A stretch of 64,000 bases of DNA. Origin: Terriglobia bacterium (GTDB taxonomy: Bacteria > Acidobacteriota > Terriglobia > Terriglobales > Acidobacteriaceae). The position numbers and the translations under genes were made by a program. Shown here piece after piece: positions 1 to 64,000 of this stretch. Numbering within the stretch: the first letter of the stretch is position 1; each line of letters opens with the position of its first letter. The notes under the pieces are model-generated. The model searched no databases. It worked only from the letters and a program-made list of their open reading frames with translations, and was not told the origin of the DNA. The DNA is taken from assembly GCA_020072585.1 (NCBI GenBank), contig JAIQGL010000031.1, positions 1 to 64,000 on the forward strand. Direction: 5' to 3'.

Positions 1-191
1 CAGCCACTTTGGTTGCTCTCCACGCCATCCTCGCCCTCTCGCTTGGGGCTCCTTACTCCAGCCCTCGCTTTGCTCGGGCTGGAGTGTAAAGGATGTCTTG
101 AGAACACTCTGTGAAGAATGTCATGAAACCGTACACCTTTCAGGGCCGCGTAAAGAGAGGAACAAATTCTCTTGGGCTTTAGCCCCTGCCT
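1..191. repeat. intergenic DNA with a REP-like perfect hairpin
   Basis: No convincing gene is seen in this edge segment. Positions 55-64 and 76-85 form a perfect 10-bp inverted repeat around an 11-nt loop. Its core (CTCG, TT, GCTCGGG) resembles other palindromes in the window, near 29996, 30098 and 56402. This fits a dispersed REP-like element or a terminator of a gene lying to the left. No U-run follows directly, so REP-like is preferred. Confidence 0.4.
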
Positions 192-497
192 TCACACCGG
201 CCCGGTCCGCCACTCCTTGATCACCCTCTGTTCGTCCGTCTTCCAGTCAGAAAAATTGGCCCTGAAGCTCAACGCCGGATCAATCACCACGCTCAGGTCG
301 GTCTTGTCCTTGAAGCGGATGGAGAGGCAGTGATAGTCGGTGTCGGCAATCAGCTGCACCAACTCTACCGTCCGGCCTTTTGCCTGGGGAAACTCCAGCA
401 CTCGCGCATAGGCGAGCTTTCTTCTCTTTACCGCCGGACGCGGCTTCTGTGGCGATTTGCTTTGTTTCTTCACGGCAGTGTCGTTTTTGCGCTTCAC
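192..497 (-). CDS. small basic DKT-motif protein, cassette payload family
   Basis: A 101-aa protein of unknown function with a Lys/Arg-rich N-terminal half. The C-terminal half carries a conserved pattern (GRTVELVQL, LSIRFKDKTDLSVVIDP, then a DWKT stretch). Two more copies of the family occur at 4602-4925 and 25677-26057, so the family is supported by three paralogs here. The GTG at 497 is preferred over the ATG at 512 because GGAGG lies just upstream and the same GGAGG...GTGAARCGC arrangement is seen at the 4602 copy. The gene is divergent from an XRE-type regulator at 590, with a palindrome between them. It may bind nucleic acid given its charge, but this is a guess. Confidence 0.6.
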   Translation of the reverse strand: MKRKNDTAVKKQSKSPQKPRPAVKRRKLAYARVLEFPQAKGRTVELVQLIADTDYHCLSIRFKDKTDLSVVIDPALSFRANFSDWKTDEQRVIKEWRTGPV

Positions 498-531
498 GGC
501 TCCTCCATGCAACAGAGCCTAGTCCATTTCT

Positions 532-549
532 TGCTCAACATGTTGAGCA
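532..549. promoter_or_regulatory. perfect 18-bp palindrome, probable operator
   Basis: TGCTCAACA followed directly by TGTTGAGCA is a perfect 18-bp palindrome. It sits in the gap between the divergent DKT-family gene (start 497) and the XRE-type gene (start 590). The position and symmetry fit an autoregulatory operator for the XRE protein. Binding is inferred, not shown. Confidence 0.55.
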
Positions 550-589
550 TTTCTGCTAAATTTGCGGCCGTGGGATGGCTTGAAAATTT

Positions 590-799
590 GTGCATCGGAA
601 GCTTCGCGAGGCACAGGGCGAGTTAACGCAGCGTGCCTTTGCCAGGAAGCTTGGCATTTCCGTTGGCCTGGTCGCTCGGTTGACCACAGCTCCTGAAGAC
701 ATGAGGCTATCTACACTGCAAAAAATAAGCCGCGCCTTGCACGTAACGCCGTCCCAACTTCTGGACGATGCAGACACCCACCATCACAAAGTCTGGTAG
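590..799 (+). CDS. XRE-family helix-turn-helix regulator
   Basis: A 69-aa protein that is almost only an HTH_3/Cro-C1 domain. The TQRAFAR helix, GISVGLVARL recognition helix region and LQKISRALHV third helix can be recognised. A GTG start at 590 is forced by an in-frame TGA at 581. It is divergent from the small DKT-family gene, as in many two-gene regulator/target units. An 18-bp palindrome 41 bp upstream of its start is a candidate operator. It lacks any effector domain, so it is probably a small autorepressor. Toxin-antitoxin pairing with the 192-497 gene is possible but unproven. Confidence 0.65.
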   Translation: MHRKLREAQGELTQRAFARKLGISVGLVARLTTAPEDMRLSTLQKISRALHVTPSQLLDDADTHHHKVW

Positions 800-878
800 A
801 AATCCCTCCTCGCGCCGCAGAGCCTGCCCTGAGCGAAGTCGAACGGGCCCGCGCGCAGCGAAGCGGAGCGCGCTGGAT

Positions 879-917
879 CCTCTGTGTTCCTTCGTGTCCT
901 CTGTGGTAAATGGTTTT
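879..917 (+). repeat. dispersed repeat (TGTGTTCCTTCGTGTCCT type)
   Basis: A pyrimidine/G-rich 35-40 bp unit with the frame CTCTGTGTTCC-TTCGTGTCC-TCTGTGGTAAA. Related copies are at 4541-4580, 33803-33840 (inverted), 33974-34005, 34030-34075 and 56353-56398. This copy ends 40 bp from the stop of the HEAR gene at 957, and another copy overlaps the stop of the paralogous HEAR gene at 34060. Confidence 0.6.
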
Positions 918-956
918 GCTTTTTTCAATTTCGGCGATTTTTGGCAATCTCGGCAA

Positions 957-1817
957 TTATTTTTGCTCCGTGGTGAGAATCTTTCTCAACTCGATGACTT
1001 CCAGCGGACACTCCGGCCAATTGTGCTTCCAGCACACAATCAAATCGCACTCGCTCGCTTTGTGCATGTGCTTTAAAAAATTCCGGCTCTCATGCTCAAA
1101 CTCAATCTTCACCAGCTGGCATCTGTCTTCGTCGACCATCCTCAACGCCTCGCAATCCGGAAACTCCGTCTGTATCCTCAACACCAGAAAACCCAGCTCT
1201 TCCGCTCTCGCTCCAAACAGGAACACCACGCCCATCTCATTCACCGGCCCGCAGATCAGCGGATACGGCCTCATCACCCGGCCATACATGGGCCTGTCCC
1301 TCAAAATCAAAGGGCCACTCATAGGTTTCACATCGGCTGGCCCCTGCCATGCGGCCTTGTCTAACGATATGGCCCTTTCCTGCCACACGGCTCTGTCGCC
1401 TGTGCTCTGTTTTCCCGCTTCAATCATCCCCAGCACATCTCTCCAGTCTCCGCTCCAGTTCTTTTCTTCCGCATACTGCTTCAGCCCGCGCGGCACCCGA
1501 GACCACGTCCCAAATCGTGACATCAGCGGCGCCTGGCTGTATTTGCTCAGCTCTTCATACTCAAAAAGCGTTGGCAGCTTTTTCAGCTTGCGCACCACGT
1601 CTGCCCAGTCTTTGAACAGATCTTCCATCTCAACTTTGCGTCCGCCGCCTTTTCTTTCCAGATTGCACTCCCGTAGCGCTCGCGTGTACGTCCCAAATTG
1701 CCGTCTTACCACCCGACGGCTCACGCCCGCGAGCTTCGCCAGTTCGTTATAAGTGGGGACTCGCCCCAGCTTCTCCGCACATTCCAGGATGGCCGTTGTG
1801 ATCTGCTGTTTTGTCAC
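957..1817 (-). CDS. homing endonuclease associated repeat (HEAR) protein, nuclease-like C-terminus
   Basis: A 286-aa protein with two tandem HNH_repeat/HEAR modules in residues about 1-130 (GRVPTYNEL...FGTYTRAL and KLPTLFEYEEL...FGTWSRVP), which are small helical DNA-binding units. The C-terminal half contains IEFEHESRNF, CDLIVCWKHNW and PLEVIELR. That spacing of acidic residues resembles a PD-(D/E)XK nuclease core, an inference only. No HNH or RuvC motif is visible. The GTG at 1817 is preferred over a longer reading to 1934 because GGAG lies 8 nt upstream, and the longer reading would pass through a terminator hairpin at 1876-1900. A paralog with the same layout lies at 34060-34884. Confidence 0.7.
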   Translation of the reverse strand: MTKQQITTAILECAEKLGRVPTYNELAKLAGVSRRVVRRQFGTYTRALRECNLERKGGGRKVEMEDLFKDWADVVRKLKKLPTLFEYEELSKYSQAPLMSRFGTWSRVPRGLKQYAEEKNWSGDWRDVLGMIEAGKQSTGDRAVWQERAISLDKAAWQGPADVKPMSGPLILRDRPMYGRVMRPYPLICGPVNEMGVVFLFGARAEELGFLVLRIQTEFPDCEALRMVDEDRCQLVKIEFEHESRNFLKHMHKASECDLIVCWKHNWPECPLEVIELRKILTTEQK

Positions 1818-1875
1818 GTTCTTTTCTCCAGGGTCCCATTTGCCGCGCCGTTTTTGCGCGTGAATGGGCGAAATG

Positions 1876-1900
1876 AAAAAAGCCACCCGATGGGTGGCTT
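1876..1900 (-). terminator. intrinsic terminator in the HEAR gene leader (copy A)
   Basis: On the minus strand GCCACCC, a 3-nt loop and GGGTGGC are followed by six T residues. The hairpin lies 58 nt upstream of the HEAR start at 1817. The paralogous locus has an equivalent hairpin at 34901-34924. This suggests termination of a leader RNA, with read-through or control into the gene. Confidence 0.8.
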
Positions 1901-2167
1901 TCGATTCTGATGTTTTAGGGGCTGCCTTTAGCAATGGCTAACAGCCAAAGGCCAAGAGCCGGTTCTTGGTTTTACTAATGGCTAAAGGCTAAGAGCTAAT
2001 GGCTTGTTTGGACACACCTATATTGTCCGGGGTATGCAACACTGTGGACGGAACGAGTGCCCTCAGGTGCAAAAGATTGCAGGCCCTTTTTGGGTTTCCC
2101 CTCTTCTGCCATCTTTCCATCCGGCTGGCAGACCCGTTCCCGCCGACGCCGCTCTCGGCAGAGAACC
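1876..2167 (-). ncRNA. candidate structured leader RNA, copy A (about 290 nt)
   Basis: A predicted transcript from the promoter at 2174-2202 to the terminator at 1876-1900. Its first hairpin, at 2142-2159, is GCCGA, loop GAGCGGCG, TCGGC. The homologous leader at 34901-35186 has GCCGG, the same eight-base loop and CCGGC, so the closing pair changes from A-U to G-C. Further blocks shared by both leaders are GGCCTGCAA, a GGGC-TCGTT block and GTGTTGC. No good coding frame spans the segment. Part of the middle is made of degenerate TTAGCCATT-type repeats (1932-2005). The RNA could be an attenuator or an independent RNA partner of the HEAR protein. Confidence 0.5.
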
Positions 2168-2173
2168 ATCTAC

Positions 2174-2202
2174 ACCATAGCAAAGAACCTGCCATTTGTC
2201 AA
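2174..2202 (-). promoter_or_regulatory. sigma-70-type promoter of leader RNA A
   Basis: On the minus strand TTGACA (2202-2197), a 17-nt spacer and TATGGT (2179-2174). The predicted start near 2167 lies 8 nt before the first leader hairpin, the same geometry as in the paralogous leader near 35186. Confidence 0.65.
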
Positions 2203-2282
2203 ACAAAAAGCGAACAAATTCCTGCGCCCTAACGTGTCCTAGATAAAATTGTGTCAACGTCGTACGGCGTGGAATATCAACT

Positions 2283-3152
2283 CTACAACTCACCGTAGGC
2301 ACGAAGAACCCTTGCGGTATCTTGTCCATCTACGATGCAATACCACAAATTTCTTCCTTGCGAGCGCGCTTGGCGAACCTTGCCGTCAATGTCCGCGATG
2401 ACAGCCTCTGAGATACGGCCAATGAACTGAACCACGAAGAGCTTCGCAGGGGAGTTGAAGAGCCTAAGGATTTGATCTCCATTAACACCACAATGCTTAA
2501 TCTCCATTGTGGTGCTTCGGAGTCCATTCCCTTTCAAAAGGAAAGCCGTTTCGTGACGCACGCCGTTAATGAGCACGTTGGCCGTGTATAGATCGTTTAG
2601 CTCGCCACCCCAATCTTTTTTATGGAACGGCACACTAAGTATTCGTTCGAGTGCGGTTTGTACCGAGTCTTCTGATCGTTCAAGATACCCGTTTGTGAGC
2701 ACGTCCATGACGGTGGCCGGATTGACGTCACGGACCTTACGAAAGCTGTCGATGTCTTCAACGTACAGCCTGACTTCGAGCGGAAGGTCAGTGTATTCAG
2801 GCAGGCTCTGCAGGCGAATTCTGTTGAGCCCGCGAACGAAATAACGGCACCTCAAGAGTGTGCTTTGGTATTTGTAGTCACCGCTGACGGCGCCGAATGG
2901 AATCTCAGGATCGAGAAACTGGTGTGTCTCAAGTTGTGTCGGGAAAATTCGCCCAAGTGCTTCAACCACTCTATTGGCCCAGGTATTGACGGGAGCCGCG
3001 AGTTCCTCTACATCCTTCAAATCGTCGTAGTTGCCCTTTTGTTTCTTGTCCTGGTAGGCAGTTTGCATAGCTGAAATCGCACTGTATCCCTCGTTAACCA
3101 AGACGACAAGTTCTTCATTAGCTGTCGTACTGTGGATTCGCAGGCGCATCAT
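2283..3152 (-). CDS. unknown protein with possible nuclease-like C-terminal domain
   Basis: A 289-aa protein of no family that I recognise. The N-terminal 180 residues look helical, with charged segments. The last 90 residues (NDLYTANVLIN, HETAFLLKG, KLFVVQFIGRISEAVIADI) have an alternating strand/helix pattern with an acidic-x(n)-K arrangement, which could be a restriction-endonuclease-like fold. This is a weak inference. It lies between the HEAR leader and a RAYT transposase in an accessory block. An ATG pair at 3152/3149 follows a TTAGGTAG sequence. The coding statistics look good and the frame is long and unbroken. Confidence 0.6.
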   Translation of the reverse strand: MMRLRIHSTTANEELVVLVNEGYSAISAMQTAYQDKKQKGNYDDLKDVEELAAPVNTWANRVVEALGRIFPTQLETHQFLDPEIPFGAVSGDYKYQSTLLRCRYFVRGLNRIRLQSLPEYTDLPLEVRLYVEDIDSFRKVRDVNPATVMDVLTNGYLERSEDSVQTALERILSVPFHKKDWGGELNDLYTANVLINGVRHETAFLLKGNGLRSTTMEIKHCGVNGDQILRLFNSPAKLFVVQFIGRISEAVIADIDGKVRQARSQGRNLWYCIVDGQDTARVLRAYGEL

Positions 3153-3281
3153 CTACCTAAGAGTTATTACTGACAACTTTCACTTCGGGGTCAAAATAAT
3201 TGTATCTCAGCACTATTTAGATTTGATGCGTCTGAAGCGTAGCCTTGCCGATGTTCCTTTTGGATCGATCCACCACACTCC

Positions 3282-3370
3282 AGCGCCGGAGAGCGCGGAC
3301 GAGCCTAGCCCGGGTGCGGAAGCCCCGGGTAACGATACGACAAGACATGCGAGCCCCGTAGGGCGCGACA
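3282..3370 (+). repeat. left REP/REPIN-like inverted repeat of the RAYT unit
   Basis: It matches the reverse complement of 3855-3946. The first 30-odd bases, beginning CAGCGCCGGAGAGCGCGGAC, are identical in both arms. A hairpin-forming CCCGGG...CCCCGGG core and a GCGAGCCCCGTAGG block follow. It abuts the stop codon of the transposase gene at 3371. Confidence 0.8.
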
Positions 3371-3814
3371 CTAACCGAACACATACTTCGGATCAAATGG
3401 CACGTCGTGCTTTTTCAACAATGCGACAAATTCATCCTCGAAACTTTGCTTGCGATGATGCGCCTCCTGGGTATCAATGTATTTGATTACCGCCGCAACA
3501 TGGGAAGAGCTCACGGCAAACGCTCCATACCCCTCCTGCCAGGCAAATCTCTCGTCCCGTTCCCTGATCCATTTTGAGGTATTGGATTTTACAAGCGTCA
3601 CGGCGTTAGCCAGTGCCACCGTCGGAGGCAGCCGGAAAAGAAGATGAATATGTTCCTCCATCCCACCAACGGCAAACGTCAACAGGTCATGATTTTTACA
3701 GACCGCCGCTGTATAAGCCCATAGGCGCGGTAAAAACTTACGCTCTAGAAACCTCTCGCGGTTCTTTGTACTGAATACAAGGTGGATATGATTTTGCGCG
3801 TAACTGTGGGACAT
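3371..3814 (-). CDS. REP-associated tyrosine transposase (RAYT, IS200-like)
   Basis: A 147-aa Y1-transposase (TnpA_REP/IS200 fold). The HUH motif is visible as EEHIHLLF (His-hydrophobic-His), and the likely catalytic Tyr is in the helix VIKYIDTQEAHH. The N-terminus YAQNHIHLVFSTKNRERF is typical of the family. The length agrees with single-domain RAYTs. It is flanked by about 90-bp inverted copies of REP-like sequence, as expected for RAYTs that mobilise REPINs. No frameshift is present, so it may be functional. Confidence 0.9.
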   Translation of the reverse strand: MSHSYAQNHIHLVFSTKNRERFLERKFLPRLWAYTAAVCKNHDLLTFAVGGMEEHIHLLFRLPPTVALANAVTLVKSNTSKWIRERDERFAWQEGYGAFAVSSSHVAAVIKYIDTQEAHHRKQSFEDEFVALLKKHDVPFDPKYVFG

Positions 3815-3854
3815 TCTGTTCCCCCTGGGCCGCTGATTTTACATGTTGCGTATG

Positions 3855-3946
3855 GGTGTCGCCACCTACGGGGCTCGCAACTAATCGACTCAGGCTACCC
3901 GGGGCTCCCGCCGCCGGGCTAGGCTCGTCCGCGCTCTCCGGCGCTG
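3855..3946 (-). repeat. right REP/REPIN-like inverted repeat of the RAYT unit
   Basis: Inverted copy of 3282-3370 with matching GCGAGCCCCGTAGG, CCCGG and GCGCCGGAGAGCGCGG blocks. The arms differ mainly in the spacers between hairpins, which is typical for REPINs diverging under structural constraint. Confidence 0.8.
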
Positions 3947-3981
3947 CCTAAAAAATTTTGCACGCAGCGCGATTTTTTCTA

Positions 3982-4010
3982 TTGACAATTTCCTTAACTA
4001 TCGCGATCAT
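3982..4010 (+). promoter_or_regulatory. promoter of HTH cassette gene 1, predicted leaderless
   Basis: TTGACA (3982-3987), a 17-nt spacer and GATCAT (4005-4010). The ATG at 4020 is only 10 nt downstream, so the transcript should begin about 3 nt before the start codon. The same geometry is found at 39707-39735 and on the minus strand at 26515-26486. Confidence 0.6.
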
Positions 4011-4019
4011 TGAACGCGA

Positions 4020-4295
4020 ATGAAAACGCTTTCCACTCGCGCCGCAGCCAAGAGCCTTGGAATCGCAGAGGCAACATTAAGCCAGTACATCAAGCTTGGA
4101 AAGGTGCCTGCTCCAAATGTGGTCACCAGTGGCGGCATGACGATCCATCTCTGGACCGAGGCCGAAGTCGAACGCGTCCGTCAACTTCTGCCCAAGATCG
4201 CCAACGGCAGAAAGACCCGTTATCAAAAGATACGGGAAAAGCAAAAAGCACAGGCGAAATCGCCTGTGCCTCGCAAATCCAAGAAGGAAAAATAA
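4020..4295 (+). CDS. small HTH (MerR/excisionase-like) cassette regulator 1
   Basis: A 91-aa protein. Residues 1-60 form a winged-helix HTH of the MerR/AlpA type (STRAAAKSLGIAEATLSQYI, then GGMTIHLWTEAEVERVRQ). The signature LPKIANGRKTRY follows, and a Lys-rich tail ends it. The signature is shared by the genes at 26156-26476 and 39745-40005. It has no visible SD, and the promoter predicts a nearly leaderless message. A conserved 60-70 nt leader and then a small gene follow it. It is likely a DNA-binding regulator of the cassette. Confidence 0.75.
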   Translation: MKTLSTRAAAKSLGIAEATLSQYIKLGKVPAPNVVTSGGMTIHLWTEAEVERVRQLLPKIANGRKTRYQKIREKQKAQAKSPVPRKSKKEK

Positions 4296-4346
4296 CCTCA
4301 ACCATTTGGCGAATTGCTATTTGCCAATTGCTAACTGCTTCATCAA

Positions 4347-4410
4347 CGGACGCGCCCGGTGCTATCAACACCGAACGCGCCCTAACCAAATCGCCTTCTT
4401 AGGAGGCAAC
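4347..4410 (+). promoter_or_regulatory. conserved cassette leader, copy 1
   Basis: Shares with 26058-26121 (minus) and 40111-40182 the identical block CACCGAACGCGCCCTAACC and an SD followed by ATGGCTGT. CGGTG (4357-4361) can pair with CACCG (4369-4373). The block ACGCGCCC also occurs as a direct repeat on either side of the hairpin. It could be an operator for the upstream HTH protein or an RNA element. Confidence 0.6.
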
Positions 4411-4605
4411 ATGGCTGTGTTTCAAGGTAAACGTCCTTTTCCCTGGGCGCAAGGCTTGTGCCGTCGCGCTCATGCCGCAATCCCAACCACTCAACAACCA
4501 ATCACTAACATTCAACCCCAAATCCATGGTCTGATCAGCCTTCCGGTTTTCTCCGTGTCTCCGTGTCTCCGTGGTGGGTGCTTCTTCTTCGGAGGCTGCC
4601 TGTGA
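4411..4605 (+). CDS. leader ORF or disrupted 5' end of the DKT gene
   Basis: A 64-aa frame that begins MAV after a strong AGGAGG at the exact place where the other cassettes begin their payload gene (MAVIESK at 26057, MAVHKV at 40183). It carries a dispersed TCTCCGTGTCTCCG repeat (4541-4580) and ends in TGA at 4603-4605. It overlaps the GTG start of the DKT gene at 4602 (GTGA). Most likely the original N-terminus was put out of frame by the repeat insertion. The overlap may keep translation coupled. The peptide itself shows no conserved features. Confidence 0.4.
   Translation: MAVFQGKRPFPWAQGLCRRAHAAIPTTQQPITNIQPQIHGLISLPVFSVSPCLRGGCFFFGGCL
4541..4580 (+). repeat. dispersed repeat (TCTCCGTGTCTCCGTGGTGG type)
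   Basis: A member of the pyrimidine/GTG-rich dispersed family also seen at 879-917 and 34030-34075. Here it lies inside the payload gene of cassette 1 and appears to have displaced the original N-terminal reading frame. Confidence 0.55.
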
Positions 4606-4925
4606 AACGCCAACCCAAACCAATCAAAGAAAAGCTGCCTATCTCCGTTACCAATCGCGAAGGCAAAACCACCGTCCGCAAATACATTGACCGCCGCTTT
4701 GTTCGCATGAATGAAGTTCGTGGCAAGACCATAGCCTATGTGGAGCTGTATACCTCCAAGCAGGACAGCCACTCCCTCACCCTCCGCTTCACTGACAAAA
4801 CGCGCCTCGCCCTGGCTATTTCGCCGGGCTTTACCATCAATGCCGAATATTACAAAACGGAAGGTCTGGCCGATCCCACGGTGCTCAAGCGCTGGCCGGA
4901 AATCCGCAGCGAACAGCTACCCTGA
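4602..4925 (+). CDS. DKT-motif small protein, cassette 1 payload
   Basis: A 107-aa paralog of the proteins at 192-497 and 25677-26057. The conserved parts are REGKTTVRKYIDRRF (shared with the 25677 copy), RGKTIAYVELYTS, SLTLRFTDKTRLALAI and a WPEIRSE end. The start at GTG 4602 is favoured by GGAGG at 4591-4595, six bases upstream. Reading farther upstream would enter a repeat. It sits downstream of the HTH gene and the conserved leader and is followed by an intrinsic terminator at 4942. Function unknown. Confidence 0.65.
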   Translation: MKRQPKPIKEKLPISVTNREGKTTVRKYIDRRFVRMNEVRGKTIAYVELYTSKQDSHSLTLRFTDKTRLALAISPGFTINAEYYKTEGLADPTVLKRWPEIRSEQLP

Positions 4926-4941
4926 TAAACGAAGCAACAAA

Positions 4942-4970
4942 GGCGGGCGCAGTTTGCCCGCCCTTCATTA
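4942..4970 (+). terminator. terminator of cassette 1
   Basis: GGCGGGC, a 7-nt loop and GCCCGCC are followed by a T-containing tail (CTTCATTATT). It lies 17 nt past the stop of the DKT gene. A second, weaker hairpin (GCAGCC...GGCTGC near 5020) lies before the next gene end. Confidence 0.7.
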
Positions 4971-5098
4971 TTACCTCACGCCGTAGGCTCGCGCGCAGCT
5001 GCCGGAAGCCCATATAGCAGCCCGAATTTGGCTGCCGGGCTGGAGGTCAGCGGAGCGCGCGCTCAAAAAATGATCGTCCCTTACCCATACGATGCGAT

Positions 5099-6205
5099 CT
5101 ATTTGGTCTGCCTCGCCAGCTTCCCTGCGTCGATGCGCCACAGGTCGCCCTTGCCGTGGTCAGAGATCCAGACCGAGCCAAAGGCATAGAGAATCGCGTC
5201 GGCCTTGGGATAGTTGCCGTACTGGTCAACCACCTTGTTGCGCGCGGGGTCGATGCGTGTGAGCGGCGTCCCACTCATGGTGACCCAGATGTAGCCGCCG
5301 CCGAAGCTGATCTCACCGCCGGCGCCGGGAACCTGGGCCGCGATGACCGCCTTGACCCGGTTGGTGAGCGGATCGATGCGCGTGACGCTGCCGTCGGACT
5401 GGCTGAGCACCCAGAGGGAGTCTGCCCCGAAGGTGGCAAAGCGCGGGCCCGCGGCCACGGTGATCATGGCCGTGACTTTCCCCGTGGTGGGATTCACCCG
5501 GTAGACCAGGCCTTCGTCTGAGCTGATCACCCACACGGAGCCGAAGCCCAGCTTGACCACGGAGGAATTTTTGCCCACGGCGACCCGTCGGATGGTACGG
5601 CCGTTCTTTACGCTCACCTGCGTGAGCGTGGTGGGATGGCCATAGTCATTGCTCACGAACCATACGCTGCGCGCGTCCACGGCGATGGAGCCTTCGCCGG
5701 CGGAGTCGATTTTGACCGGAACGCGCAGGTCAACCTTGTTGGCTTTGGGGTCGACGCGCGTGAGCGTCTGGCTCTGGCAGTTCAGCACCCACACGCGGTC
5801 CGTGCCGACGCCGATTCCGTAACACGGCTCTTTGTCCACGGGCACGCGGGCCTGCACCACGTTGCGTGCAGGGTCCACGCGGACCAGTTCGTTGGTCTTG
5901 GGCGCCGACACCCAGACCGATCCAAAGCCGGTGGCAAGCCAGTCGGGGTCGCCGCCGATGGCGATTTTCTGTGAGATGGGCAGAGTGGAAGCGTCAAGCT
6001 TAGCGAAACTGGCGTCCGCTTTTGTTGGCTGGCTCGCTTTCGGCGGCTGGCCGGTTTTGCTTTGCTGGCCGCTTTTGGTTTGCTGGCTGATGGCGCTCAG
6101 CGCGGTAACAGCCAGCGCAATCAATAGTACGATCCTGGCGGTCCGCCGGCCAGGCTTCACTGCCATAGTCCATGGTGCTGTAAACGTTTTCATGCCGAGA
6201 GACAT
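5099..6205 (-). CDS. exported YVTN/Vgb-like beta-propeller protein
   Basis: A 368-aa protein with a signal peptide (ARIVLLIALAVTALSAISQ) and then a Gln/Lys/Pro-rich linker. It then has seven or so propeller blades of the virginiamycin B lyase / YncE type, each with a GSVWVS- or SLWVLS-like strand and a T-RIDP turn. Such proteins are periplasmic or secreted, and lyase activity cannot be assumed. The start may be the ATG at 6205 or at 6193. It is divergent from the ECF sigma gene, with about 170 bp between them. Confidence 0.8.
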   Translation of the reverse strand: MSLGMKTFTAPWTMAVKPGRRTARIVLLIALAVTALSAISQQTKSGQQSKTGQPPKASQPTKADASFAKLDASTLPISQKIAIGGDPDWLATGFGSVWVSAPKTNELVRVDPARNVVQARVPVDKEPCYGIGVGTDRVWVLNCQSQTLTRVDPKANKVDLRVPVKIDSAGEGSIAVDARSVWFVSNDYGHPTTLTQVSVKNGRTIRRVAVGKNSSVVKLGFGSVWVISSDEGLVYRVNPTTGKVTAMITVAAGPRFATFGADSLWVLSQSDGSVTRIDPLTNRVKAVIAAQVPGAGGEISFGGGYIWVTMSGTPLTRIDPARNKVVDQYGNYPKADAILYAFGSVWISDHGKGDLWRIDAGKLARQTK

Positions 6206-6372
6206 GGTAGCGTATCGGCGGTCTTCCGTTGAGTTACGAAATAGCCTTCATCCAACCTAAGGATTTTCTAAGATTTTTTGCTTCGGATCGTCCAAAAATG
6301 CAAATAGCCACAAAAATAGTGCTTGTTCATAAATCTCTGTAGGTTAAAATCCCCCAAGTTCCCACTTCGCCC

Positions 6373-7014
6373 ATGGACCCTCGGAAGCTGTCTACGCAAG
6401 AGCTGGTGCAGCTTTGTCTCGACTCGAAAGATGAAGCTAGTTGGACGGAATTCGTCCGCCGTTTTCAGCCACTGATTGCGGGCGTCGTAACCAAGTACGT
6501 TCGCCATCGCACCAGCCGAGTCAACCCGGATCTTATTGATGACCTCATCCAGGAAACGTATCTAAAACTGTGCGCTAACGATTTCAAACCCTTGCGCACG
6601 TTTGATTTCCGCCATGACAATGCGTTCTTCGGCTTCCTTAAGGTCGTGGCGTCGCACGTTGTTGAAGACTACTTCCGCAGACCCACCCCGGACAGGCCCG
6701 GCCGCGAAGAGGAAGATATCGAGACGCTCAAGATCGCTATTCCTTCGAAACACGGGATTGACCCGGCAGAACTTGAAATCCTTTTCCGCGAGGTTAACCA
6801 ATGCCTCAATGAACACGCATCGGACCCGAATTTCACCCGCGACCATACAATTTTTTGGCTCTATTACCGTCAGGGCTTTACTGCTAAAGCCATTTCGCAA
6901 CTACCAGGCATAGGCCTGGGCGTAAAGGGTGTTGAAAGCACGTTAGTGCGGCTGACTGGCATGCTGCGCGCCAGGCTGGCAATCCCGCGTAAAAGAAGGG
7001 CCTCTGGCGGATAA
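6373..7014 (+). CDS. ECF-type RNA polymerase sigma factor
   Basis: A 213-aa sigma-70-family protein. Region 2 is seen around residues 25-85 (LIDDLIQETYLKL, FFGFLKVVASHVVEDYFRR). Region 4 is around residues 145-205 (FWLYYRQGFTAKAI and VESTLVRLTGML). It is the first gene of an operon with a zinc-finger anti-sigma protein, a TPR-CHAT protease, an exported unknown and a caspase-like protease. In ECF systems the adjacent ZAS-domain protein holds the sigma factor until a signal or proteolysis frees it. Here the neighbouring proteases are obvious candidates for that step, which is inference. Confidence 0.9.
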   Translation: MDPRKLSTQELVQLCLDSKDEASWTEFVRRFQPLIAGVVTKYVRHRTSRVNPDLIDDLIQETYLKLCANDFKPLRTFDFRHDNAFFGFLKVVASHVVEDYFRRPTPDRPGREEEDIETLKIAIPSKHGIDPAELEILFREVNQCLNEHASDPNFTRDHTIFWLYYRQGFTAKAISQLPGIGLGVKGVESTLVRLTGMLRARLAIPRKRRASGG

Positions 7015-7173
7015 AAATCCACTGTGTGTGGGCATATACTTCTTTAGTTATTTCTTAGCGCAAACAGGGTCAGCACGGCGGCTGCCGCTTCGTACCGCAT
7101 TCTTGCCATTACGCATTTGCCGCCAAAGGACGAACGGCCTGAATTACGTTCATATAAAGGAGATGTGGTTTTT

Positions 7174-8397
7174 GTGAATGAACAATCTGAGCACTTGAGC
7201 AATGCTCAAATTGAAAACTATGGGAATCGATCTTCCGGTGCGGGACCGGATGCGGACCAGCACGACGAGGCACGGATTAACGCCCACCTCGCCGACTGCC
7301 CTTCCTGTCGCAGTCACCTGCTCGATTTCCACCGCACCAACTTCGGGCTTCTAGCAGACTCCAAGCAGCTCGTGGACCTACGAGTGAATACGGCTTCCAC
7401 TCCGGACTGCCCCAGCGAAGATGACCTTCGCCAACTCGCCGCAGGCCTGTCACCGCAAGCGATCAACACCAAGCTGACTCGCCACGCTGCCACCTGTAAC
7501 CGTTGCGCTCAACTTCTCAGGATATATACCGAAATTTACTCTGACGACTTTAGTGTTGAAGAGCAGGCGGTGCTGGAGCAGCTAAAAAGCGCGTCTCCGG
7601 AATGGCAGCAGCAAACCGCGCGGACAATGTTGCGCGCCTCTGCCGCCTCAAATGCATCGAGCGTATCTGAAACATCAAACGTATCCGTAACCAATTCCAG
7701 TTTCGCTGCCAAACTCCGCCGATTTTTTTCGACGAAATGGATGCTGATCCCCGCCACCGCTGCCGCATGCGCGATCGCTTTCAGCGTTTGGTACGTTCAA
7801 CGCGATACCCCGGAAAAAGTAGAAAAGCTGCTGGCCCAGGCGTATACGGATAATCGCAACATAGAGATTCGAATCCCAGGCGCGAAACATAGCGATTTTC
7901 ATCAAAAGCGCGGCGAGGTTGGGTCGCTGATTAGCTCACCAAAGACATTGCGAAAGGCTGCCAATGAGATTGGGGACCAGTTGAAGCAGAACCCGGACTC
8001 TCCGAAGTGGCTGCTGTTACAGGTGCGCCTCGACTTGCTCGATTGGCGTTACAAACCCGCCATCGCCACACTGAATAAGATAACCGACGACAAAATCGTC
8101 AATTCGCCTGATGGACTCATGGCCCGAGCTATGACCGCATACGAGCAAGCCGAATCCGAACATGAACAGCAGGGCTATTTCGAAGCGATAGACCTATTAG
8201 GAAAAATCCTTCAGAAGAATCCAAACGAAGCCGTCGCCTTATTCAATAGGGCAATTATTTGTGAAAAACAGCACGCGTTCGAGTGCGCTTCTGGCGACTG
8301 GAAGCATTTGCTTGAAGTTGAGGAGGATCCCGGTTGGTCAAGTGAAGCCCGCGAGCACCTTAATCGCATAGAAGAAAAAAAAAAGCTCGCGCATTAG
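7174..8397 (+). CDS. zinc-finger anti-sigma / TM / TPR protein (N-part of a CHAT fusion)
   Basis: A 407-aa protein. Residues 1-60 hold a ZAS-type anti-sigma finger (HLADCPSCRSHL), and a second finger-like HAATCNRCAQLL follows. One membrane segment lies near residue 200 (WMLIPATAAACAIAFSVWYV). The C-terminal part is TPR-like. The GTG at 7174 is preferred because AAGGAG lies at 7157-7162; the upstream TTG at 7117 has no SD. The frame ends at 8397, just after an A10 run (8375-8384). A -1 shift at that run continues directly into the TPR-CHAT frame, so this is probably the N-terminal half of one protein. Confidence 0.8.
   Translation: MNEQSEHLSNAQIENYGNRSSGAGPDADQHDEARINAHLADCPSCRSHLLDFHRTNFGLLADSKQLVDLRVNTASTPDCPSEDDLRQLAAGLSPQAINTKLTRHAATCNRCAQLLRIYTEIYSDDFSVEEQAVLEQLKSASPEWQQQTARTMLRASAASNASSVSETSNVSVTNSSFAAKLRRFFSTKWMLIPATAAACAIAFSVWYVQRDTPEKVEKLLAQAYTDNRNIEIRIPGAKHSDFHQKRGEVGSLISSPKTLRKAANEIGDQLKQNPDSPKWLLLQVRLDLLDWRYKPAIATLNKITDDKIVNSPDGLMARAMTAYEQAESEHEQQGYFEAIDLLGKILQKNPNEAVALFNRAIICEKQHAFECASGDWKHLLEVEEDPGWSSEAREHLNRIEEKKKLAH
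8375..8384 (+). other. A10 run joining anti-sigma and CHAT frames
   Basis: Ten consecutive A residues precede the stop of the anti-sigma frame. In the -1 frame the codons after the run (KARALDLRRLQDPKAARDEL) stay open through the TTG at 8400 into the 810-codon CHAT frame. Slippage in transcription or translation, or a homopolymer indel, would give one fused protein. Confidence 0.65.
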
Positions 8398-8399
8398 AT

Positions 8400-10832
8400 T
8401 TGAGACGCCTACAAGACCCCAAAGCAGCGCGGGACGAACTGGTTACCAGAGATTCTGCTGGCCCCCTACAGAGCGAAGTTTATCTTGATATCGCAGTAGC
8501 TAGCTGGCTATTGAGCGATGAGTCTTCCGGTTCACAGACGCGACAAGCGCTTGGGCACCTAAGTAAGGCCATGGAGCGGAATCACGGCGACTTGTGGCTG
8601 TCCGATTTTCTCAAATCGCCCTCGTCCAAGAAGGCGAAGTCTCTGCTGCAATCTGCGATTCGAGCAAATCATGACGGCAGGTTGGATGACGCCGAAAGAG
8701 AGGCTCGCCTTGCCCGGGACTTGTTCATTCGCACTCGAAACAATGCAGGCTCCGCCCGCAGCGAGTTCGAAATTGTGTATGCACTGCATCGGGGCTCTCA
8801 TGCGGAGCAATGCGTGCGAGAGATACCAAATCTCCAGGCGCTATTGATAGGTCGGAGTTACCATTGGCTTGAGATCCAGCTCTTGCTTGAACTCTCGAGC
8901 TGCCGAGGCATGCAAACTGAGTTTGATTCCGCCTGGAAATTAGTAAGCGAAGCCATTGATCAAACCAAGAGATGCAGTTTCCCAATTCTCAATCTACGTG
9001 CAACTGGATTCCAGGCTTCCCTCAACACGGTTGAAGGAAGGTTTCGGGAGTCGTGGCGAGATAATTCTTTTGGTCTGGGCAGCTTCTGGGCCGGCTCTTT
9101 CCCACCAGATCGAGGGTTCCAATTTTATTCTGATTTAGAGCTTGCTGCAGAACGGTCGGACGAATGGCATCTCGCGGCTGTTCTTCAACGAGAAGTTCTC
9201 GCTATGCTCAATGAGAGCGGCCGAACGAATCTCGCTGCTTTGGCGCATTTTCGTTTAATCGGCCTGTTGGAGGCCATCGGAGATACACAAGGAGGAGAAC
9301 GGGAACTCAATGTTAGCTCTGATCTCTTCAGCACACTGCCGCCCAGCGAACAAAAAGACCTTTACGTGAACTATTCAGAGGTCATGCTCGCCACTGTCCT
9401 TCTTCGCAATGGAGCTGTAGACTCTGCCTCAGCACACCTAAAACGAGTTAGCACCAATCTGAATCGGTGGGACAATTTCAATCTGCATCTCAGGTTTTTG
9501 AAGGTGGCGGCTGAGATCGCACGCCGCAACACAGATCCAACAGAGCAAAATCTTCTTACTGATCTAGTAGCGGTTGGAGATTCAGGTTTCGCTCAACTTC
9601 ATTCTCCAAAGAACCGGTGGGACTGGGACCGCGAGATTGGACCGGGATATCGCCGCCTCTTGGAGTTAGAGACTTTGCAGCCTCATGCAGAGGAACAGGT
9701 TCTCGCCGATTGGGAAAATTACCGCGTCAAAGCGGTGTCTGGCTCATACCCAACTCCAGGATCCCCTGTTCGAAATGGAATAGCTAAAGCCCTGCTGCAC
9801 AAGAGGATAGCACGCCTCAAGAACTCTACGGTCCTGACGTTCGGCATTCTTCCGGGATCGATTATGGCGTGGGTCTCGGATGATCGCGGCGTGCGGCAAT
9901 TCGCTTTGTCCATTGATCAGTCCACACTCAAAAAAGAGGTCCAGCAGTTTCACCTTCTTTGCTCTGATCGACAATCGTCCATCCAAAAGGTAAATGAAGT
10001 CAGTTCACGTTTATACGAATGGTTGCTGGCTCCGGTGGAACGTGCCCTTGATCCTAAAAGGACCCTTTTTATCGAAGCGGACGAATTCCTGGGACTTATA
10101 CCTTGGGCGGCATTAGTGATGAAAAACGGAACATATCTCGGCGAATCGTTCACCATCATCAACACGCCGGGAATTTTCTTTGCGACGGGTTCTCACGCTG
10201 ATCAAGCAGTTAGGCATGCTCTTGTCGCCGAACCAGGCGCCGTCGAGTTTGAAGGTGTTCGGTATGTTCCGTTGCCTCACGCTACACAAGAAGCCGAAGG
10301 TATAGTCCAGTTGTACCCTGGGGCTATTCCTTTAAACGGGAATCAGGTCACGGCCGAAGCGTTGCTCCAGGAGTTGCCGAAAGCTTCCATTTTTCAATTC
10401 TCCGGCCACGCCACTGATCGGGAATATGGCGGCGAGTTGCTCGTGCATGACAAAACTGGTGGCGGTACGACCTTCTCCGCAAGCACTTTGTCGAACATTA
10501 CGCTTTCTCAGGCCAAGCTAGTTGTGCTTTCGGCATGCTCAACGGCTCTCAGCGGCAACGGGACTCTAACTAATCCACATGGACTCGTATCGGCATTTTT
10601 GACAGCAGGCGCAAAAAGCGTTGTAGCCAGCAACTGGGACGTTGACTCTGCATCAACGGCTGATTTGATGGTTCATTTTCATAAGCTTTTCCGCACCGGC
10701 CACTCCGCTTCTCAGGCCCTGAGGCTCGCACAGCACACTGTATTTGCCGATCGGGAGACAGCGCATCCTTTTTACTGGGCGGCGTTCGCCGAATTTGAGC
10801 AAATACCAACATTTGTGGAAGGCTCTTTATGA
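8400..10832 (+). CDS. TPR-CHAT caspase-like protease
   Basis: About 810 aa. Residues 1-420 are helical repeats of the TPR kind. The C-terminal 250 residues are a CHAT domain (clan CD, caspase-like) with the catalytic His in FSGHATD (about residue 670) and Cys in LSACSTA (about 713). GLVSAFLTAGAKSVV and FYWAAFAEF at the end are classical CHAT blocks. Only a TTG at 8400 without SD is available as a start, which supports synthesis as a fusion with the anti-sigma protein upstream. The stop overlaps the next start by 4 nt (ATGA). It is likely the proteolytic part of a sigma-factor control module. Confidence 0.85.
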   Translation: MRRLQDPKAARDELVTRDSAGPLQSEVYLDIAVASWLLSDESSGSQTRQALGHLSKAMERNHGDLWLSDFLKSPSSKKAKSLLQSAIRANHDGRLDDAEREARLARDLFIRTRNNAGSARSEFEIVYALHRGSHAEQCVREIPNLQALLIGRSYHWLEIQLLLELSSCRGMQTEFDSAWKLVSEAIDQTKRCSFPILNLRATGFQASLNTVEGRFRESWRDNSFGLGSFWAGSFPPDRGFQFYSDLELAAERSDEWHLAAVLQREVLAMLNESGRTNLAALAHFRLIGLLEAIGDTQGGERELNVSSDLFSTLPPSEQKDLYVNYSEVMLATVLLRNGAVDSASAHLKRVSTNLNRWDNFNLHLRFLKVAAEIARRNTDPTEQNLLTDLVAVGDSGFAQLHSPKNRWDWDREIGPGYRRLLELETLQPHAEEQVLADWENYRVKAVSGSYPTPGSPVRNGIAKALLHKRIARLKNSTVLTFGILPGSIMAWVSDDRGVRQFALSIDQSTLKKEVQQFHLLCSDRQSSIQKVNEVSSRLYEWLLAPVERALDPKRTLFIEADEFLGLIPWAALVMKNGTYLGESFTIINTPGIFFATGSHADQAVRHALVAEPGAVEFEGVRYVPLPHATQEAEGIVQLYPGAIPLNGNQVTAEALLQELPKASIFQFSGHATDREYGGELLVHDKTGGGTTFSASTLSNITLSQAKLVVLSACSTALSGNGTLTNPHGLVSAFLTAGAKSVVASNWDVDSASTADLMVHFHKLFRTGHSASQALRLAQHTVFADRETAHPFYWAAFAEFEQIPTFVEGSL

Positions 10833-11728
10833 AAACTACTCGGCGCACAGCACTGAAGGTCTTAGTCGCGAGTTCGCTATTACCTCTGGCTGAGCGATGC
10901 GCCACTGCAAAGTCACAAACACGAATCGTTTCAGGAGGGATCGGGATGGCGAAAGACACTTGCTACGTCAACATCTTGTTACATGGTTTGTTCTTTATGG
11001 AATTCGCAAACAACCTTTTAGTTGTCACCGCGCCGGATATTGGCATGCACAAATATTGCATGGTTAACAATGGCTTTCTTACGGAATTCCCACAAAAAGT
11101 AAAACCAATAGACATTGACCTTGGTCCCTCCTCACTGAGTGGTTTGCAAAAGGGGGCCGTCAACAAGTTCACAGACTATCCAGCCATTCCGCAATTTTCA
11201 AAAAAAGACGCAAAAGTGGGAGACCTCAAAACCAATTACCGCTTGCAGATTCTGTTGCCTCAACCCGAAGAGATCATCCCATTGAGGCGCGCGGAGCTTT
11301 CTGATTTCCAGAAAGTCGCACCGAATGGGAATATCGCCAAGAGAGTCTTCGACTCCTGCAGCCAAGGAGGTAAAAATAGCAAATTCTCTTTACTTACATG
11401 CCTCAGGTACACCAAGCAGCCGGCTTTTGGCTCACCTCCTACTGTCACGATAGGCTTTTATGCTGAACACAAAGACTTTCCAAAGATTTCCGAGATGAAC
11501 GCGACCTACACCCAGGCACAGGCGATTTGGCAGACTGGAGCCAATTTTGATCTTCAACTGCAGGAAATATTTCCGCCTTCCCCTAAGGTTTGCCCAGAGG
11601 TCCATCCTGGTTACGGAATCGTTCCAGACGATGAAAACAGCCTCGCCGAACTCTTACTGGAGGTTCCTTGTTCATCTAAAAAGGGAACGGATGTAGCCAA
11701 TTGTGTTCAGTTTGGCGTGAACCCCTGA
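10829..11728 (+). CDS. Tat-like exported protein of unknown function
   Basis: A 299-aa protein with an N-terminal RR motif (TRRTALKVLVASSLLPLA) like a short Tat signal. The body has several Cys residues and no domain that I recognise. It overlaps the CHAT gene by 4 nt and is followed after 53 nt by the caspase-like gene, so it belongs to the same operon. An internal ATG at 10946 (MAKDTCYVN) follows AGGAGGGATCGGG and is an alternative start that would give a cytoplasmic protein. It may be a substrate or partner of the proteases. Confidence 0.65.
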   Translation: MKTTRRTALKVLVASSLLPLAERCATAKSQTRIVSGGIGMAKDTCYVNILLHGLFFMEFANNLLVVTAPDIGMHKYCMVNNGFLTEFPQKVKPIDIDLGPSSLSGLQKGAVNKFTDYPAIPQFSKKDAKVGDLKTNYRLQILLPQPEEIIPLRRAELSDFQKVAPNGNIAKRVFDSCSQGGKNSKFSLLTCLRYTKQPAFGSPPTVTIGFYAEHKDFPKISEMNATYTQAQAIWQTGANFDLQLQEIFPPSPKVCPEVHPGYGIVPDDENSLAELLLEVPCSSKKGTDVANCVQFGVNP

Positions 11729-11781
11729 TGGGTTCACGAGAGAAACGCCAGTATTCATCACGGATGCAAAAAGGAGACTCG

Positions 11782-12591
11782 ATGGCGTACGGTTTGAGTC
11801 TACATGTCGGGGTCGGCTCGGTGGATGAGCAGCATTATCTGGGATGGTCAGGGCAAGCCCCTTCCTGCGAACATGACGCTTCCAATATGGCAGCACTAGC
11901 TAAGTCTTGCGGATTCTTTCCGACTCTACTCCTGACAAGGGACGCGACTGCTGATCGCGTCCTCGACGAGATTCGGAAGGCTGCCGGAAGGTTGAATGGT
12001 GGCGACATACTCCTCATTTCTTACTCGGGTCATGGCACCACAGTTCCAGATATCAATGGTGACGAACCGAGCGGCCAAGATGACGTATGGGCCTTGTATA
12101 ATCGCATGTTGATTGACGACGAGTTGTACAGTCTGTGGAGTGAATTCCATCTTGGCGTACGTGTCGTAGTCGTTGTCGACAGCTGTACGGATGGAACCAT
12201 TATTTCTGTTCCCCTTTCGCTGCAGCAGATCTCACATCGTCAGAAGCAGCTTCACGCTCGCGCCATGCCGCGTGAAGTTACCAATTTAGTATACAAGGCC
12301 CACCAAACGTTTTATGACGACATCCAGATGAAGACGACACGTCATCCTCCCCAAAGTACGGTTCTCCTCTTGTCAAGTTCTCAGGATGGGGAACCCTCGT
12401 TTGATGACGGGAGTAACGGACTTTTTACTCGAGCGCTGACCAATGTTTGGCAAAATGGAAAGTTTGAGGGCCACTATTGCAACATGTATGTCGAAATCTC
12501 TAACCGAACACGTACCCTGCAAAACCCTAACTTTTACCTAATCGGGCCGACGGATCCAGTTTTCCCTTGCCAAAAGCCGTTTAAGATTTAG
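11782..12591 (+). CDS. caspase-like (peptidase C14) protease
   Basis: A 269-aa metacaspase-type p20 domain. The catalytic His is in ISYSGHGTTVPD (about residue 84) and the Cys is in VVVDSCTDGT (about residue 135). The early segment HDASNMAALA and the later VLLLSSSQDGEPSFD and GLFTRAL are typical of the family. ATG 11782 is chosen because AAGGAG lies 5 nt upstream; the longer readings lack an SD. It is the last gene of the sigma/anti-sigma/CHAT operon. No signal peptide is present, so it should act in the cytoplasm. Confidence 0.85.
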   Translation: MAYGLSLHVGVGSVDEQHYLGWSGQAPSCEHDASNMAALAKSCGFFPTLLLTRDATADRVLDEIRKAAGRLNGGDILLISYSGHGTTVPDINGDEPSGQDDVWALYNRMLIDDELYSLWSEFHLGVRVVVVVDSCTDGTIISVPLSLQQISHRQKQLHARAMPREVTNLVYKAHQTFYDDIQMKTTRHPPQSTVLLLSSSQDGEPSFDDGSNGLFTRALTNVWQNGKFEGHYCNMYVEISNRTRTLQNPNFYLIGPTDPVFPCQKPFKI

Positions 12592-12660
12592 CTGTTGCCT
12601 CTCCTGTTTTCTGTTTTTGGCAGGATGGGATATCCTCCTAATTTCATTCTGGAGGATACC

Positions 12661-15600
12661 GTGCCCTCATTCTCGCGCCACGCATCGTTGCTGATCGTTC
12701 TCGCACTACTCGCCATCCCAGTTCTCGCCCAGAAGACGTCCGCTCCCTCAACAAGCGTAAAGAAACCTGCGCAAAAGGTTGCCGCGCGCTCGCAATTGGC
12801 CCCACGCGCCGCGCAGCGAGTCCCCCTGTCCCAAGTAAATCCGGCCCTCCTCTCTTCCCTCCATTGGCGCTCCATCGGCCCATTCCGTGGCGGGCGCACC
12901 CGTGCCGTCTCCGGTGTGCCCAGCCAGCCGAACGTCTTTTATATAGGCGTGTGCAATGGCGGAGTCTGGAAGACCAACGACTACGGTCGTACCTGGAAGC
13001 CCATCTTTGACGACCAGCCCACAGGCTCCATCGGCGCGATTGCCGTCGCGCCGTCGGATCCGAATATCGTTTATGTTGCCAGCGGTGAAGGGCTGCACCG
13101 GCCGGACCTCTCCGTGGGTGATGGCATTTACAAATCGACCGATGCAGGCAAGACCTGGACGCATCTTGGCCTGCGCGATGGCCAGCAGATACCCGGACTC
13201 GCCGTCGACCCGCGCGATCCCAACAAAGTGTTTGCCGCCGTTGCGGGACATCCGTACGGGCCCAACACTGAGCGCGGCGTGTATCGATCCACGGATGGTG
13301 GCCAGAACTTTCAGAAGGTCCTGCCTACAACCAACGACGAAAATATCGGCGCTGACGATGTCCTGATTGATCCCACGGACTCCAGTATTGTTTACGCCAC
13401 GCTTTGGGAAGCGCGCCAGGGCCCCTGGGAAAACGGCGCGTGGAACGGATCAAACGGCGGCATCTTTAAATCCACGGACGGCGGCGCAACCTTCCAGCAG
13501 CTCACTAGCGGCCTTCCTAAAGAAATCATTCAGGCGCACATCGCCATCGCGGAAAGCAATCCTAAACGCCTGTTCGCGTCCGTCGGGTTCAAGCCGAACA
13601 GCGTCGCGCTCTACCGCTCTGATGACGCGGGCCAGACTTGGACGCAAGCCACTACTGACACACGGCCAGCGGGAAGAATCGGCGGTGGAGATCTTTCTGT
13701 GCCGCGATTCAATCCCAAAGATCCTGACACCATCATCGTCACCAGCACGGTTACCTGGAAATCCACGGACGGCGGCAAGACCTGGACCGGCTTCCGCGGC
13801 GCGCCCGGCGGCGACGACTACCAGAACGTCTGGATCAACCCCAACAATCCTGAAATTATTATTCTGGCCAGCGACCAGGGCGCCATCGTAACGGTGAACG
13901 GCGGCGAGACGTGGAGCTCCTGGTACAACCAGCCCACGGCGCAGATGTACCACGTAAATGCTGATAACGCTTTTCCCTATCGCCTATGCAGCGGCCAGCA
14001 GGAGAGCGGTTCGGCGTGCGTCTCCAGCCGCGGGAATGATGGTGAGATCACCATTCGCGAGTGGCATCCCGTGGCTGCGGAGGAATACGGCTACGTGGTG
14101 CCGGATCCGCTGGATCCGGAGATTATCTTTGGCGGCAAGCTCACCCGGTATGATCGCCGCACCGCTCAGGCGCAGAACATCATGCCCAAACCTTTACGCG
14201 GTCCGGATTTCCGCGTGCTGCGCACCGCCCCTATCGTTTTTTCTCCCATCAATCCGCGCGTCATGTACTTCGGCGCCAACACGCTCTGGAAGACGATGAA
14301 TGGCGGTCAGAGCTGGCAGCAGATCTCCCCTGACCTGACCCGCGCGGACTTTGAAGTTCCTGCCGGCATTGGCAAGTTCCGCTCAGAGCCAACGGCCAAA
14401 GCCACGCAGCGCGGCGTGATTTACGCCGTGGCTCCATCACCGCTTGATGTCAACCGCATCTGGGCCGGAACAGACGACGGACGTATTCATCTCACCACGG
14501 ACGGCGGCAAGAACTGGAGTGAGATCACGCCGCCGGACATGAAGCCGTTCCAGAAAGTGTCCGTGATTGACGCCAGCCACTTTGATGCGCAGACGGCGTA
14601 CGCCGCCATCAATACTTTGCGCCTTGACGACCTGCGTCCCCACATCCTGCGCACGCGTGACTCCGGTAAGACCTGGACGGAGATCGTCAACGGCATCCCC
14701 GGCAATGAAAACGTAAATGCCGTACGTGAAGACCCCATTCGCCGCGGACTGCTGTTCGCTGCCACGGAGCGCGCTGTCCATGTTTCTTTCGATGACGGTG
14801 ACCACTGGCAGTCATTGCGGCTCAACATGCCCGCCGGTTCCGTGCGCGACGTCATCATCAAGAATGACGATCTCGCCGTCGGCACGCATGGCCGTGGCTT
14901 CTGGATACTGGATGACATTACTCCACTGCGGCAGATTGATCAGAAAACACTGGCAGCGGAAGCGGCGCTTTTCAAACCGCAAGCCGCCATCCGCGTTCGC
15001 TGGAACATGAACACAGATACGCCGCTGCCGCCGGACTTCCCTGCCGGTGAGAATCCGCCCGATGGCGCCGTAATCAACTACTATCTTCAGACTGCCGCCA
15101 GCGGCCCGGTCACTCTTGAAATCAAGGACGCTGCCGGCAAGACCGTCCGCAAATATTCCAGCGCTGATAAACCTGACCCAATCGATCCCATGTTGAATAT
15201 TCCCGCATACTGGGTGCGTCCGTCACAAACTCTCTCGGCTGCTGCCGGTATGCATCGCTGGCTGTGGGACATGCATTATCCCAACGTGCCCGGCGTGGAG
15301 CCGGAATATCCCATTGCCGCTATTCCGCACAACACTGCACCGGCGCCCAGCGGCCCCTGGGTCATGCCTGGGCAATATACCGTCGTTTTGACGGCAAACG
15401 GCAAAAGCTACTCGCAGCCGCTTACGGTCAAGATGGATCCTCGCGTCAAGACCGCGCCAACAGGTCTGGCGCAGCAGTTTCGGCAGTCTCAGCAGCTTTA
15501 CAACCAGCTTTTGACTCTTGCTCCTGCAGTGGAGCAGGCGGGCGACCTTCGCAAACAAATCAAAGCGCTGCAAAAGCAGGCGCAGGGAAACGTGCTCACC

Positions 15601-15948
15601 GCAGTCAACGCGCTTGATCAAAAGCTCGATGAAGTAGCTGGCGGCGGCGCGCCTCGTCGCCCCGGCGCCGGCAATCAGCCGCCGAATCTGGGCTTAATGC
15701 GCGCACGCTATCTCGCCCTGCTAGGCGCACTGCAGGAAGCGGACGTTGCACCCACCACCCAGGCCAGCGCCGCGGTGGACGAACTTGCCAAACAACTCAC
15801 GCCCTTGATGCAGAGCTGGCAGAAGATCAAAACGCAAGAGCTGCCCGCACTGAACCAGCAGTTGAAAAACGCCAACCTGCCGGAGCTGAAACTGGCCAGT
15901 TTGATAATGCCGGCAACGGCCACGGTCTCGTCGAAGGATGAGGATTAG
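12661..15948 (+). CDS. exported sortilin/BNR-repeat propeller protein
   Basis: About 1095 aa with a signal peptide (ASLLIVLALLAIPVLAQ) directly after the GTG at 12661, which has GGAGG ten bases upstream. The body shows many BNR/Asp-box turns (KSTDAGKTW, RSDDAGQTW, KSTDGGKTW, LTTDGGKNW) as in VPS10/sortilin-type ten-bladed propellers. A C-terminal helical part rich in Gln and Ala follows. Homologs are common and multicopy in Acidobacteria, usually called glycosyl-hydrolase-like or WD40/YVTN/BNR proteins. Their enzyme activity is unproven. Confidence 0.85.
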   Translation: MPSFSRHASLLIVLALLAIPVLAQKTSAPSTSVKKPAQKVAARSQLAPRAAQRVPLSQVNPALLSSLHWRSIGPFRGGRTRAVSGVPSQPNVFYIGVCNGGVWKTNDYGRTWKPIFDDQPTGSIGAIAVAPSDPNIVYVASGEGLHRPDLSVGDGIYKSTDAGKTWTHLGLRDGQQIPGLAVDPRDPNKVFAAVAGHPYGPNTERGVYRSTDGGQNFQKVLPTTNDENIGADDVLIDPTDSSIVYATLWEARQGPWENGAWNGSNGGIFKSTDGGATFQQLTSGLPKEIIQAHIAIAESNPKRLFASVGFKPNSVALYRSDDAGQTWTQATTDTRPAGRIGGGDLSVPRFNPKDPDTIIVTSTVTWKSTDGGKTWTGFRGAPGGDDYQNVWINPNNPEIIILASDQGAIVTVNGGETWSSWYNQPTAQMYHVNADNAFPYRLCSGQQESGSACVSSRGNDGEITIREWHPVAAEEYGYVVPDPLDPEIIFGGKLTRYDRRTAQAQNIMPKPLRGPDFRVLRTAPIVFSPINPRVMYFGANTLWKTMNGGQSWQQISPDLTRADFEVPAGIGKFRSEPTAKATQRGVIYAVAPSPLDVNRIWAGTDDGRIHLTTDGGKNWSEITPPDMKPFQKVSVIDASHFDAQTAYAAINTLRLDDLRPHILRTRDSGKTWTEIVNGIPGNENVNAVREDPIRRGLLFAATERAVHVSFDDGDHWQSLRLNMPAGSVRDVIIKNDDLAVGTHGRGFWILDDITPLRQIDQKTLAAEAALFKPQAAIRVRWNMNTDTPLPPDFPAGENPPDGAVINYYLQTAASGPVTLEIKDAAGKTVRKYSSADKPDPIDPMLNIPAYWVRPSQTLSAAAGMHRWLWDMHYPNVPGVEPEYPIAAIPHNTAPAPSGPWVMPGQYTVVLTANGKSYSQPLTVKMDPRVKTAPTGLAQQFRQSQQLYNQLLTLAPAVEQAGDLRKQIKALQKQAQGNVLTAVNALDQKLDEVAGGGAPRRPGAGNQPPNLGLMRARYLALLGALQEADVAPTTQASAAVDELAKQLTPLMQSWQKIKTQELPALNQQLKNANLPELKLASLIMPATATVSSKDED

Positions 15949-16016
15949 AATGGGTTCGTCACGCGATTGACACTCGCTCGGTGTGTGAGTAATCTGCGGC
16001 TCGTCTGGAGTCTTAT

Positions 16017-17624
16017 ATGAAGTTGCGTCTCTTGTGTTTCTTTCTATTGATTGCATGTTCGTCCTTCTCTCTGCTTGCCGATGAAGGTCACTCACACCTT
16101 GCGTCCGGTGAAAAACTCGGCAATGTGACATTCCCCACTTCCTGCGCTGCCGGAGTGCAGAAATCATTTGAGCGCGGCGTGGCCCTGTTGCATTCGTTTG
16201 AGTATGAATCGGCGGAGAACCAGTTTAAGGAAGTCGCCAAGCGAGACCCCATCTGCGCCATGGCTTATTGGGGCCAGGCGATGAGCCTGTATCACCAGCT
16301 CTGGGGGCGCCCCTCCAAGCCAGATCTCAAACGCGGCAGTGATTTGCTGGCACATGCCCAGGAGCTCAAGCCCAGGACCGGCCGTGAGGGCGAATACGTG
16401 AGCGCGCTGGCTGCGTTCTACCGTGACTCGGAAAAGATCGACCATCGTGAACGCGCCAATGCTTACGCCATGGCCATGGAAGCGCTCCACAAGCACAATC
16501 CCCAGGACCGGGAAGGCGCGGTGTTTTACGCGCTGTCACTGCTCGGCTCCGGCCCTGAGCAGGACCCAGCGCTGGCCAATGCAAAGAAAGCCGTTGCCAT
16601 TCTCAACCAGCTCTTTGAGCAGGATCCCGGGCATCCGGGGATCGCGCACTACATTATTCATGCTTGCGACAATCCCGCCATGGCCAATCTCGGGCTGGCG
16701 GCCGCGCGCAAGTATGCCAGCATCGCGCCCTCATCGGCACATGCCGTCCATATGCCGTCCCACATTTTTGCCCGGCTTGGGCTATGGCAAGACGATATCG
16801 ACTCCAATGAAGCTGCGCTGCGCGCCGCGGCAAAGATGGGCGATATGCACTTGCACGTAATGCATCACAAGATGCATTCGCTCGACTTCCTGGAGTCTGC
16901 GTACCTTCAGATTGGCAACAACCAGAAAGCCAAGGCTGAATGGGACGAACTGCGGACAATACGCAAGGCAGATGTGGAAGAGGAGTTCCAGGATTATTAT
17001 GACGCCATGCTCGCCGGCTTTGCCGCGCGTTATGCGCTGGAGCGCCGCCAGTGGCAGGAAGCGTTGGCCCTTCAGCCTCCGCAAGGCGCGCGTCCTTATG
17101 TGCAGGCGCTCACCTTCTGGGCCCATGCCGTGGCAGCCGGACATCTGCACGATGCAGCGGCTGCGCAGTCTGCCGCGGACCAATTCAATGCCATGCTTGA
17201 AGCAACTCAAAAATCAGACAAGCCGCACGAAGCCAGATACATGGCCAACAACCATGATGAAGCACAAGCCTGGCTGGCCTTTGCGCAAGGCAAGAACGAT
17301 GAGGCCTTGAAGCTGCTTCGGGCCGTCGCCGGCAAGCAGGACAAGGTAGGCAAGGGTGAAACCGAGACGCCCGCGCGCGAGATGCTGGCGGACATGCTGC
17401 TGGAAATGAACCGCCCCCAGGACGCTCTGGCTGAGTATGAAGTCTCACTCAAGACCGATCCCAACCGCTTCAACGGTCTTTACGGCGCGGCGCGTGCGGC
17501 GGAGATGACGCAGCAAAAAGAAAAGGCTTCCGGCTATTACGCGCAGCTGGTCAGAAACTGCCAGGGCTCAAACTCAGACCGAATGGAACTGGCGAAAGCT
17601 AAATCGCTGGTGGCTGTAAAGTAG
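16017..17624 (+). CDS. exported TPR-repeat protein
   Basis: A 535-aa protein with a signal peptide (LLCFFLLIACSSFSLLADEG). TPR-like repeats run through the chain: SFEYESAENQFKEVAKRDP, DPICAMAYWGQAM and NRPQDALAEYEVSLKTDPNR. Conserved family segments such as HAVHMPSHIFARLGLW and HAMHS-like His-rich stretches are seen, as in a widespread acidobacterial and Bacteroidetes tetratricopeptide family. The ATG at 16017 follows CTGGAG. Likely a periplasmic scaffold. An enzymatic role is not indicated. Confidence 0.8.
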   Translation: MKLRLLCFFLLIACSSFSLLADEGHSHLASGEKLGNVTFPTSCAAGVQKSFERGVALLHSFEYESAENQFKEVAKRDPICAMAYWGQAMSLYHQLWGRPSKPDLKRGSDLLAHAQELKPRTGREGEYVSALAAFYRDSEKIDHRERANAYAMAMEALHKHNPQDREGAVFYALSLLGSGPEQDPALANAKKAVAILNQLFEQDPGHPGIAHYIIHACDNPAMANLGLAAARKYASIAPSSAHAVHMPSHIFARLGLWQDDIDSNEAALRAAAKMGDMHLHVMHHKMHSLDFLESAYLQIGNNQKAKAEWDELRTIRKADVEEEFQDYYDAMLAGFAARYALERRQWQEALALQPPQGARPYVQALTFWAHAVAAGHLHDAAAAQSAADQFNAMLEATQKSDKPHEARYMANNHDEAQAWLAFAQGKNDEALKLLRAVAGKQDKVGKGETETPAREMLADMLLEMNRPQDALAEYEVSLKTDPNRFNGLYGAARAAEMTQQKEKASGYYAQLVRNCQGSNSDRMELAKAKSLVAVK

Positions 17625-17670
17625 CAGGTTGTTGTTACAAAAATCGTTTCTTACAAATCAGGAGCAAGCA

Positions 17671-18663
17671 ATGGCTTCACCAACAAACGTGGTGCTGGAT
17701 CCCAAAACACAGTGGTTGCTGAAATTTCTTGAGAGCATGGGCCGTCCGCAGATTTTTGAGGTCCCGGTTGAGGAAGCCAGGGAGATGTATGTGAAAAGCC
17801 AGGCGCTTGCTCCTGTAATCAAACAGCCCGCGCTGATAGAAGACCGCACCATCCCCGCCGGCCCCAGCGGCAATCTCAAACTCCGCATCTTCCGGCCTGA
17901 GGGCAGCGCGAGCCGGCTACCGGTGGTCATGTATTTTCATGGTGGCGGCTGGGTGCTGGGTGATGCTGATACCTATGACCACTTTATGCGTGAACTCACC
18001 AACGGCTCAGCCGCGGCCGTGGTTTTTGTGGAATATAGCCGCTCGCCAGAGGCGCGCTATCCCGTGGCGCTGGAAGAATGTTATGCCGCCACCAGATGGG
18101 TGGCCGAGCATGGCGGCAGCTTCAATTTGAATAGCGCTCAAATCGCGGTGGCTGGTGACAGTGCCGGCGGCAATATGGCTACCGCTGTTTGTCTCTTGGC
18201 TACACAGCGCGGCGGACCAGAAATCGCAGCGCAAGTGCTGATCTATCCAGCAACAGGCCACGATTTCAATTCATCTTCATTCCAGGAATACGCCACCGGC
18301 TATTTCCTGACCAAAGAAACTTCGCAATGGTTCTGGAAACAATACACGGGAGGCGCTGCGATTGACCACGAACCAACGGCCTGTCCTCTTCGGGCCGCCG
18401 TGGACCAGCTGAACAATATGCCGCCAGCCCTGGTCATTACCGGTGAATGTGATGTGCTGCGCGATGAAGGCGAAGCCTATGCGCGCAAGCTTGTGGAGGC
18501 CGGTGTTCCGGTAACCTGCACGCGCTATCTGGGAGCGATCCACGGATTTATGGGCATCAACGCGCTGGCGGATACGCCACCCACCCGCACTGCATGGGCG
18601 CAGGTGAACCAGATGCTGCGGGAGGCACTGGCCGATAAAGCCAGTGAGATGGCCGCTGACTAG
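17671..18663 (+). CDS. alpha/beta hydrolase, HSL-type esterase/lipase
   Basis: A 330-aa protein of the hormone-sensitive-lipase family. The oxyanion motif HGGGW is near residue 90 and the nucleophile motif GDSAGGN near residue 165. The acid is in ECDVLRDEGEAYA and the His in GAIHGFMG. ATG 17671 is chosen because AGGAG lies 6-7 nt upstream. It has no signal peptide, so it is probably a cytoplasmic carboxylesterase. It closely follows the TPR gene. Confidence 0.9.
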   Translation: MASPTNVVLDPKTQWLLKFLESMGRPQIFEVPVEEAREMYVKSQALAPVIKQPALIEDRTIPAGPSGNLKLRIFRPEGSASRLPVVMYFHGGGWVLGDADTYDHFMRELTNGSAAAVVFVEYSRSPEARYPVALEECYAATRWVAEHGGSFNLNSAQIAVAGDSAGGNMATAVCLLATQRGGPEIAAQVLIYPATGHDFNSSSFQEYATGYFLTKETSQWFWKQYTGGAAIDHEPTACPLRAAVDQLNNMPPALVITGECDVLRDEGEAYARKLVEAGVPVTCTRYLGAIHGFMGINALADTPPTRTAWAQVNQMLREALADKASEMAAD

Positions 18664-18690
18664 GACCACGAACACATCTCCCCAAAAAAT

Positions 18691-18726
18691 GCCGCGGAGT
18701 GGAGAAATCGTATCTCCGCTCGCGGC
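18691..18726. terminator. long hairpin between convergent genes
   Basis: GCCGCGGAGTGGAGA and TCTCCGCTCGCGGC form a near-complete 14-bp stem around AATCGTA. It sits between the esterase (+) and UDG (-) genes that converge here. No T-run follows, so it may act as an RNA 3' end structure rather than a classical terminator. Confidence 0.45.
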
Positions 18727-18797
18727 AAGTTGACGGCTCAACCTCTGACAGGCGAATCACTTGTCGAAAGGGATGTTCAGGTGAAAACCGGGCGGCT

Positions 18798-19526
18798 TCA
18801 CTGCGTCAGCTTCTTCGCCTTCTTAAACACATCCAGAAACATCTTCTCGGTCAACTTCCCCGTTAACGTGTTTTGCAGTGAAGGATGATACGAACACAAC
18901 AGCGTGCGTCCATTCGGAAGCTTATATGTCTCGCCGTGACCGAAAAGGAAGGCTGACTTCGACTTCAGCTCGCCGCGGCGCTTCAGATAATTCAGATATG
19001 CGTCAAAGGCGATCTTGCCCAGCACCACAACAACTTTAACGTTGGGCAGCGCGGCAAATTCACGATCAAGGTACGGTGCGCAGGCCGCAATCTCCTCTGG
19101 GGAGGGCTTGTTTTCCGGCGGAGCGCATCGGACGGCGGCAGTGATGTAGGCATCCAGCAGGCGCATGCCGTCGTCACGATGTGTGGCAGTGGGTTGTGAA
19201 GCGAACCCTGCTTTATGAAGGACCGGGTACATGAAATTGCCGGAGCCATCGCCGGTGAAAGGGCGTCCTGTGCGGTTGGATCCATGGGCCCCGGGCGCGA
19301 GCCCCAATATCAGCAGGCGCGCATCAGGATCACCAAAGCCCGGGACCGGCTTAGCCCAGTAGTCCCACTCAAGATAAGCGCGGCGTTTTACCTGGCCCAT
19401 TTTTCTGCAATGGGCCACCAGGCGCGGACAGCGTGTGCAGGCGATGACCTCTTGATTCAGCACATGAAGGTCAGAGTGCTCAGGCCCGTTGTGGCCCGGA
19501 GCGGTCTTTTGCGCGAGACGCGTCAT
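18798..19526 (-). CDS. family 5 uracil-DNA glycosylase (UDGb)
   Basis: A 242-aa protein that removes uracil and other deaminated bases from DNA. Family-5 motif A is GLAPGAHGSNRTGRPFTGD and motif C is SYHPSLQNT. The Cys pair in ACTRCPRLV and the later Cys residues (RCAPPENKPS, ACAPYL) fit the Fe-S cluster site of these thermostable-type enzymes. The ATG at 19526 overlaps the upstream receiver-like gene by 47 bp. A GTG at 19463 gives a start without overlap. Confidence 0.9.
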   Translation of the reverse strand: MTRLAQKTAPGHNGPEHSDLHVLNQEVIACTRCPRLVAHCRKMGQVKRRAYLEWDYWAKPVPGFGDPDARLLILGLAPGAHGSNRTGRPFTGDGSGNFMYPVLHKAGFASQPTATHRDDGMRLLDAYITAAVRCAPPENKPSPEEIAACAPYLDREFAALPNVKVVVVLGKIAFDAYLNYLKRRGELKSKSAFLFGHGETYKLPNGRTLLCSYHPSLQNTLTGKLTEKMFLDVFKKAKKLTQ

Positions 19527-19914
19527 CTATCAAGAGTTTAGCAGTCTCTGAGCTAAGGCCCGTCCGATGATCGTGATCGCGTTGCATCAAGGTGGCAAGG
19601 GCATCCAGAAACGCCTCAGGCCCGTCCAGTGGGTTCACGTGCAATTCAGACTGGTCGTCCGCCATCTGGTCGTAGGGATCCAGTACCACGGAAGGAACAC
19701 AGCGATCATGCCCTTCAGAGCAAACGCGGCGTCGGTCCGGAATGGACACAGAGTTGGCGATCACAATGGCGCATACATGGCGAACACGCAGGATTTTGAG
19801 TGCGGCTTCCACTGTAGACACCGGTATGACCCCATATCCAGCATGCGCTAGTACTGCATTACGAATAGGGGCCAACACCCTTTCTGCGGATAGAGAAAGG
19901 ACTGCTGGGCGCAT
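19480..19914 (-). CDS. degenerate receiver-like protein
   Basis: A 144-aa protein whose start (ERVLAPIRNAVLAHAGYGVI, VEAALKILR) has the beta-alpha pattern of a CheY-type receiver. The phospho-acceptor position reads CAIVIANSVSIPD, without the usual Asp, so it is probably a pseudo-receiver. Such short receiver-like proteins are common in Acidobacteria. It is upstream of and overlaps the UDG gene, so the two may be co-transcribed. Confidence 0.55.
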   Translation of the reverse strand: MRPAVLSLSAERVLAPIRNAVLAHAGYGVIPVSTVEAALKILRVRHVCAIVIANSVSIPDRRRVCSEGHDRCVPSVVLDPYDQMADDQSELHVNPLDGPEAFLDALATLMQRDHDHRTGLSSETAKLLIDDASRAKDRSGPQRA

Positions 19915-20242
19915 ATTTTTTGTCCGTCGATTAACCTGATTACCTTATTACCTGGAATTACCTGGAGCCTGATTGGTGAAAGTATTCCCCTTCTGAGAAG
20001 CCGAAAGCAAGTAAAAAATATCTTAATTTTTGTCAGGAATCGCTCGCTCTCTGATGTTTTAAGTTTTTCAATGCTTCTTTTCATTAAAGTCAGTCCATCA
20101 GAATCAGCCGGCAGGGATAACTCTATTTCCCCCTAATATTTTCTGATTATTGTTCCGTCATCGCCGCGCGAGTACAAACGGATTGTACTGGCGGCTCCCC
20201 TTGAGGCCGGCACGCAATCCGCTCGTGAAAGGTCCATGTTTT
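19915..20242. promoter_or_regulatory. AT-rich intergenic region with inverted repeat
   Basis: No gene is seen here. AGTACAA (20171-20177) and TTGTACT (20183-20189) form a perfect 7-bp inverted repeat around ACGGA, 54 bp before the ATG at 20243. It is a candidate operator or hairpin for the beta-barrel gene. ATTACCT repeats lie near 19940-19965. Confidence 0.35.
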
Positions 20243-21307
20243 ATGTCTCGAATTTTCCCCGTTGTCCTGATTGCGCTTTGTGCTGCTTTTGTCTCCGTTC
20301 CCCATGCCTCAGGACAAGGTTGAGTGGCCGCAAGACAGAGCGCGCCCGTGATTGGCGCCTTATGCAGTGATGGTGAAAAGGATTTTGCGGCGCAGTCCCG
20401 CGAAAATTTAATTAAGCACCATTTTGACGTCACCGTTGGCTATCGTTACCAGTCCTCGTCGCGGCATTTTGTGGGGACCGTTGAGCAAAAGCAACGGGAG
20501 ATCCGGCGCAACCAGGTAGAGAATGACTACCATCTGTTTGACGTAGCCATCAACTACCAATTGACCCACAGGTGGAGTCTCACGGCGAGCCTGCCGATCC
20601 TGGTGGCCACACGCCATCAGAGCAGCGGATATTTCCATACACACGGCATTGGCGATGCCACGATTGGAACCCGCGCCTGGCTTTTCCGCGGACCAACGGA
20701 ACACGGCGGCAATGTTTCCTTTGGCATCAGTCTGAAGATGCCAACCGGCAAGGACAACTCCCAGGATTTTGCCTTCATCCGGGGCCAGCGGACGATTATC
20801 ACCAGCGACCAATCTATCCAGACCGGCGATGGAGGATGGGGTTTTGCTCTTGAAACCCAGGGCTATCAACGGACGTTCTTTAATTCCATGCTGTATTTTT
20901 CCGGAGCATACCTCTTCAACCCCAGAGGCACGAATGGCGTGCCGACGTTCCGGTCTGCAAAAGGCGAAGAGATCATGTCAGTCTCTGATCAATATCTCTA
21001 TCGCGCGGGTATTTCCCATGCCGTGCCGAAAGTCAGAGGGCTGGCTGTAAGCTTTGGCGGACGCATGGAAGGCGTGCCTGTCCGTGATGCGTTTGGCAGC
21101 AGCCTCGGTTTCCGCAGACCGGGATACGGAATTTCTCTCGACCCGGGATTTATCTATTCCCGCGGACGCAATACGTGGTCGTGCAACATCCCCTTTGCCG
21201 TGGAGCGCAACCGCAGGGTCAGCGTGCCTGATCTTGCCAACCACACGCATGGGGACGCGGCCTTTGCTGACTACGCTCTCACGTTTTCCTATGGCCGGCA
21301 TTTTTGA
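20243..21307 (+). pseudogene. outer-membrane beta-barrel protein, interrupted by in-frame TGA
   Basis: A signal peptide frame begins at ATG 20243 (MSRIFPVVLIALCAAFVSVP, then HASGQG). It is cut by TGA at 20321-20323 and continues in the same frame to 21307. The remaining 327 residues have amphipathic strands and a C-terminal DYALTFSYGRHF, with terminal Phe, as in outer-membrane barrels of the transporter/phenol-pathway type. Without read-through only a signal-less product from the GTG at 20324 could be made. So this is a recent nonsense allele, a sequencing error or a read-through gene. It lies just upstream of a TlpA-like lipoprotein. Confidence 0.7.
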
Positions 21308-21334
21308 ATGCCGGCGGATCCACCCAGGAGAGAT

Positions 21335-21871
21335 ATGCGACATGTGATTTTTGTTTTGCTCTGCTTCGCTACCGCCGCGTGCCAATCCCAGCCACAACTG
21401 TCTCTCAAGGACATGGACGGCAAGGCACACTCGCTTTCTGATTATCGCGGCAAAATCGTGGTGCTGAATTTCTGGGCGACATGGTGCGTTCCCTGCCGGG
21501 ATGAAATGCCCATCTTTGTGGAAGCGCAAAAGAAATTTGGCCAGCGCAACCTCGTGATTCTTGCAGCGTCACTTGACGATGCCAGGACCCAGAAATACGT
21601 GCGCAAGTTCGTCAAGACTTACAAGATGGACTTCCCCGTGCTCCTGGATGCCAGCGCCGAATTAATGGCGCGGTTTGGGCTGGGAGAAACGGTCCCGTCT
21701 ACCATCTTTCTGGATACACAAGGAAATATCGTGGACAAGATTCAGGGCCAGGCTCGCCGGAAAGACCTGTTGAGCCGCATTGGACGGCTGCTCAGCGATC
21801 AGGATGCGCCGCCAAAGGCGGTTGGCCAGCCAACACCACAGAAGACTCCGCCGCCAACAGCGGCGCCGTAG
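21335..21871 (+). CDS. TlpA/ResA-like thioredoxin lipoprotein
   Basis: A 178-aa protein with a lipoprotein signal (FVLLCFATAAC, lipobox Cys) and a TlpA-type thioredoxin fold (LKDMDGKAHSLSDYRGK, NFWATWCVPCRDEMP). The WCVPC active site is intact, so it is a membrane-anchored thiol-disulfide reductase in the periplasm. A Pro/Thr-rich tail ends the chain. ATG 21335 has GGAGAG 5 nt upstream. It follows the interrupted barrel gene by 27 nt. Confidence 0.9.
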   Translation: MRHVIFVLLCFATAACQSQPQLSLKDMDGKAHSLSDYRGKIVVLNFWATWCVPCRDEMPIFVEAQKKFGQRNLVILAASLDDARTQKYVRKFVKTYKMDFPVLLDASAELMARFGLGETVPSTIFLDTQGNIVDKIQGQARRKDLLSRIGRLLSDQDAPPKAVGQPTPQKTPPPTAAP

Positions 21872-21951
21872 CTGAATCGCGCGGCTGCAGACGGGCAGGT
21901 TGCCGGAGGCATGGTTCCCTTTTAGAATGGCAGCTTCTTGAAGGGACACTC

Positions 21952-22317
21952 ATGCCTCCTACATTTGGAAACGGCAAGATCTGCTATATCGAGATGCCCG
22001 CGACTGACATTGCCCGCTCCGCTGAATTTTACCGGCAGGTTTTCGGATGGAACGTAAGACAGCGCGGCGACGGCAGCACTTCCTTTGATGACATTGTCGG
22101 TGAAGTGAGCGGCACGTGGGTGCTCGGCCGTCCTCCGTCTGTTGTTCCTGGACTTCTCATTTACATCATGGTTGATAGCGTTGCCGCGACGATTGAAACC
22201 GTTATCGCCAATGGAGGCGAGATCGTGCAGCCCATTGGGGCCGACGCACCTGAGATCACCGCGCGCTTCCGCGATCCGGGCGGAAATGTACTGGGCCTAT
22301 ACCAGCATCCGGGCTGA
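21952..22317 (+). CDS. VOC-family (glyoxalase-like) protein
   Basis: A 121-aa single-domain vicinal-oxygen-chelate protein. It shows YIEMPATDIARSAEFYRQVFGW at the front and RFRDPGGNVLGLYQ at the end, the usual metal-site Glu region being replaced in part. Members include lyases, dioxygenases and resistance proteins, and the substrate cannot be named here. The ATG follows GAAGGGACACTC. Confidence 0.85.
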   Translation: MPPTFGNGKICYIEMPATDIARSAEFYRQVFGWNVRQRGDGSTSFDDIVGEVSGTWVLGRPPSVVPGLLIYIMVDSVAATIETVIANGGEIVQPIGADAPEITARFRDPGGNVLGLYQHPG

Positions 22318-22401
22318 GCGATGCCGGCGCGAACCAGCCCAACGTTGAACATCTATCGCTTGCGCAAAACGTTTTCGCGGCTTGTGTGAGTACCACCGGT
22401 T

Positions 22402-23601
22402 TCAACGCATCGCTTTTGCCGGCGCGGATTGCTGGAAGATTCCCCTTTGCGTATCTCCTCTTTGAGTGTCTCCCCGGCGTGAAACAAGATATACGGCAAA
22501 GCTTCCCAGCCAGTGTCCTCCTTCATAGTGCTCGCCTGTTACCGCGGCAAGGCCCGCGCTGCGGTGGGCAGCGCTGGCTGCTTTCAGCGCGGCAAGCCGC
22601 CGGTCTGCGGCGGGAAGACCCGATGCGATGCCGTCAAGCATCCAGGCACGGCTGAGATTCAATCCGTCAATATGTGCAAGCTTGGGGTCGGATGGATCGG
22701 GTGATTTTTCTGACCGCAGCCAGGAGCCCGCCCCGTTGTCCACAATCTGGGGTAGGAATTGATGCAACCATGCGGCAAACTCCTGCGGCGGCAGCACACG
22801 CCGCATCACGTCCGCCTCAGCCAGGCAGGGAGAGAGAAAATCTTCTCCTGAAGGTTCGTACGCCAGAGGACAGTTCCTGTCTGCGGCATAAAAGTCTCGC
22901 GCTTTGGCGACCAGCAGGCTGAGGAAATCCTGATCACCTGCGTTCCGCACGTAGTCAATCACCAGGCCCAGCGCAAACGCCGTCTGGCTATGTTCACCTG
23001 AGCGCACAGGATGCGAGAGTTTCGGCAACCATGTTTTGAGCCGCTCAACGGCCGCTTGCTCCAGCGGCCGCAGGTTCTTCGCGAGCTCCGGAGCAATCGA
23101 CGCTGGCTCGGTCTTCTCCCACTCACGCAGCTCCGCGCCAAGCTGAAGCAGCCAGGCCAGCCCATAAGGGCGCTCAAAGCTGGCACGGCCCTCGGCTTTC
23201 AGGTACAGAACTTCCTGGGCGATGTTCGCCTCGGTAAGGCTTTGCTGCAACGCCGCCCGGGCCTCAGGCGCGAAGGATGCATCAGGAAAGCTGCGCGCCA
23301 GGCGGGCCAGCAGCCAGTGGCCGTGCACGGAAGAGTGCCAGTCATAGCAGCCGTAAAACGCGGGTGTGAGCTTCCGCGGCGGGGCCACGTCAGCATCGCC
23401 GTTCAGGGAATGCGCCAGCTTGTTGGGATATTCCTTGTGCACGCAGGCCAGGGCCAGCCGGGCAAACCGCTGCGCGGCATCGGCGCCAAAATTTTCCGCG
23501 TGAGGCGGCACAGCAGATGGATGTGACGAATGTTGAGGCTGCCCCAGACACAAAAGAGGGCCCAGCATCGAAACAATAAATAGCAGTAGCTGCTTTTTCA
23601 T
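22402..23601 (-). CDS. exported DUF2891 protein
   Basis: About 399 aa with a signal peptide (KKQLLLFIVSMLGPLLCLGQ) after ATG 23601. The DUF2891 core is seen in FYGCYDWHSSVHGHWLLARL, ERPYGLAWLLQL and SGEHSQTAFALGL. These conserved His/Glu/Trp blocks resemble (alpha/alpha)n barrels of glycoside-processing enzymes, but no activity is established. It is divergent from the FAD monooxygenase gene. Confidence 0.85.
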   Translation of the reverse strand: MKKQLLLFIVSMLGPLLCLGQPQHSSHPSAVPPHAENFGADAAQRFARLALACVHKEYPNKLAHSLNGDADVAPPRKLTPAFYGCYDWHSSVHGHWLLARLARSFPDASFAPEARAALQQSLTEANIAQEVLYLKAEGRASFERPYGLAWLLQLGAELREWEKTEPASIAPELAKNLRPLEQAAVERLKTWLPKLSHPVRSGEHSQTAFALGLVIDYVRNAGDQDFLSLLVAKARDFYAADRNCPLAYEPSGEDFLSPCLAEADVMRRVLPPQEFAAWLHQFLPQIVDNGAGSWLRSEKSPDPSDPKLAHIDGLNLSRAWMLDGIASGLPAADRRLAALKAASAAHRSAGLAAVTGEHYEGGHWLGSFAVYLVSRRGDTQRGDTQRGIFQQSAPAKAMR

Positions 23602-23691
23602 GACTGCACAATGTAGCATGTCCAGCCGCGTTCATTCTTCCATCTGTTGTACATTGATTGTGAGCAGAATTTAAGGGGAGCAGCAGCACGA

Positions 23692-24870
23692 ATGTCGGAC
23701 AAAACCATAGCGATCATCGGGGCTGGCATAGGCGGCCTGACCGCAGGCGTGGCTTTGCGCCAGGCTGGATTTGACGTGAAAATTTTTGAGAAAGCCGGCC
23801 AGTTGCGCGAGGCCGGCGCCGGCATGAGTCTTTGGCCCAATGGCACAGGCGTTTTGCGGCAGCTTGGATTGCTGGCGGCGGTGGCGAGCCAGGGCCAGAG
23901 CGGAACTCATTTCCTGGTTCGCTCACAGACCGGCGAAGTGCTGATGGAAATAGGGACGGCAGAAGCCGAGATGCCAACGATCTGCGTGCATCGCGCGCAC
24001 CTGTTGCGGGTGCTGGGGGACGCGTTACCGCTGGAATGCCTGGCCCTGGAACATGAGCTGGCGGATATGCAGTTCGCAGGCGGTAAAGTCCAATTGAAAT
24101 TCACCAACGGCGAACACCTGATTTGTGATGGAGTGGTGGGGGCTGATGGCATCCATTCACGCATGCGCTGCAGGCTCATGCGGCCCGGCAAACCGATGTA
24201 CCGCGGCTATGCTATTTTTCGCGGCATTGCGGATGTGCCGGAGAATTTCTCGATCGGACACAACAGCGAGAGCTGGGGCGAGGGCAGCCGCTTTGGCACT
24301 CTTGCCATCGGCGACAACAAGGTGTGCTGGTATGCAACGGTAAATTCTGCCATTCCGCCCCAGCATACCGACTGGCCGAAAGAAAGACTCGAGCACTTGT
24401 TCAGTCGCTGGCACAACCCAATTCCTGAACTGATTGCTGCAACCGCGCCTTCCGCCATCATGATGAACATCGCATGTGATCGGCAACCTGCACGCTCATG
24501 GAGCCACGGACCGGCCACCTTGATCGGGGACGCTTCCCACGCACTCACGCCCAATCTTGGACAAGGCGCCTGCATGGCGATGGAAGACGCTCTGGTGCTG
24601 GCGAACTGCCTGCGTCGCCGGCAAAGCGTTGTTGCCGGCTTTCGTCTGTATGAAGCAAAGCGTTATCAGCGCGTCCGCAACGCGATCTGGCGCTCGCGCT
24701 GGCTGGGCCAGGTTGGACAGTGGGAGAACCGTGCCGTAGTTGTGGCGCGCAACGCTGTAACCCGGGTCCTGCCAGGACGCATCTTTGAATGCCACTCCAG
24801 CTTCGCACAGCTCATGACCGTGCTCGCTGGCCAGCCCGCCAGCTCCCTGCCCCAGCCAGAGCTACTTTGA
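23692..24870 (+). CDS. FAD-dependent monooxygenase (PHBH fold)
   Basis: A 392-aa flavoprotein hydroxylase. GxGxxG is at the N-terminus (IAIIGAGIGGLTAGVALRQ), the DG motif in GVVGADGIHSRMR and the GD motif in LIGDASHALTPNLGQGACMA. These are the three classical motifs of group A monooxygenases. ATG 23692 starts at MSDKTIAI; the longer frame from 23647 has no SD. The substrate is unknown; it is similar to zeaxanthin-epoxidase- and salicylate-hydroxylase-like proteins. Confidence 0.9.
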   Translation: MSDKTIAIIGAGIGGLTAGVALRQAGFDVKIFEKAGQLREAGAGMSLWPNGTGVLRQLGLLAAVASQGQSGTHFLVRSQTGEVLMEIGTAEAEMPTICVHRAHLLRVLGDALPLECLALEHELADMQFAGGKVQLKFTNGEHLICDGVVGADGIHSRMRCRLMRPGKPMYRGYAIFRGIADVPENFSIGHNSESWGEGSRFGTLAIGDNKVCWYATVNSAIPPQHTDWPKERLEHLFSRWHNPIPELIAATAPSAIMMNIACDRQPARSWSHGPATLIGDASHALTPNLGQGACMAMEDALVLANCLRRRQSVVAGFRLYEAKRYQRVRNAIWRSRWLGQVGQWENRAVVVARNAVTRVLPGRIFECHSSFAQLMTVLAGQPASSLPQPELL

Positions 24871-24995
24871 TCCGACGGGAACAAATCAGCATGCCAAGAG
24901 TTGGCAGATAGAATCTGTGAAAGACAATTTAGGAAAGACAATTTATCTCTGCAATCATAATGAATTCATAGTTAATTTTAATTAAAGAGGCGACC

Positions 24996-25592
24996 ATGAG
25001 CTGGCCTGAACCAATTACGCTGCGCGGAACACATGCTGTTCTGGAACCGCTTGCGCACGCTCATCACAATGATCTGGTTGAGGCTGTGCAGGATGGCGAG
25101 CTTTGGAAGTTGTGGTACACCATCATCGCGGAACCGGGCAAAATGGCGGCGGAGATTGATCGCCGGCTGGACTTGCAGGCCAAAGGCTCAATGCTTCCAT
25201 TTGCCGTCATCGATACTCGCACCTCCAGGGCCGTGGGCATGACAAATTACATGAATATTGAGGCCAATTACCGGCGTGTGGAGATTGGCGGCACATGGTA
25301 TCGCAAGAGCGTGCAGCGCACGGCCTTGAACACCGAGTGCAAGCTGATGCTGCTCACACACGCGTTTGAATCGCTGCATTGCATCTGCGTGGAGCTGCGC
25401 ACGCACTTCCTGAACCATCAAAGCCGGCGCGGCATTGAGCGCCTGGGAGCAAAGCTGGACGGCGTACTGCGCAACAACCTGATCCAACCCAACGGGACCA
25501 TCCGCGACAATTGCGTTTACAGCATCATCGCCAGCGAGTGGCCAACGGTGAAGGCGCACCTGAGCTGGAAGCTGACGGAACGGCGCGGGTGA
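24996..25592 (+). CDS. GNAT N-acetyltransferase (RimJ/RimL-like)
   Basis: A 198-aa GNAT protein beginning with the usual ITLRGTHAVLEPL strand. VGMTNYMNIEANYRRVEIG and the following TALNTECKLMLLTHAF helix form the acetyl-CoA site region. The family acetylates protein N-termini, amines or small molecules, and the substrate is unknown here. SD AAAGAGGCG precedes the ATG. A strong bidirectional hairpin follows at 25596. Confidence 0.85.
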   Translation: MSWPEPITLRGTHAVLEPLAHAHHNDLVEAVQDGELWKLWYTIIAEPGKMAAEIDRRLDLQAKGSMLPFAVIDTRTSRAVGMTNYMNIEANYRRVEIGGTWYRKSVQRTALNTECKLMLLTHAFESLHCICVELRTHFLNHQSRRGIERLGAKLDGVLRNNLIQPNGTIRDNCVYSIIASEWPTVKAHLSWKLTERRG

Positions 25593-25595
25593 AAG

Positions 25596-25628
25596 CCCAG
25601 CCTTTCGCAGAGTGTGCGAAAAGCTGGG
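25596..25628. terminator. bidirectional hairpin between GNAT and DKT genes
   Basis: CCCAGCCTTTCGCA and TGCGAAAAGCTGGG form a 14-bp stem with one mismatch around GAGTG. It lies between two convergent genes. TTTGT follows on the plus strand, and a TTTC follows on the minus strand. Confidence 0.65.
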
Positions 25629-25676
25629 TTTGTAAAAGCTACGTTACAAAAAGCCGGGTTGCAAGGATGGGCAAGG

Positions 25677-26057
25677 TCAGGCGTTGAGAGTGGCGCTGCG
25701 GATGAGCGGCCACTGTTTAATGCCACGCCAGTTTCCGGTTTTCCAATCAGCGTATTCGGTTTCCAGGTTGAAGGTGGGTTCAATCACAAAGTGGACGGCG
25801 GTCTTGTCCTCAAAAGAGACATCAATCGAGTGGTATCCGCCGGAAGTGAAGAACTCAATGTAGTCGATGGGCTTGCCTTTGGCCTCTTCAAAGCGGTGGA
25901 AGCTGCGGCCGCGGTATTGGCGGATGGTGGTTTTGCCCTTGCGTTTTTCGGTGAAGCGAAGAGACTCGGGGACTCTGGTTTGCTTTTTAGGTTGGGATGA
26001 TTTGCGGACGGCGGGTTGCGTGTGTGCGGAAGAGCGTTTACTTTCAATAACAGCCAT
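25677..26057 (-). CDS. DKT-motif small protein, cassette 2 payload
   Basis: A 126-aa protein that represents the full-length form of the family. It has MAVIESK at the start, a basic Pro/Lys/Ser-rich segment, then RKGKTTIRQYRGRSFHRFEE, KGKPIDYIEFFTSG, DVSFEDKTAVHFVIEP and a KQWPLIRS end. The ATG at 26057 follows GGAGGCAAC and the conserved cassette leader. The HTH partner lies immediately upstream at 26156-26476. Function unknown. Comparison with the 4602 copy shows what that copy has lost at its N-terminus. Confidence 0.7.
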   Translation of the reverse strand: MAVIESKRSSAHTQPAVRKSSQPKKQTRVPESLRFTEKRKGKTTIRQYRGRSFHRFEEAKGKPIDYIEFFTSGGYHSIDVSFEDKTAVHFVIEPTFNLETEYADWKTGNWRGIKQWPLIRSATLNA

Positions 26058-26121
26058 GTTGCCTCCATATAGGCGATTTGGTTAGGGCGCGTTCGGTGGT
26101 GACACACTGGGCGCGTCCGTT
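26058..26121 (-). promoter_or_regulatory. conserved cassette leader, copy 2
   Basis: Minus-strand copy of the leader at 4347-4410. CACCGAACGCGCCCTAACC, the AAATCGCC block and GGAGGCAACATGGCTGT are conserved. The CGGTG arm of the hairpin seen in copies 1 and 3 is changed here. Confidence 0.6.
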
Positions 26122-26129
26122 AGGGTTTC

Positions 26130-26162
26130 AGCCATTAGCCTTTAGCTGTTAGCCATTAGCTT
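26130..26162. repeat. degenerate TTAGCCATT heptad-type repeat
   Basis: AGCCATTAGCCTTTAGCTG then TTAGCCATTAGC in the gap between the HTH gene and the leader. Similar degenerate repeats occur at 1932-2005, 4310-4342 (TTGCCAATTGCTA type) and 40015-40048 (AATTGGTAATTGGT type), each time in an HTH/leader or HEAR-leader spacer. Confidence 0.5.
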
Positions 26163-26476
26163 TTGGGTTTAGGGTTCCTGCTTTTCTTTTTGGTCCCGCT
26201 AGATTTTTGTGGCACGGCCGTTCCCGGCTGTGGCTTTTGTTTCTTTCTTAGTTCTGAATATCGGTGTTTTGAGTATCTGGTTTTCCTGCCGTTGGCGATT
26301 TTGGGCAGGGCCTTGCGAAGCCCTTCAATGTCGCTTTCACTCCACAGACGCATGCGCATGCCGCCAGCCATCGTTTCCGGTGGCGCGGCGACCTTGCCAG
26401 CCAAAATGTACCGGCTCAAAGCTGACTTGCTTAGTCCGAGCATCTTGGCAACTTGTTCTGAGGAGAGCTTACTCAT
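26156..26476 (-). CDS. small HTH cassette regulator 2
   Basis: A 106-aa paralog of the 4020 and 39745 genes. HTH: SSEQVAKMLGLSKSALSRYI; wing: GGMRMRLWSESDIEGLRK; signature: LPKIANGRKTRY; then a Lys/Pro-rich tail. The start is ATG 26476, with GGGAG...CTCCC just upstream. The predicted promoter leaves about 3 nt of leader. Probably DNA-binding. Confidence 0.75.
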   Translation of the reverse strand: MSKLSSEQVAKMLGLSKSALSRYILAGKVAAPPETMAGGMRMRLWSESDIEGLRKALPKIANGRKTRYSKHRYSELRKKQKPQPGTAVPQKSSGTKKKSRNPKPKS

Positions 26477-26485
26477 CTCGGGAGT

Positions 26486-26515
26486 ATTCTCCCAGATAGA
26501 TTAGATGGATGTCAA
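26486..26515 (-). promoter_or_regulatory. promoter of HTH cassette gene 2, predicted leaderless
   Basis: On the minus strand TTGACA (26515-26510), an 18-nt spacer and GAGAAT (26491-26486). The ATG at 26476 follows 9 nt later. GGGAG and CTCCC at 26479-26492 form a small inverted repeat over the -10 and start site, a possible autoregulatory operator. Confidence 0.6.
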
Positions 26516-26783
26516 GAAATATTTTGCTTTTTTGTCGCTGTGCCTACGGCTGCGCGACGGTTTCTGGGATTGGCAGGCGGATTGGACAAAACAGCGCAGT
26601 GAGATGGCTAGACGGGTACGCGCTCCGCTGCGCGCCAGCCTTCGGTAGAGCGGAATAATCTTCCAGGGTCTTTTTCGGCAATCCCACCCTTTCCTCTAAT
26701 ACTGCGAAAGCCGCGCAGCTTCTACGGAAAGGATGGGAGAAAAGAAACCAGAAGCCTGGGGGGCACGCGGCCATGCGAATGAC
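26516..26783. other. intergenic region without a recognisable gene
   Basis: No supported coding frame. The part 26516-26547 (AAATATTTTGCTTTTTTGTC then GCTGTG) is similar to 35221-35250, upstream of leader RNA B. The two loci may therefore share promoter-upstream sequence. Confidence 0.4.
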
Positions 26784-27101
26784 TTAGCTGCCGGTCGTGC
26801 CTTTGGTGGGTTTTCGCGGAGTGGGCGCTGGCAATTCGATGAGCGATCGCTTTTGCACATCGACTCGATAGAACGTATGCGGCTTAAGGTTTTCAGTGTG
26901 CAGTACACCCAACTGAGCGGCATTCGCATGATGGCGGGAAGCACTCATCACGGCGTCTTTTTCAAGGCTTTGCCTGCTGGGCGCAGCTTGACCCTTCAGA
27001 GTGAGCTGGTGGTATGTATGCATGATATGGCCGGTACTGGGATCATAAAGCAGTACTGTTTGTGTCGGTCCCAAGGTGAAATCTTCGTGTCTCGTTTCCA
27101 T
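26784..27101 (-). CDS. small protein of unknown function
   Basis: A 105-aa protein not recognised. It starts METRHEDFTLGPTQTVLLYD and contains HIMHTYHQLTL and HTFYRVDV. It has no signal peptide or membrane segment. AAAGGAG 8 nt before the ATG supports translation. It is the third gene of a minus-strand group with 27114-27392 (12 nt upstream) and 27454-29157. Confidence 0.6.
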   Translation of the reverse strand: METRHEDFTLGPTQTVLLYDPSTGHIMHTYHQLTLKGQAAPSRQSLEKDAVMSASRHHANAAQLGVLHTENLKPHTFYRVDVQKRSLIELPAPTPRKPTKGTTGS

Positions 27102-27113
27102 CTGCGTACTCCT

Positions 27114-27392
27114 TTAGAAGAAAAAGTCGATCATTAAGATAAAGGTGGCTGCAGCATTGCTGACCAAATACCTAGCCTCCACGTCGAACCGGCCTGGCCC
27201 GCTTGCGATACCAGGGACGAGACCGAAGTCGTCAACTATCCACGACACTGCTAATCCAAGATCATCGGTCTCGATATACGCGGTGGTCACTGAGTAGGCC
27301 CTCACAGCCCATCCCGGTGGTACCGGGACCTTAATGTGGCCAGTTGAGTTTGAGAACGAGATGGGTTGCATCCAATAAGTTTGTAGCGCCAT
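27114..27392 (-). CDS. small protein of unknown function
   Basis: A 92-aa protein not recognised; likely mostly beta (GHIKVPVPPGWAVRAYSVTT, ATFILMIDFFF). GGGAG lies 7 nt before the ATG. It lies between the exported 579-residue protein upstream and the 105-aa gene downstream, with short gaps, so one transcript is likely. Confidence 0.6.
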   Translation of the reverse strand: MALQTYWMQPISFSNSTGHIKVPVPPGWAVRAYSVTTAYIETDDLGLAVSWIVDDFGLVPGIASGPGRFDVEARYLVSNAAATFILMIDFFF

Positions 27393-27453
27393 AGAATTCT
27401 CCCTTTTTGTGTGTGCGAAAATTTTTTCATCCGTTCGTCGGATTTACGTCACG

Positions 27454-29157
27454 TTAAGGCTTCACGGCCCCCAAAACTTCCCTGTAAAGGCCCTGGTTGG
27501 AGTATGCATGTGACATCCAGACGGTAAGCCCGTTATCCGAGGGGTCAAGGGCAATACCCCCAAGATCCACAACCGCTGGCAGTGCGGGATCAAGCGGAAT
27601 CTCAGCTCCCGCATAGACTTTCAGAAACGCACCAGCGCTGATGACACTCTCGCCGTTATAGAGTACAGAGTAGAGAACTGATGTAGGTTCGAGTTGTGTT
27701 TGGTCGCGCCCGGCCCTTTCATAGACCACTACGATGTCGTTGGCTGCATTCACCTCAATGGAAGGTATTTCATACGACCACAAATCGCCGGGTCCATTGC
27801 CAATCGCGTAATCGAGAAAGCCAGATGAGCCTGGCCCGAGTGCTTTGATTGCGCTCCCATCAATGGTGAGGCTAACCAGCACACGAATGATTCGAGAAAT
27901 GTATTTCGTACACCCCTTTTTGGCGTCTTGATGCGTACACTCAAATGAAGCGATGTGGATTTTCCCGTCACGAAAAACAGGATTGGTCCGCAAATGCACC
28001 AAGTGGCCAAGATTGATGCCCGCCCCCTTTAGTAGCACGGGCTTACCGAATATATTGGCTGAGGGTCTTAACGCAAATATGAGCAGGCGGTTGCCATTGG
28101 AGCTAACCATGTAAGTAGGGTGGTTAGAAGCGCCGTGAGAATTGACCAGATAGATGCTGTCAGTTGGCTGAATGGGCGTGGCGCCTTCGATGGCCTGGAA
28201 CTGGCTGTAGGCAAGCGTTGCCAGCGGCGGCACAATCAGATAATTGCTGTCCACTGTCATCTGGGGCCAGTCTGCGTAGTCGTCTACCAGGACATATTGA
28301 TGAAACGGCTTACTGAGGTCCTCCTCGCCTTTGTCATCGACCTGACTGACGGCAATGACGATAAAGCGGTGGGCCCAGGAAGCGTTCCAATCTGCGTGGC
28401 ATTTGGCCTGAGTGGGATCGCTTGGATCCGGGTCAGACGATGTTTCTGTCTCCGCGCCTGCACCGCACGGCCAAAGGCTGTTTCTGACGGCCGACTCAAT
28501 CCAAAAGCGGTGCCTTACGTCGTCATATAAGATACGAGTGTCATATGCCTCCGCAATGCATCCCGGAATAGCTTTGTTCGGTTGAGCGGGATCAAATGTG
28601 TTCGTGAGATTCTTTTGCGGCTGATTGCTGTCGCAAACGTTTGCCGGCAGGCCCATCTGCTTGTCCAGCTTGACGAAGAACTGTTGGAATAGCTGACTCA
28701 CGCCGATGGGGTTTTGCGGATAGGCAAAACCCGTGCTCAGCGGTTGCATCGTTGCCTTATCATAGAACACGACGGTACTGGTATCGATGGCGGCAAAATA
28801 CTTATGCCCGACCGCGATTTGAGGGTCTGGACTTCTTATTCCCTTGGCCGTAAAGGCCGCCACCGAGAGCGGAGGCCCGTTTTCACAGGAGTCGAGTTGT
28901 GCCGCGGTCTCGCTGATTTTCTTGTCCAACACCATGATTTCAGCGGCGAGTTTTTGGTTTTTGGCAGAAGGAGTTGCCTCGTAAGAGAGAACGAGTTTTT
29001 TGTGCTGTGTCTGAAGAGAAACGAGTTGGCCTTTCAAGGCCAAGCATGGAGCGGGCGGAACTGGAGACGCCGATAGAGTTCCGGCCATGAGCACTGACGC
29101 CAGAACTAGAAACAAACGGGGGCCCAGCTTTGTTACTGGATGCGATAGACAATTCAT
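27454..29157 (-). CDS. large exported protein of unknown function
   Basis: About 567 aa with a signal peptide (RLFLVLASVLMAGTLSASP) after ATG 29157. A short coiled-coil-like stretch follows (LVSLQTQHKKLV, LAAEIMVLDKKISETAAQL). The rest is a beta-rich body resembling propellers (SPDPQIAVGHKYFAAID, IASFECTHQD, WMSHAYSNQGLY). Several Cys residues suggest disulfides. No family was recognised with confidence. First gene of a three-gene minus-strand unit. Confidence 0.7.
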   Translation of the reverse strand: MNCLSHPVTKLGPRLFLVLASVLMAGTLSASPVPPAPCLALKGQLVSLQTQHKKLVLSYEATPSAKNQKLAAEIMVLDKKISETAAQLDSCENGPPLSVAAFTAKGIRSPDPQIAVGHKYFAAIDTSTVVFYDKATMQPLSTGFAYPQNPIGVSQLFQQFFVKLDKQMGLPANVCDSNQPQKNLTNTFDPAQPNKAIPGCIAEAYDTRILYDDVRHRFWIESAVRNSLWPCGAGAETETSSDPDPSDPTQAKCHADWNASWAHRFIVIAVSQVDDKGEEDLSKPFHQYVLVDDYADWPQMTVDSNYLIVPPLATLAYSQFQAIEGATPIQPTDSIYLVNSHGASNHPTYMVSSNGNRLLIFALRPSANIFGKPVLLKGAGINLGHLVHLRTNPVFRDGKIHIASFECTHQDAKKGCTKYISRIIRVLVSLTIDGSAIKALGPGSSGFLDYAIGNGPGDLWSYEIPSIEVNAANDIVVVYERAGRDQTQLEPTSVLYSVLYNGESVISAGAFLKVYAGAEIPLDPALPAVVDLGGIALDPSDNGLTVWMSHAYSNQGLYREVLGAVKP

Positions 29158-29489
29158 AGTCAGCTTTTTGCGCCTTTCCTGAGAATCACAAGCCACTCTG
29201 CGATCACACAGCATCTTCGGTCAATGGCGCGCGTCGGACCAACATCGGACATCTCTATGACATGCCGTAAGTAGTTGAGCGTTCAGCGTCTTAATAGTTC
29301 TGTTTGTGAAGGTCAGGACTTGCTTTCCTCTCTATTTCTTTAAGTGGGTATTTGCTTTTCTTGCTTTTCTCTTACGCCGAATACCAAAAGCAAGAAGCAG
29401 CATCTTCGACGACTAAGCAACCTTGGGTACCGATGAACTTTTCGGATGTCGCAAAAACGCGGCATACCCGGCTTCCGCAGCAAGACCTG

Positions 29490-29819
29490 CTAATACTGGG
29501 CTGCTGTCAAACCGTGGCGCGCCTGCCATGCAGACTCTGGCTCTTTCTCTAAAACCGCGGCATATCGTGTAAATTCAGGATTGGCTTTTGAGTGCCGATG
29601 CGCCTGCGCCAGTTTTCTCGCTATGGCAACAATAGACCTTGGATCCTGATACGCAACTCTTACCACTGGATGATCCAAGCGGTGGCTGTCATGGCGTTTC
29701 TCCCGCCCCGCACTTGCCATCACAGAACGGTGCCGTGCCATCCCAACGACAACTGACCGATGATTTTCAACGGGACGCACTTGGATTGCCCGATCTCGCA
29801 TTTTGGGAAATCGATTCAT
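29490..29819 (-). CDS. possible small basic protein
   Basis: A 109-aa frame beginning MNRFPKMRDRAIQVRPVE, with AAGGAA 5-6 nt before the ATG at 29819. The C-terminal half looks like an amphipathic helix region (FTRYAAVLEKEPESAW). No homologous family is recognised. A competing frame on the plus strand (29639-29899) is less protein-like. The gene is doubtful. Confidence 0.35.
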   Translation of the reverse strand: MNRFPKMRDRAIQVRPVENHRSVVVGMARHRSVMASAGREKRHDSHRLDHPVVRVAYQDPRSIVAIARKLAQAHRHSKANPEFTRYAAVLEKEPESAWQARHGLTAAQY

Positions 29820-29976
29820 GCTATTCCTTCTTTCGAGAAGATGCGCCATCCTCCCAAAAATCTGATGATCGCGCATTGCCGACATCAGAAGACAAATGAG
29901 CTCTGGGTTATGTGACAGTTATCACAGGCACTCTGTGACAACATTCTTTAGCTGCCAATCCTCAACAGCGCGAGTT

Positions 29977-30145
29977 TCTGTGCTCCACCTTGTACCCCTC
30001 GACTTCGCTCGGATTTCTCCTGTCGGGACTCTCACCCTAGTCCGCGAAAACCGCGCGGCCTGGGGACACAGCCGAGGGCGGCTGTGCTCCACCTAGATCC
30101 CTCGGCTTCGCTCGGGATTTCGCCTGTCGGACTCCCGCTCGACTA
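29977..30145. repeat. two tandem imperfect REP-like repeats
   Basis: Two units of about 60 bp, near 29977-30035 and 30081-30140, share CTGTGCTCCACCT, CCCTCG-CTTCGCTCGG and TTTC-CCTGTCGG-ACTC. Each holds a CTCGxxTTCGCTCGG palindrome. No gene is present in 29900-30297. Confidence 0.6.
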
Positions 30146-30297
30146 TGTCTCGCTCACGCCCGCCAAAACGGCTCAAGTTGACCCCTATCGCGCTGTCTCT
30201 TAAACTGGTTGTTTGGGGTACGTGCGTAAAAACCCCTCAATTTTGCCGTGTCTTTAGGTTTGCGAGTGACAGCGGCGGCAGCGGATAAGGAAATCAC

Positions 30298-31815
30298 TTG
30301 GACAACGCAGCAGAACGTAACGCAGTTGAAAATCCTGAGAACCAGCCTTCGGATGCACCGGCGGCGGAAGACCAACATTCTGAAGGGCTATCGGCACACG
30401 ACGAGCACGCCCACGAAGGGCATGAGCACGCCCAGGGGCCTGACGTCCCGCAGATGGACCCGGCATGCAAACGCGAGTTGAGCATTGAGATCCCCGCGGA
30501 CGTGGTGAGCAAGCAGCAGGAAGCGCTGGTGCAGCAGTATTCCAAACAGGCGCGGATACCGGGCTTCCGCAAAGGCAAGGTCCCGGCCAGCATGGTGAGG
30601 AACCGCTTCTCCAGCGAGATCACCAGTGATGTGGTGGAACAGCTGGTACCGCAATATTTCCGTGATGCCGTGCTCAAGACCGGATTAAGGCCGGTTTCGC
30701 AACCTCACATCCATGGACTGGAATTTACGCCGGGCGAGCCGATCAAATTTAAGGCCGCTTTTGAGGTGCTGCCGGAGTTTGAACTGGGTAACTATAAGGA
30801 AATAAAGGCCGAAAAGACTGAGATCAACATCACAGACGAACAGGTGGACGCTGAAGTAAAACAGCTCCAGGAACGGCAGGCCAGCTTTGATCCGGTGAAT
30901 GATGACCGGGGCGCGGAGAAAGGCGAGTTTGTTCAGGTGTCATTTGAGGCGACGCCGAAATGGGTGAAAGAGACGGAACCCAAAGACGCAGCCGGCGAAG
31001 GCAAGGCTGAAGCGGGCGCCGAGGGTGCGGCTTCGGAAACAGAAAGGGAAGGCGCAGAACCGGCGGCGGCGACGCAGCCGGTGCAGATGGACGAAGTCCT
31101 GGTGGAAATTGGCGGAGCCAATACGATCCCGGAATTTACCGAGCACCTAGCGGGCGCGAAGGCAGGCGAAGAGCGCAGCTTTGATGTGGCTTATGCTGAC
31201 GACTTTTATGACAAGCGGCTGGCCGGCCAGACGTTCAGCTACAAGGTAAAGGTCAACGCGGTAAAGAAAAAGACTTTGCCGGAATTGAATGATGACTTTG
31301 CCAAAGAGCTGAGCCAGGAATTTAAGACGATTGACGATTTGAAAAAGCTGATCCGGGAAAACATGGAAGCGGAGCAACGCCACAAATCCGAGCATGCAGC
31401 GAAAGACAAGCTGGTGGAAGAGCTGCTGGCGCAACATGACTTCCCTGTTCCGCGGTCATTGGTGGAGCACCAGATTGATCTGCGTCTGGAGCGCGGGCTG
31501 CGGGCGCTGGCAGCGCAGGGCATGAAGACGGAAGACATGCGCAGAATGGATTTTGCCCGGCTGCGCGCAGGCCAGTTGGAAGCCGCCATCAAGGAAGTAA
31601 AGGCGAGCGTGCTGCTGGCAAAGATCGCGATCAAAGAAAATATTCAGGTCCCTGATGAAGAGTTGGAACACGAAATAGCGGCAATGGCGCAGCAGATGAA
31701 ACAGCCATTGGAAGAAGTTAAGAACCGTTTGATTAAAGATAACGCAGTAGAACGTTTGCGAGACCGCATGCGAAGCGAAAAAGCGCTAAACTTGCTGTAC
31801 TCAAACTCAAATTAG
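30298..31815 (+). CDS. tig: trigger factor
   Basis: A 505-aa ribosome-associated chaperone with peptidyl-prolyl isomerase domain. The ribosome-docking loop is GFRKGKVP, with the N-terminal domain around residues 60-170. The C-terminal helical arms begin near residue 350. Two features are unusual: an acidic, His-rich N-terminal extension of about 55 residues ([16 protein letters not shown]) and an Ala/Glu/Gly-rich insert of about 40 residues inside the PPIase region. The start is TTG at 30298 with AAGGAAATCAC upstream. First gene of tig-clpP-clpX. Confidence 0.95.
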
Positions 31816-31865
31816 AAATTGCCGCTGGCCCATGCCCAGCTTTTCACGGAAGGAAGAAGCGATTT

Positions 31866-32453
31866 ATGGCACTCGTACCCATGGTAGTAGAGCAGACGAG
31901 CCGAGGCGAACGCGCTTACGATATTTATTCCCGGCTGCTGCGCGACAATATTATTTTTATCGGCACTCCAATCGATGACACGATCGCGAACCTGGTGATC
32001 GCACAGCTTCTGTTCCTGGAAGCTGAAGATCCGGAGAAGGACATCCAGTTGTACATCAATTCTCCCGGGGGATCGATCACGGCGGGCATGGCGATTTATG
32101 ACACGATGCAGTTTGTGCGTCCTGACGTGATGACGATCTGCTGTGGCCAGGCGGCGAGCATGGCGGCCTTGTTACTTTGTGCCGGTGCCGCCGGTAAGCG
32201 GTTTGCCCTACCCACTTCTAGGATTCTTATTCATCAACCCTTGATGTCTGGCCTTAGCGGGCAAGCCACGGATATTGATATACATGCTAGAGAGATCCTT
32301 CGGATGCGGGAAATCACCAGCCAGCTCATTGCCAAGCATTCCGGGCAAAAGCTGGAAAAGGTGGAAAAAGACGTGGAGCGTGACTTTATAATGAATGCAC
32401 ACCAGTCCAAAGAGTATGGGATCATTGACGATATTATTTATAAGCATAAGTAG
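31866..32453 (+). CDS. clpP: ATP-dependent Clp protease proteolytic subunit
   Basis: A 195-aa serine peptidase forming the tetradecameric chamber used by ClpX. Catalytic Ser is in [13 protein letters not shown] (residue 98) and His in SRILIHQP; the Asp follows in the C-terminal helix region. Length and motifs match the standard family. It lies between tig and clpX, an arrangement typical of bacteria. Confidence 0.97.
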
Positions 32454-32532
32454 AGTACTAAAGTCAGGATCAGCCGGGCCGTGGCCGAAGTAAAATGAAT
32501 GAAGGTCCCGACTGTATTAAAGGAGTTTGACT

Positions 32533-33801
32533 GTGAAGCCCAGGACGCCGGAAGAAACACTTCGTTGCTCGTTTTGCCATAAATCGCAGGACGCCGTTGC
32601 CAAACTCATCTCGTCACCAAGCGATTACCCCCGGGCTTACATCTGCGATGAGTGCGTAGCTGTCTGCAACTCCATTCTGGAAGACGACCGCACGGAATCG
32701 CATGCGGCAGCCGCTCCCAATCATCTGCCCAAGCCGCAAGAGGTCAAGACGTTTCTCGATGAATACGTGATCGGGCAGGAGCAGACCAAGAAGAAGCTCT
32801 CCGTCGCCGTCTACAATCATTACAAGCGGATCCACATGAACCGCACCAAGACCGGCGAAGTCGAGCTGACCAAGTCCAACATCATGCTGATCGGGCCCAC
32901 CGGCACGGGTAAAACGCTGTTGGCCCAGACCCTGGCCCGCATGCTGGATGTGCCTTTTGCCATTGTTGACGCCACCACGCTGACTGAAGCCGGCTACGTG
33001 GGCGAAGACGTGGAAAACATCGTGCTCAAGCTGCTGCAAGCCGCCGATGGTGACGTGGGCCGCGCCCAGACCGGCATCATCTATATCGACGAAATCGACA
33101 AGATCGGCCGCAAGGACGAAAATCCCTCCATCACGCGCGACGTCAGCGGTGAAGGCGTGCAGCAAGCGCTGCTCAAGATCCTTGAAGGCACCATCGCCAA
33201 CGTTCCTCCGCAGGGCGGGCGCAAGCACCCGCACCAGGAATTTACTCCGGTCGATACCACCAACATTCTTTTCATCTGCGGCGGCGCCTTTGTGGGCCTG
33301 GAAAAGATCGTGGCCCGGCGCATCGGCAAGAAGTCCATGGGCTTCCGCACCAGCGAGCAGAAGGAAAAAGAGTTTACTGAAGCCAGCAAGCGCGATACGG
33401 AGCTACTGGCAAAAGCCGAGCCCCAGGACCTGGTCCGCTTCGGCCTGATTCCTGAATTCGTCGGACGCCTGCCTGTTGTCGGCATCCTCAATGATCTTGA
33501 CGAAGCCGCACTGATTGAAATCCTTACCCGGCCGCGCAACGCCATCATCAAGCAGTACCAGCGCATGTTCGAATTTGAAAGCGTGAAGCTGCGCTTCTCT
33601 GACGGATCGCTGGCTGCCATCGCCCGTGAAGCCATGCAGCGCAAAGTCGGCGCGCGCGGTCTGCGCATGATCCTGGAAGAGTTGATGCTGGACCTGATGT
33701 ATCACCTGCCCAGCCAGAAGCGCGTGAAGGAATTTGAAGTCACCAAAGAGATGGTGGAGCGCCGTGACATCTCTCTGCCGGCGATGGAAAAAGCGGGATA
33801 G
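32533..33801 (+). CDS. clpX: ATP-dependent Clp protease ATP-binding subunit ClpX
   Basis: A 422-aa AAA+ unfoldase. An N-terminal C4 zinc finger ([21 protein letters not shown]) recruits substrates. Walker A is GPTGTGKT, Walker [11 protein letters not shown], and sensor and pore loops follow. GTG 32533 is preferred over the TTG at 32527 because AGGAG is 7 nt upstream. It ends the tig-clpP-clpX group and is followed by a terminator. Confidence 0.97.
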
Positions 33802-33802
33802 C

Positions 33803-33840
33803 GGTTTAACCACAAAGGACACAAAGGAACACGAAGAATT
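33803..33840 (-). repeat. dispersed repeat, inverted copy
   Basis: AACCACAAAGGACACAAAGG then AACACGAAG is the reverse complement of the TGTGTTCCTTCGTGTCC family at 879 and 34030. It starts just after the clpX stop. Confidence 0.6.
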
Positions 33841-33842
33841 TA

Positions 33843-33873
33843 CCGCCTGCCGCAAAGCGGGCGGTTTTTGTTG
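33843..33873 (+). terminator. terminator of tig-clpP-clpX
   Basis: CCGCCTGC, loop CGCAAA, GCGGGCGG and then TTTTTGTTG. A standard intrinsic terminator 42 nt past the clpX stop. Confidence 0.8.
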
Positions 33874-33973
33874 TCGCCGCAGATTTTCGCAGATAACCGC
33901 TGATCAGAAAATTAGCCGCGAATGCACGCGAAAAAAGCGCGATAGATTTTAGTGCTGCCTCTGGACGTTTTCA

Positions 33974-34075
33974 TTCTTTCCTTTGTGTTCCTCTGCGTCT
34001 CTGCGGTGAGATGTTCTTGTTTTTAGCTTTCCTCTGTGTTCCTTCGTGCCCCTCTGTGGTTAAAGGTTTTGAATT
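33974..34075 (+). repeat. two further copies of the dispersed repeat
   Basis: CCTTTGTGTTCCTCTGCGTC near 33980 and CCTCTGTGTTCCTTCGTG near 34030. The second overlaps the 3' end of the HEAR gene at 34060. The stretch 33880-33950 (CGCAGATTTTCGCAGATAA, GCCGCGAATGCACGCGAA) looks like another degenerate intergenic repeat type. Confidence 0.6.
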
Positions 34076-34884
34076 GCCGTTTTCAGTTCCACCACCTCCA
34101 ACGGACACTCCGGCCAGTTATGCTCCCAGCAGACAATCAGGTCGCACTTTGCGGCGTCATGGTTGTGGTAGAGAAAATTCCGGCTTTGGTATTCAAACTC
34201 AAGCTTTACCTGTTGCAGGCGGTTTTCTGAAACCCTGCACAGCGCCTCGCCATCAGGAAATTCAGTCTGAATCCGCAACATCTGGAAGCCAAGCGGCTCG
34301 GCCACCGCGCCAAAAAGAAAGATTACGCCGGATTCATTGGTCGGCTCGCAGATGAGCGGAGAAGGATGGATCAGCGGCCCGTACAGGGGCCTCCCGGCAA
34401 AGACTTTCGACGCGGGCAGGGGCCGTTCTTTTCTCTCTCCGGGTCTTCCTCCGGGAGGGCGATTGTCGATCAGCTCGATTACGTCCTGCCACTCGCGGAT
34501 GAGCCCGTTCTCGATGGCATACCGCTTCATGGCTCCCGGTACGTTGGACCAGATCCCGAAACGTTTCCTGAAGGGCACTTCACTGTACGCTCCGCCTTCG
34601 CGCTCATATTCGTGAAGCAAGGGCAGCCTCTTTTGCGCGCGGGCGACCCTGGCCCAATCCAGCAGCAGGTCGTCGATTCCGGCCTTCATGCCGCTGCCAA
34701 GCCTTTCCAGCCCGCACTCCTTCAGCATGGCCGCATAGTTGCCAAAGAGGCGGATTACATCATGACGGAGGATCCCTGTGTGTTTCTCCAGGTCACCTAA
34801 TGTGGGCACATGCCCGAACTTCTGTTTGCAGGCAACAACGGCAGCCATTGCCTGTTCTCTTGAAAGGTCTTTTTTCCGGCTCAC
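34060..34884 (-). CDS. HEAR protein paralog, nuclease-like C-terminus
   Basis: A 274-aa paralog of the 957-1817 protein with the same order: two HEAR modules (GHVPTLGDLEKHTGI...LFGNYAAML; KRLPLLHEYERE...FGIWSNVP), then SPLICEPTNESGVIFLFGA, LEFEYQSRNF, CDLIVCWEHNWPECP and LEVVELK. The two copies are most alike in the last 100 residues. GTG 34884 is chosen for GGAGGAAAG directly upstream. A terminator hairpin ends only 16 nt before the start. It probably binds and perhaps cuts DNA, by inference from the motifs. Confidence 0.7.
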   Translation of the reverse strand: MSRKKDLSREQAMAAVVACKQKFGHVPTLGDLEKHTGILRHDVIRLFGNYAAMLKECGLERLGSGMKAGIDDLLLDWARVARAQKRLPLLHEYEREGGAYSEVPFRKRFGIWSNVPGAMKRYAIENGLIREWQDVIELIDNRPPGGRPGERKERPLPASKVFAGRPLYGPLIHPSPLICEPTNESGVIFLFGAVAEPLGFQMLRIQTEFPDGEALCRVSENRLQQVKLEFEYQSRNFLYHNHDAAKCDLIVCWEHNWPECPLEVVELKTAIQNL

Positions 34885-34900
34885 AGTCTTTCCTCCAAAT

Positions 34901-34924
34901 AAAAAAGCCATCCGTGGGGATGGC
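34901..34924 (-). terminator. intrinsic terminator in the HEAR gene leader (copy B)
   Basis: On the minus strand GCCATCC, CCAC, GGATGGC and TTTTTT. It is placed like the hairpin at 1876-1900 in copy A, with a different stem sequence but the same form. Confidence 0.8.
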
Positions 34925-35186
34925 CTTGGGCTGGTAAAGCAGTTTTTAGTCTTTAGTTTTTAATGCGCGACGGATTACGGGCGTGAAGTGGAGGTCATGG
35001 CAAAGCGGGTATGGCTTCAGGGCGAACTTCAGGACAGTCTTTAAGACACACTTCGGCCCGCACGGTGCTTCCCCATTTTTGAAAAATGAGAAGGCGGACA
35101 GCAACACTTAAGCCAACGAATGCCCGAGTGTTGCTCTCGGTTGCAGGCCTTTGAGCGAGACGCCGGCGCCGCTCCCGGCGGGAAAC
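34901..35186 (-). ncRNA. candidate structured leader RNA, copy B (about 286 nt)
   Basis: Predicted from a promoter near 35193-35222 to the terminator at 34901-34924. The first hairpin at 35162-35179 is GCCGG, GAGCGGCG, CCGGC, with compensatory change against copy A. A long pairing AGCAACACT...AGTGTTGCT follows. GGCCTGCAA and GGGCATTCGTT blocks are shared with copy A. A 94-aa frame (34995-35279) crosses the promoter and lacks protein-like features, so RNA is preferred. Confidence 0.5.
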
Positions 35187-35192
35187 TTTCGT

Positions 35193-35222
35193 AAGGTAGC
35201 CGATTTCACTACCCAATTGCAA
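35193..35222 (-). promoter_or_regulatory. probable promoter of leader RNA B
   Basis: On the minus strand TTGCAA (35222-35217), an 18-nt spacer and TACCTT (35198-35193). The boxes are weaker than in copy A, but the distance from -10 to the first hairpin (13 nt) matches copy A (14 nt). Confidence 0.45.
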
Positions 35223-35438
35223 GAAATATTTTGTTTTTATTTCGCTGTGTCTGATAAAGTCCCTCAGCCGATAGAACACACAGTTTTGGGGACCAAGGGG
35301 CGGAGGTTTAAGACCCCGACCAATCTTTCCAAATATCTGTTGGATCGTGGAGTAGTTTCACGGCGATGAGCAGTGTTAACGGCCTTCCAAGCAACTGTTC
35401 GCCCCTCATGCGAGTCAACGGGTATCCACCGGACTGGG

Positions 35439-37091
35439 TTAATCTCTCTTGCCAAGAGATATTGAATTGCTGGTCTTATTTGTGGTCATGATCGTGCTCG
35501 GGCCGGCCGGGGATTTCAGCCACCCGCCTGCCAACGCAGTCTCCGCTGCGACCTTAATCTCAGGATCCTTGATGCTCTGCAGGAGTGAGATTGCCCAAGC
35601 TTGCGAGATGCCGGCTGCCTGGCGGACCATGGTACAGTAGGCGTTCGTAGACGGCCAGAAAGCCTTTAATGCAGTGTTTGGATCGTCCTCATCGGAGTCT
35701 TTCTCGTAAAGTTTGCCTGCCACCTTCAATCCCGCCTCAATGCTTTGTTTAGCATCATCAAGTCGGTTGATTTTTATATAAATCTCACTCGCGCTACCGT
35801 AATAAGGGAATGCCTCGCTCGGTTGCAACTTCTCCGCAGCGTGGAGCATGTTTTCGACAGCATCGTCTGCGGCACTGTCTTGCTTGGCGGCCGCATGCCT
35901 CGCAATATATTCGTAGAGCTGGGCGCGTAAACTTGTATCTCTGATATTGCCAGCATCGGATACGGCATCGCTGATATGGCCGCTGTCCGCCTTGGCAGCT
36001 ACTTTCTGCGCCGCAGGCTCCTCTAGCATGGATGAGATCATGGAAGGATAACTGCTGCCTGGGTGAAGCTGGAACCCATTTGTCGAGGCAGCCGGATCAG
36101 ATTGAGCGTTCACCCCACCCGGATCACTGGTGTTGGACGCTAAAGCAGGATATTTTTCCTCGTATTTATGCGCTGCCGATGGATCGAACTCCCGAAGCAT
36201 GGGCATGAGTTGAGAGAGGCGGTATTCGTATAGAGAGCGCATCGATGGGCCGCCTTTTCCCGACAATACGGAGTAGCTGACGCTCCCTTTGTCGTCCGCG
36301 GCCTGGATCAGTACCTCGTCAATGGCTTGGGTAACAATCTCTTTGGGCAAACGCTTCCAAAACCGTGACAGCATAGTTGGAAAAGCATCCCTCATTTGGG
36401 AATGAGGCGCATGGTTGCGATAGCTGGCCAGCGCTGTTAAGAATAGCTGCGTCAATTCCCCTGACTGTCCCGGCTTCAGGTCCGCCATCAGCCGAATCGC
36501 ATGTTCATACGGAACCTCACTTTCTGCACTGATTCGGTTGAGCGTTTCCATCGCGCGATCAAATTGCTTCTCTTTTTCCTGCGAGGAGAGCACGGAAATT
36601 AGGATAGCGGTACGGATGGAGGGATCAATTTGCTGCGCCGTCTCATCTGCCTGCTTAGGCTCCAATAGCACGATGGAACGGGCAATGTCACGTTCCAATA
36701 AAAGCCCGGGCGGCAACGATGGATGTGGATTCATCTTCAAACGATCACTGGTTGGCGGTTTTCCAGCCGAGCCGCCTTCATTGGCTGCATGGGCCGCAAC
36801 AAGTGCGGTATGAAATATCTCCAGAGCTTTTGTTTTGTCGATGGCTTGATAGGCCAAGCCGATCTGCCATAATACCCAGGCCCGCATTTTACCTTCCAGC
36901 CCCGCGGCTTCACCCTCAGCCCGTGTCAGCAGATCGATGGCTTGTTCTTCCCCAGCGGGCCGCTTGGCAAGTTTCACAGGTGCTGGCGGCTGTACAGCTT
37001 TAGAGTTATCTTTGTTGACGGATTTGTTCTGAGAGAAGACTGGCGTCACAAAAACCGTGAAAAGCAAAATCGCAAAGGTCCAATAGCGCAT
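35439..37091 (-). CDS. exported helical-repeat protein of unknown function
   Basis: About 550 aa with a signal peptide (RYWTFAILLFTVFVTPVFSQ) after ATG 37091. The mature part is helical, with TPR-like segments (AWVLWQIGLAYQAIDKTKAL, NRLDDAKQSIEAGLKVAGKL). No enzyme motif is seen. Similar large exported helical proteins are frequent in Acidobacteria. It is divergent from the Cys-rich peptide gene, with about 375 bp between. Confidence 0.65.
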   Translation of the reverse strand: MRYWTFAILLFTVFVTPVFSQNKSVNKDNSKAVQPPAPVKLAKRPAGEEQAIDLLTRAEGEAAGLEGKMRAWVLWQIGLAYQAIDKTKALEIFHTALVAAHAANEGGSAGKPPTSDRLKMNPHPSLPPGLLLERDIARSIVLLEPKQADETAQQIDPSIRTAILISVLSSQEKEKQFDRAMETLNRISAESEVPYEHAIRLMADLKPGQSGELTQLFLTALASYRNHAPHSQMRDAFPTMLSRFWKRLPKEIVTQAIDEVLIQAADDKGSVSYSVLSGKGGPSMRSLYEYRLSQLMPMLREFDPSAAHKYEEKYPALASNTSDPGGVNAQSDPAASTNGFQLHPGSSYPSMISSMLEEPAAQKVAAKADSGHISDAVSDAGNIRDTSLRAQLYEYIARHAAAKQDSAADDAVENMLHAAEKLQPSEAFPYYGSASEIYIKINRLDDAKQSIEAGLKVAGKLYEKDSDEDDPNTALKAFWPSTNAYCTMVRQAAGISQAWAISLLQSIKDPEIKVAAETALAGGWLKSPAGPSTIMTTNKTSNSISLGKRD

Positions 37092-37319
37092 CTTACGAAC
37101 CCTCCTGATTAGATAGCACACAGTCTGAACCTGACGATTCTATGTATAGGCACTTTTCGATGCAAGATCTAACTACTGGTTATTGTCGCAGTTCTGTTAT
37201 GAAACCTGGATATAACAAGACTATAAGATATTTTTTAAGGCAAAAAATCAATTGAGATATTGCAGATAGGCCCTGAATATGGAGCTGCTAAATTGTTAAT
37301 TTATCTACTAGGTGTATTT

Positions 37320-37345
37320 GTGAGGTTCCTTTATGGAACTTATAT
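37320..37345 (+). repeat. GTTCC-TTTAT-GGAAC hairpin, copy 1
   Basis: GTTCC (37325-37329) and GGAAC (37335-37339) pair around TTTAT, 140 nt before the first Cys-rich gene. The same hairpin occurs at 37880-37896, plus a decayed copy at 37903-37917, before the second gene. Confidence 0.5.
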
Positions 37346-37378
37346 AACATAATAACGGCTGGATGGCGCAGATTATCT

Positions 37379-37408
37379 TTGACAGCGAATAACGGTGATG
37401 CTAGCATC
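37379..37408 (+). promoter_or_regulatory. promoter and palindrome of Cys-rich gene 1
   Basis: TTGACA (37379-37384), a 17-nt spacer and TAGCAT (37402-37407). The perfect palindrome GATGCTAGCATC (37397-37408) covers the -10 box, as a repressor operator would. The same arrangement is found at 37985-38014. Confidence 0.65.
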
Positions 37409-37467
37409 CAGCTCTGTTTTCTCCGAGGTTAGGTTTCGACAAATAACGTCTATCGAGAGGAGACTGT

Positions 37468-37806
37468 ATGTCCTTCCACAAACTTCTCAAGATATCCATT
37501 CTGGTGTTAGCAGTTGCCGCAATCGGTCTCGTTCTGCTGCCGGCCAGAGCCAACGCCCAGAATACAATTACGTGTACCGCCCCACAAGAATGCCAGGTCT
37601 GTCATGACGAATGCCAGGACGGCCTCATCTGCTGGGCCCAAGTTTGTGTAAATGGCTCAGCTGGCTGGTGTTCTCCATGTTTTGAGACAAAAAAACACCC
37701 TATGGATTTCCAGAAAGGGATCAGGAGTAGTGATGACAAAGCTCTTCTTGCGCAACTCCTGTCAAAGGACCCCGAAGTATCGCAGGCGCTGCGATCCCTG
37801 AAATAG
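37468..37806 (+). CDS. secreted cysteine-rich small protein 1
   Basis: A 112-aa precursor with a signal peptide (LLKISILVLAVAAIGLVLLP, ending ANAQ) and a small mature part with eight Cys residues (TC, EC, VC, EC, IC, VC, WC, PC). The C-terminal helix LLAQLLSKDPEVSQAL is shared with the next gene. GAGAGGAGA lies before the ATG. Probably exported and disulfide-bonded, as a DsbA-like protein is encoded nearby. It could be a toxin, bacteriocin-like peptide or structural protein. Confidence 0.75.
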   Translation: MSFHKLLKISILVLAVAAIGLVLLPARANAQNTITCTAPQECQVCHDECQDGLICWAQVCVNGSAGWCSPCFETKKHPMDFQKGIRSSDDKALLAQLLSKDPEVSQALRSLK

Positions 37807-37879
37807 GTTTATCTGTTTATTTAACAGAGCAAGTAAAGATAGCTCAGTTTCCATCAAAGTTGAGATATTTAGCCCGCGA

Positions 37880-37917
37880 AGTTCCTTTATGGAACTAAAT
37901 AAGTTATTTTATGGAAC
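37880..37917 (+). repeat. GTTCC-TTTAT-GGAAC hairpin, copy 2 with decayed third copy
   Basis: AGTTCC (37880-37885), TTTAT, GGAACT (37891-37896), followed by GTTATTTTATGGAAC at 37903-37917. The outer pair is A-T here and G-T in copy 1. Confidence 0.5.
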
Positions 37918-37984
37918 AGACTATGAGCTATCTATAAGAACTTTCTTAAACTAGCAAACTATCATCACGATATGCAGAATGTCT

Positions 37985-38014
37985 TTGACTGTAGGATACT
38001 GCGATGCTAGCATC
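37985..38014 (+). promoter_or_regulatory. promoter and palindrome of Cys-rich gene 2
   Basis: TTGACT (37985-37990), a 17-nt spacer and TAGCAT (38008-38013), with the same GATGCTAGCATC palindrome at 38003-38014. The following 60 nt up to the SD (GGTTTCG, AATAACGT, CTATCGAGAGGAGACT) are nearly identical to copy 1. Confidence 0.65.
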
Positions 38015-38075
38015 CGGCTCGGGTTTTCTCTGAAGTTAGGTTTCGTAAAATAACGTTCTATCGAGAGGAGACTAC

Positions 38076-38429
38076 ATGACCTTCCCCAAACTTTTCAAAA
38101 TATCACTTTTGGTGTTGACAGTTGCAGTAATCGGCCTTGCTCTGCTGCCGGCCAATGCCAATGCCCAGAACAAAATCACATGTATCACTGGAAGCAGCGG
38201 CTGTGCCCTCTGCTTTGACTCATGTCAGGACGGGGTCGTATGTTACGGCACTGCTTGTCCAGATGGCTCTGGAGGCGGCGGCTGTATTCCATGTACTTCT
38301 GCAACAAACAAGCAACCCCTGGATTTACAGAAAGGGACCACGCACAGCAAACAAAGCGACAAAGTTCTCCTTGCGCAGCTCTTGTCAAAGGACACTGAGA
38401 TATCGCAGGCACTGAAATCTCTGAAATAG
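38076..38429 (+). CDS. secreted cysteine-rich small protein 2
   Basis: A 117-aa tandem paralog of the 37468 gene. It has a signal peptide (LFKISLLVLTVAVIGLALLP, ending ANAQ), eight Cys in the same spacing (TC, GC, LC, SC, VC, AC, GC, PC) with a Gly-rich loop, and the C-terminal LLAQLLSKDTEISQALKSL. The leader is conserved from -35 to the SD, so both were duplicated with their regulation. Confidence 0.75.
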   Translation: MTFPKLFKISLLVLTVAVIGLALLPANANAQNKITCITGSSGCALCFDSCQDGVVCYGTACPDGSGGGGCIPCTSATNKQPLDLQKGTTHSKQSDKVLLAQLLSKDTEISQALKSLK

Positions 38430-38504
38430 GTTGATTCCGTTCACAACCGCGCACGGGGTGAGCCGGCTTCGCCGATTTCTGGTCAAGCCGCTCGCCTCGG
38501 CGCC

Positions 38505-39488
38505 ATGAGGAGCACATTGCGCTTTCGCGGAACACCCCACGCCATGCCAATCCTGGCTCTAGGGCCGGTGCTTGTACTGCTGTTTTTACTCAATGCTTGC
38601 AGGCACAAAAATGAGTTTGCGGCCTTGTCTCCGGAACAATCCCGCCGCGTTGAAATACTGATTCGATCTCAATACGACATCCCTGCAGACTATCAGTTGG
38701 CACTCGGTCAAAGGGCTCGCAGCCAGTTCCCCGGTTATTACGATCTGCCAGTCACCTTTTCGCACGACGGAAAACAAGTAAAGTTCACATTCCTGTTGAC
38801 ACAGGATGAGAAGCATCTGGCGCGGCTGCAGGAGTTTGATCTGACGAAGGATCCGTCGAGCGGAATACTGTTCAATAGCCAACGAGCAAGGGGGGAACCA
38901 CAAGGAAAAGTTACGATCGTCGTATTCGACGATCTGGAATGCCCTTTCTGTGCGCGGTCTCATGCGGCACTCTTTCCGGATACGCTGCAACATTATAAGA
39001 ACGGGGTGACAATCGTCTACAAGGACTTCCCCCTCGTTGAGATTCATCCGTGGGCGATGCATGCCGCTATCAATGCCGGTTGCCTGGCCGAGCAGAACAC
39101 GCCAGCCTATTGGGACTATGTGGACAAGGTCCACACACACTACGCCGATTTTAGCGGGGACAAACAGCGCCTGCATGAGACCTTGCAGAAGCTGGATCAG
39201 TTAGCCAAGCAAGAAACCGGTGTTGACCAAAGCACACTCGATTTGTGCATAAGGAAACAGGACGAGAGCGCGATTCGGGCTTCGATAGCGGAAGGGAAAA
39301 CGCTCGGGGTAGAGAGTACGCCAACTATATTTGTTAACGGTGAGCGAATTGTGGGCGCGCGGCCGATCAATTGGGTGTGGGCCTCCGTCGATCGTGCTCT
39401 CAAGGTCCAGGGACTTGAACCACCCGCCCAAACAGATGTTATGCGTACTGAGACTCTGCAAAATAAGGCGCAAGACGCATTGAAGTAA
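38505..39488 (+). CDS. DsbA-like thioredoxin-fold lipoprotein
   Basis: A 327-aa protein with a lipobox-like signal (VLVLLFLLNACRHK). The C-terminal half is a DSBA/Thioredoxin_4 domain with VVFDDLECPFCARSHAALFP (CPFC active site), a helical insert and VESTPTIFVNGERIVGARP (cis-Pro loop). It is a probable periplasmic disulfide oxidase or isomerase. It follows the two Cys-rich peptide genes on the same strand with a 75-nt gap. It may fold them, an inference from context. Confidence 0.85.
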   Translation: MRSTLRFRGTPHAMPILALGPVLVLLFLLNACRHKNEFAALSPEQSRRVEILIRSQYDIPADYQLALGQRARSQFPGYYDLPVTFSHDGKQVKFTFLLTQDEKHLARLQEFDLTKDPSSGILFNSQRARGEPQGKVTIVVFDDLECPFCARSHAALFPDTLQHYKNGVTIVYKDFPLVEIHPWAMHAAINAGCLAEQNTPAYWDYVDKVHTHYADFSGDKQRLHETLQKLDQLAKQETGVDQSTLDLCIRKQDESAIRASIAEGKTLGVESTPTIFVNGERIVGARPINWVWASVDRALKVQGLEPPAQTDVMRTETLQNKAQDALK

Positions 39489-39706
39489 CTGCAGCTATTG
39501 CCAGTTTGCGCACAAAGCTTTTGCCAGAAGAGAGCTTTATGAGTACCTTTGTGGACCGCAAGAACCAGCGCTTCTAAAAAACGTGCCTCGCCAAAAAAGT
39601 GAACCGCCAAGCGTTGATACTTGCTCACTCCGCTGCAGCGCGCGCTTTAAAAAATTAACCACTTGCTTTACTTTTTACGTTTCTCGCATTTGGCCCGGCA
39701 AAACTC

Positions 39707-39735
39707 TTGACAAACTCAAATACATCTCCGACACT
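39707..39735 (+). promoter_or_regulatory. promoter of HTH cassette gene 3, predicted leaderless
   Basis: TTGACA (39707-39712), a 17-nt spacer and GACACT (39730-39735). ATG at 39745 follows after 9 nt, as in cassettes 1 and 2. Confidence 0.6.
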
Positions 39736-39744
39736 GAATGAAGA

Positions 39745-40005
39745 ATGAGTCGGCTTTCCACGCGCGAAGCGGCAAAGAGGCTTGGCATAAACTATGACAC
39801 GCTTGCCCACTACATTGCTGTGGGCAAGGTGGCTGCTCCTGAGATTGCCAAGGTTGGCAGGAGGGTCATTCATATGTGGACCGAGGCTGAAATCGAACAC
39901 GTCCGCCAACTCCTGCCCAAGATCGCCAACGGCAGGAAAACGCGTTACAAGAGAAAACAGTCAGCAGTCAGCACTCAGCAGTCGGCAAAAAAGAAAAAGA
40001 AGTAG
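39745..40005 (+). CDS. small HTH cassette regulator 3
   Basis: An 86-aa paralog of the 4020 and 26156 genes. HTH STREAAKRLGINYDTLAHYI, wing GRRVIHMWTEAEIEHVRQ, signature LPKIANGRKTRY and a Lys/Gln/Ser tail ending KKKKK. It is followed by the conserved leader at 40111, but the payload gene differs. Confidence 0.75.
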   Translation: MSRLSTREAAKRLGINYDTLAHYIAVGKVAAPEIAKVGRRVIHMWTEAEIEHVRQLLPKIANGRKTRYKRKQSAVSTQQSAKKKKK

Positions 40006-40014
40006 TTGGTATAA

Positions 40015-40048
40015 GGAAGTAATTGGTAATTGGTATTTAGTATTTGGC
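40015..40048. repeat. degenerate AATTGGT repeat
   Basis: AAGTAATTGGTAATTGGTAT then TTAGTATTTGG between the HTH gene and the leader. It matches in style the TTAGCCATT repeats in the equivalent spacers at 4310 and 26130. Confidence 0.45.
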
Positions 40049-40110
40049 AAAAGAAAAAACGCAGGCGAGGGCGCCTGCGGTCCGCAGAAAAAGTAAAACC
40101 TAAACCAGTC

Positions 40111-40182
40111 GGGCAACGTCCGGTGCTACAAACACCGAACGCGCCCTAACCGCAGTTGACCTGCTATGGAGGCAGGCAAACC
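40111..40182 (+). promoter_or_regulatory. conserved cassette leader, copy 3
   Basis: CGGTG, loop CTACAAA, CACCG and then the invariant GAACGCGCCCTAACC. ATGGAGGCAGGC precedes the ATG at 40183. The hairpin of copy 1 (CGGTG/CACCG) is kept, with a loop differing by a few bases. Confidence 0.6.
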
Positions 40183-40530
40183 ATGGCTGTTCATAAAGTT
40201 ATACGCACCACTCCACTGGCGCAACCTCAACCCAAATCCGAGCGCCTGACTGCTAACACTAAACCCGAACCACTGCCGGTGAGGGCCCACGCCTACCGTA
40301 GTCTCGCGATAATGAACAACGGGCTTGAAGAGGCCATCCACGGCCTTGAGGAGCTAAAGAAGATTACTTACTTCTCCTCCTCGGAAAGCCTCCATGGCAT
40401 CCACAGCCTGCTTTGCCGGATTCGGGAGCAGGCCAACGGTGAAGCCATGGCCGTTCTGGCGGAGCGCGAAACCGCCAACGCTCGCCACTCACAGCAACTT
40501 TGCCTTGAATCGGAAGGCGCCAGCCGCTAG
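40183..40530 (+). CDS. unrelated small payload of cassette 3
   Basis: A 115-aa protein beginning MAVHKVIRTTPLAQP. The N-terminal 40 residues are Pro/Lys/Thr-rich, and a helical domain follows (LEEAIHGLEELKKI, LLCRIREQANGEAMAVLAER). It lacks the DKT motif, so only the MAV start and leader are shared with the other cassettes. The ATG follows GGAGG by 8 nt. A strong terminator lies at 40589. Function unknown. Confidence 0.6.
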   Translation: MAVHKVIRTTPLAQPQPKSERLTANTKPEPLPVRAHAYRSLAIMNNGLEEAIHGLEELKKITYFSSSESLHGIHSLLCRIREQANGEAMAVLAERETANARHSQQLCLESEGASR

Positions 40531-40588
40531 CGGCAGCCGCCACGGGCAGATCCCGATCCAATTCCTTATTTGCTACTCCCGTAACCAG

Positions 40589-40614
40589 GCCCGTTCTCCG
40601 GAACGGGCTTTCTT
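40589..40614 (+). terminator. terminator of cassette 3
   Basis: GCCCGTTC, TCCG, GAACGGGC, TTTCTT. An 8-bp perfect stem 58 nt past the payload stop. Confidence 0.85.
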
Positions 40615-40755
40615 ATCCTGTTGATTCTAAGGGCCAGATTAGAAATCCACACATAAATACTCTGCCACAGCTACTTGCCTTGCATGATAATCTTAGAAGT
40701 AGCAGAATGGGGGTAATCCAATCCTCCCGAAAAATGGACTCGTAAAGGCGAATCA

Positions 40756-43158
<2,403 letters not shown>

Positions 43159-43180
43159 GATGCTGTCATTGCACTCCTAA

Positions 43181-43208
43181 GCCCGCTCAGCGAGAGCGGG
43201 CTTTCCTT
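43181..43208 (+). terminator. lon terminator
   Basis: GCCCGCTC, AGCGA, GAGCGGGC followed by TTTCCTTT, 22 nt after the lon stop. Confidence 0.85.
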
Positions 43209-43313
43209 TGCTCCAAAGCTGCGTAGGTTTGCACCTCTATATGGGCCCTTAAGCATCTTTTTGTTCATTATTACTCGTCGTAATTCGATTTTGATTGTTA
43301 GAATTGCAACCTC

Positions 43314-43928
43314 ATGTCGCTCCTGCGTACCATCTTCGGCCCCAGCCGTGAAGAAATCTGGCGGCAGCTCTGCGACCAGACTGGGGCCACCTACATTGCC
43401 GGCGGCTTCTGGAAAGGCGACAAGGTTGAGGCCACGCACGGCCCGTGGACCGTTACGCTGGATACATATGCGGTTTCTACCGGCAAGACCACCGTCGTCT
43501 ATACGCGTATGCGCGCGCCGTACGTCAACCCAGATGGGTTTCGCTTCACCGTTTATCGCAAGGGTATCTTCACTGCCATTGGAAAGCTGTTCGGCATGCA
43601 GGATGTGTCCGTGGGGCATGAGGACTTTGACCGCGACTTTGTGATCAAGGGCAATGATGAGCACAAGCTGTGGCGTCTCTTCGCCAGTCAGCGGGTCCGC
43701 GATTTGATTTCCGCCCAGAAGGACATTTACTTTTCCGTCAAAGACGACGATGGCATGGTCTGGCGCAGCCGCTTTCCTGATGGCGTGGACGAACTATATT
43801 TTCAGGTGGTGGGCGTGATCAAGGACCTGGAGCGGCTGAAACTGCTCTATGAGCTGTTCGCGGAAACGCTCGACGAGCTGGGCCGCATGGGATCGGCATC
43901 GCAGCAGGCCCCTCCGGTAAAACTATAA
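43314..43928 (+). CDS. conserved unknown protein downstream of lon
   Basis: A 204-aa protein with no signal peptide or membrane segment. Beta-rich pieces (HGPWTVTLDTYAVSTGKTTV, FRFTVYRKGIF) and a helical C-terminus (LERLKLLYELFAETLDEL) are seen. It might resemble DUF3137-type proteins, but the link is weak. It lies between lon and engB, all on the plus strand. Confidence 0.65.
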   Translation: MSLLRTIFGPSREEIWRQLCDQTGATYIAGGFWKGDKVEATHGPWTVTLDTYAVSTGKTTVVYTRMRAPYVNPDGFRFTVYRKGIFTAIGKLFGMQDVSVGHEDFDRDFVIKGNDEHKLWRLFASQRVRDLISAQKDIYFSVKDDDGMVWRSRFPDGVDELYFQVVGVIKDLERLKLLYELFAETLDELGRMGSASQQAPPVKL

Positions 43929-44056
43929 ATCCAACGTGTTATGGTTCTAGTAGCGGTGAGGCCGGCTTGCGCGCCGAACCGCATGCCGCAGGAGCTGAAC
44001 GCGTTTGAAGCATTCTGCAAACTTCAGTGGTTTGGAGCGCCAGCGACAACTACTCA

Positions 44057-44653
44057 ATGAAACACATCATAGCTAAATTCCTTACCTCAGCCGCCGACCC
44101 AAAATTTTTCCCTCCGGAAGGCCCGCCGGAATTCGCCTTCCTGGGCCGCTCGAATGTTGGCAAATCCAGTCTGATCAATTCCCTGCTGGGCCAGAAGATG
44201 GCGCACGTGAGCTCCACTCCAGGACGCACACGCACGATCAACTTTATCGGGATTTACGCCAAGGCCAGCCAGCCATATCCGGAAATGCTGCTCGTCGATC
44301 TCCCCGGTTACGGATACGCCAAGCTCTCGCGTGAGATTTCCGCCGAGTGGCCCAAGTTCATTGAGCCTTACCTGAAGGAGCGCGAAACGCTGGCGCTCTC
44401 CATCGTCCTGATTGACTCCAATGTTCCGGCGCAGCCGCCTGACCGGCAGCTGATTGACTTCCTGCGCGGCATGGGACGCGACTTTCTGGTGGTGGCCACC
44501 AAGGCCGACAAGCTTTCTGCCAACAAGTTGCGCAGCGCGCTTGCCGCTCTGGCCCGCGACCACGGCGTTGAAACTCTTCTTCCTTATTCGTCCAGGACAG
44601 GCGACGGACGCGCCGAGCTCTGGCGCGAAATCAGATCGCGGACCACCCAATAG
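44057..44653 (+). CDS. engB: ribosome-biogenesis GTPase YihA/EngB
   Basis: A 198-aa TRAFAC GTPase needed for 50S assembly. G1 is GRSNVGKSSLIN, G3 VDLPGYGYAK, G4 TKADKL and G5 near YSSRTGDG. ATG 44057 (MKHIIAKFLTSA) is chosen over 44027, because the family usually starts about 25-30 residues before G1. Confidence 0.95.
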   Translation: MKHIIAKFLTSAADPKFFPPEGPPEFAFLGRSNVGKSSLINSLLGQKMAHVSSTPGRTRTINFIGIYAKASQPYPEMLLVDLPGYGYAKLSREISAEWPKFIEPYLKERETLALSIVLIDSNVPAQPPDRQLIDFLRGMGRDFLVVATKADKLSANKLRSALAALARDHGVETLLPYSSRTGDGRAELWREIRSRTTQ

Positions 44654-44656
44654 CAC

Positions 44657-45115
44657 ATGACACACAAATCCATGGATCCCTTTGCGCGCAAGATGGTGTT
44701 TGGCTCGTTCGTTTACGGCGGAGTGATGCTGGTGATGTTTGCCGTGCTCACGGTGGTCTATCTTCACATGCGGCCGCGATGCTCGGACCGCGTGGTGGCT
44801 GCGGCAACGGACGCAGGCAAAGCATGGACAGCCACTGTGATGGAACGCCGTTGCGGCGCGGAAGCGCCTTTCTTCACCCACGTGAACATTCGCTCTGCGT
44901 CGGAAGATCTGAGGACAGGCTTTTTCTCCGGCGCCTCCACTGAAGGCGAAGTTTTTCTCATTGAGCAGGATGCTGCCGGCGCCGGTGTGAATCTCATCTG
45001 GATCGCTCCGGACACGCTTGCGATCGCGTGCCCACACTGCACCCCGGCTTACATTCGCCAGTCCGATCCGCAGTGGGGCGTGGTACGCATCCATTACCAA
45101 CTGCCTCCACGCTAG
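44657..45115 (+). CDS. small membrane-anchored protein of unknown function
   Basis: A 152-aa protein with one N-terminal membrane segment (GSFVYGGVMLVMFAVLTVVY) and a soluble part with CPHC (IACPHCTPAYI). It starts 4 nt after engB, so co-expression is likely. An inner ATG at 44672 (MDPFARK) is possible. The family is not recognised. Confidence 0.6.
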   Translation: MTHKSMDPFARKMVFGSFVYGGVMLVMFAVLTVVYLHMRPRCSDRVVAAATDAGKAWTATVMERRCGAEAPFFTHVNIRSASEDLRTGFFSGASTEGEVFLIEQDAAGAGVNLIWIAPDTLAIACPHCTPAYIRQSDPQWGVVRIHYQLPPR

Positions 45116-45330
45116 AGCAGTTCTAGAATTGCCGGCCCTGAGACATACCTCAGCAGCTGACGCGCGCCGCTTATATCTCATCAGCGCAGGCCCACAGCAG
45201 CCATGGAACCGGTAGGGCCCTGTTCAATTTTGAACTATCCCAGACATCCCGAAATTGAGACCAGGCGTCCAACAGGCAGCACCCCAAAAAAGGGGCCGGG
45301 CCATGCGTACGCAAGCAAAGGAGGCACCGA
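45116..45330. other. intergenic region
   Basis: No large gene is seen between 45116 and 45511. CCCC-AAAAAA-GGGG near 45283 is a short hairpin. AAAGGAGG at 45318 is a full-strength SD and precedes a short ORF. Confidence 0.4.
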
Positions 45331-45435
45331 ATGCTCCGCCTTGAAATCCCCAGCCCTGGAACAATTCGATCAAAACTGAGCATTCTGTCAGTACCTCACC
45401 AGTCAAAAACCAAAAAACGCGTATTTGAGCCATAA
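45331..45435 (+). CDS. possible 34-residue peptide gene
   Basis: ATG at 45331 is preceded by AAAGGAGG at a 5-nt distance. The 34-codon frame ends with TAA at 45433-45435. The peptide is basic (SKTKKRVFEP at its end) and has no recognised family. It may be a leader peptide for the DUF6345 gene at 45512. Confidence 0.35.
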   Translation: MLRLEIPSPGTIRSKLSILSVPHQSKTKKRVFEP

Positions 45436-45511
45436 CATAGCGGAGCTGGTGGGCTGATACGCGACCCGCTCAACCTGGCAATTCCCCCCTCGAACAGAAA
45501 TGGAGCGTCTT

Positions 45512-47236
45512 ATGAGTTCCTCGACTCAAGTCAATGAATCAGTGCTGAAACAATATCGCGACGCATCGCAGCGGTTGTCGGTAGCAGCCCCTGCGCAGCC
45601 AGTGTCCGAACCTGAGGTACGTCTCATCTTCGGTCAAGTCGCGGAAGCCAATCCAATCGCGCCCTCTCCCGTTGCGGCAGTAAGAGGTGGAGCCAACATG
45701 TATGGAGCTTGCAGCGTCCAGAAATTTGCCTCGTCCACGGGTGCTGGAGATCTGTCTTATACACATCAAGATGCGCAAGGCTGGATCAATTATGTGAATC
45801 AGTTTACGCCGCGCAATTTCTGGTTTGCCGATGCCGGCGTTTCCACCTGGGAATACCTGGATCCGTGGGACGACTGGCAGGACACATATGGCATGGACGC
45901 AGTGCGGGCGTTCTACCATTCCGGTCATGGAGGAATGGATGCCAACGGTGTCTTCTTTGCTCCACTCGGAGCGGCGTGGAGCAACCGTGGAGCCTGGGCC
46001 CGCTCCGACCAGATGTCTTTTTCGAATCAACGTGCTCGATATCTTTTCTTTTCCACCTGCTTTTCCTGTCGCGTGCTGAATGGGCAAAATCCTATTCGGA
46101 CCTGGCACCGCGCCAACAATGGTCTCCGCCTGCTGTTCGGCTATGAAACCGTAAGCGTGGATGCCGGCAACTACGGCAGCGCATTCTGGAAACATTGGAA
46201 CCGCGGGAAATCTTTTAGCCAGGCATGGCTTGATGCCAGCTGGTACGATATCTCAACCCATCAAGCTCCCTCCGCGGTAGCGTGCGGCTCAGATGCGAAT
46301 GATGCATCCAACCGTCTCTACAACGAACGCCTTTTCTACGGGGACGCTGTTGCCAAAAACTGGTATCAGTGGCGCTGGTACTACGCCGCGTCATCGGCCC
46401 GCGGCCGGCGCCAAGCCAATCGCAAGTTGCCGGACCAGTTACTCATGGCACACCTGGAACCGCGCACAGTCACATCCGCCGGGGTCCGTGAACTGTTCAG
46501 CCGTCTTCCGCTGGACATGGCGGTACCGCGCGAAATGACAATGATGCCTACAGGTGTGTTTGCAGCCGGAGAAAACTATCAGCGGATCTCCGTGGAACGT
46601 AACGGAACCTATGAGGCCTCTTTTGCCGAGCCAACTCGCGAAAACCTTCAGCCGCCCGCAATCCAATCCTCCATCGGCGCCGCCGGTGACGCAGTGCGGC
46701 AGCTCGGCTTGGATCATGAGGAACTCCAGTTCGACCATGTGCTACACAAGTGGGAATGCGGTGGCTCTTCTGCGGGCACAGGATTGCTGGAGACGCCGCG
46801 CATTACTGAGACTGTCGTTCACTATACCCAGGTCATCAATGGGTTGCCGGTTGTCACTCCCGGACAAGGCAAAGTCGCGGTCTCCCTGGACAACAACCTG
46901 AAAATGACAAGCGTGCTCGACTCAACCTTGCCAGTTGCTGGTCTGGTCACGCAAGCGCCTGTGGAGCCTTCAGCACCAGGCCAACCCGAGGCCGCACCCG
47001 CATCGGCTGCAGTTGAGCCTGAAGATGTGCTGGCAAGCGCCTGGGCCCACCGGATGAAGTCCTTTGTCATCTCCGGGTTTATGCCGCGTGGTTTTGCGGC
47101 CGTTCCCGGATCGTTCGATGTTGGCTACTCCATCCGCGATAACACCGCGGTCCTTGTGGCCCGCCATGAAGTAGAAGTTGATTTCGGACACGGGCTGTTA
47201 AAACGGTACGTAGTGGAAGAGCCCATCGCGGGATGA
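45512..47236 (+). CDS. DUF6345 caspase-like domain protein
   Basis: A 574-aa protein. The segment of about residues 60-260 matches the style of DUF6345: SVQKFASSTGAGDL at the front, FYHSGHGGMDANG with a probable catalytic His, and FFSTCFSCRVLNG with Cys candidates. This is a clan CD (caspase/gingipain-like) arrangement. The remaining 300 residues contain beta-rich segments. No signal peptide is evident. ATG 45512 has GGAG 7 nt upstream. Enzyme activity is predicted, not known. A terminator follows at 47257. Confidence 0.75.
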   Translation: MSSSTQVNESVLKQYRDASQRLSVAAPAQPVSEPEVRLIFGQVAEANPIAPSPVAAVRGGANMYGACSVQKFASSTGAGDLSYTHQDAQGWINYVNQFTPRNFWFADAGVSTWEYLDPWDDWQDTYGMDAVRAFYHSGHGGMDANGVFFAPLGAAWSNRGAWARSDQMSFSNQRARYLFFSTCFSCRVLNGQNPIRTWHRANNGLRLLFGYETVSVDAGNYGSAFWKHWNRGKSFSQAWLDASWYDISTHQAPSAVACGSDANDASNRLYNERLFYGDAVAKNWYQWRWYYAASSARGRRQANRKLPDQLLMAHLEPRTVTSAGVRELFSRLPLDMAVPREMTMMPTGVFAAGENYQRISVERNGTYEASFAEPTRENLQPPAIQSSIGAAGDAVRQLGLDHEELQFDHVLHKWECGGSSAGTGLLETPRITETVVHYTQVINGLPVVTPGQGKVAVSLDNNLKMTSVLDSTLPVAGLVTQAPVEPSAPGQPEAAPASAAVEPEDVLASAWAHRMKSFVISGFMPRGFAAVPGSFDVGYSIRDNTAVLVARHEVEVDFGHGLLKRYVVEEPIAG

Positions 47237-47256
47237 GTAAACCTGCCTGCAAACCA

Positions 47257-47290
47257 AAGGTCGGACGCGAAAGCGCCCGACCTTGATTTG
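47257..47290 (+). terminator. terminator after the DUF6345 gene
   Basis: AAGGTCGG...CCGACCTT with an inner CGC-GAAA-GCG stem, followed by GATTTG. It sits between convergent genes. Confidence 0.7.
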
Positions 47291-47324
47291 CACTAGCTGG
47301 CTATACCCAATTTGCCTGCAACAC

Positions 47325-50015
47325 TTAGCGGTTGCCGCCTTCCGAAGCTCCCGAATGCTGTTGCAGCCATTCAGCCAACTGCGCCTGTAAGCGCGGGCGT
47401 CTTTTGCTGCAGCTTTCAATGTCTTCCTTTGACTGCTTCAGCCCGCGCTCCGCTGAGGGCACTTTGTGCTCGCTAAAGAAACTCTGGACGTCATCACGCA
47501 TCTCCGCGCTGCAAAACCTTCGCGTGGCGTTCACGATGGAAGGCCCGCTGGACATCGTGATCTTCTTTTCTACCGCCGGCCAGTGCATCTTTAACCATTC
47601 CCACGCAATCTTCTGAGTATCGGTATTGGAAAGCACGTTGGAAATCAATCGCGCTGAATCCTGGTTCCTGACTTCATCAGAAACACCGAATTCCAGTACT
47701 CGTTCCACAATTTTTGGATCGCGAAATTCAGCCAGCGACGCTCCCACGTTATAGTACTGTTCAGGCGCGTTCATCTGGCGCATGCCGCTCAAATAGTGCT
47801 CATATAGTGCTTCGTTCCCAAAACGCGCGGCCACTGCCAGCACGTCTTTGGCGATGCTGGCGTCCACCGAGTTTGGGTCTTTCAGGTACTGCTCCGCCAG
47901 GGCGGTGGATTCCCGGATCGTCTCCGGGTCCTCGCCAACCATGCCCAGAATATGGACGAGATCTCCGCGCAGCGTGTGCGTGTCCGGGCTTTCACTTGCC
48001 CTCGGCGTCCACCCGATCTTCGCGATCATTGGCTTGAAGCTGGTGCGCACCCAGGAGCGAAACGCGCCTGCCTCAGTCCCCGGAAGCAGATAGTTATTGA
48101 TGAAATCCAGTGTGGCCGAATAGCTTTCCACGAGTGAACGTTGTGCATCCTTGTTCATCGCCGATACCAGGTCAAGATAAGTCGCCATGCTTTCCTGACC
48201 GGAGCCCACCATGGCGGCCTCATCGCGCAACAGAACAATTCTCTCGGCAGTTGTCAACTCCGTGCCGGCCACACCGATCAACTTCTGCAAATCGGCTTTG
48301 TCATATTGCGTCCGGTAATAGCCTGCCGCGCTGCCATTCACAAATACCCATGACGAGCATCCGGCCACAGGCACAGTCTGTGCTTTCTGGCTCAGGATCT
48401 GGCAGAAGGGTTTGGCCCCGCCTGATTTCACGCACACCGGCACCATCCACAACTGGTCTTTCTTCGGCGCCGCCTCGGGATCAGCCCAGAAGCGCTGCTG
48501 TGACACCGTCATCTGCGTGACCGGATTTGGCTTGATGGGAGCACGACGCCGTGACCGTTTTCCCTTGCGCACTGGTTCTTTCACAGCCGGAGGGTTCACG
48601 CATGCCGACTTCACCGTTACCAGCGGCTCACCCGGTTGGTCCACAAACGTCGGCATGATCTTGTCCACGGGACGCCCCGAAGCCGCGGTCAATGCGGTCC
48701 AGAAGTCTTCCGCGGTAGCGTTTCCGTAGCTGAACTTACGCAGGTAAACGTTCACGCCGCGGCGGAAAACATCCGGGCTCACATAGGTCTCAATCATGCG
48801 CAGCACGGCCGCTGCCTTGTCGTAGGAAATCGGGTCGAACAACTCGTTGATCTCTTCCGGCGTCTCCGCTTTTACGCGGATCGGATGCGTATTCACCACC
48901 GCGTCCGTTGTAAGCGCGTTGTCAGTGCTCTGCACTGCATCCAGCATGGCACTCCATTCCGGATGCAGCGACTGCGAGGGTTTGTACGCCATCCAGGTGG
49001 CAAACCCCTCATTCAACCAGAGGTTATCCCACCATTTCATGGTAACCAGGTCGCCGAACCACTGGTGCGCCATCTCATGGGCCAGCACTTCAAACACCTG
49101 CTGGTGCGAGTCCACGGAAGAATTGTTATCGTCAATAAAGAGCAGTGATTCGCGATAAAAAATCGCCGCCGTGTTCTCCATGGCGCCGGCTTCAAAATCA
49201 GGCAGACCTACAATATCGAGCTTGCCAAATGGATACGGGATGCCGTAGTACTGGTTGTAAAACTTCAGGATCTCAGCGGCGTATCGTAGCGCGGCCGTAC
49301 CCAGCGCCTTTTTGTCAGGCGTCCCGCACACGCGAATCGGAATGTTGTCCGCCGTTCCTTCATTGCATACAAAATCACCCACCGCCATGGCCACCAGATA
49401 GGTGGACATCTGCGGCGTGGTTGAAAATTCCAGTGTGTGTTTGCCTTCCACCGGTCCGGGCGTATCGGAAACAATGCGTCCGTTGGAGATGGCCGTGTCG
49501 CCTTTATCGACGATCAGCTTAATGTCAAACTTAGTTTTGAATGCGGGCTCGTCAAAGGATGGAAAAGCGCGACGTGCGTCCGTCGACTCAAATTGTGTCG
49601 TCGCATAGTTCCGGGCTTTGGTTCGGGCCAGATAAAATCCGCGCAGCTTGTCATTCAGAACACCGGTAAACTTGAAGTGGAGACTCGCCGGCCCCGGTTG
49701 CAGCTCATCCGTAACGGTCAGCGTTACCTGCTCTTTTTCCGGAGCAAAGGTCCACTTTGCCACCTGGGTCTTGTTGTCCTGCGTTACGGTTACTTCCTGG
49801 AATTCCAGCTCAATCGCGTTCAGTATGATCGAGTTGGTTACCTTATTCACTTCCACGTCAATCGTTGCGTCGCCGCCAAAAACCGCTTTCTGCAGATCCG
49901 GCGTAAATGTCAGGCTGTAGTGCCGCGGGCTTACCCCGTAAGGCAGACGCTGAGCGCCGGCCAGCAGCGGCAGCATGAGAGAGATGATCAACGCGAACTT
50001 CTTGAATAAGGCCAT
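47325..50015 (-). CDS. exported M1-family aminopeptidase
   Basis: An 896-aa zinc aminopeptidase with signal peptide (FALIISLMLPLLAGAQ). GAMEN lies at about residue 276, HEMAHQWFGD (HExxH) at about 313 and NEGFATWM with the third zinc ligand about 19 residues later. An ERAP/pepN-like C-terminal helical domain follows. The linker near residues 490-510 is rich in Lys/Arg. AAGGAG stands before the ATG. Likely periplasmic peptide degradation. Confidence 0.92.
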   Translation of the reverse strand: MALFKKFALIISLMLPLLAGAQRLPYGVSPRHYSLTFTPDLQKAVFGGDATIDVEVNKVTNSIILNAIELEFQEVTVTQDNKTQVAKWTFAPEKEQVTLTVTDELQPGPASLHFKFTGVLNDKLRGFYLARTKARNYATTQFESTDARRAFPSFDEPAFKTKFDIKLIVDKGDTAISNGRIVSDTPGPVEGKHTLEFSTTPQMSTYLVAMAVGDFVCNEGTADNIPIRVCGTPDKKALGTAALRYAAEILKFYNQYYGIPYPFGKLDIVGLPDFEAGAMENTAAIFYRESLLFIDDNNSSVDSHQQVFEVLAHEMAHQWFGDLVTMKWWDNLWLNEGFATWMAYKPSQSLHPEWSAMLDAVQSTDNALTTDAVVNTHPIRVKAETPEEINELFDPISYDKAAAVLRMIETYVSPDVFRRGVNVYLRKFSYGNATAEDFWTALTAASGRPVDKIMPTFVDQPGEPLVTVKSACVNPPAVKEPVRKGKRSRRRAPIKPNPVTQMTVSQQRFWADPEAAPKKDQLWMVPVCVKSGGAKPFCQILSQKAQTVPVAGCSSWVFVNGSAAGYYRTQYDKADLQKLIGVAGTELTTAERIVLLRDEAAMVGSGQESMATYLDLVSAMNKDAQRSLVESYSATLDFINNYLLPGTEAGAFRSWVRTSFKPMIAKIGWTPRASESPDTHTLRGDLVHILGMVGEDPETIRESTALAEQYLKDPNSVDASIAKDVLAVAARFGNEALYEHYLSGMRQMNAPEQYYNVGASLAEFRDPKIVERVLEFGVSDEVRNQDSARLISNVLSNTDTQKIAWEWLKMHWPAVEKKITMSSGPSIVNATRRFCSAEMRDDVQSFFSEHKVPSAERGLKQSKEDIESCSKRRPRLQAQLAEWLQQHSGASEGGNR

Positions 50016-50087
50016 GTTTCTCCTTGAGGACTTAACCTGCGCTTGCTTCGGCTGCTTGTGCAGCCGATCTTTTTACTGCACAGGCGG

Positions 50088-50597
50088 CTACTGCGCAGGC
50101 GGCTTGCATGGATGCTGCGCGATCGCCGGCACCCGCTTACCTTTGGTTACGGTGGCGCACAGGCTCGGACGATAGTCCTTGCCGTCCCAGTCATATACCG
50201 TTGTTTCCATTTTCAAAGGGCTCAGCTCAAATTGCCCTGTCAGGGACGGCATACCTCGTTTGACGATCTTCATCGGATGAAGTGAGGCGTATTTTTCACG
50301 CAATGCCAGCCGGTATTCCAGGCCGTTGCGCAGATACACAAGAGCGTCACAATTGCTGGCGTGGCAATGGCATGGGCCCTGTACCAGCACAATTGAGCCC
50401 ACCTGGTGACCGCCGGAGCGGATCGGCAGTCCTGTCAGCGTCGGTTCAGCTTCTTTCGCGTCAGTGGGCACGGCACACGCGGCATCCTTCAAAACGGCAG
50501 CCTTCAGCTCAGGTGGCAAGCTTTCCTGTTGTGCGGAGCACAGCATCATGGCTCCGCTAAGAAAGATAAAAAATATGAGGGTATTGAATTTTTTCAT
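50088..50597 (-). CDS. exported small protein of unknown function
   Basis: A 169-aa protein with signal peptide (FNTLIFFIFLSGAMMLCSAQ) after ATG 50597. It has Cys-rich GPCHCHASNCDALVYLRN in the centre, a possible heme or metal site, but no CxxCH is present. Not recognised. It lies in a minus-strand row hutI, capA-like, this gene, M1 peptidase. Confidence 0.65.
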   Translation of the reverse strand: MKKFNTLIFFIFLSGAMMLCSAQQESLPPELKAAVLKDAACAVPTDAKEAEPTLTGLPIRSGGHQVGSIVLVQGPCHCHASNCDALVYLRNGLEYRLALREKYASLHPMKIVKRGMPSLTGQFELSPLKMETTVYDWDGKDYRPSLCATVTKGKRVPAIAQHPCKPPAQ

Positions 50598-50631
50598 CGG
50601 TCCCCTGGAAATCTGAATCCTTTTGCAGCTA

Positions 50632-51912
50632 TTAGGGGAAGATACCACACGCCATCGCGTTGGCCCGTTGCTCAAGCAGGTCCGGGGCGTTCGCGCAGGG
50701 TGGCGGCTCAGTCCCGGGCAGCCACAACTCGCCTTGCGGGCCCACCACGATCGCGGTCTGCTTAAAATCGGCATTGGAGAGAGAGCGCAGCACCGGCAGA
50801 ACCTTCATTTCTGCATCCATCTTTGGTCCACCCGGCTTTTCTTGTTTCACGGGATAAACTTTGCCCCGCAAAAACGTACCGTCCAGGGCCAGATGCGCCT
50901 CCAGCACCAGAGAGAGTCCATTCTCCGCGCTCAGATTAAATGGCCCGTACGTAGCGAAGTTACCCAGTGAGTACGCGATCAGCTTGCCTCTGTATATCTC
51001 CATGGCGCGCACCACGTGCGGCCCGGAGCCCAGCACCAGGTCAGCGCCTGCATCCATCGCGGCATGGGTAAACCTGCGCAGATCGCCGCGGTCTTCGCCC
51101 AGAAATGTGTCATCTCCTTCCAGTACGTGCTGGTGCGTCGCGCCTTCCGCCCCGCCGTGAAAACCCACAATCACCAGGTCTGACTCTGCTTTCAGCGCGC
51201 GAATGGCCTGCAATGATTCTTCCAGGTCCAGCAGGTTGTATGCTCCCGGATACGTCGCAAACGCAATGATGGCGACTTTGCGCCCCTTTACGGTGAGCCG
51301 CGCAATATCGCCAACTTCACCAGTATGTGCAATCTGCATCGCGTCCAGCACCTGCCGCGAGCTGGCGCGGCCCTCCAGGCCAAAGTCCATGGCATGATTA
51401 TTCGCCAGCCCCATCGCATTGAAACCTGCATCTTTCAGATACTTGCCATAACGTGTTGGCACGCGAAACGCAAAGCATCGGCCCGCCGCCTTGCCCTGGC
51501 ATTTGGCTGAGGTCCCTCCATCGATGATTGGACCTTCCAGGTTTCCGTACACTACATCCCCGCGCTTGAGAAACGGCGTGACTTCAGTCAGCAAGTCCGC
51601 TCCATTGTTCGGAGGCAGCGTGGACTCATCAGGAAACGCAGTGCCCAGCATCACGTCACCGACGGCGGTGACAACGATCTCGTCGGCGTTCGTCGGCGTG
51701 GGCCGAGGCGGAAACGTCGGACTCGGTGTTGGAGCAGGGGACGGCGTAGCGGTCGGCGAGGGTATTTGCAGCTCTTCAAGCACTGGGCTCGGGGACGGCC
51801 TTGGTTTAGGATTTTCTATCTGACGCTGTGTTGTCTGCTGTGCGCCCAATCCTGCGCCAGCCGCCATGATCAGCGCCACAATCAACATCGTAACCGTTGC
51901 TTGCCTGTTCAT
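50632..51912 (-). CDS. CapA-family (PGA_cap) metallophosphatase-like protein
   Basis: A 426-aa protein with a signal peptide (ATVTMLIVALIMAAGAGLGA) and a Pro/Thr/Ser linker (TPSPAPTPSPTFPPRPTPT). A PGA_cap/CapA domain follows: VTAVGDVMLG, GNLEGPI, GLANNHAMDFG, GFHGGAEG and VLGSGPHVVRAMEIY. The metal-binding Asp/Asn/His residues of calcineurin-like phosphoesterases are visible. CapA was first linked to poly-gamma-glutamate capsule synthesis, but no capB/capC neighbours are present. The substrate is unknown. Confidence 0.88.
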   Translation of the reverse strand: MNRQATVTMLIVALIMAAGAGLGAQQTTQRQIENPKPRPSPSPVLEELQIPSPTATPSPAPTPSPTFPPRPTPTNADEIVVTAVGDVMLGTAFPDESTLPPNNGADLLTEVTPFLKRGDVVYGNLEGPIIDGGTSAKCQGKAAGRCFAFRVPTRYGKYLKDAGFNAMGLANNHAMDFGLEGRASSRQVLDAMQIAHTGEVGDIARLTVKGRKVAIIAFATYPGAYNLLDLEESLQAIRALKAESDLVIVGFHGGAEGATHQHVLEGDDTFLGEDRGDLRRFTHAAMDAGADLVLGSGPHVVRAMEIYRGKLIAYSLGNFATYGPFNLSAENGLSLVLEAHLALDGTFLRGKVYPVKQEKPGGPKMDAEMKVLPVLRSLSNADFKQTAIVVGPQGELWLPGTEPPPCANAPDLLEQRANAMACGIFP

Positions 51913-51940
51913 TCCCGGGTTCTTGCCTTCTGCGCCACAG

Positions 51941-53233
51941 CTACCCTCGACTCCATGCCGGTTGCCCGGCAACAATCATTCGATCACATCTGTCCCAGGC
52001 AAACCAATAAGCGATTTCCCTGTAATCGTTCACGTCGAACACCGCCAGGTCCGCGTCTTTCCCGGCCTCGATGCTGCCCTTGCGCGCTTGCAGGCGCAGC
52101 GCGCACGCGGCATTGATGGTGGTGGCTGCAATCGCTTCTGCTGGGCTCATCTTCATATGGGTGCACGCCAGAGAGATCACGAACGGCATGCTTGGCGTGG
52201 GAGAGGTACCGGGGTTGTAATCGGTCGCCAAGGCCACAGGAACACTAGCATCGATCAGCCTGCGCGCATCCGGATAGTTGCTGTGACCTAGAAAATAATT
52301 TGCTCCCGGCAGCAGGACCGCGACCGTGTCTCCGCGCGCCAGCAGTGAAATGTCCTCCGGCTGTACGCAATCCATGTGGTCGAGCGAAGCCGGCTGGTGC
52401 TGCAACAGTGGCCCAAGGTTCGCCGCCGTGAACTGGCACACATGCGCGCGCGTTCCCACCCCATATTTGCGCGCTGCCGCCAAAACTCTTTCGGATTGCT
52501 CCTGCGTGAATGCGCCGCGTTCACAAAAAACGTCAACGTATTGCGCCAGCTTTTTTCGGGCCACCAGTGGGATTATCTCGTCACAGACCATCCGCACGTA
52601 CTCATTCGGCTTCTTCGCATACTCCTGCGGCACTACATGCGCTGCCAGCAAAGTGGCAACCACTTCACCTGGCCAGTGGCGCGCGGCATCGCGTATCGCC
52701 TCCAGCGACTTGACCTCATCTTCCAGGGTCAAGCCATAGCCGGACTTGGCTTCCACCACGCTGGTTCCCTGCTCCAGCATGGCGTTGAGCGCCGTCAGCA
52801 CCTTTGTGCTCAGTTCGCCACGGCTCAACCTTCGCACCGCCGTGACACTGGAACGAATCCCGCCGCCCGCCGCCGCAATCTCTTCATAGCCCGCGCCGCT
52901 GATCCTCTTTTCAAAATCGACCAACCGTGGTTCCGCGAACACCGGATGCGTGTGGCAATCAATCAGTCCCGGAATCACGACCCGCTTCTGGCAGTCGAGT
53001 TCCTGCACTTTCTTTCGGTTCGTTTTGAGCCATGGATCACGCAGCAGTTCGCGCTGCGGGCCGGCGGCCAGAATCTTTCCTCCGCCGCACAGAACGGCCG
53101 CATCCTCTATGATGCCAATCTCGCTTAGCGCACGCCCCCGCCGTGGCGCAGATTCGCCACGCAGCGTAAGTAGCTGGCCGATGTTGGCTAGCAGCAGGTA
53201 ACACGGCGATGCCGGCGCATTTTTCTTTACCAT
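51941..53233 (-). CDS. hutI: imidazolonepropionase
   Basis: About 430 aa; amidohydrolase hydrolysing 4-imidazolone-5-propionate in histidine degradation. Metal site IPGLIDCHTHPVFAEPR, then ISGAGYEEIAAAGGGIRSSV, AHVVPQEY and ATDYNPGTSPTPSMPF are typical. The start may be ATG 53233 or 53254. Its pathway partner hutU lies 3.2 kb away at 56421, and hutH is not in this window. Confidence 0.93.
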   Translation of the reverse strand: MVKKNAPASPCYLLLANIGQLLTLRGESAPRRGRALSEIGIIEDAAVLCGGGKILAAGPQRELLRDPWLKTNRKKVQELDCQKRVVIPGLIDCHTHPVFAEPRLVDFEKRISGAGYEEIAAAGGGIRSSVTAVRRLSRGELSTKVLTALNAMLEQGTSVVEAKSGYGLTLEDEVKSLEAIRDAARHWPGEVVATLLAAHVVPQEYAKKPNEYVRMVCDEIIPLVARKKLAQYVDVFCERGAFTQEQSERVLAAARKYGVGTRAHVCQFTAANLGPLLQHQPASLDHMDCVQPEDISLLARGDTVAVLLPGANYFLGHSNYPDARRLIDASVPVALATDYNPGTSPTPSMPFVISLACTHMKMSPAEAIAATTINAACALRLQARKGSIEAGKDADLAVFDVNDYREIAYWFAWDRCDRMIVAGQPAWSRG

Positions 53234-53360
53234 TGCCAAACTCTTTCGTCTCAACTTGGCGATCTCGGCTGCGTATCGTCGCTGGGTATCGCCAGTTAAG
53301 ATATCCGCTGGTGCCCTGGAAAAAGGTTTAACCTAAAAGACGATGCTTTAAGAGTACCAA

Positions 53361-54497
53361 ATGGTAATCCATAACTGGAAAGCTGGCAGGTCATTCACAG
53401 CCAGAGTGTTCATGGTTCTGGTGTTGAGCCTGCTGTTTTCTGGACGCGCCGGCGCGCAAGCCGGCATCCAACCTGGCACTCAGGACATGTGGTCGTTTTT
53501 GCGGGAGCGGATCAAACTCACGAATGAGGAAATCGGAGGCCTGCAGCGGGGCAAGACCATCAGCAAGGTCTTGCCTTCTGAGAACCACGAGGTTGCCGTC
53601 TTTGGAATCGTACTGGTCAATGCGCCGGCGGACTTTTTTGTCGAACGCTTCCGCGACATCGAGTCTTACAAGAAGAGCACGGCAGTCCCGATCGTCAAGA
53701 AATTCAGCGATCCGCCGAGCATTGTGGATCTCGCACAGCTGGAGGTCGATCAGCAGGACTTCGATGCGCTCAAAAACTGCAAAGTAGGCGCCTGCGACGT
53801 CAAGCTCCCTGCTCAGATAATCGAGCGCCTGCAAAAAGAAGTCAACTGGACTTCGCGCGACGCTCCCCGGCAGGTCAACTGGCTTGCCCGTTCGGCCCTG
53901 CTGGAATACGTGAAGCGGTATATCGCCGGCGGCAATGCAGCGCTCAGCGAATATAACGACAAAGAGAAACCTCTGCGCATTGCGGAAGAATTTGACGCCA
54001 TCCTGGAAGCATCTCCTTATATCTACGATTACCAACCGCAATTTTACGAATACCTGCGAGCGTATCCGGAGAAGCACCTGGAGAATGTGGAGAATTTCAT
54101 CTACTGGTCAAAAGAGAAATTCGGGCTGAAACCCGTGATCTCCGTGACCCATGTCAGCATCTACCGGCCTGAGCCGGGTCTCACCTTGATCGCTTCCAAA
54201 CAGCTTTATGCCAGCCACTACTTTGAAGCCTCGCTGGGCTTGACGGTAGCGCGTGCCGCGCCGCAATCCCCAGGGACCGGCGGGCCGAGCTTTTATCTGC
54301 TCTACCTCAACCGTTCCCGGTCTGACGCCTTGCATGGCGGCTTCAGCGGAATGGTCCGCGGCAAGGTCAAAGACCGCAGTCGAAAGGGCGCGCAAGAAAG
54401 CCTGGAGAAGATCAAGCTTTCCGTGGAGCGTCTCTGGAAAGCCATAACAGCAGAGAGGAGAAACGTCGACGATGAAACATCGAGAGGAATACCTTGA
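53361..54497 (+). CDS. exported protein of unknown function
   Basis: A 378-aa protein with a signal peptide (VFMVLVLSLLFSGRAGAQ). The mature chain mixes helices and strands (NHEVAVFGIVLVNAPADFFV, YIYDYQPQFYEYLRAYPE). The overall pattern recalls START-like lipid-binding proteins, but the match is uncertain. Divergent from hutI. A terminator follows at 54546. Confidence 0.65.
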   Translation: MVIHNWKAGRSFTARVFMVLVLSLLFSGRAGAQAGIQPGTQDMWSFLRERIKLTNEEIGGLQRGKTISKVLPSENHEVAVFGIVLVNAPADFFVERFRDIESYKKSTAVPIVKKFSDPPSIVDLAQLEVDQQDFDALKNCKVGACDVKLPAQIIERLQKEVNWTSRDAPRQVNWLARSALLEYVKRYIAGGNAALSEYNDKEKPLRIAEEFDAILEASPYIYDYQPQFYEYLRAYPEKHLENVENFIYWSKEKFGLKPVISVTHVSIYRPEPGLTLIASKQLYASHYFEASLGLTVARAAPQSPGTGGPSFYLLYLNRSRSDALHGGFSGMVRGKVKDRSRKGAQESLEKIKLSVERLWKAITAERRNVDDETSRGIP

Positions 54498-54545
54498 ACG
54501 CAACCCCAAATTTTTTGATGGCAACATCAAGAAGATCGCCAAAAA

Positions 54546-54570
54546 CAACCGGTTCTTCCGGCCGGTTCTT
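54546..54570 (+). terminator. terminator after the exported unknown
   Basis: AACCGG, a 9-nt loop and CCGGTT followed by CTTTAC. It lies between convergent genes. Confidence 0.5.
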
Positions 54571-54586
54571 TACACTGGACCACACT

Positions 54587-55579
54587 CTAAGGATGAATTA
54601 CATTCCTGAGCACCAGAAACAGCGTGAGCGAAGCTACCAATATCCACAGGAAAACTCCTTGCAGTAAAGGACGAATGCCGACCTGCCGCAGCATATTTCG
54701 GGAAACACCGCTGCCAATCAAAAACAGAGTCGCTGTAAGTCCGAGCCTGCCCAGGCGTGAAAGCTGCGTGTACACACTGGAACCAGCCGCCAGATAAGTG
54801 TTGAGCATGGCCGCCAGACAGAAGAGCAGGATAAACCAGGGCCATTGGATTCTGGTTTTGTGTTTTCTGAACGCGGCGGTCGACAGGGACAGCGGAACAA
54901 TCCAAAGGGCGCGTGCCAGTTTTACGGTAGTGGCAATCGCCAGGGCAATGGCGCCGTACTTTGCCGCTGCTCCCACCACGGAACTTGTGTCATGAATTGC
55001 CAAAGCCGCCCACAGCCCAAACTGCTGTTGTGACAGATGCAATGCCGCACCGATGGGCGGAAACGCAAGCAGCGCCACTGAATTCAAGACGAATACGGTC
55101 CCCAGAGAAACGGCAATCTGCTCGTCTGAGGCTTCTGTGATCGGGGCAACGGCTGCGATCGCGCTGCCTCCGCAGATCGCCGTGCCCGCGCCAATCAGGT
55201 ATGACGATTTCGGATCGACCCGCAGCGCATTGCCAATCAGATACCCGGCCAACAGAGTTGCCGCTATGCCCACGAACGTATATACAAAACTGATTTTGCC
55301 TGTGTATATGATCTCATGCAGATTCATCCCGAACCCAAGTCCCACGACCGAGCCTTGCAGGAGCAACTTGGAAGCGAGGCGCAATTGATCGGGATAAGGA
55401 TGGGCCACCGTGAGTCCGAATAAAAGTCCCAGAGCCAATGCCAAAGGCGGTGACAACAGCCCGCTACAGCACACAATAATGGCAGCGATAAAAAGAGCTT
55501 TGATGATGGCTTGCTGTAAATTCTCGGTTTCCAGGCAAGACTCCTGCATTGTCGGTTGTTCATCGGCGGCTTTCAGCAC
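54587..55579 (-). CDS. YeiH/UPF0324 family membrane transporter
   Basis: A 330-aa protein with about ten membrane segments and the family hallmark GAGTAICGGSAIAAVAPIT. VGLGFGMNLHEI and AIHDTSSVVGAAAKYG are further family blocks. Members are annotated as putative sulfate exporters; the substrate is not firmly known. Standard length. Confidence 0.9.
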   Translation of the reverse strand: MLKAADEQPTMQESCLETENLQQAIIKALFIAAIIVCCSGLLSPPLALALGLLFGLTVAHPYPDQLRLASKLLLQGSVVGLGFGMNLHEIIYTGKISFVYTFVGIAATLLAGYLIGNALRVDPKSSYLIGAGTAICGGSAIAAVAPITEASDEQIAVSLGTVFVLNSVALLAFPPIGAALHLSQQQFGLWAALAIHDTSSVVGAAAKYGAIALAIATTVKLARALWIVPLSLSTAAFRKHKTRIQWPWFILLFCLAAMLNTYLAAGSSVYTQLSRLGRLGLTATLFLIGSGVSRNMLRQVGIRPLLQGVFLWILVASLTLFLVLRNVIHP

Positions 55580-55818
55580 GGCCCCGTCGATTGTACTTGA
55601 GCGATCAGGGTCATCCGGTTAGTCGGCGGTCAGCGTTCATCAGCGATAAGGGTTTCTCCGCGTAGAGGAAGCCGCTTGATACATAGAGACGAACACAAGC
55701 TGGCCTGATCCACATATTTTCGGCGACTGGCTACGCCAACAGGCTGGTCGCCGATAACGGTTTCGTCATCGTCCGATACGGCCCTGTTGCAACTCCTTCA
55801 CCGCACTCAAAACAACCG
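55580..55818. other. intergenic region
   Basis: No gene is supported. GTTCATCAGCGATAA and TCGCCGATAACGG are short related segments. The stretch looks like degraded intergenic repeat. Confidence 0.3.
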
Positions 55819-56340
55819 CTAAACCTTCACTACTTTTCGCTCAACTCCGCACCCGGAGCAATGCCAGCCACTGCCGATTACCAGCGGATAGCCGCACAAG
55901 GGGCATACGGACTCATCAGCAGGTTGGACCTCCCTGAGCTTGTCTTTCAGACGCACATCCGGCTTGCTCTTCAGCGTGTGCCACAGTGCGGCGGCAAATG
56001 CAATCGGAAGCCCAACGCGCATCGGCCACACCCAGGCATCATCTTCGGGCGGTAGAGCCCATGAAAACACGGCAAATAATGCCAGCACAACCACACCTGC
56101 CCATTTGAATCCTTTGCGCGTTCCCGGATGTGCATGGGGATCGCGGCCACAAACGGAGCAATGCCAGCGGCGCAAAAACCCAAGGGGTATTAGCGGTACA
56201 TAAAAGATGTGAACTACGTCAAACGTCCTGACCCGAAACGCGCGACGTGGCGCAGCGCAGGAGAGGCAGAAGTCATTGCGATAGGCCACGATCTTCCGCC
56301 CAAAACTATAGAGACCATGCAGGATAAACAAAACAGACAC
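55819..56340 (-). CDS. membrane protein with two zinc ribbons
   Basis: A 173-aa protein. An N-terminal CxxC pair (DFCLSCAAPRRA) and a second pair (HCSVCGRDPH) are followed by two membrane helices (GFKWAGVVVLALFAVFSWAL; MRVGLPIAFAAALWH). The C-terminus has a further ribbon (VCPLCGYPL, WHCSGCGV). Zinc-binding membrane protein, function unknown. A dispersed repeat copy lies just before its start. Confidence 0.7.
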   Translation of the reverse strand: MSVLFILHGLYSFGRKIVAYRNDFCLSCAAPRRAFRVRTFDVVHIFYVPLIPLGFLRRWHCSVCGRDPHAHPGTRKGFKWAGVVVLALFAVFSWALPPEDDAWVWPMRVGLPIAFAAALWHTLKSKPDVRLKDKLREVQPADESVCPLCGYPLVIGSGWHCSGCGVERKVVKV

Positions 56341-56352
56341 TCCACCGTTTGG

Positions 56353-56398
56353 CGCATGCCCTTTGTGTCCCTTCGTGTCCTTTGTGGTTAAAGGGCTC
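56353..56398 (+). repeat. dispersed repeat copy with REP-like palindrome
   Basis: CCCTTTGTGTCCCTTCGTGT then CCTTTGTGGTTAAAGGG, followed by CTCCCTCGCCGCGCTCGGGA. It belongs to the family listed at 879-917. Confidence 0.6.
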
Positions 56399-56420
56399 CC
56401 TCGCCGCGCTCGGGATAGAA

Positions 56421-58097
<1,677 letters not shown>

Positions 58098-58129
58098 AAC
58101 AAAATGGTAGCAGGATTCAACCGGATTGG

Positions 58130-58192
58130 CGTGGGAAGCAGCCTTTTGATTTTAAAATTTCAAATTTGAAATTTAAAACTCTAAATTCCGTC
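58130..58192. repeat. AT-rich palindrome
   Basis: AAATTTCAAATTTGAAATTT is a perfect 20-bp palindrome between the pseudopilin gene end and the hutU start. It may serve as a transcription boundary. Confidence 0.4.
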
Positions 58193-58600
58193 TTACCAGG
58201 TGCTGTACGCGGTTCCCTCAGAGCTGATAAGGTTTGATCCGCTCTTCACGTCCGTAATGCCTGGGGCCGTCTGGTCAATGCTGGTGAGCACGTCTTCCTG
58301 CACCGTCTGCCAGGTATCAGCGGCATGGGTAAACGGGTCTTTGGGAATGGCGTGCAGGTAACCCGCGGTCACAATGTCATTCAAGTCCTGCGGCGCCTTG
58401 CTCTTGTCTTGCGTGTATTGGTCAATGGCCTGGCGCATGCTGAACAGGTCCTGCTTCAGCACCGCTTCATTCGCATGCAGGATGTGTATTTTGTAAATCG
58501 GCACCATCACACCCAGCAAAATGGAGATCATGGCGCACACGATGATCATCTCGATCAGCGTGAAGCCGCGTTGCTGCTTACTCTTGGATGCACCAATCAT
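58193..58600 (-). CDS. type II secretion/type IV pilin-like pseudopilin (GspG-like)
   Basis: A 135-aa protein with a class III prepilin site (QQRGFTLIEMIIVCAMISIL) and a helical spine. DPFTHAADTW corresponds to the variable loop of GspG-type pseudopilins. It is downstream of another pseudopilin (6 nt) and the secretin gene. Confidence 0.88.
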   Translation of the reverse strand: MIGASKSKQQRGFTLIEMIIVCAMISILLGVMVPIYKIHILHANEAVLKQDLFSMRQAIDQYTQDKSKAPQDLNDIVTAGYLHAIPKDPFTHAADTWQTVQEDVLTSIDQTAPGITDVKSGSNLISSEGTAYSTW

Positions 58601-58606
58601 AGATAT

Positions 58607-59095
58607 TTACCAATCCTTGTATTTCTGGCCGTTCAACGCCGTGCCGGTGGATTTTGTATACACATCAAACACGTTTTGTCCGCCCCACGAATCTGACTGG
58701 GGATCGTCCTGCATGGAACGCATGCCCCAATCGGTGTTCCCGGTCATTGGATCCACTGGGATCTTGCGGAGAAAGCGCAGCTTCTTTCCGCCCGCAATCT
58801 CCACGCCGTTGACCAGCGTATCCATATCTGGAGGATACCCTTCCGAACCCAGCTTCTGCTGAAAGGCGTTCCTATCCGCCGCGTCCTTGTAGCGATCAAT
58901 GGCAGACCGCATCTCCCACAGAGCGCGATGCAGCTCGACTTCCCGCTGCCGCTTTACGCTTACTTTCATGATGGGGACTGCCGCCCCCATCAGGATCAGC
59001 AGAATCGTGATTACCACGATCATTTCCAGCAGCGTTACTCCGCGCTGCCTTCTCCAGATACCGCGGTTCGCCAGATCGATCTGCCTCAACTTCAT
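58607..59095 (-). CDS. pseudopilin
   Basis: A 162-aa protein with prepilin motif RQRGVTLLEMIVVITILLIL and LRFLRKIPVDPMTGNTDWGM, which fits GspG/PulG. The ATG at 59095 is preferred over 59107 because GAAGG lies just upstream. It lies between the secretin and the second pseudopilin. Confidence 0.88.
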   Translation of the reverse strand: MKLRQIDLANRGIWRRQRGVTLLEMIVVITILLILMGAAVPIMKVSVKRQREVELHRALWEMRSAIDRYKDAADRNAFQQKLGSEGYPPDMDTLVNGVEIAGGKKLRFLRKIPVDPMTGNTDWGMRSMQDDPQSDSWGGQNVFDVYTKSTGTALNGQKYKDW

Positions 59096-59112
59096 GCTTA
59101 CCTTCAAGACTT

Positions 59113-61479
59113 CTAGTTTACAGTGACCGTGGTCTGCGAGCCCAGCACGTCCAACGGCTGGTTCTGGCTGTTACGCGCGCCCGGAGTAGAAATGGAAATG
59201 GTCCCCGTCCCCTTGGACTTTGCCGTGAACACCAGGTTAAAGACGGTACCGTCACCGGAAACGCCTTGCGATCCCGGAGGACGTTGTGCCGTGATCTGTA
59301 GTTTTCCGGTGGAGGGATCGTCGCGATGCAGCAACACAACATTCTGTCCGTCTTTGGCCAGGAAGTCGCCATTGGTTACGTTCACGAACTGGAGAATTGC
59401 GGGATCATAGCTGATCAATATGGGCACGGACGCAATGTCCTGCCCATGCGAGAGCTGAACGGTGAGAGACAGCATGCTTCCCTGCTGCTGGGTAAGCGTG
59501 CCTGGCTCCAGTCTTAATCCAACCTGACCTGCCTTGAGCGTCTGCGGGGCGGCAGGGGTGCTGGTTGGCGGTGGTGTAGTCTGTTGCGGCGTCTGCTGCT
59601 GTGGCGACGGTTGCCCCGGCGGCTGCACGAGAGCTGGCTGCTGGCGGCTTGGCGTAGCCGGCACTACACCTGCCGGCTGCTGTGCTGCATTGGCCGCGGC
59701 CGGAGTTGCTGCCGCTGGCGGCGTCGGTTTGTTTGCCATGCGCAGATCAATGCCGCTGCCGGTGCCCACGTCAAAGGTGCGGCGATTCAAATCCGATAGC
59801 TCTTGCGAGCGCACGATGTGCGGCACCAGCAGGAACACAAGCTCGTTGGTGATGTGCTCTTTCTGCGTTGAGGTGAACAGATATTTCAAGATGGGGATTT
59901 GCCCCAGAAACGGTGTGCCGCCGGTGGTGCTGGTGTCCTGTTGCTCCAGGATTCCGCCGAGAAGGTTGGTTTCGCCGTCCAGCAAGCGAATGGTGTGCTC
60001 CACTTTGCGCGTGCTGATAATGGGCTGGGTAATTCCGCCGATGGTCTGCGAGCCGTTCAGGTTTGAGATTTCCATGGAAATCTTCAGCGTAACCTGGCCG
60101 TCAGGATGCACACGCGGCGTGATTTCCATTTTTACGCCGACGTCTGTATAGGTGAACTGTGTATTCACGCCCACCGCGCCCACTGCCGTACCTACGCCCA
60201 GCGGCGTACCGAACGAACCGGTTGCAATCGGAATCTTGTCCGCGATGGTGAGCGTGGCTTTCTCATTGTCCGTGGCGCGGATTTTCGGGTTCTGCATGAT
60301 CTTGGTGTCAGCGTCAGAGAACAGAGCAACAGCCTTCACCGAATCGATCGTGACCGCGTAATTCGTGGAGTTAAGATGCTGGAGGTCGTTGAAGTTCAAA
60401 GTTGAGGAGGTGGAAGTGCCGCCTGAAGTCGTGGATCCGGTAGTGCCCTGCAAGGCCACGGTGGCGTTCTGCGGCGGCGTAATGCCCAGGTTGCGAAGCT
60501 TGTCTCGCCGTACCTGCGCCACCCACACATCCACAATCACTTCCGGCTTTGACTTATCAATGTCGTCGATCATCTTGGAGGCCAGGGCCAGCTGGTCCGG
60601 CGTGCCTTTAACGACGATGGCGCTCTGTGACGGTATCTGTTGAATACGCTGGACCTCAAGCACCGTGCGGATCGCGTTCACAATGTCCTGCAAATCGGTG
60701 GGGCCGGAGACGTTTCCCAGATAAAAAGTTTTTACCACGTTCTGTTCCAGCTCGCGGCGCTTCGCCTGCGTATCCTGGGCAACAAAAATCGTGTTCGGCG
60801 TGACCGGACGCCAGAAGGTGCGTGACTCCAGCGCAATGATGTCCAGCGCTTCCTGTAGGCTTACTTTTTGCAGTTTGATGGTGAGGCGGCGGGAAGTGTA
60901 GTCAGGATCAAACAATACGTTAATGCCCGCCAGCTTGCCGATGGTTTCATATTCCACTTTGGAATCTTCCCCGGTCATTTCCAGTGCGCTGATGGGCGAA
61001 TCAGGAAACTGGGCCAGGGCCACCGGAGAGCTGGCGCCTTCCAGCCGCTTGCGCAGCGGATCGTCTTCATCATGCTTCTGCGGGCTTGAAAGGGCCTGGC
61101 CGCCCGGCGATGTTCCCTTCTGCATCATCAGCTCTGTGCGCCGGACTTCCTGCGCCGCCAGATCGTTGCTGGGATCCACTTCAATTGCCTGCTGGAACAG
61201 GGCGAGCGCGTCCGCCAGTTTGCCCTGGTCGCGCAGCTTCTGCCCGCGTTTGATCTTGCTGGCGGCAGAGAGCATGCGTGTGCGCTCAAAAGGCACGCGG
61301 TATTTCAGCTCTTCCGGTTTTTGCTGATAGGCGGCCTTGTAAAAGTCATACGCGGCTTCATAGTCCTGCCGCGCCTCCGCCTTTGCCCCTTTTTGAAACA
61401 GGGATTTGGCAGACTCCGCGGCGGACAAAAATGCCGCAAAAAGAAACAATACTGTGAGGGTTGCTGTTACCTTCCTCAT
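59113..61479 (-). CDS. secretin with N-terminal TPR and C-terminal cohesin-type domain
   Basis: A 788-aa protein. Order: signal peptide (TATLTVLFLFAAFLSAAES); TPR-like region about 25-110 (YEAAYDFYKAAYQQKPE); STN/N0-like part (LAGINVLFDPDYTSRRLTIK); N1 domain (FYLGNVSGPTDLQDIVNAI). The secretin barrel follows (VGVKMEITPRVHPDGQVTLK, LLDGETNLLGGI, NELVFLLVPHIV). Then a Pro/Gln/Thr linker and a cohesin-like beta-sandwich (SLTVQLSHGQDIASVPILI, DGTVFNLVFTAKSKG). It forms an outer-membrane pore for pili or type II secretion. The cohesin domain is an unusual addition. Confidence 0.9.
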   Translation of the reverse strand: MRKVTATLTVLFLFAAFLSAAESAKSLFQKGAKAEARQDYEAAYDFYKAAYQQKPEELKYRVPFERTRMLSAASKIKRGQKLRDQGKLADALALFQQAIEVDPSNDLAAQEVRRTELMMQKGTSPGGQALSSPQKHDEDDPLRKRLEGASSPVALAQFPDSPISALEMTGEDSKVEYETIGKLAGINVLFDPDYTSRRLTIKLQKVSLQEALDIIALESRTFWRPVTPNTIFVAQDTQAKRRELEQNVVKTFYLGNVSGPTDLQDIVNAIRTVLEVQRIQQIPSQSAIVVKGTPDQLALASKMIDDIDKSKPEVIVDVWVAQVRRDKLRNLGITPPQNATVALQGTTGSTTSGGTSTSSTLNFNDLQHLNSTNYAVTIDSVKAVALFSDADTKIMQNPKIRATDNEKATLTIADKIPIATGSFGTPLGVGTAVGAVGVNTQFTYTDVGVKMEITPRVHPDGQVTLKISMEISNLNGSQTIGGITQPIISTRKVEHTIRLLDGETNLLGGILEQQDTSTTGGTPFLGQIPILKYLFTSTQKEHITNELVFLLVPHIVRSQELSDLNRRTFDVGTGSGIDLRMANKPTPPAAATPAAANAAQQPAGVVPATPSRQQPALVQPPGQPSPQQQTPQQTTPPPTSTPAAPQTLKAGQVGLRLEPGTLTQQQGSMLSLTVQLSHGQDIASVPILISYDPAILQFVNVTNGDFLAKDGQNVVLLHRDDPSTGKLQITAQRPPGSQGVSGDGTVFNLVFTAKSKGTGTISISTPGARNSQNQPLDVLGSQTTVTVN

Positions 61480-61684
61480 ACGCTCCTGCTCACTTCTAGG
61501 CTTTGTCTAAGTCCTTCATTTTCATGCAAATGGTGGGGACAATCATCTATTGTCTTGCCCGAAATTAGACTTTTTCGGAAGCCAGATTATACACCTGATC
61601 TGGTGCAATACATAGAACGACTTTCGTAAGTAAAATTTGCGCTGTGTTAGCATAAAAAGTTTGCCGTCAACCGCAAAAACTGCT

Positions 61685-62212
61685 ATGAGCCGCCAGAGCA
61701 CTCATCAAATCGAGCCGAACAAGCCCAAGAACGTGAAACGCGATCCGGTGGCTTCAGGAGAACGCGACGCCACCTTCAATCGTGCGGCCGGACACAACTA
61801 TTTTCTTGAGGACAAGATTGAGGCGGGAATCGTACTGACCGGGTCTGAGGTCAAATCCGTCCGGGCGGGCCGGGCCAACCTGAAAGATGGTTATGCCCTG
61901 CTCAAGGACGGCGAGCTCTGGCTGCTTAACGCCCATATTGGCGCTTATGAAAATGCCGGCTATGCCGGTCACTCACCGGTCCGCACCCGCAAACTGCTTG
62001 TGCACGCCGCAGAGCTGCGCAAACTCCAGAGCAAGACACAACAGAAGGGTTACACCCTGGTTCCAACGCGCATGTACTTCAAAAACGGTAAGATCAAATG
62101 TGAGATTGCCCTGGCCAAAGGCAAACAGAGCTGGGACAAACGTGAGACAGAACGCCGTCGCACGGCGGACAAGGAAGCCCGCGAGGCCGTTGCCCGCTCT
62201 CGTAAACAATAA
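61685..62212 (+). CDS. smpB: SsrA-binding protein
   Basis: A 175-aa protein of trans-translation, partner of tmRNA. NRAAGHNYFLEDKIEAGIVL, GSEVKSVRAGRANLKDGYA and LVPTRMYFKNGKIKCEIAL are signature parts, followed by a basic C-terminal tail. ATG 61685 is preferred; the longer frame starts without support. No ssrA gene is seen nearby. It is followed by pepA after 61 nt. Confidence 0.95.
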   Translation: MSRQSTHQIEPNKPKNVKRDPVASGERDATFNRAAGHNYFLEDKIEAGIVLTGSEVKSVRAGRANLKDGYALLKDGELWLLNAHIGAYENAGYAGHSPVRTRKLLVHAAELRKLQSKTQQKGYTLVPTRMYFKNGKIKCEIALAKGKQSWDKRETERRRTADKEAREAVARSRKQ

Positions 62213-62273
62213 GTCACGTAAACAAATAACCACCCGCATTTATTCATCGATAGGAGCCCAAGAGAACGCCACC

Positions 62274-63767
62274 ATGGATACACGCCTGATCGCTCAAAAT
62301 CCTGCTGAAGTTGAGACTGATTGTCTGGTCGCCTTTGCCCTGGACCACGGCACCAAAGAAAAGAGTGAGCCCAGGCTCACCGTGAAAGATGCGGCACTGG
62401 AAAAAGCCGTGGCTGATCTGGTGGCCAGCGGTGAGGTCACCGGCAAGGCCTATGAAACGGTGTTGCTGCATCGCCCGCAGGGGCTTAAAGCGAAAAGGTT
62501 GCTGGTGGTAGGAGCGGGCAAAGGCAAGACTTTCAGCCATGCTGAGGTGCGCCGGGCCGCCGGCAGCGCGCTCCGTTGCCTGAAGCCCAAGATGATCAAG
62601 AGCTGCGCCATTGTTCTGCCGGAGCTCGCAACGGGAGCCGAGGACGCCGTGCGCTCCATCATTGAAGGCGCGCTGGTTGCCGACTTTGACCCTGACACCT
62701 ATCGCAGTGACCGCAAAGATTACAGCATGAAAGAAATCACTGTCGCGGCGCCTGCGGGATCCGACCAGGGCAAATTGCAGCAGGCATTGACGCAGGGACG
62801 CATCATCGGCGAATCGCAAAACTTTACCCGCGAACTGGTGAACGAGCCCAGCAACAAGCTCACGCCCACCATGCTCGCCGATCGCGCCAAAAAGATGTGC
62901 GACAGCGTGGGCCTGAAGTGCGAACTCATGGGCCCGGCAAAAATCAGGGAGATGAAGATGGGCGCATTCTGGAGCGTGGCCCAGGGCTCCGAAGAAGAGC
63001 CCCGCCTCATTGTTATGCGATATGAGCCAGAAGGAGCGCCGGAAAAACCCGTGCTGGGCCTGGTTGGAAAAGGCGTTACATTCGATACCGGCGGCATCTC
63101 CATCAAGCCTGCCGACGGCATGGAAAAGATGAAATACGACATGGCGGGCGGCGCGGCGATGATCGGCGCCATGCGCGCCATTGCCATGCTTAAGCCAAAA
63201 GTCAAAGTCATCGGCATTGTCTGCGCCACGGAAAACATGCCCAGCGGCACCGCGCAGAAACCGGGCGACGTACAGATTGCCATGTCCGGCAAATCCATTG
63301 AGATCATTAATACGGATGCGGAAGGCCGGCTTGTGCTGGCAGACGGCCTGTTTTACGCGCGCACTCTTGGCTGCACACACCTGATTGACGCCGCCACTCT
63401 TACCGGCGCTTGCGTGGTGGCGCTGGGTCACGCCAACGCCGGCGTCTTTGCCAACGATGAAGATGCGTACCAGCACTTTACCCGCGCGCTGCAACGGTCG
63501 GGCGAAAAATTCTGGCGTCTGCCTCTGGACCAGGAATATCTTGACCAGATCCGCTCCAATATCGCCGACCTGATGAACACCGGCGGACGCTACGGCGGCG
63601 CCAGTACCGCAGCCGTCTTTCTAAAAGAGTTTGTTGAGGATACGCCCTGGCTGCATCTGGACATCGCCGGGACAGCCTGGATGGACGAGAACAAAAGCTG
63701 GATCGCGAAAGGCCCTTCAGGGATCGCCGTGCGGAGTCTGGTGGAGTTTGTCAGGAGTTTTGAGTAA
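62274..63767 (+). CDS. pepA: leucyl aminopeptidase (M17)
   Basis: A 497-aa hexameric metallo-aminopeptidase. The catalytic domain shows VGKGVTFDTGGISIKP, KYDMAGGAAMIGAM, NTDAEGRLVLADGL and the two-metal ligands of M17. ATG 62274 (MDTRLIAQ) is preferred to the upstream frame, which overlaps smpB. Its possible role as DNA-binding XerC/D helper is a feature of the E. coli protein and is not implied here. Confidence 0.95.
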   Translation: MDTRLIAQNPAEVETDCLVAFALDHGTKEKSEPRLTVKDAALEKAVADLVASGEVTGKAYETVLLHRPQGLKAKRLLVVGAGKGKTFSHAEVRRAAGSALRCLKPKMIKSCAIVLPELATGAEDAVRSIIEGALVADFDPDTYRSDRKDYSMKEITVAAPAGSDQGKLQQALTQGRIIGESQNFTRELVNEPSNKLTPTMLADRAKKMCDSVGLKCELMGPAKIREMKMGAFWSVAQGSEEEPRLIVMRYEPEGAPEKPVLGLVGKGVTFDTGGISIKPADGMEKMKYDMAGGAAMIGAMRAIAMLKPKVKVIGIVCATENMPSGTAQKPGDVQIAMSGKSIEIINTDAEGRLVLADGLFYARTLGCTHLIDAATLTGACVVALGHANAGVFANDEDAYQHFTRALQRSGEKFWRLPLDQEYLDQIRSNIADLMNTGGRYGGASTAAVFLKEFVEDTPWLHLDIAGTAWMDENKSWIAKGPSGIAVRSLVEFVRSFE

Positions 63768-63801
63768 GAGATTTGGTAAATAGGTAAGTTGGTAAATGAA
63801 A

Positions 63802-63835
63802 ACCGACCCAAGCTTCGCACCGGGTCGGTTGTTCT
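63802..63835 (+). terminator. pepA terminator
   Basis: ACCGACCC, a 12-nt loop and GGGTCGGT followed by TGTTCT. Bidirectional use with the minus-strand partial gene is possible. Confidence 0.75.
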
Positions 63836-63877
63836 GGTGCTAGAGCACGTCACTCAATTCGGAATTGTAATCCTTAC

Positions 63878-64000
63878 TTAGGCCGTTTTCGTTTTGCCTG
63901 ACCGCAAATCCCTCAGCAGCTTCGCAAATGCTGTCTGATAATGATCCTGCTCCTTCCATCGGCTAAAGTCCGGGATAAGGTATTCGCGAATCTCTACTGC
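63878..64000 (-). CDS. C-terminus of a protein cut by the window edge, TIR-like
   Basis: The last 40 codons of a minus-strand gene ending with TAA at 63880-63878. The residues EIREYLIPDFSRWKEQDHYQ then TAFAKLLRDLRSG resemble the C-terminal helix of many bacterial TIR-domain proteins (IPDF, W, YQ.AF..LL.DL). TIR proteins cleave NAD+ or act in defence. The call rests on a short segment. Confidence 0.5.
   Translation of the reverse strand, partial: AVEIREYLIPDFSRWKEQDHYQTAFAKLLRDLRSGKTKTA

Follow-up and report, generated by a model that had tools for sequence, protein, structure and literature searches.

An ECF sigma factor module of Acidobacteriota with a predicted membrane-bound TPR-CHAT anti-sigma protein and a candidate slip tract

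In systems of the RseA/DegS and RsiW type, an ECF sigma factor is kept under a membrane anti-sigma factor and is released by regulated proteolysis. Systems of this type are named in PMC10028731, relevant sections of which describe the type III-E Craspase, with the TPR-CHAT protein Csx29, Csx30 and CASP-sigma, in which CHAT cleavage relieves the inhibitor of the sigma factor. Another sigma factor group, ECF54, has CHAT, subtilase or carboxypeptidase neighbours and is described without an anti-sigma factor in the part of PMC8999054 that deals with it. A different kind of precedent is Thermus thermophilus dnaX, in which, according to the passages of PMC1088944 on this gene, transcriptional slippage at an A9 run makes half of the product short; A/T runs of this sort are given there as under-represented in the coding regions of many genomes.

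The locus considered here lies in a 64 kb stretch of DNA, which as a whole is called the window. The sequence-only reading had proposed an operon of five genes (numbered 1 to 5 here) for an ECF sigma factor, an anti-sigma factor, a CHAT protease, an exported protein and a caspase. All five are present, all on the plus strand, between 6373 and 12591, and the features of the locus are as follows:

5099 to 6205, minus strand: beta-propeller (Vgb-like) protein beside the module, with counterparts (65-66%) close to modules of two genus mates
6373 to 7014, plus strand: ECF sigma factor of 213 aa (gene 1; TIGR02937)
7174 to 8397, plus strand: zero-frame product with GTG start (gene 2), a zinc-finger anti-sigma part with one transmembrane segment and TPR, from domain matches, start site and alignment to the fused protein
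7285 to 7308, plus strand: first H-x3-C-x2-C motif, HLADCPSC (translation)
7483 to 7506, plus strand: second H-x3-C-x2-C motif, HAATCNRC (translation)
7741 to 7797, plus strand: transmembrane segment (hydropathy)
8375 to 8384, plus strand: A10 slip tract, GAA GAA AAA AAA AAG, with the A_AAA_AAG heptamer in register
8385 to 10832, plus strand: TPR-CHAT part of the zinc-finger gene (gene 3), read in the -1 frame, which stays open through the A run (frame analysis)
9996 to 10790, plus strand: CHAT protease domain (PF12770), with the His codon at 10407-10409 and the Cys codon at 10536-10538
10829 to 11728, plus strand: third component of the module (gene 4), with a twin-arginine leader, an ATGA overlap with the CHAT stop and GGAAGG ahead
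11782 to 12591, plus strand: C14 caspase-like protein (gene 5; PF00656), with the His codon at 12031-12033 and the Cys codon at 12184-12186
12595 to 15948, plus strand: BNR/sortilin-like protein next to the module, with 78-81% identity to its counterparts in three genus mates; a locus marker outside the module

The five genes are real, but they do not constitute one five-gene system. Genes 1 to 4 are a single copy of a conserved module of Acidobacteriota (an assignment made by the named relatives), in which an ECF sigma factor is followed by a zinc-finger anti-sigma/TM/TPR/CHAT protein and then by the third protein. The sequence-only reading had expected a sigma/anti-sigma/CHAT unit shared across genomes, an idea to be given up if the gene order were lost in relatives. 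Among the 47 loci having sigma, zinc-finger and CHAT parts (53 alignment rows less 6 left out because they are cut, rearranged or deleted), the third gene follows CHAT in 41; the order is conserved, and the same position was found in all six loci left out of the third-protein profile (L137, L138, L239, L242, L243 and L244). The separation of anti-sigma and CHAT into two genes did not survive, as the zinc-finger, TM, TPR and CHAT parts form one predicted membrane protein in 43 of the 47 loci. In the named genomes, a profile scan with the sigma alignment returned 10 loci, two with a complete module, and a contig scan with gene 4 as query returned no match; a plasmid search gave 191 records with distant CHAT matches, none spanning 80% of the query. 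We found no open-access papers linking ECF sigma factors, the CHAT domain and Acidobacteria.

Domain models confirmed the sigma factor (TIGR02937, 3.2e-12, 46.4 bits against a cut-off of 42.9; Pfam r2, 24.3 bits against 24). Within the order, 101 of 298 genomes have relatives of it at E<=1e-3, and the weak ones among these relatives are ordinary ECF sigma factors; in one module locus (L071) the sigma gene has an internal stop. Since AAAGGAG precedes the GTG at 7174, gene 2 most likely starts there and not at 7117. The zinc-finger motif and the membrane segment that had been claimed for this protein were both seen, but the motif occurs twice and the start has moved. A one-TM protein with H-x3-C-x2-C fingers adjoins the sigma factor, as in pairs of ECF sigma and anti-sigma factors; anti-sigma models match it only under their cut-offs (zf-HC2, 17.9 against 22.2 bits; NF052375, 24 against 100). 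The net charge beside the window segment is +4 on the N side and 0 on the C side, which predicts an N-in/C-out orientation; of the 49 rows in which a TM is predicted, 44 carry more positive charge on the N side, and in the other five the charge rule does not favour C-out. No common promoter motif was found upstream of 51 sigma genes (the best word pair occurs in 6 of 51, and shuffles reach 4-6), and autoregulation is therefore not supported.

Genes 2 and 3 of the window align over their full length with one fused protein, and on this alignment they are two frames of one fused gene, broken at the A10 run. This run is the sole A/T run of at least 8 in the 64 kb; the zero-frame TAG starts 11 nt past it, and the alternative frame is open into a conserved domain. 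The CHAT match is strong (PF12770, 5.5e-50), and the His/Cys dyad noted earlier is present; far from being commonly lost among homologs, it is kept in 51 of 53 rows, the remaining two being cut by contig ends (51 of 51 with an uncut CHAT end). No start codon with a Shine-Dalgarno motif lies in the first 70 codons of the window CHAT frame, and a TTG at 8400 in that frame has none. The same kind of -1 break is found in four genomes, at A10 in the window and at T9 in the genus mates L068, L073 and L239; in all four the CHAT frame is long and open without a Shine-Dalgarno start, and only a -1 shift at the run would connect the zinc-finger/TPR part with the CHAT part.

Of 15 A/T runs of 9 or more in 1.037 Mb of module loci, 13 lie within the zinc-finger-CHAT gene, and a T9-T15 pattern matched 17 of 398 genomes of the family, with 14 matches in this gene, all T10 and all in one other genus, where the run is in frame. 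In that group, six successive codons are identical in the 7 genomes compared; among invariant degenerate columns the codons agree in only 20 of 283, and no such stretch arose in 20000 shuffles. Selection thus appears to keep the T10 run at the nucleotide level (14 genomes, codons compared in 7). This assessment concerns the T10 group, no close orthologue with the junction having been found for the window A10. Within the genus of the window, the T run at the junction is T9 in all five copies that have it, in frame in L058 and L241 and out of frame in L068, L073 and L239, and the frame difference between L058 and L068 comes from a base before the run and not from its length. In 31 of the 47 modules the gene has no run of 8 or more, and therefore two isoforms by slippage are not universal. 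In L071 and L069 the runs lie elsewhere in the gene. Further runs of 9-10 occur in G000 within long open frames of putative genes (L174, 380 aa; L178, 642 aa).

The tract looks like programmed slippage giving two isoforms, as in Thermus dnaX, and the slippage would more likely be transcriptional than ribosomal. No stable downstream stem-loop was found in any of eight cases, whose folds are no better than shuffles (z -1.05 to 1.59), which speaks against a stimulated ribosomal -1 frameshift. A near upstream Shine-Dalgarno sequence, which would be another mark of such a frameshift, is also missing in the window, where AGGAGG lies about 50 nt upstream. No open-access papers linking the CHAT domain with transcriptional slippage were found.

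Alternatively, the window break could be a plain frameshift mutation or a homopolymer assembly error in a gene truly fused in frame, with slippage having no role, which we consider rather unlikely. Long A/T runs are mutable and some sequencers undercall them, the fused relative used for comparison, L060, lacks a run, and all four breaks go in the same direction. However, this direction recurs at a matching protein region in four separately assembled genomes, the run is exactly T10 in all 14 draft genomes bearing it, and the G000 runs lie within open frames. Furthermore, L068 and L073 share the break despite a silent-site divergence of about 0.33 in the upstream part, at which an untranslated CHAT should have gathered about 17 stops per lineage, an expectation weakened by the mosaic structure of this pair, in which one CHAT may be a recent arrival. 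No dN/dS ratio was obtained for their CHAT parts because silent sites are saturated.

The third protein had been described as an exported unknown, and the window copy does have a twin-arginine leader. None of 48 members matched Pfam or NCBIfam at E<=0.01, and the profile matched no PDB chain; on these comparisons it is a new family. The protein is fast-evolving. The family was built from gene position and a motif (VNILLHGLFF ... TAPDIGMHKY, with a Cys 8th from the end), an iterated profile from the window protein alone having halted at 3 frames. A phylum-wide profile search, with at most 6 candidates scored per genome, placed it in at least 7 of 396 genomes, all matches being in the family of the window. 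AlphaFold with 3 sequences gave a pLDDT of 28. A recognisable leader is absent in 15 of 49 third proteins (16 by automatic count, the leader of L096 being seen by eye), including that of L072, the nearest relative of the window, an awkward fact for a partner located outside the membrane. Because this new family keeps a constant genomic partner, its role can be tested directly.

It is also conceivable, though distinctly unlikely, that the module is a polymorphic system for antagonism or for telling self from non-self, with CHAT and the third protein as an exchangeable specificity cassette that a constant sigma part reads. In 7 of 8 comparable pairs (sigma identity of about 68% or more) conservation is lowest in the third protein, and one BNR/Vgb-flanked site holds different modules in genus mates. 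In addition, L068 and L073 are mosaic, with identity of about 90% before and after and about 50% over CHAT and the third gene, and it appears from this one locus pair that the two were exchanged together. However, this is the single clear mosaic pair; L137 and L138 evolve evenly (0.91, 0.87, 0.88 and 0.83), the anti-sigma part is the least conserved in L098/L104, and no toxin, immunity or delivery gene was recognised in the few neighbours scanned.

For gene 5, the C14 domain with its His/Cys pair was confirmed (PF00656, 6e-20; both residues in 11 of 11 aligned), but the caspase as a conserved member of the module was rejected, as among 5788 frames of 79 module-type loci it occurs in the window only, beside none of the other modules. 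Its start is the ATG at 11782, preceded by AAAAAGGAGA. PDB 3bij (GSU0716, a C14 caspase-like protein) matches it over nearly its full length (3e-66); 10 relatives have DSCHSG, whereas the window caspase has DSCTDG. PADLOC gave only weak matches, for gene 5 (its caspase model, 6e-6) and gene 3 (BovA, 4e-4). By these comparisons it is an ordinary C14 protein, an add-on to the module. Because the topology predicts CHAT to lie outside the membrane and the caspase has no leader, the two probably do not share a compartment. The suicide response suggested earlier is not supported, the evidence pointing neither way.

A further, quite improbable explanation is a true pair of proteins, a membrane anti-sigma factor and a cytoplasmic CHAT protease cooperating with the caspase. 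In L065 the two parts are separate genes, with TPR regions that overlap in homology, and the CHAT protein has a short N-terminal hydrophobic stretch by eye that the hydropathy scale does not call; L090 has anti-sigma and CHAT on opposite strands; in contrast, the fusion prevails elsewhere, the window CHAT has no start signal, and the caspase lies beside no other module among the loci searched. Least probable of all is a phase-variation (contingency) site at which DNA slippage would turn CHAT on and off between cells, for although in-frame and out-of-frame copies coexist, the run length is constant among the copies found (T10 in 14 genomes under a pattern open to T9-T15 with fixed flanks, and T9 in the five genus copies) and the L058/L068 frames differ by a base ahead of the run.

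We give an even chance to the reading that genes 1-4 are an envelope-facing sigma switch, in which slippage would set the isoforms and a tethered CHAT, tuned by the third protein, would free the sigma factor. Sequence support comes from the conserved ECF sigma factor, a zinc-finger protein with one predicted TM and TPR-CHAT predicted outside, and a third protein mostly with an export leader. Slippage at the run would yield an anti-sigma isoform without the protease and one bearing CHAT, and the third protein would be the cognate partner of the CHAT/TPR part, as ligand, inhibitor or first substrate. The joint change of CHAT and third gene in the single pair L068/L073 favours this reading. When this partner is lost, changed or bound, CHAT might act close to the membrane and cleave itself or short isoforms next to it, and this would start the release of the sigma factor; the caspase would be an accessory cytoplasmic protease gained by the window lineage and at most co-transcribed. 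More tentatively, the anti-sigma protein may be a receptor that cleaves itself, and transcriptional slippage at a maintained A/T run may fix the ratio between its isoforms with and without the protease; CHAT and its hypervariable partner would then be an exchangeable recognition cassette that determines what this cell-surface switch responds to. If so, inhibitor and protease of a sigma switch would reside in one polypeptide at a locus where no CRISPR was seen, a plausible cousin in logic of the sigma branch of Craspase, and recoding of a signalling receptor at such a run would put slippage to an uncommon cellular use.

Compared with Craspase, the module likewise unites in one locus a TPR-CHAT protease with a sigma factor and its predicted inhibitor, and the analogy drawn earlier with type III-E is a fair one; unlike in that system, the protease is fused to the inhibitor and is predicted to be membrane-bound, and the third-protein profile matches no PDB chain. 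The locus is not a type III-E member: a scan of nine proteins at 3371-15948 found no Cas protein, a CRISPR-like repeat search of window positions 1-25000 found no direct repeats of 22 or more within 120 bases, and the sigma factor is not CASP-sigma (NF041236, 13 bits against a cut-off of 100). It resembles ECF54 in having an ECF sigma factor beside a CHAT protein but falls outside that group, as defined in the part of PMC8999054 concerned, since an anti-sigma factor is present, fused to CHAT. As in Thermus dnaX, a coding run of A9-10 would give long and short isoforms (inferred for the zinc-finger-CHAT gene); in contrast to dnaX, the gene encodes a regulatory membrane protein, the run exists in T9, T10 and A10 versions, some copies need the slip for the long form, and the products are predicted. 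Finally, as in RseA/DegS and RsiW systems, an ECF sigma factor adjoins a one-TM zinc-finger-type protein and proteolysis is the expected release step, whereas here the anti-sigma factor itself bears a caspase-fold protease domain, predicted to be on the outside, and a dedicated third protein follows.

The window contains five plus-strand reading frames at 6373-12591, as the sequence-only reading had described:

Gene 1, plus strand: ECF sigma factor.
Gene 2, plus strand, best start GTG at 7174: two H-x3-C-x2-C motifs, one transmembrane segment (TM) and TPR-like repeats.
Gene 3, plus strand: TPR plus CHAT.
Gene 4, plus strand: protein with a twin-arginine leader, recognised by eye.
Gene 5, plus strand, start ATG at 11782, 53 nt after gene 4: C14 caspase.

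Gene 4 matched nothing in Pfam, NCBIfam or PADLOC. An IS200-like transposase is located at 3371-3814, approximately 3 kb upstream of the module. Relatives of the window sigma factor were found in 101 of the 298 genomes of the order (E<=1e-3), many of the weak matches being ordinary ECF sigma factors, and its own genome has five matches, counting the sigma factor itself. Among 69 regions fetched around the better matches and the 53 rows compared, 47 rows contain the sigma factor, the zinc-finger part and CHAT. Six loci were left out: L072, L119 and L128 are cut by contig ends, L090 has its parts on opposite strands, L097 carries an internal deletion, and in L101 CHAT is distant. A single fused protein of 1139-1245 aa contains zinc finger, TPR and CHAT in 43 of the 47 loci, the non-fused ones being the window, L065, L068 and L073, and the sigma gene of L071 has an internal stop. 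The gene after CHAT belongs to one family, that of the third protein, in 41 of the 47 (it is absent in L093, L100, L102, L108, L115 and L117), and the order of sigma factor, zf-TPR-CHAT and third gene is thus kept. Two of the module hosts are Acidobacterium sp. metagenome bins, which suggests Acidobacteriota for the window genome too. At seven loci (L112, L121, L122, L123, L124, L126 and L132), sigma relatives are followed by a shorter anti-sigma protein of about 360-390 aa with a conserved CMVCHSAMRDRDL-like stretch at its end, and CHAT was not found there. They represent a sister module whose outer part differs and is possibly haem-binding. The matching locus of a genus mate, L062, has a short anti-sigma protein, no CHAT that we could find and, immediately upstream of the gene called BNR, another copy of the sigma gene; this locus looks decayed.

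Membership of the caspase in a conserved module, as proposed earlier, did not hold: the other 78 loci scanned lack it, as does the BNR/Vgb-flanked site of the comparable genus mate, and none of its ten relatives (38-43% identical, in other genera, two partial at contig ends) lies near a module. In the caspase alignment, all 11 sequences retain His and Cys; the window protein, which has DSCTDG where the relatives have DSCHSG, matches PDB 3bij at 3e-66. It is an ordinary caspase, tied to the module by adjacency in one genome. The gene after the third protein at L074:8652-9749, in a genus mate near BNR and Vgb-like genes, has a hydrophobic leader and a sub-threshold DUF4347 match, and is possibly another such add-on.

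Both CHAT dyad residues, His and Cys, are present in 51 of the 53 rows, contig ends having truncated the remaining two, and so the dyad is not commonly lost in the homologues, a loss that would have spoken against the earlier proposal. A TM was detected by hydropathy scale in 49 of the 53 rows, with a more positive charge on the N than on the C side in 44 of these 49; TPR-CHAT is therefore predicted to lie outside. An export leader is present in 34 of 49 third proteins (33 by automatic count and L096 by eye), and the 15 leaderless ones, chiefly one subgroup plus L065 and L072, are a mismatch with this predicted position.

The fused protein of L060 is matched end to end by window gene 2 (residues 4-385) together with gene 3 (residues 392-1183), and the break between the two genes is an A10 run at 8375-8384 (GAA GAA AAA AAA AAG CTC GCG CAT TAG), the sole A/T run of >=8 in the 64 kb. 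The CHAT frame is the -1 frame, open across the run, and no Shine-Dalgarno motif precedes any start in its first 70 codons. In three other genomes of the genus (L068, L073 and L239), the gene is broken by a T9 run in the matching region, also to -1, with a CHAT frame open for about 800 codons and no CHAT start with a Shine-Dalgarno motif. The anti-sigma parts of the window, L068 and L239 share only 29-38% identity, and these are therefore distant copies. Unlike these -1 breaks, L065 has two genes with overlapping TPR homology, and its CHAT start has a hydrophobic stretch seen by eye and not called as a TM. The window break could still be a single mutation or a miscall.

In 1.037 Mb of module loci, 13 of the 15 A/T runs of 9 or more lie inside the zf-CHAT gene; the other two, both A9/T9 runs, are at L065:8456-8464, between CHAT and the third gene, and L088:9532-9540, near the start of a PilZ-domain gene after the third gene. 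Because seven T10 and three T9 copies are related, independent origins number about five inside the gene versus two outside. The T10 is in frame in seven fetched genomes, whose proteins are 46-66% identical; six codons (GCG CTT TTT TTT TTG GCG) are identical in all seven, no other identical-codon stretch is longer than one, and an identical run of six was obtained in 0 of 20000 shuffles. Loss of one T would bring a stop after 2 codons, and gain of one T a stop after 4-23. A pattern allowing T9 to T15 matched in 17 of 398 family genomes: 14 matches are the zf-CHAT gene, in frame, all T10 and in a single genus, of which 24 genomes were searched, and three are at unrelated places. Near relatives lacking T10 have T8 (L098) or an interrupted run (L136). 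The T9 of L058 and L241 is likewise in frame, in-frame runs occur elsewhere in the gene in L071 (A10) and L069 (A9), and in 31 of the 47 loci the gene lacks any run of 8 or more. The window's own genome (6.9 Mb) has 39 overlapping A9 matches, with two sites in its two modules. By sequence comparison, the run is retained in the T10 group, where the joining of frames does not require it. A ribosomal shift at A_AAA_AAG is possible, although none of the 8 downstream stretches folds better than expected from shuffles. Slippage is preferred over phase variation because the run length is constant among the copies found.

The third protein is marked by h-x-V-x-F-x-G-P near its N terminus, followed about 20 residues later by an invariant His; a near-invariant Cys lies close to the C terminus (46 of 49 have a Cys among their last 22 residues). 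With a profile made without gene 4 and L072, gene 4 was found at E=2.6e-4 among 5404 frames, and profile-profile comparison gave 94-96% probability. The third gene was at the predicted place in 6 of 6 loci kept out of the profile, and the best-scoring frames beyond the profile set, in L071 and L136, are by their position an additional copy and a fragment next to the module. None of 48 members matched Pfam or NCBIfam, nor did the profile match PDB chains.

In seven of eight comparable pairs of similar modules, conservation is lowest in the third protein; in L098/L104 it is lowest in the anti-sigma part, and in L137/L138 identity shows no jump. L068 and L073 are 91% identical in the sigma factor, 94% in the anti-sigma part and 84% in a second third-gene copy, versus 51% in CHAT after the run and 46% in the first third protein. 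At the nucleotide level their identity switches sharply, from about 90% up to a point roughly 150-200 nt beyond the run to about 50% across CHAT and the first third gene, and then back to about 90%; from the sigma start to the second third-protein gene, the recombination-like mosaic is confined to these two genes. In this one case, CHAT and the third gene were exchanged together. The window module is flanked by BNR and Vgb-like genes. Three genus mates have BNR at 78-81% identity, and in the one comparable mate CHAT is 45% and the third protein 27% identical to the window.

What can be read from the sequences are the parts, their order, the intact dyad, the predicted topology, a slip tract retained in the T10 group, the shared -1 breaks and one case of coupled exchange. 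By analogy with known families, the zinc-finger part would inhibit the sigma factor. Slippage might yield two isoforms, CHAT may be regulated by the third protein, and cleavage would be followed by release. Craspase is a precedent for the relief of a sigma inhibitor by a TPR-CHAT protease (PMC10028731); in the present module, the inhibitor itself would carry the protease.
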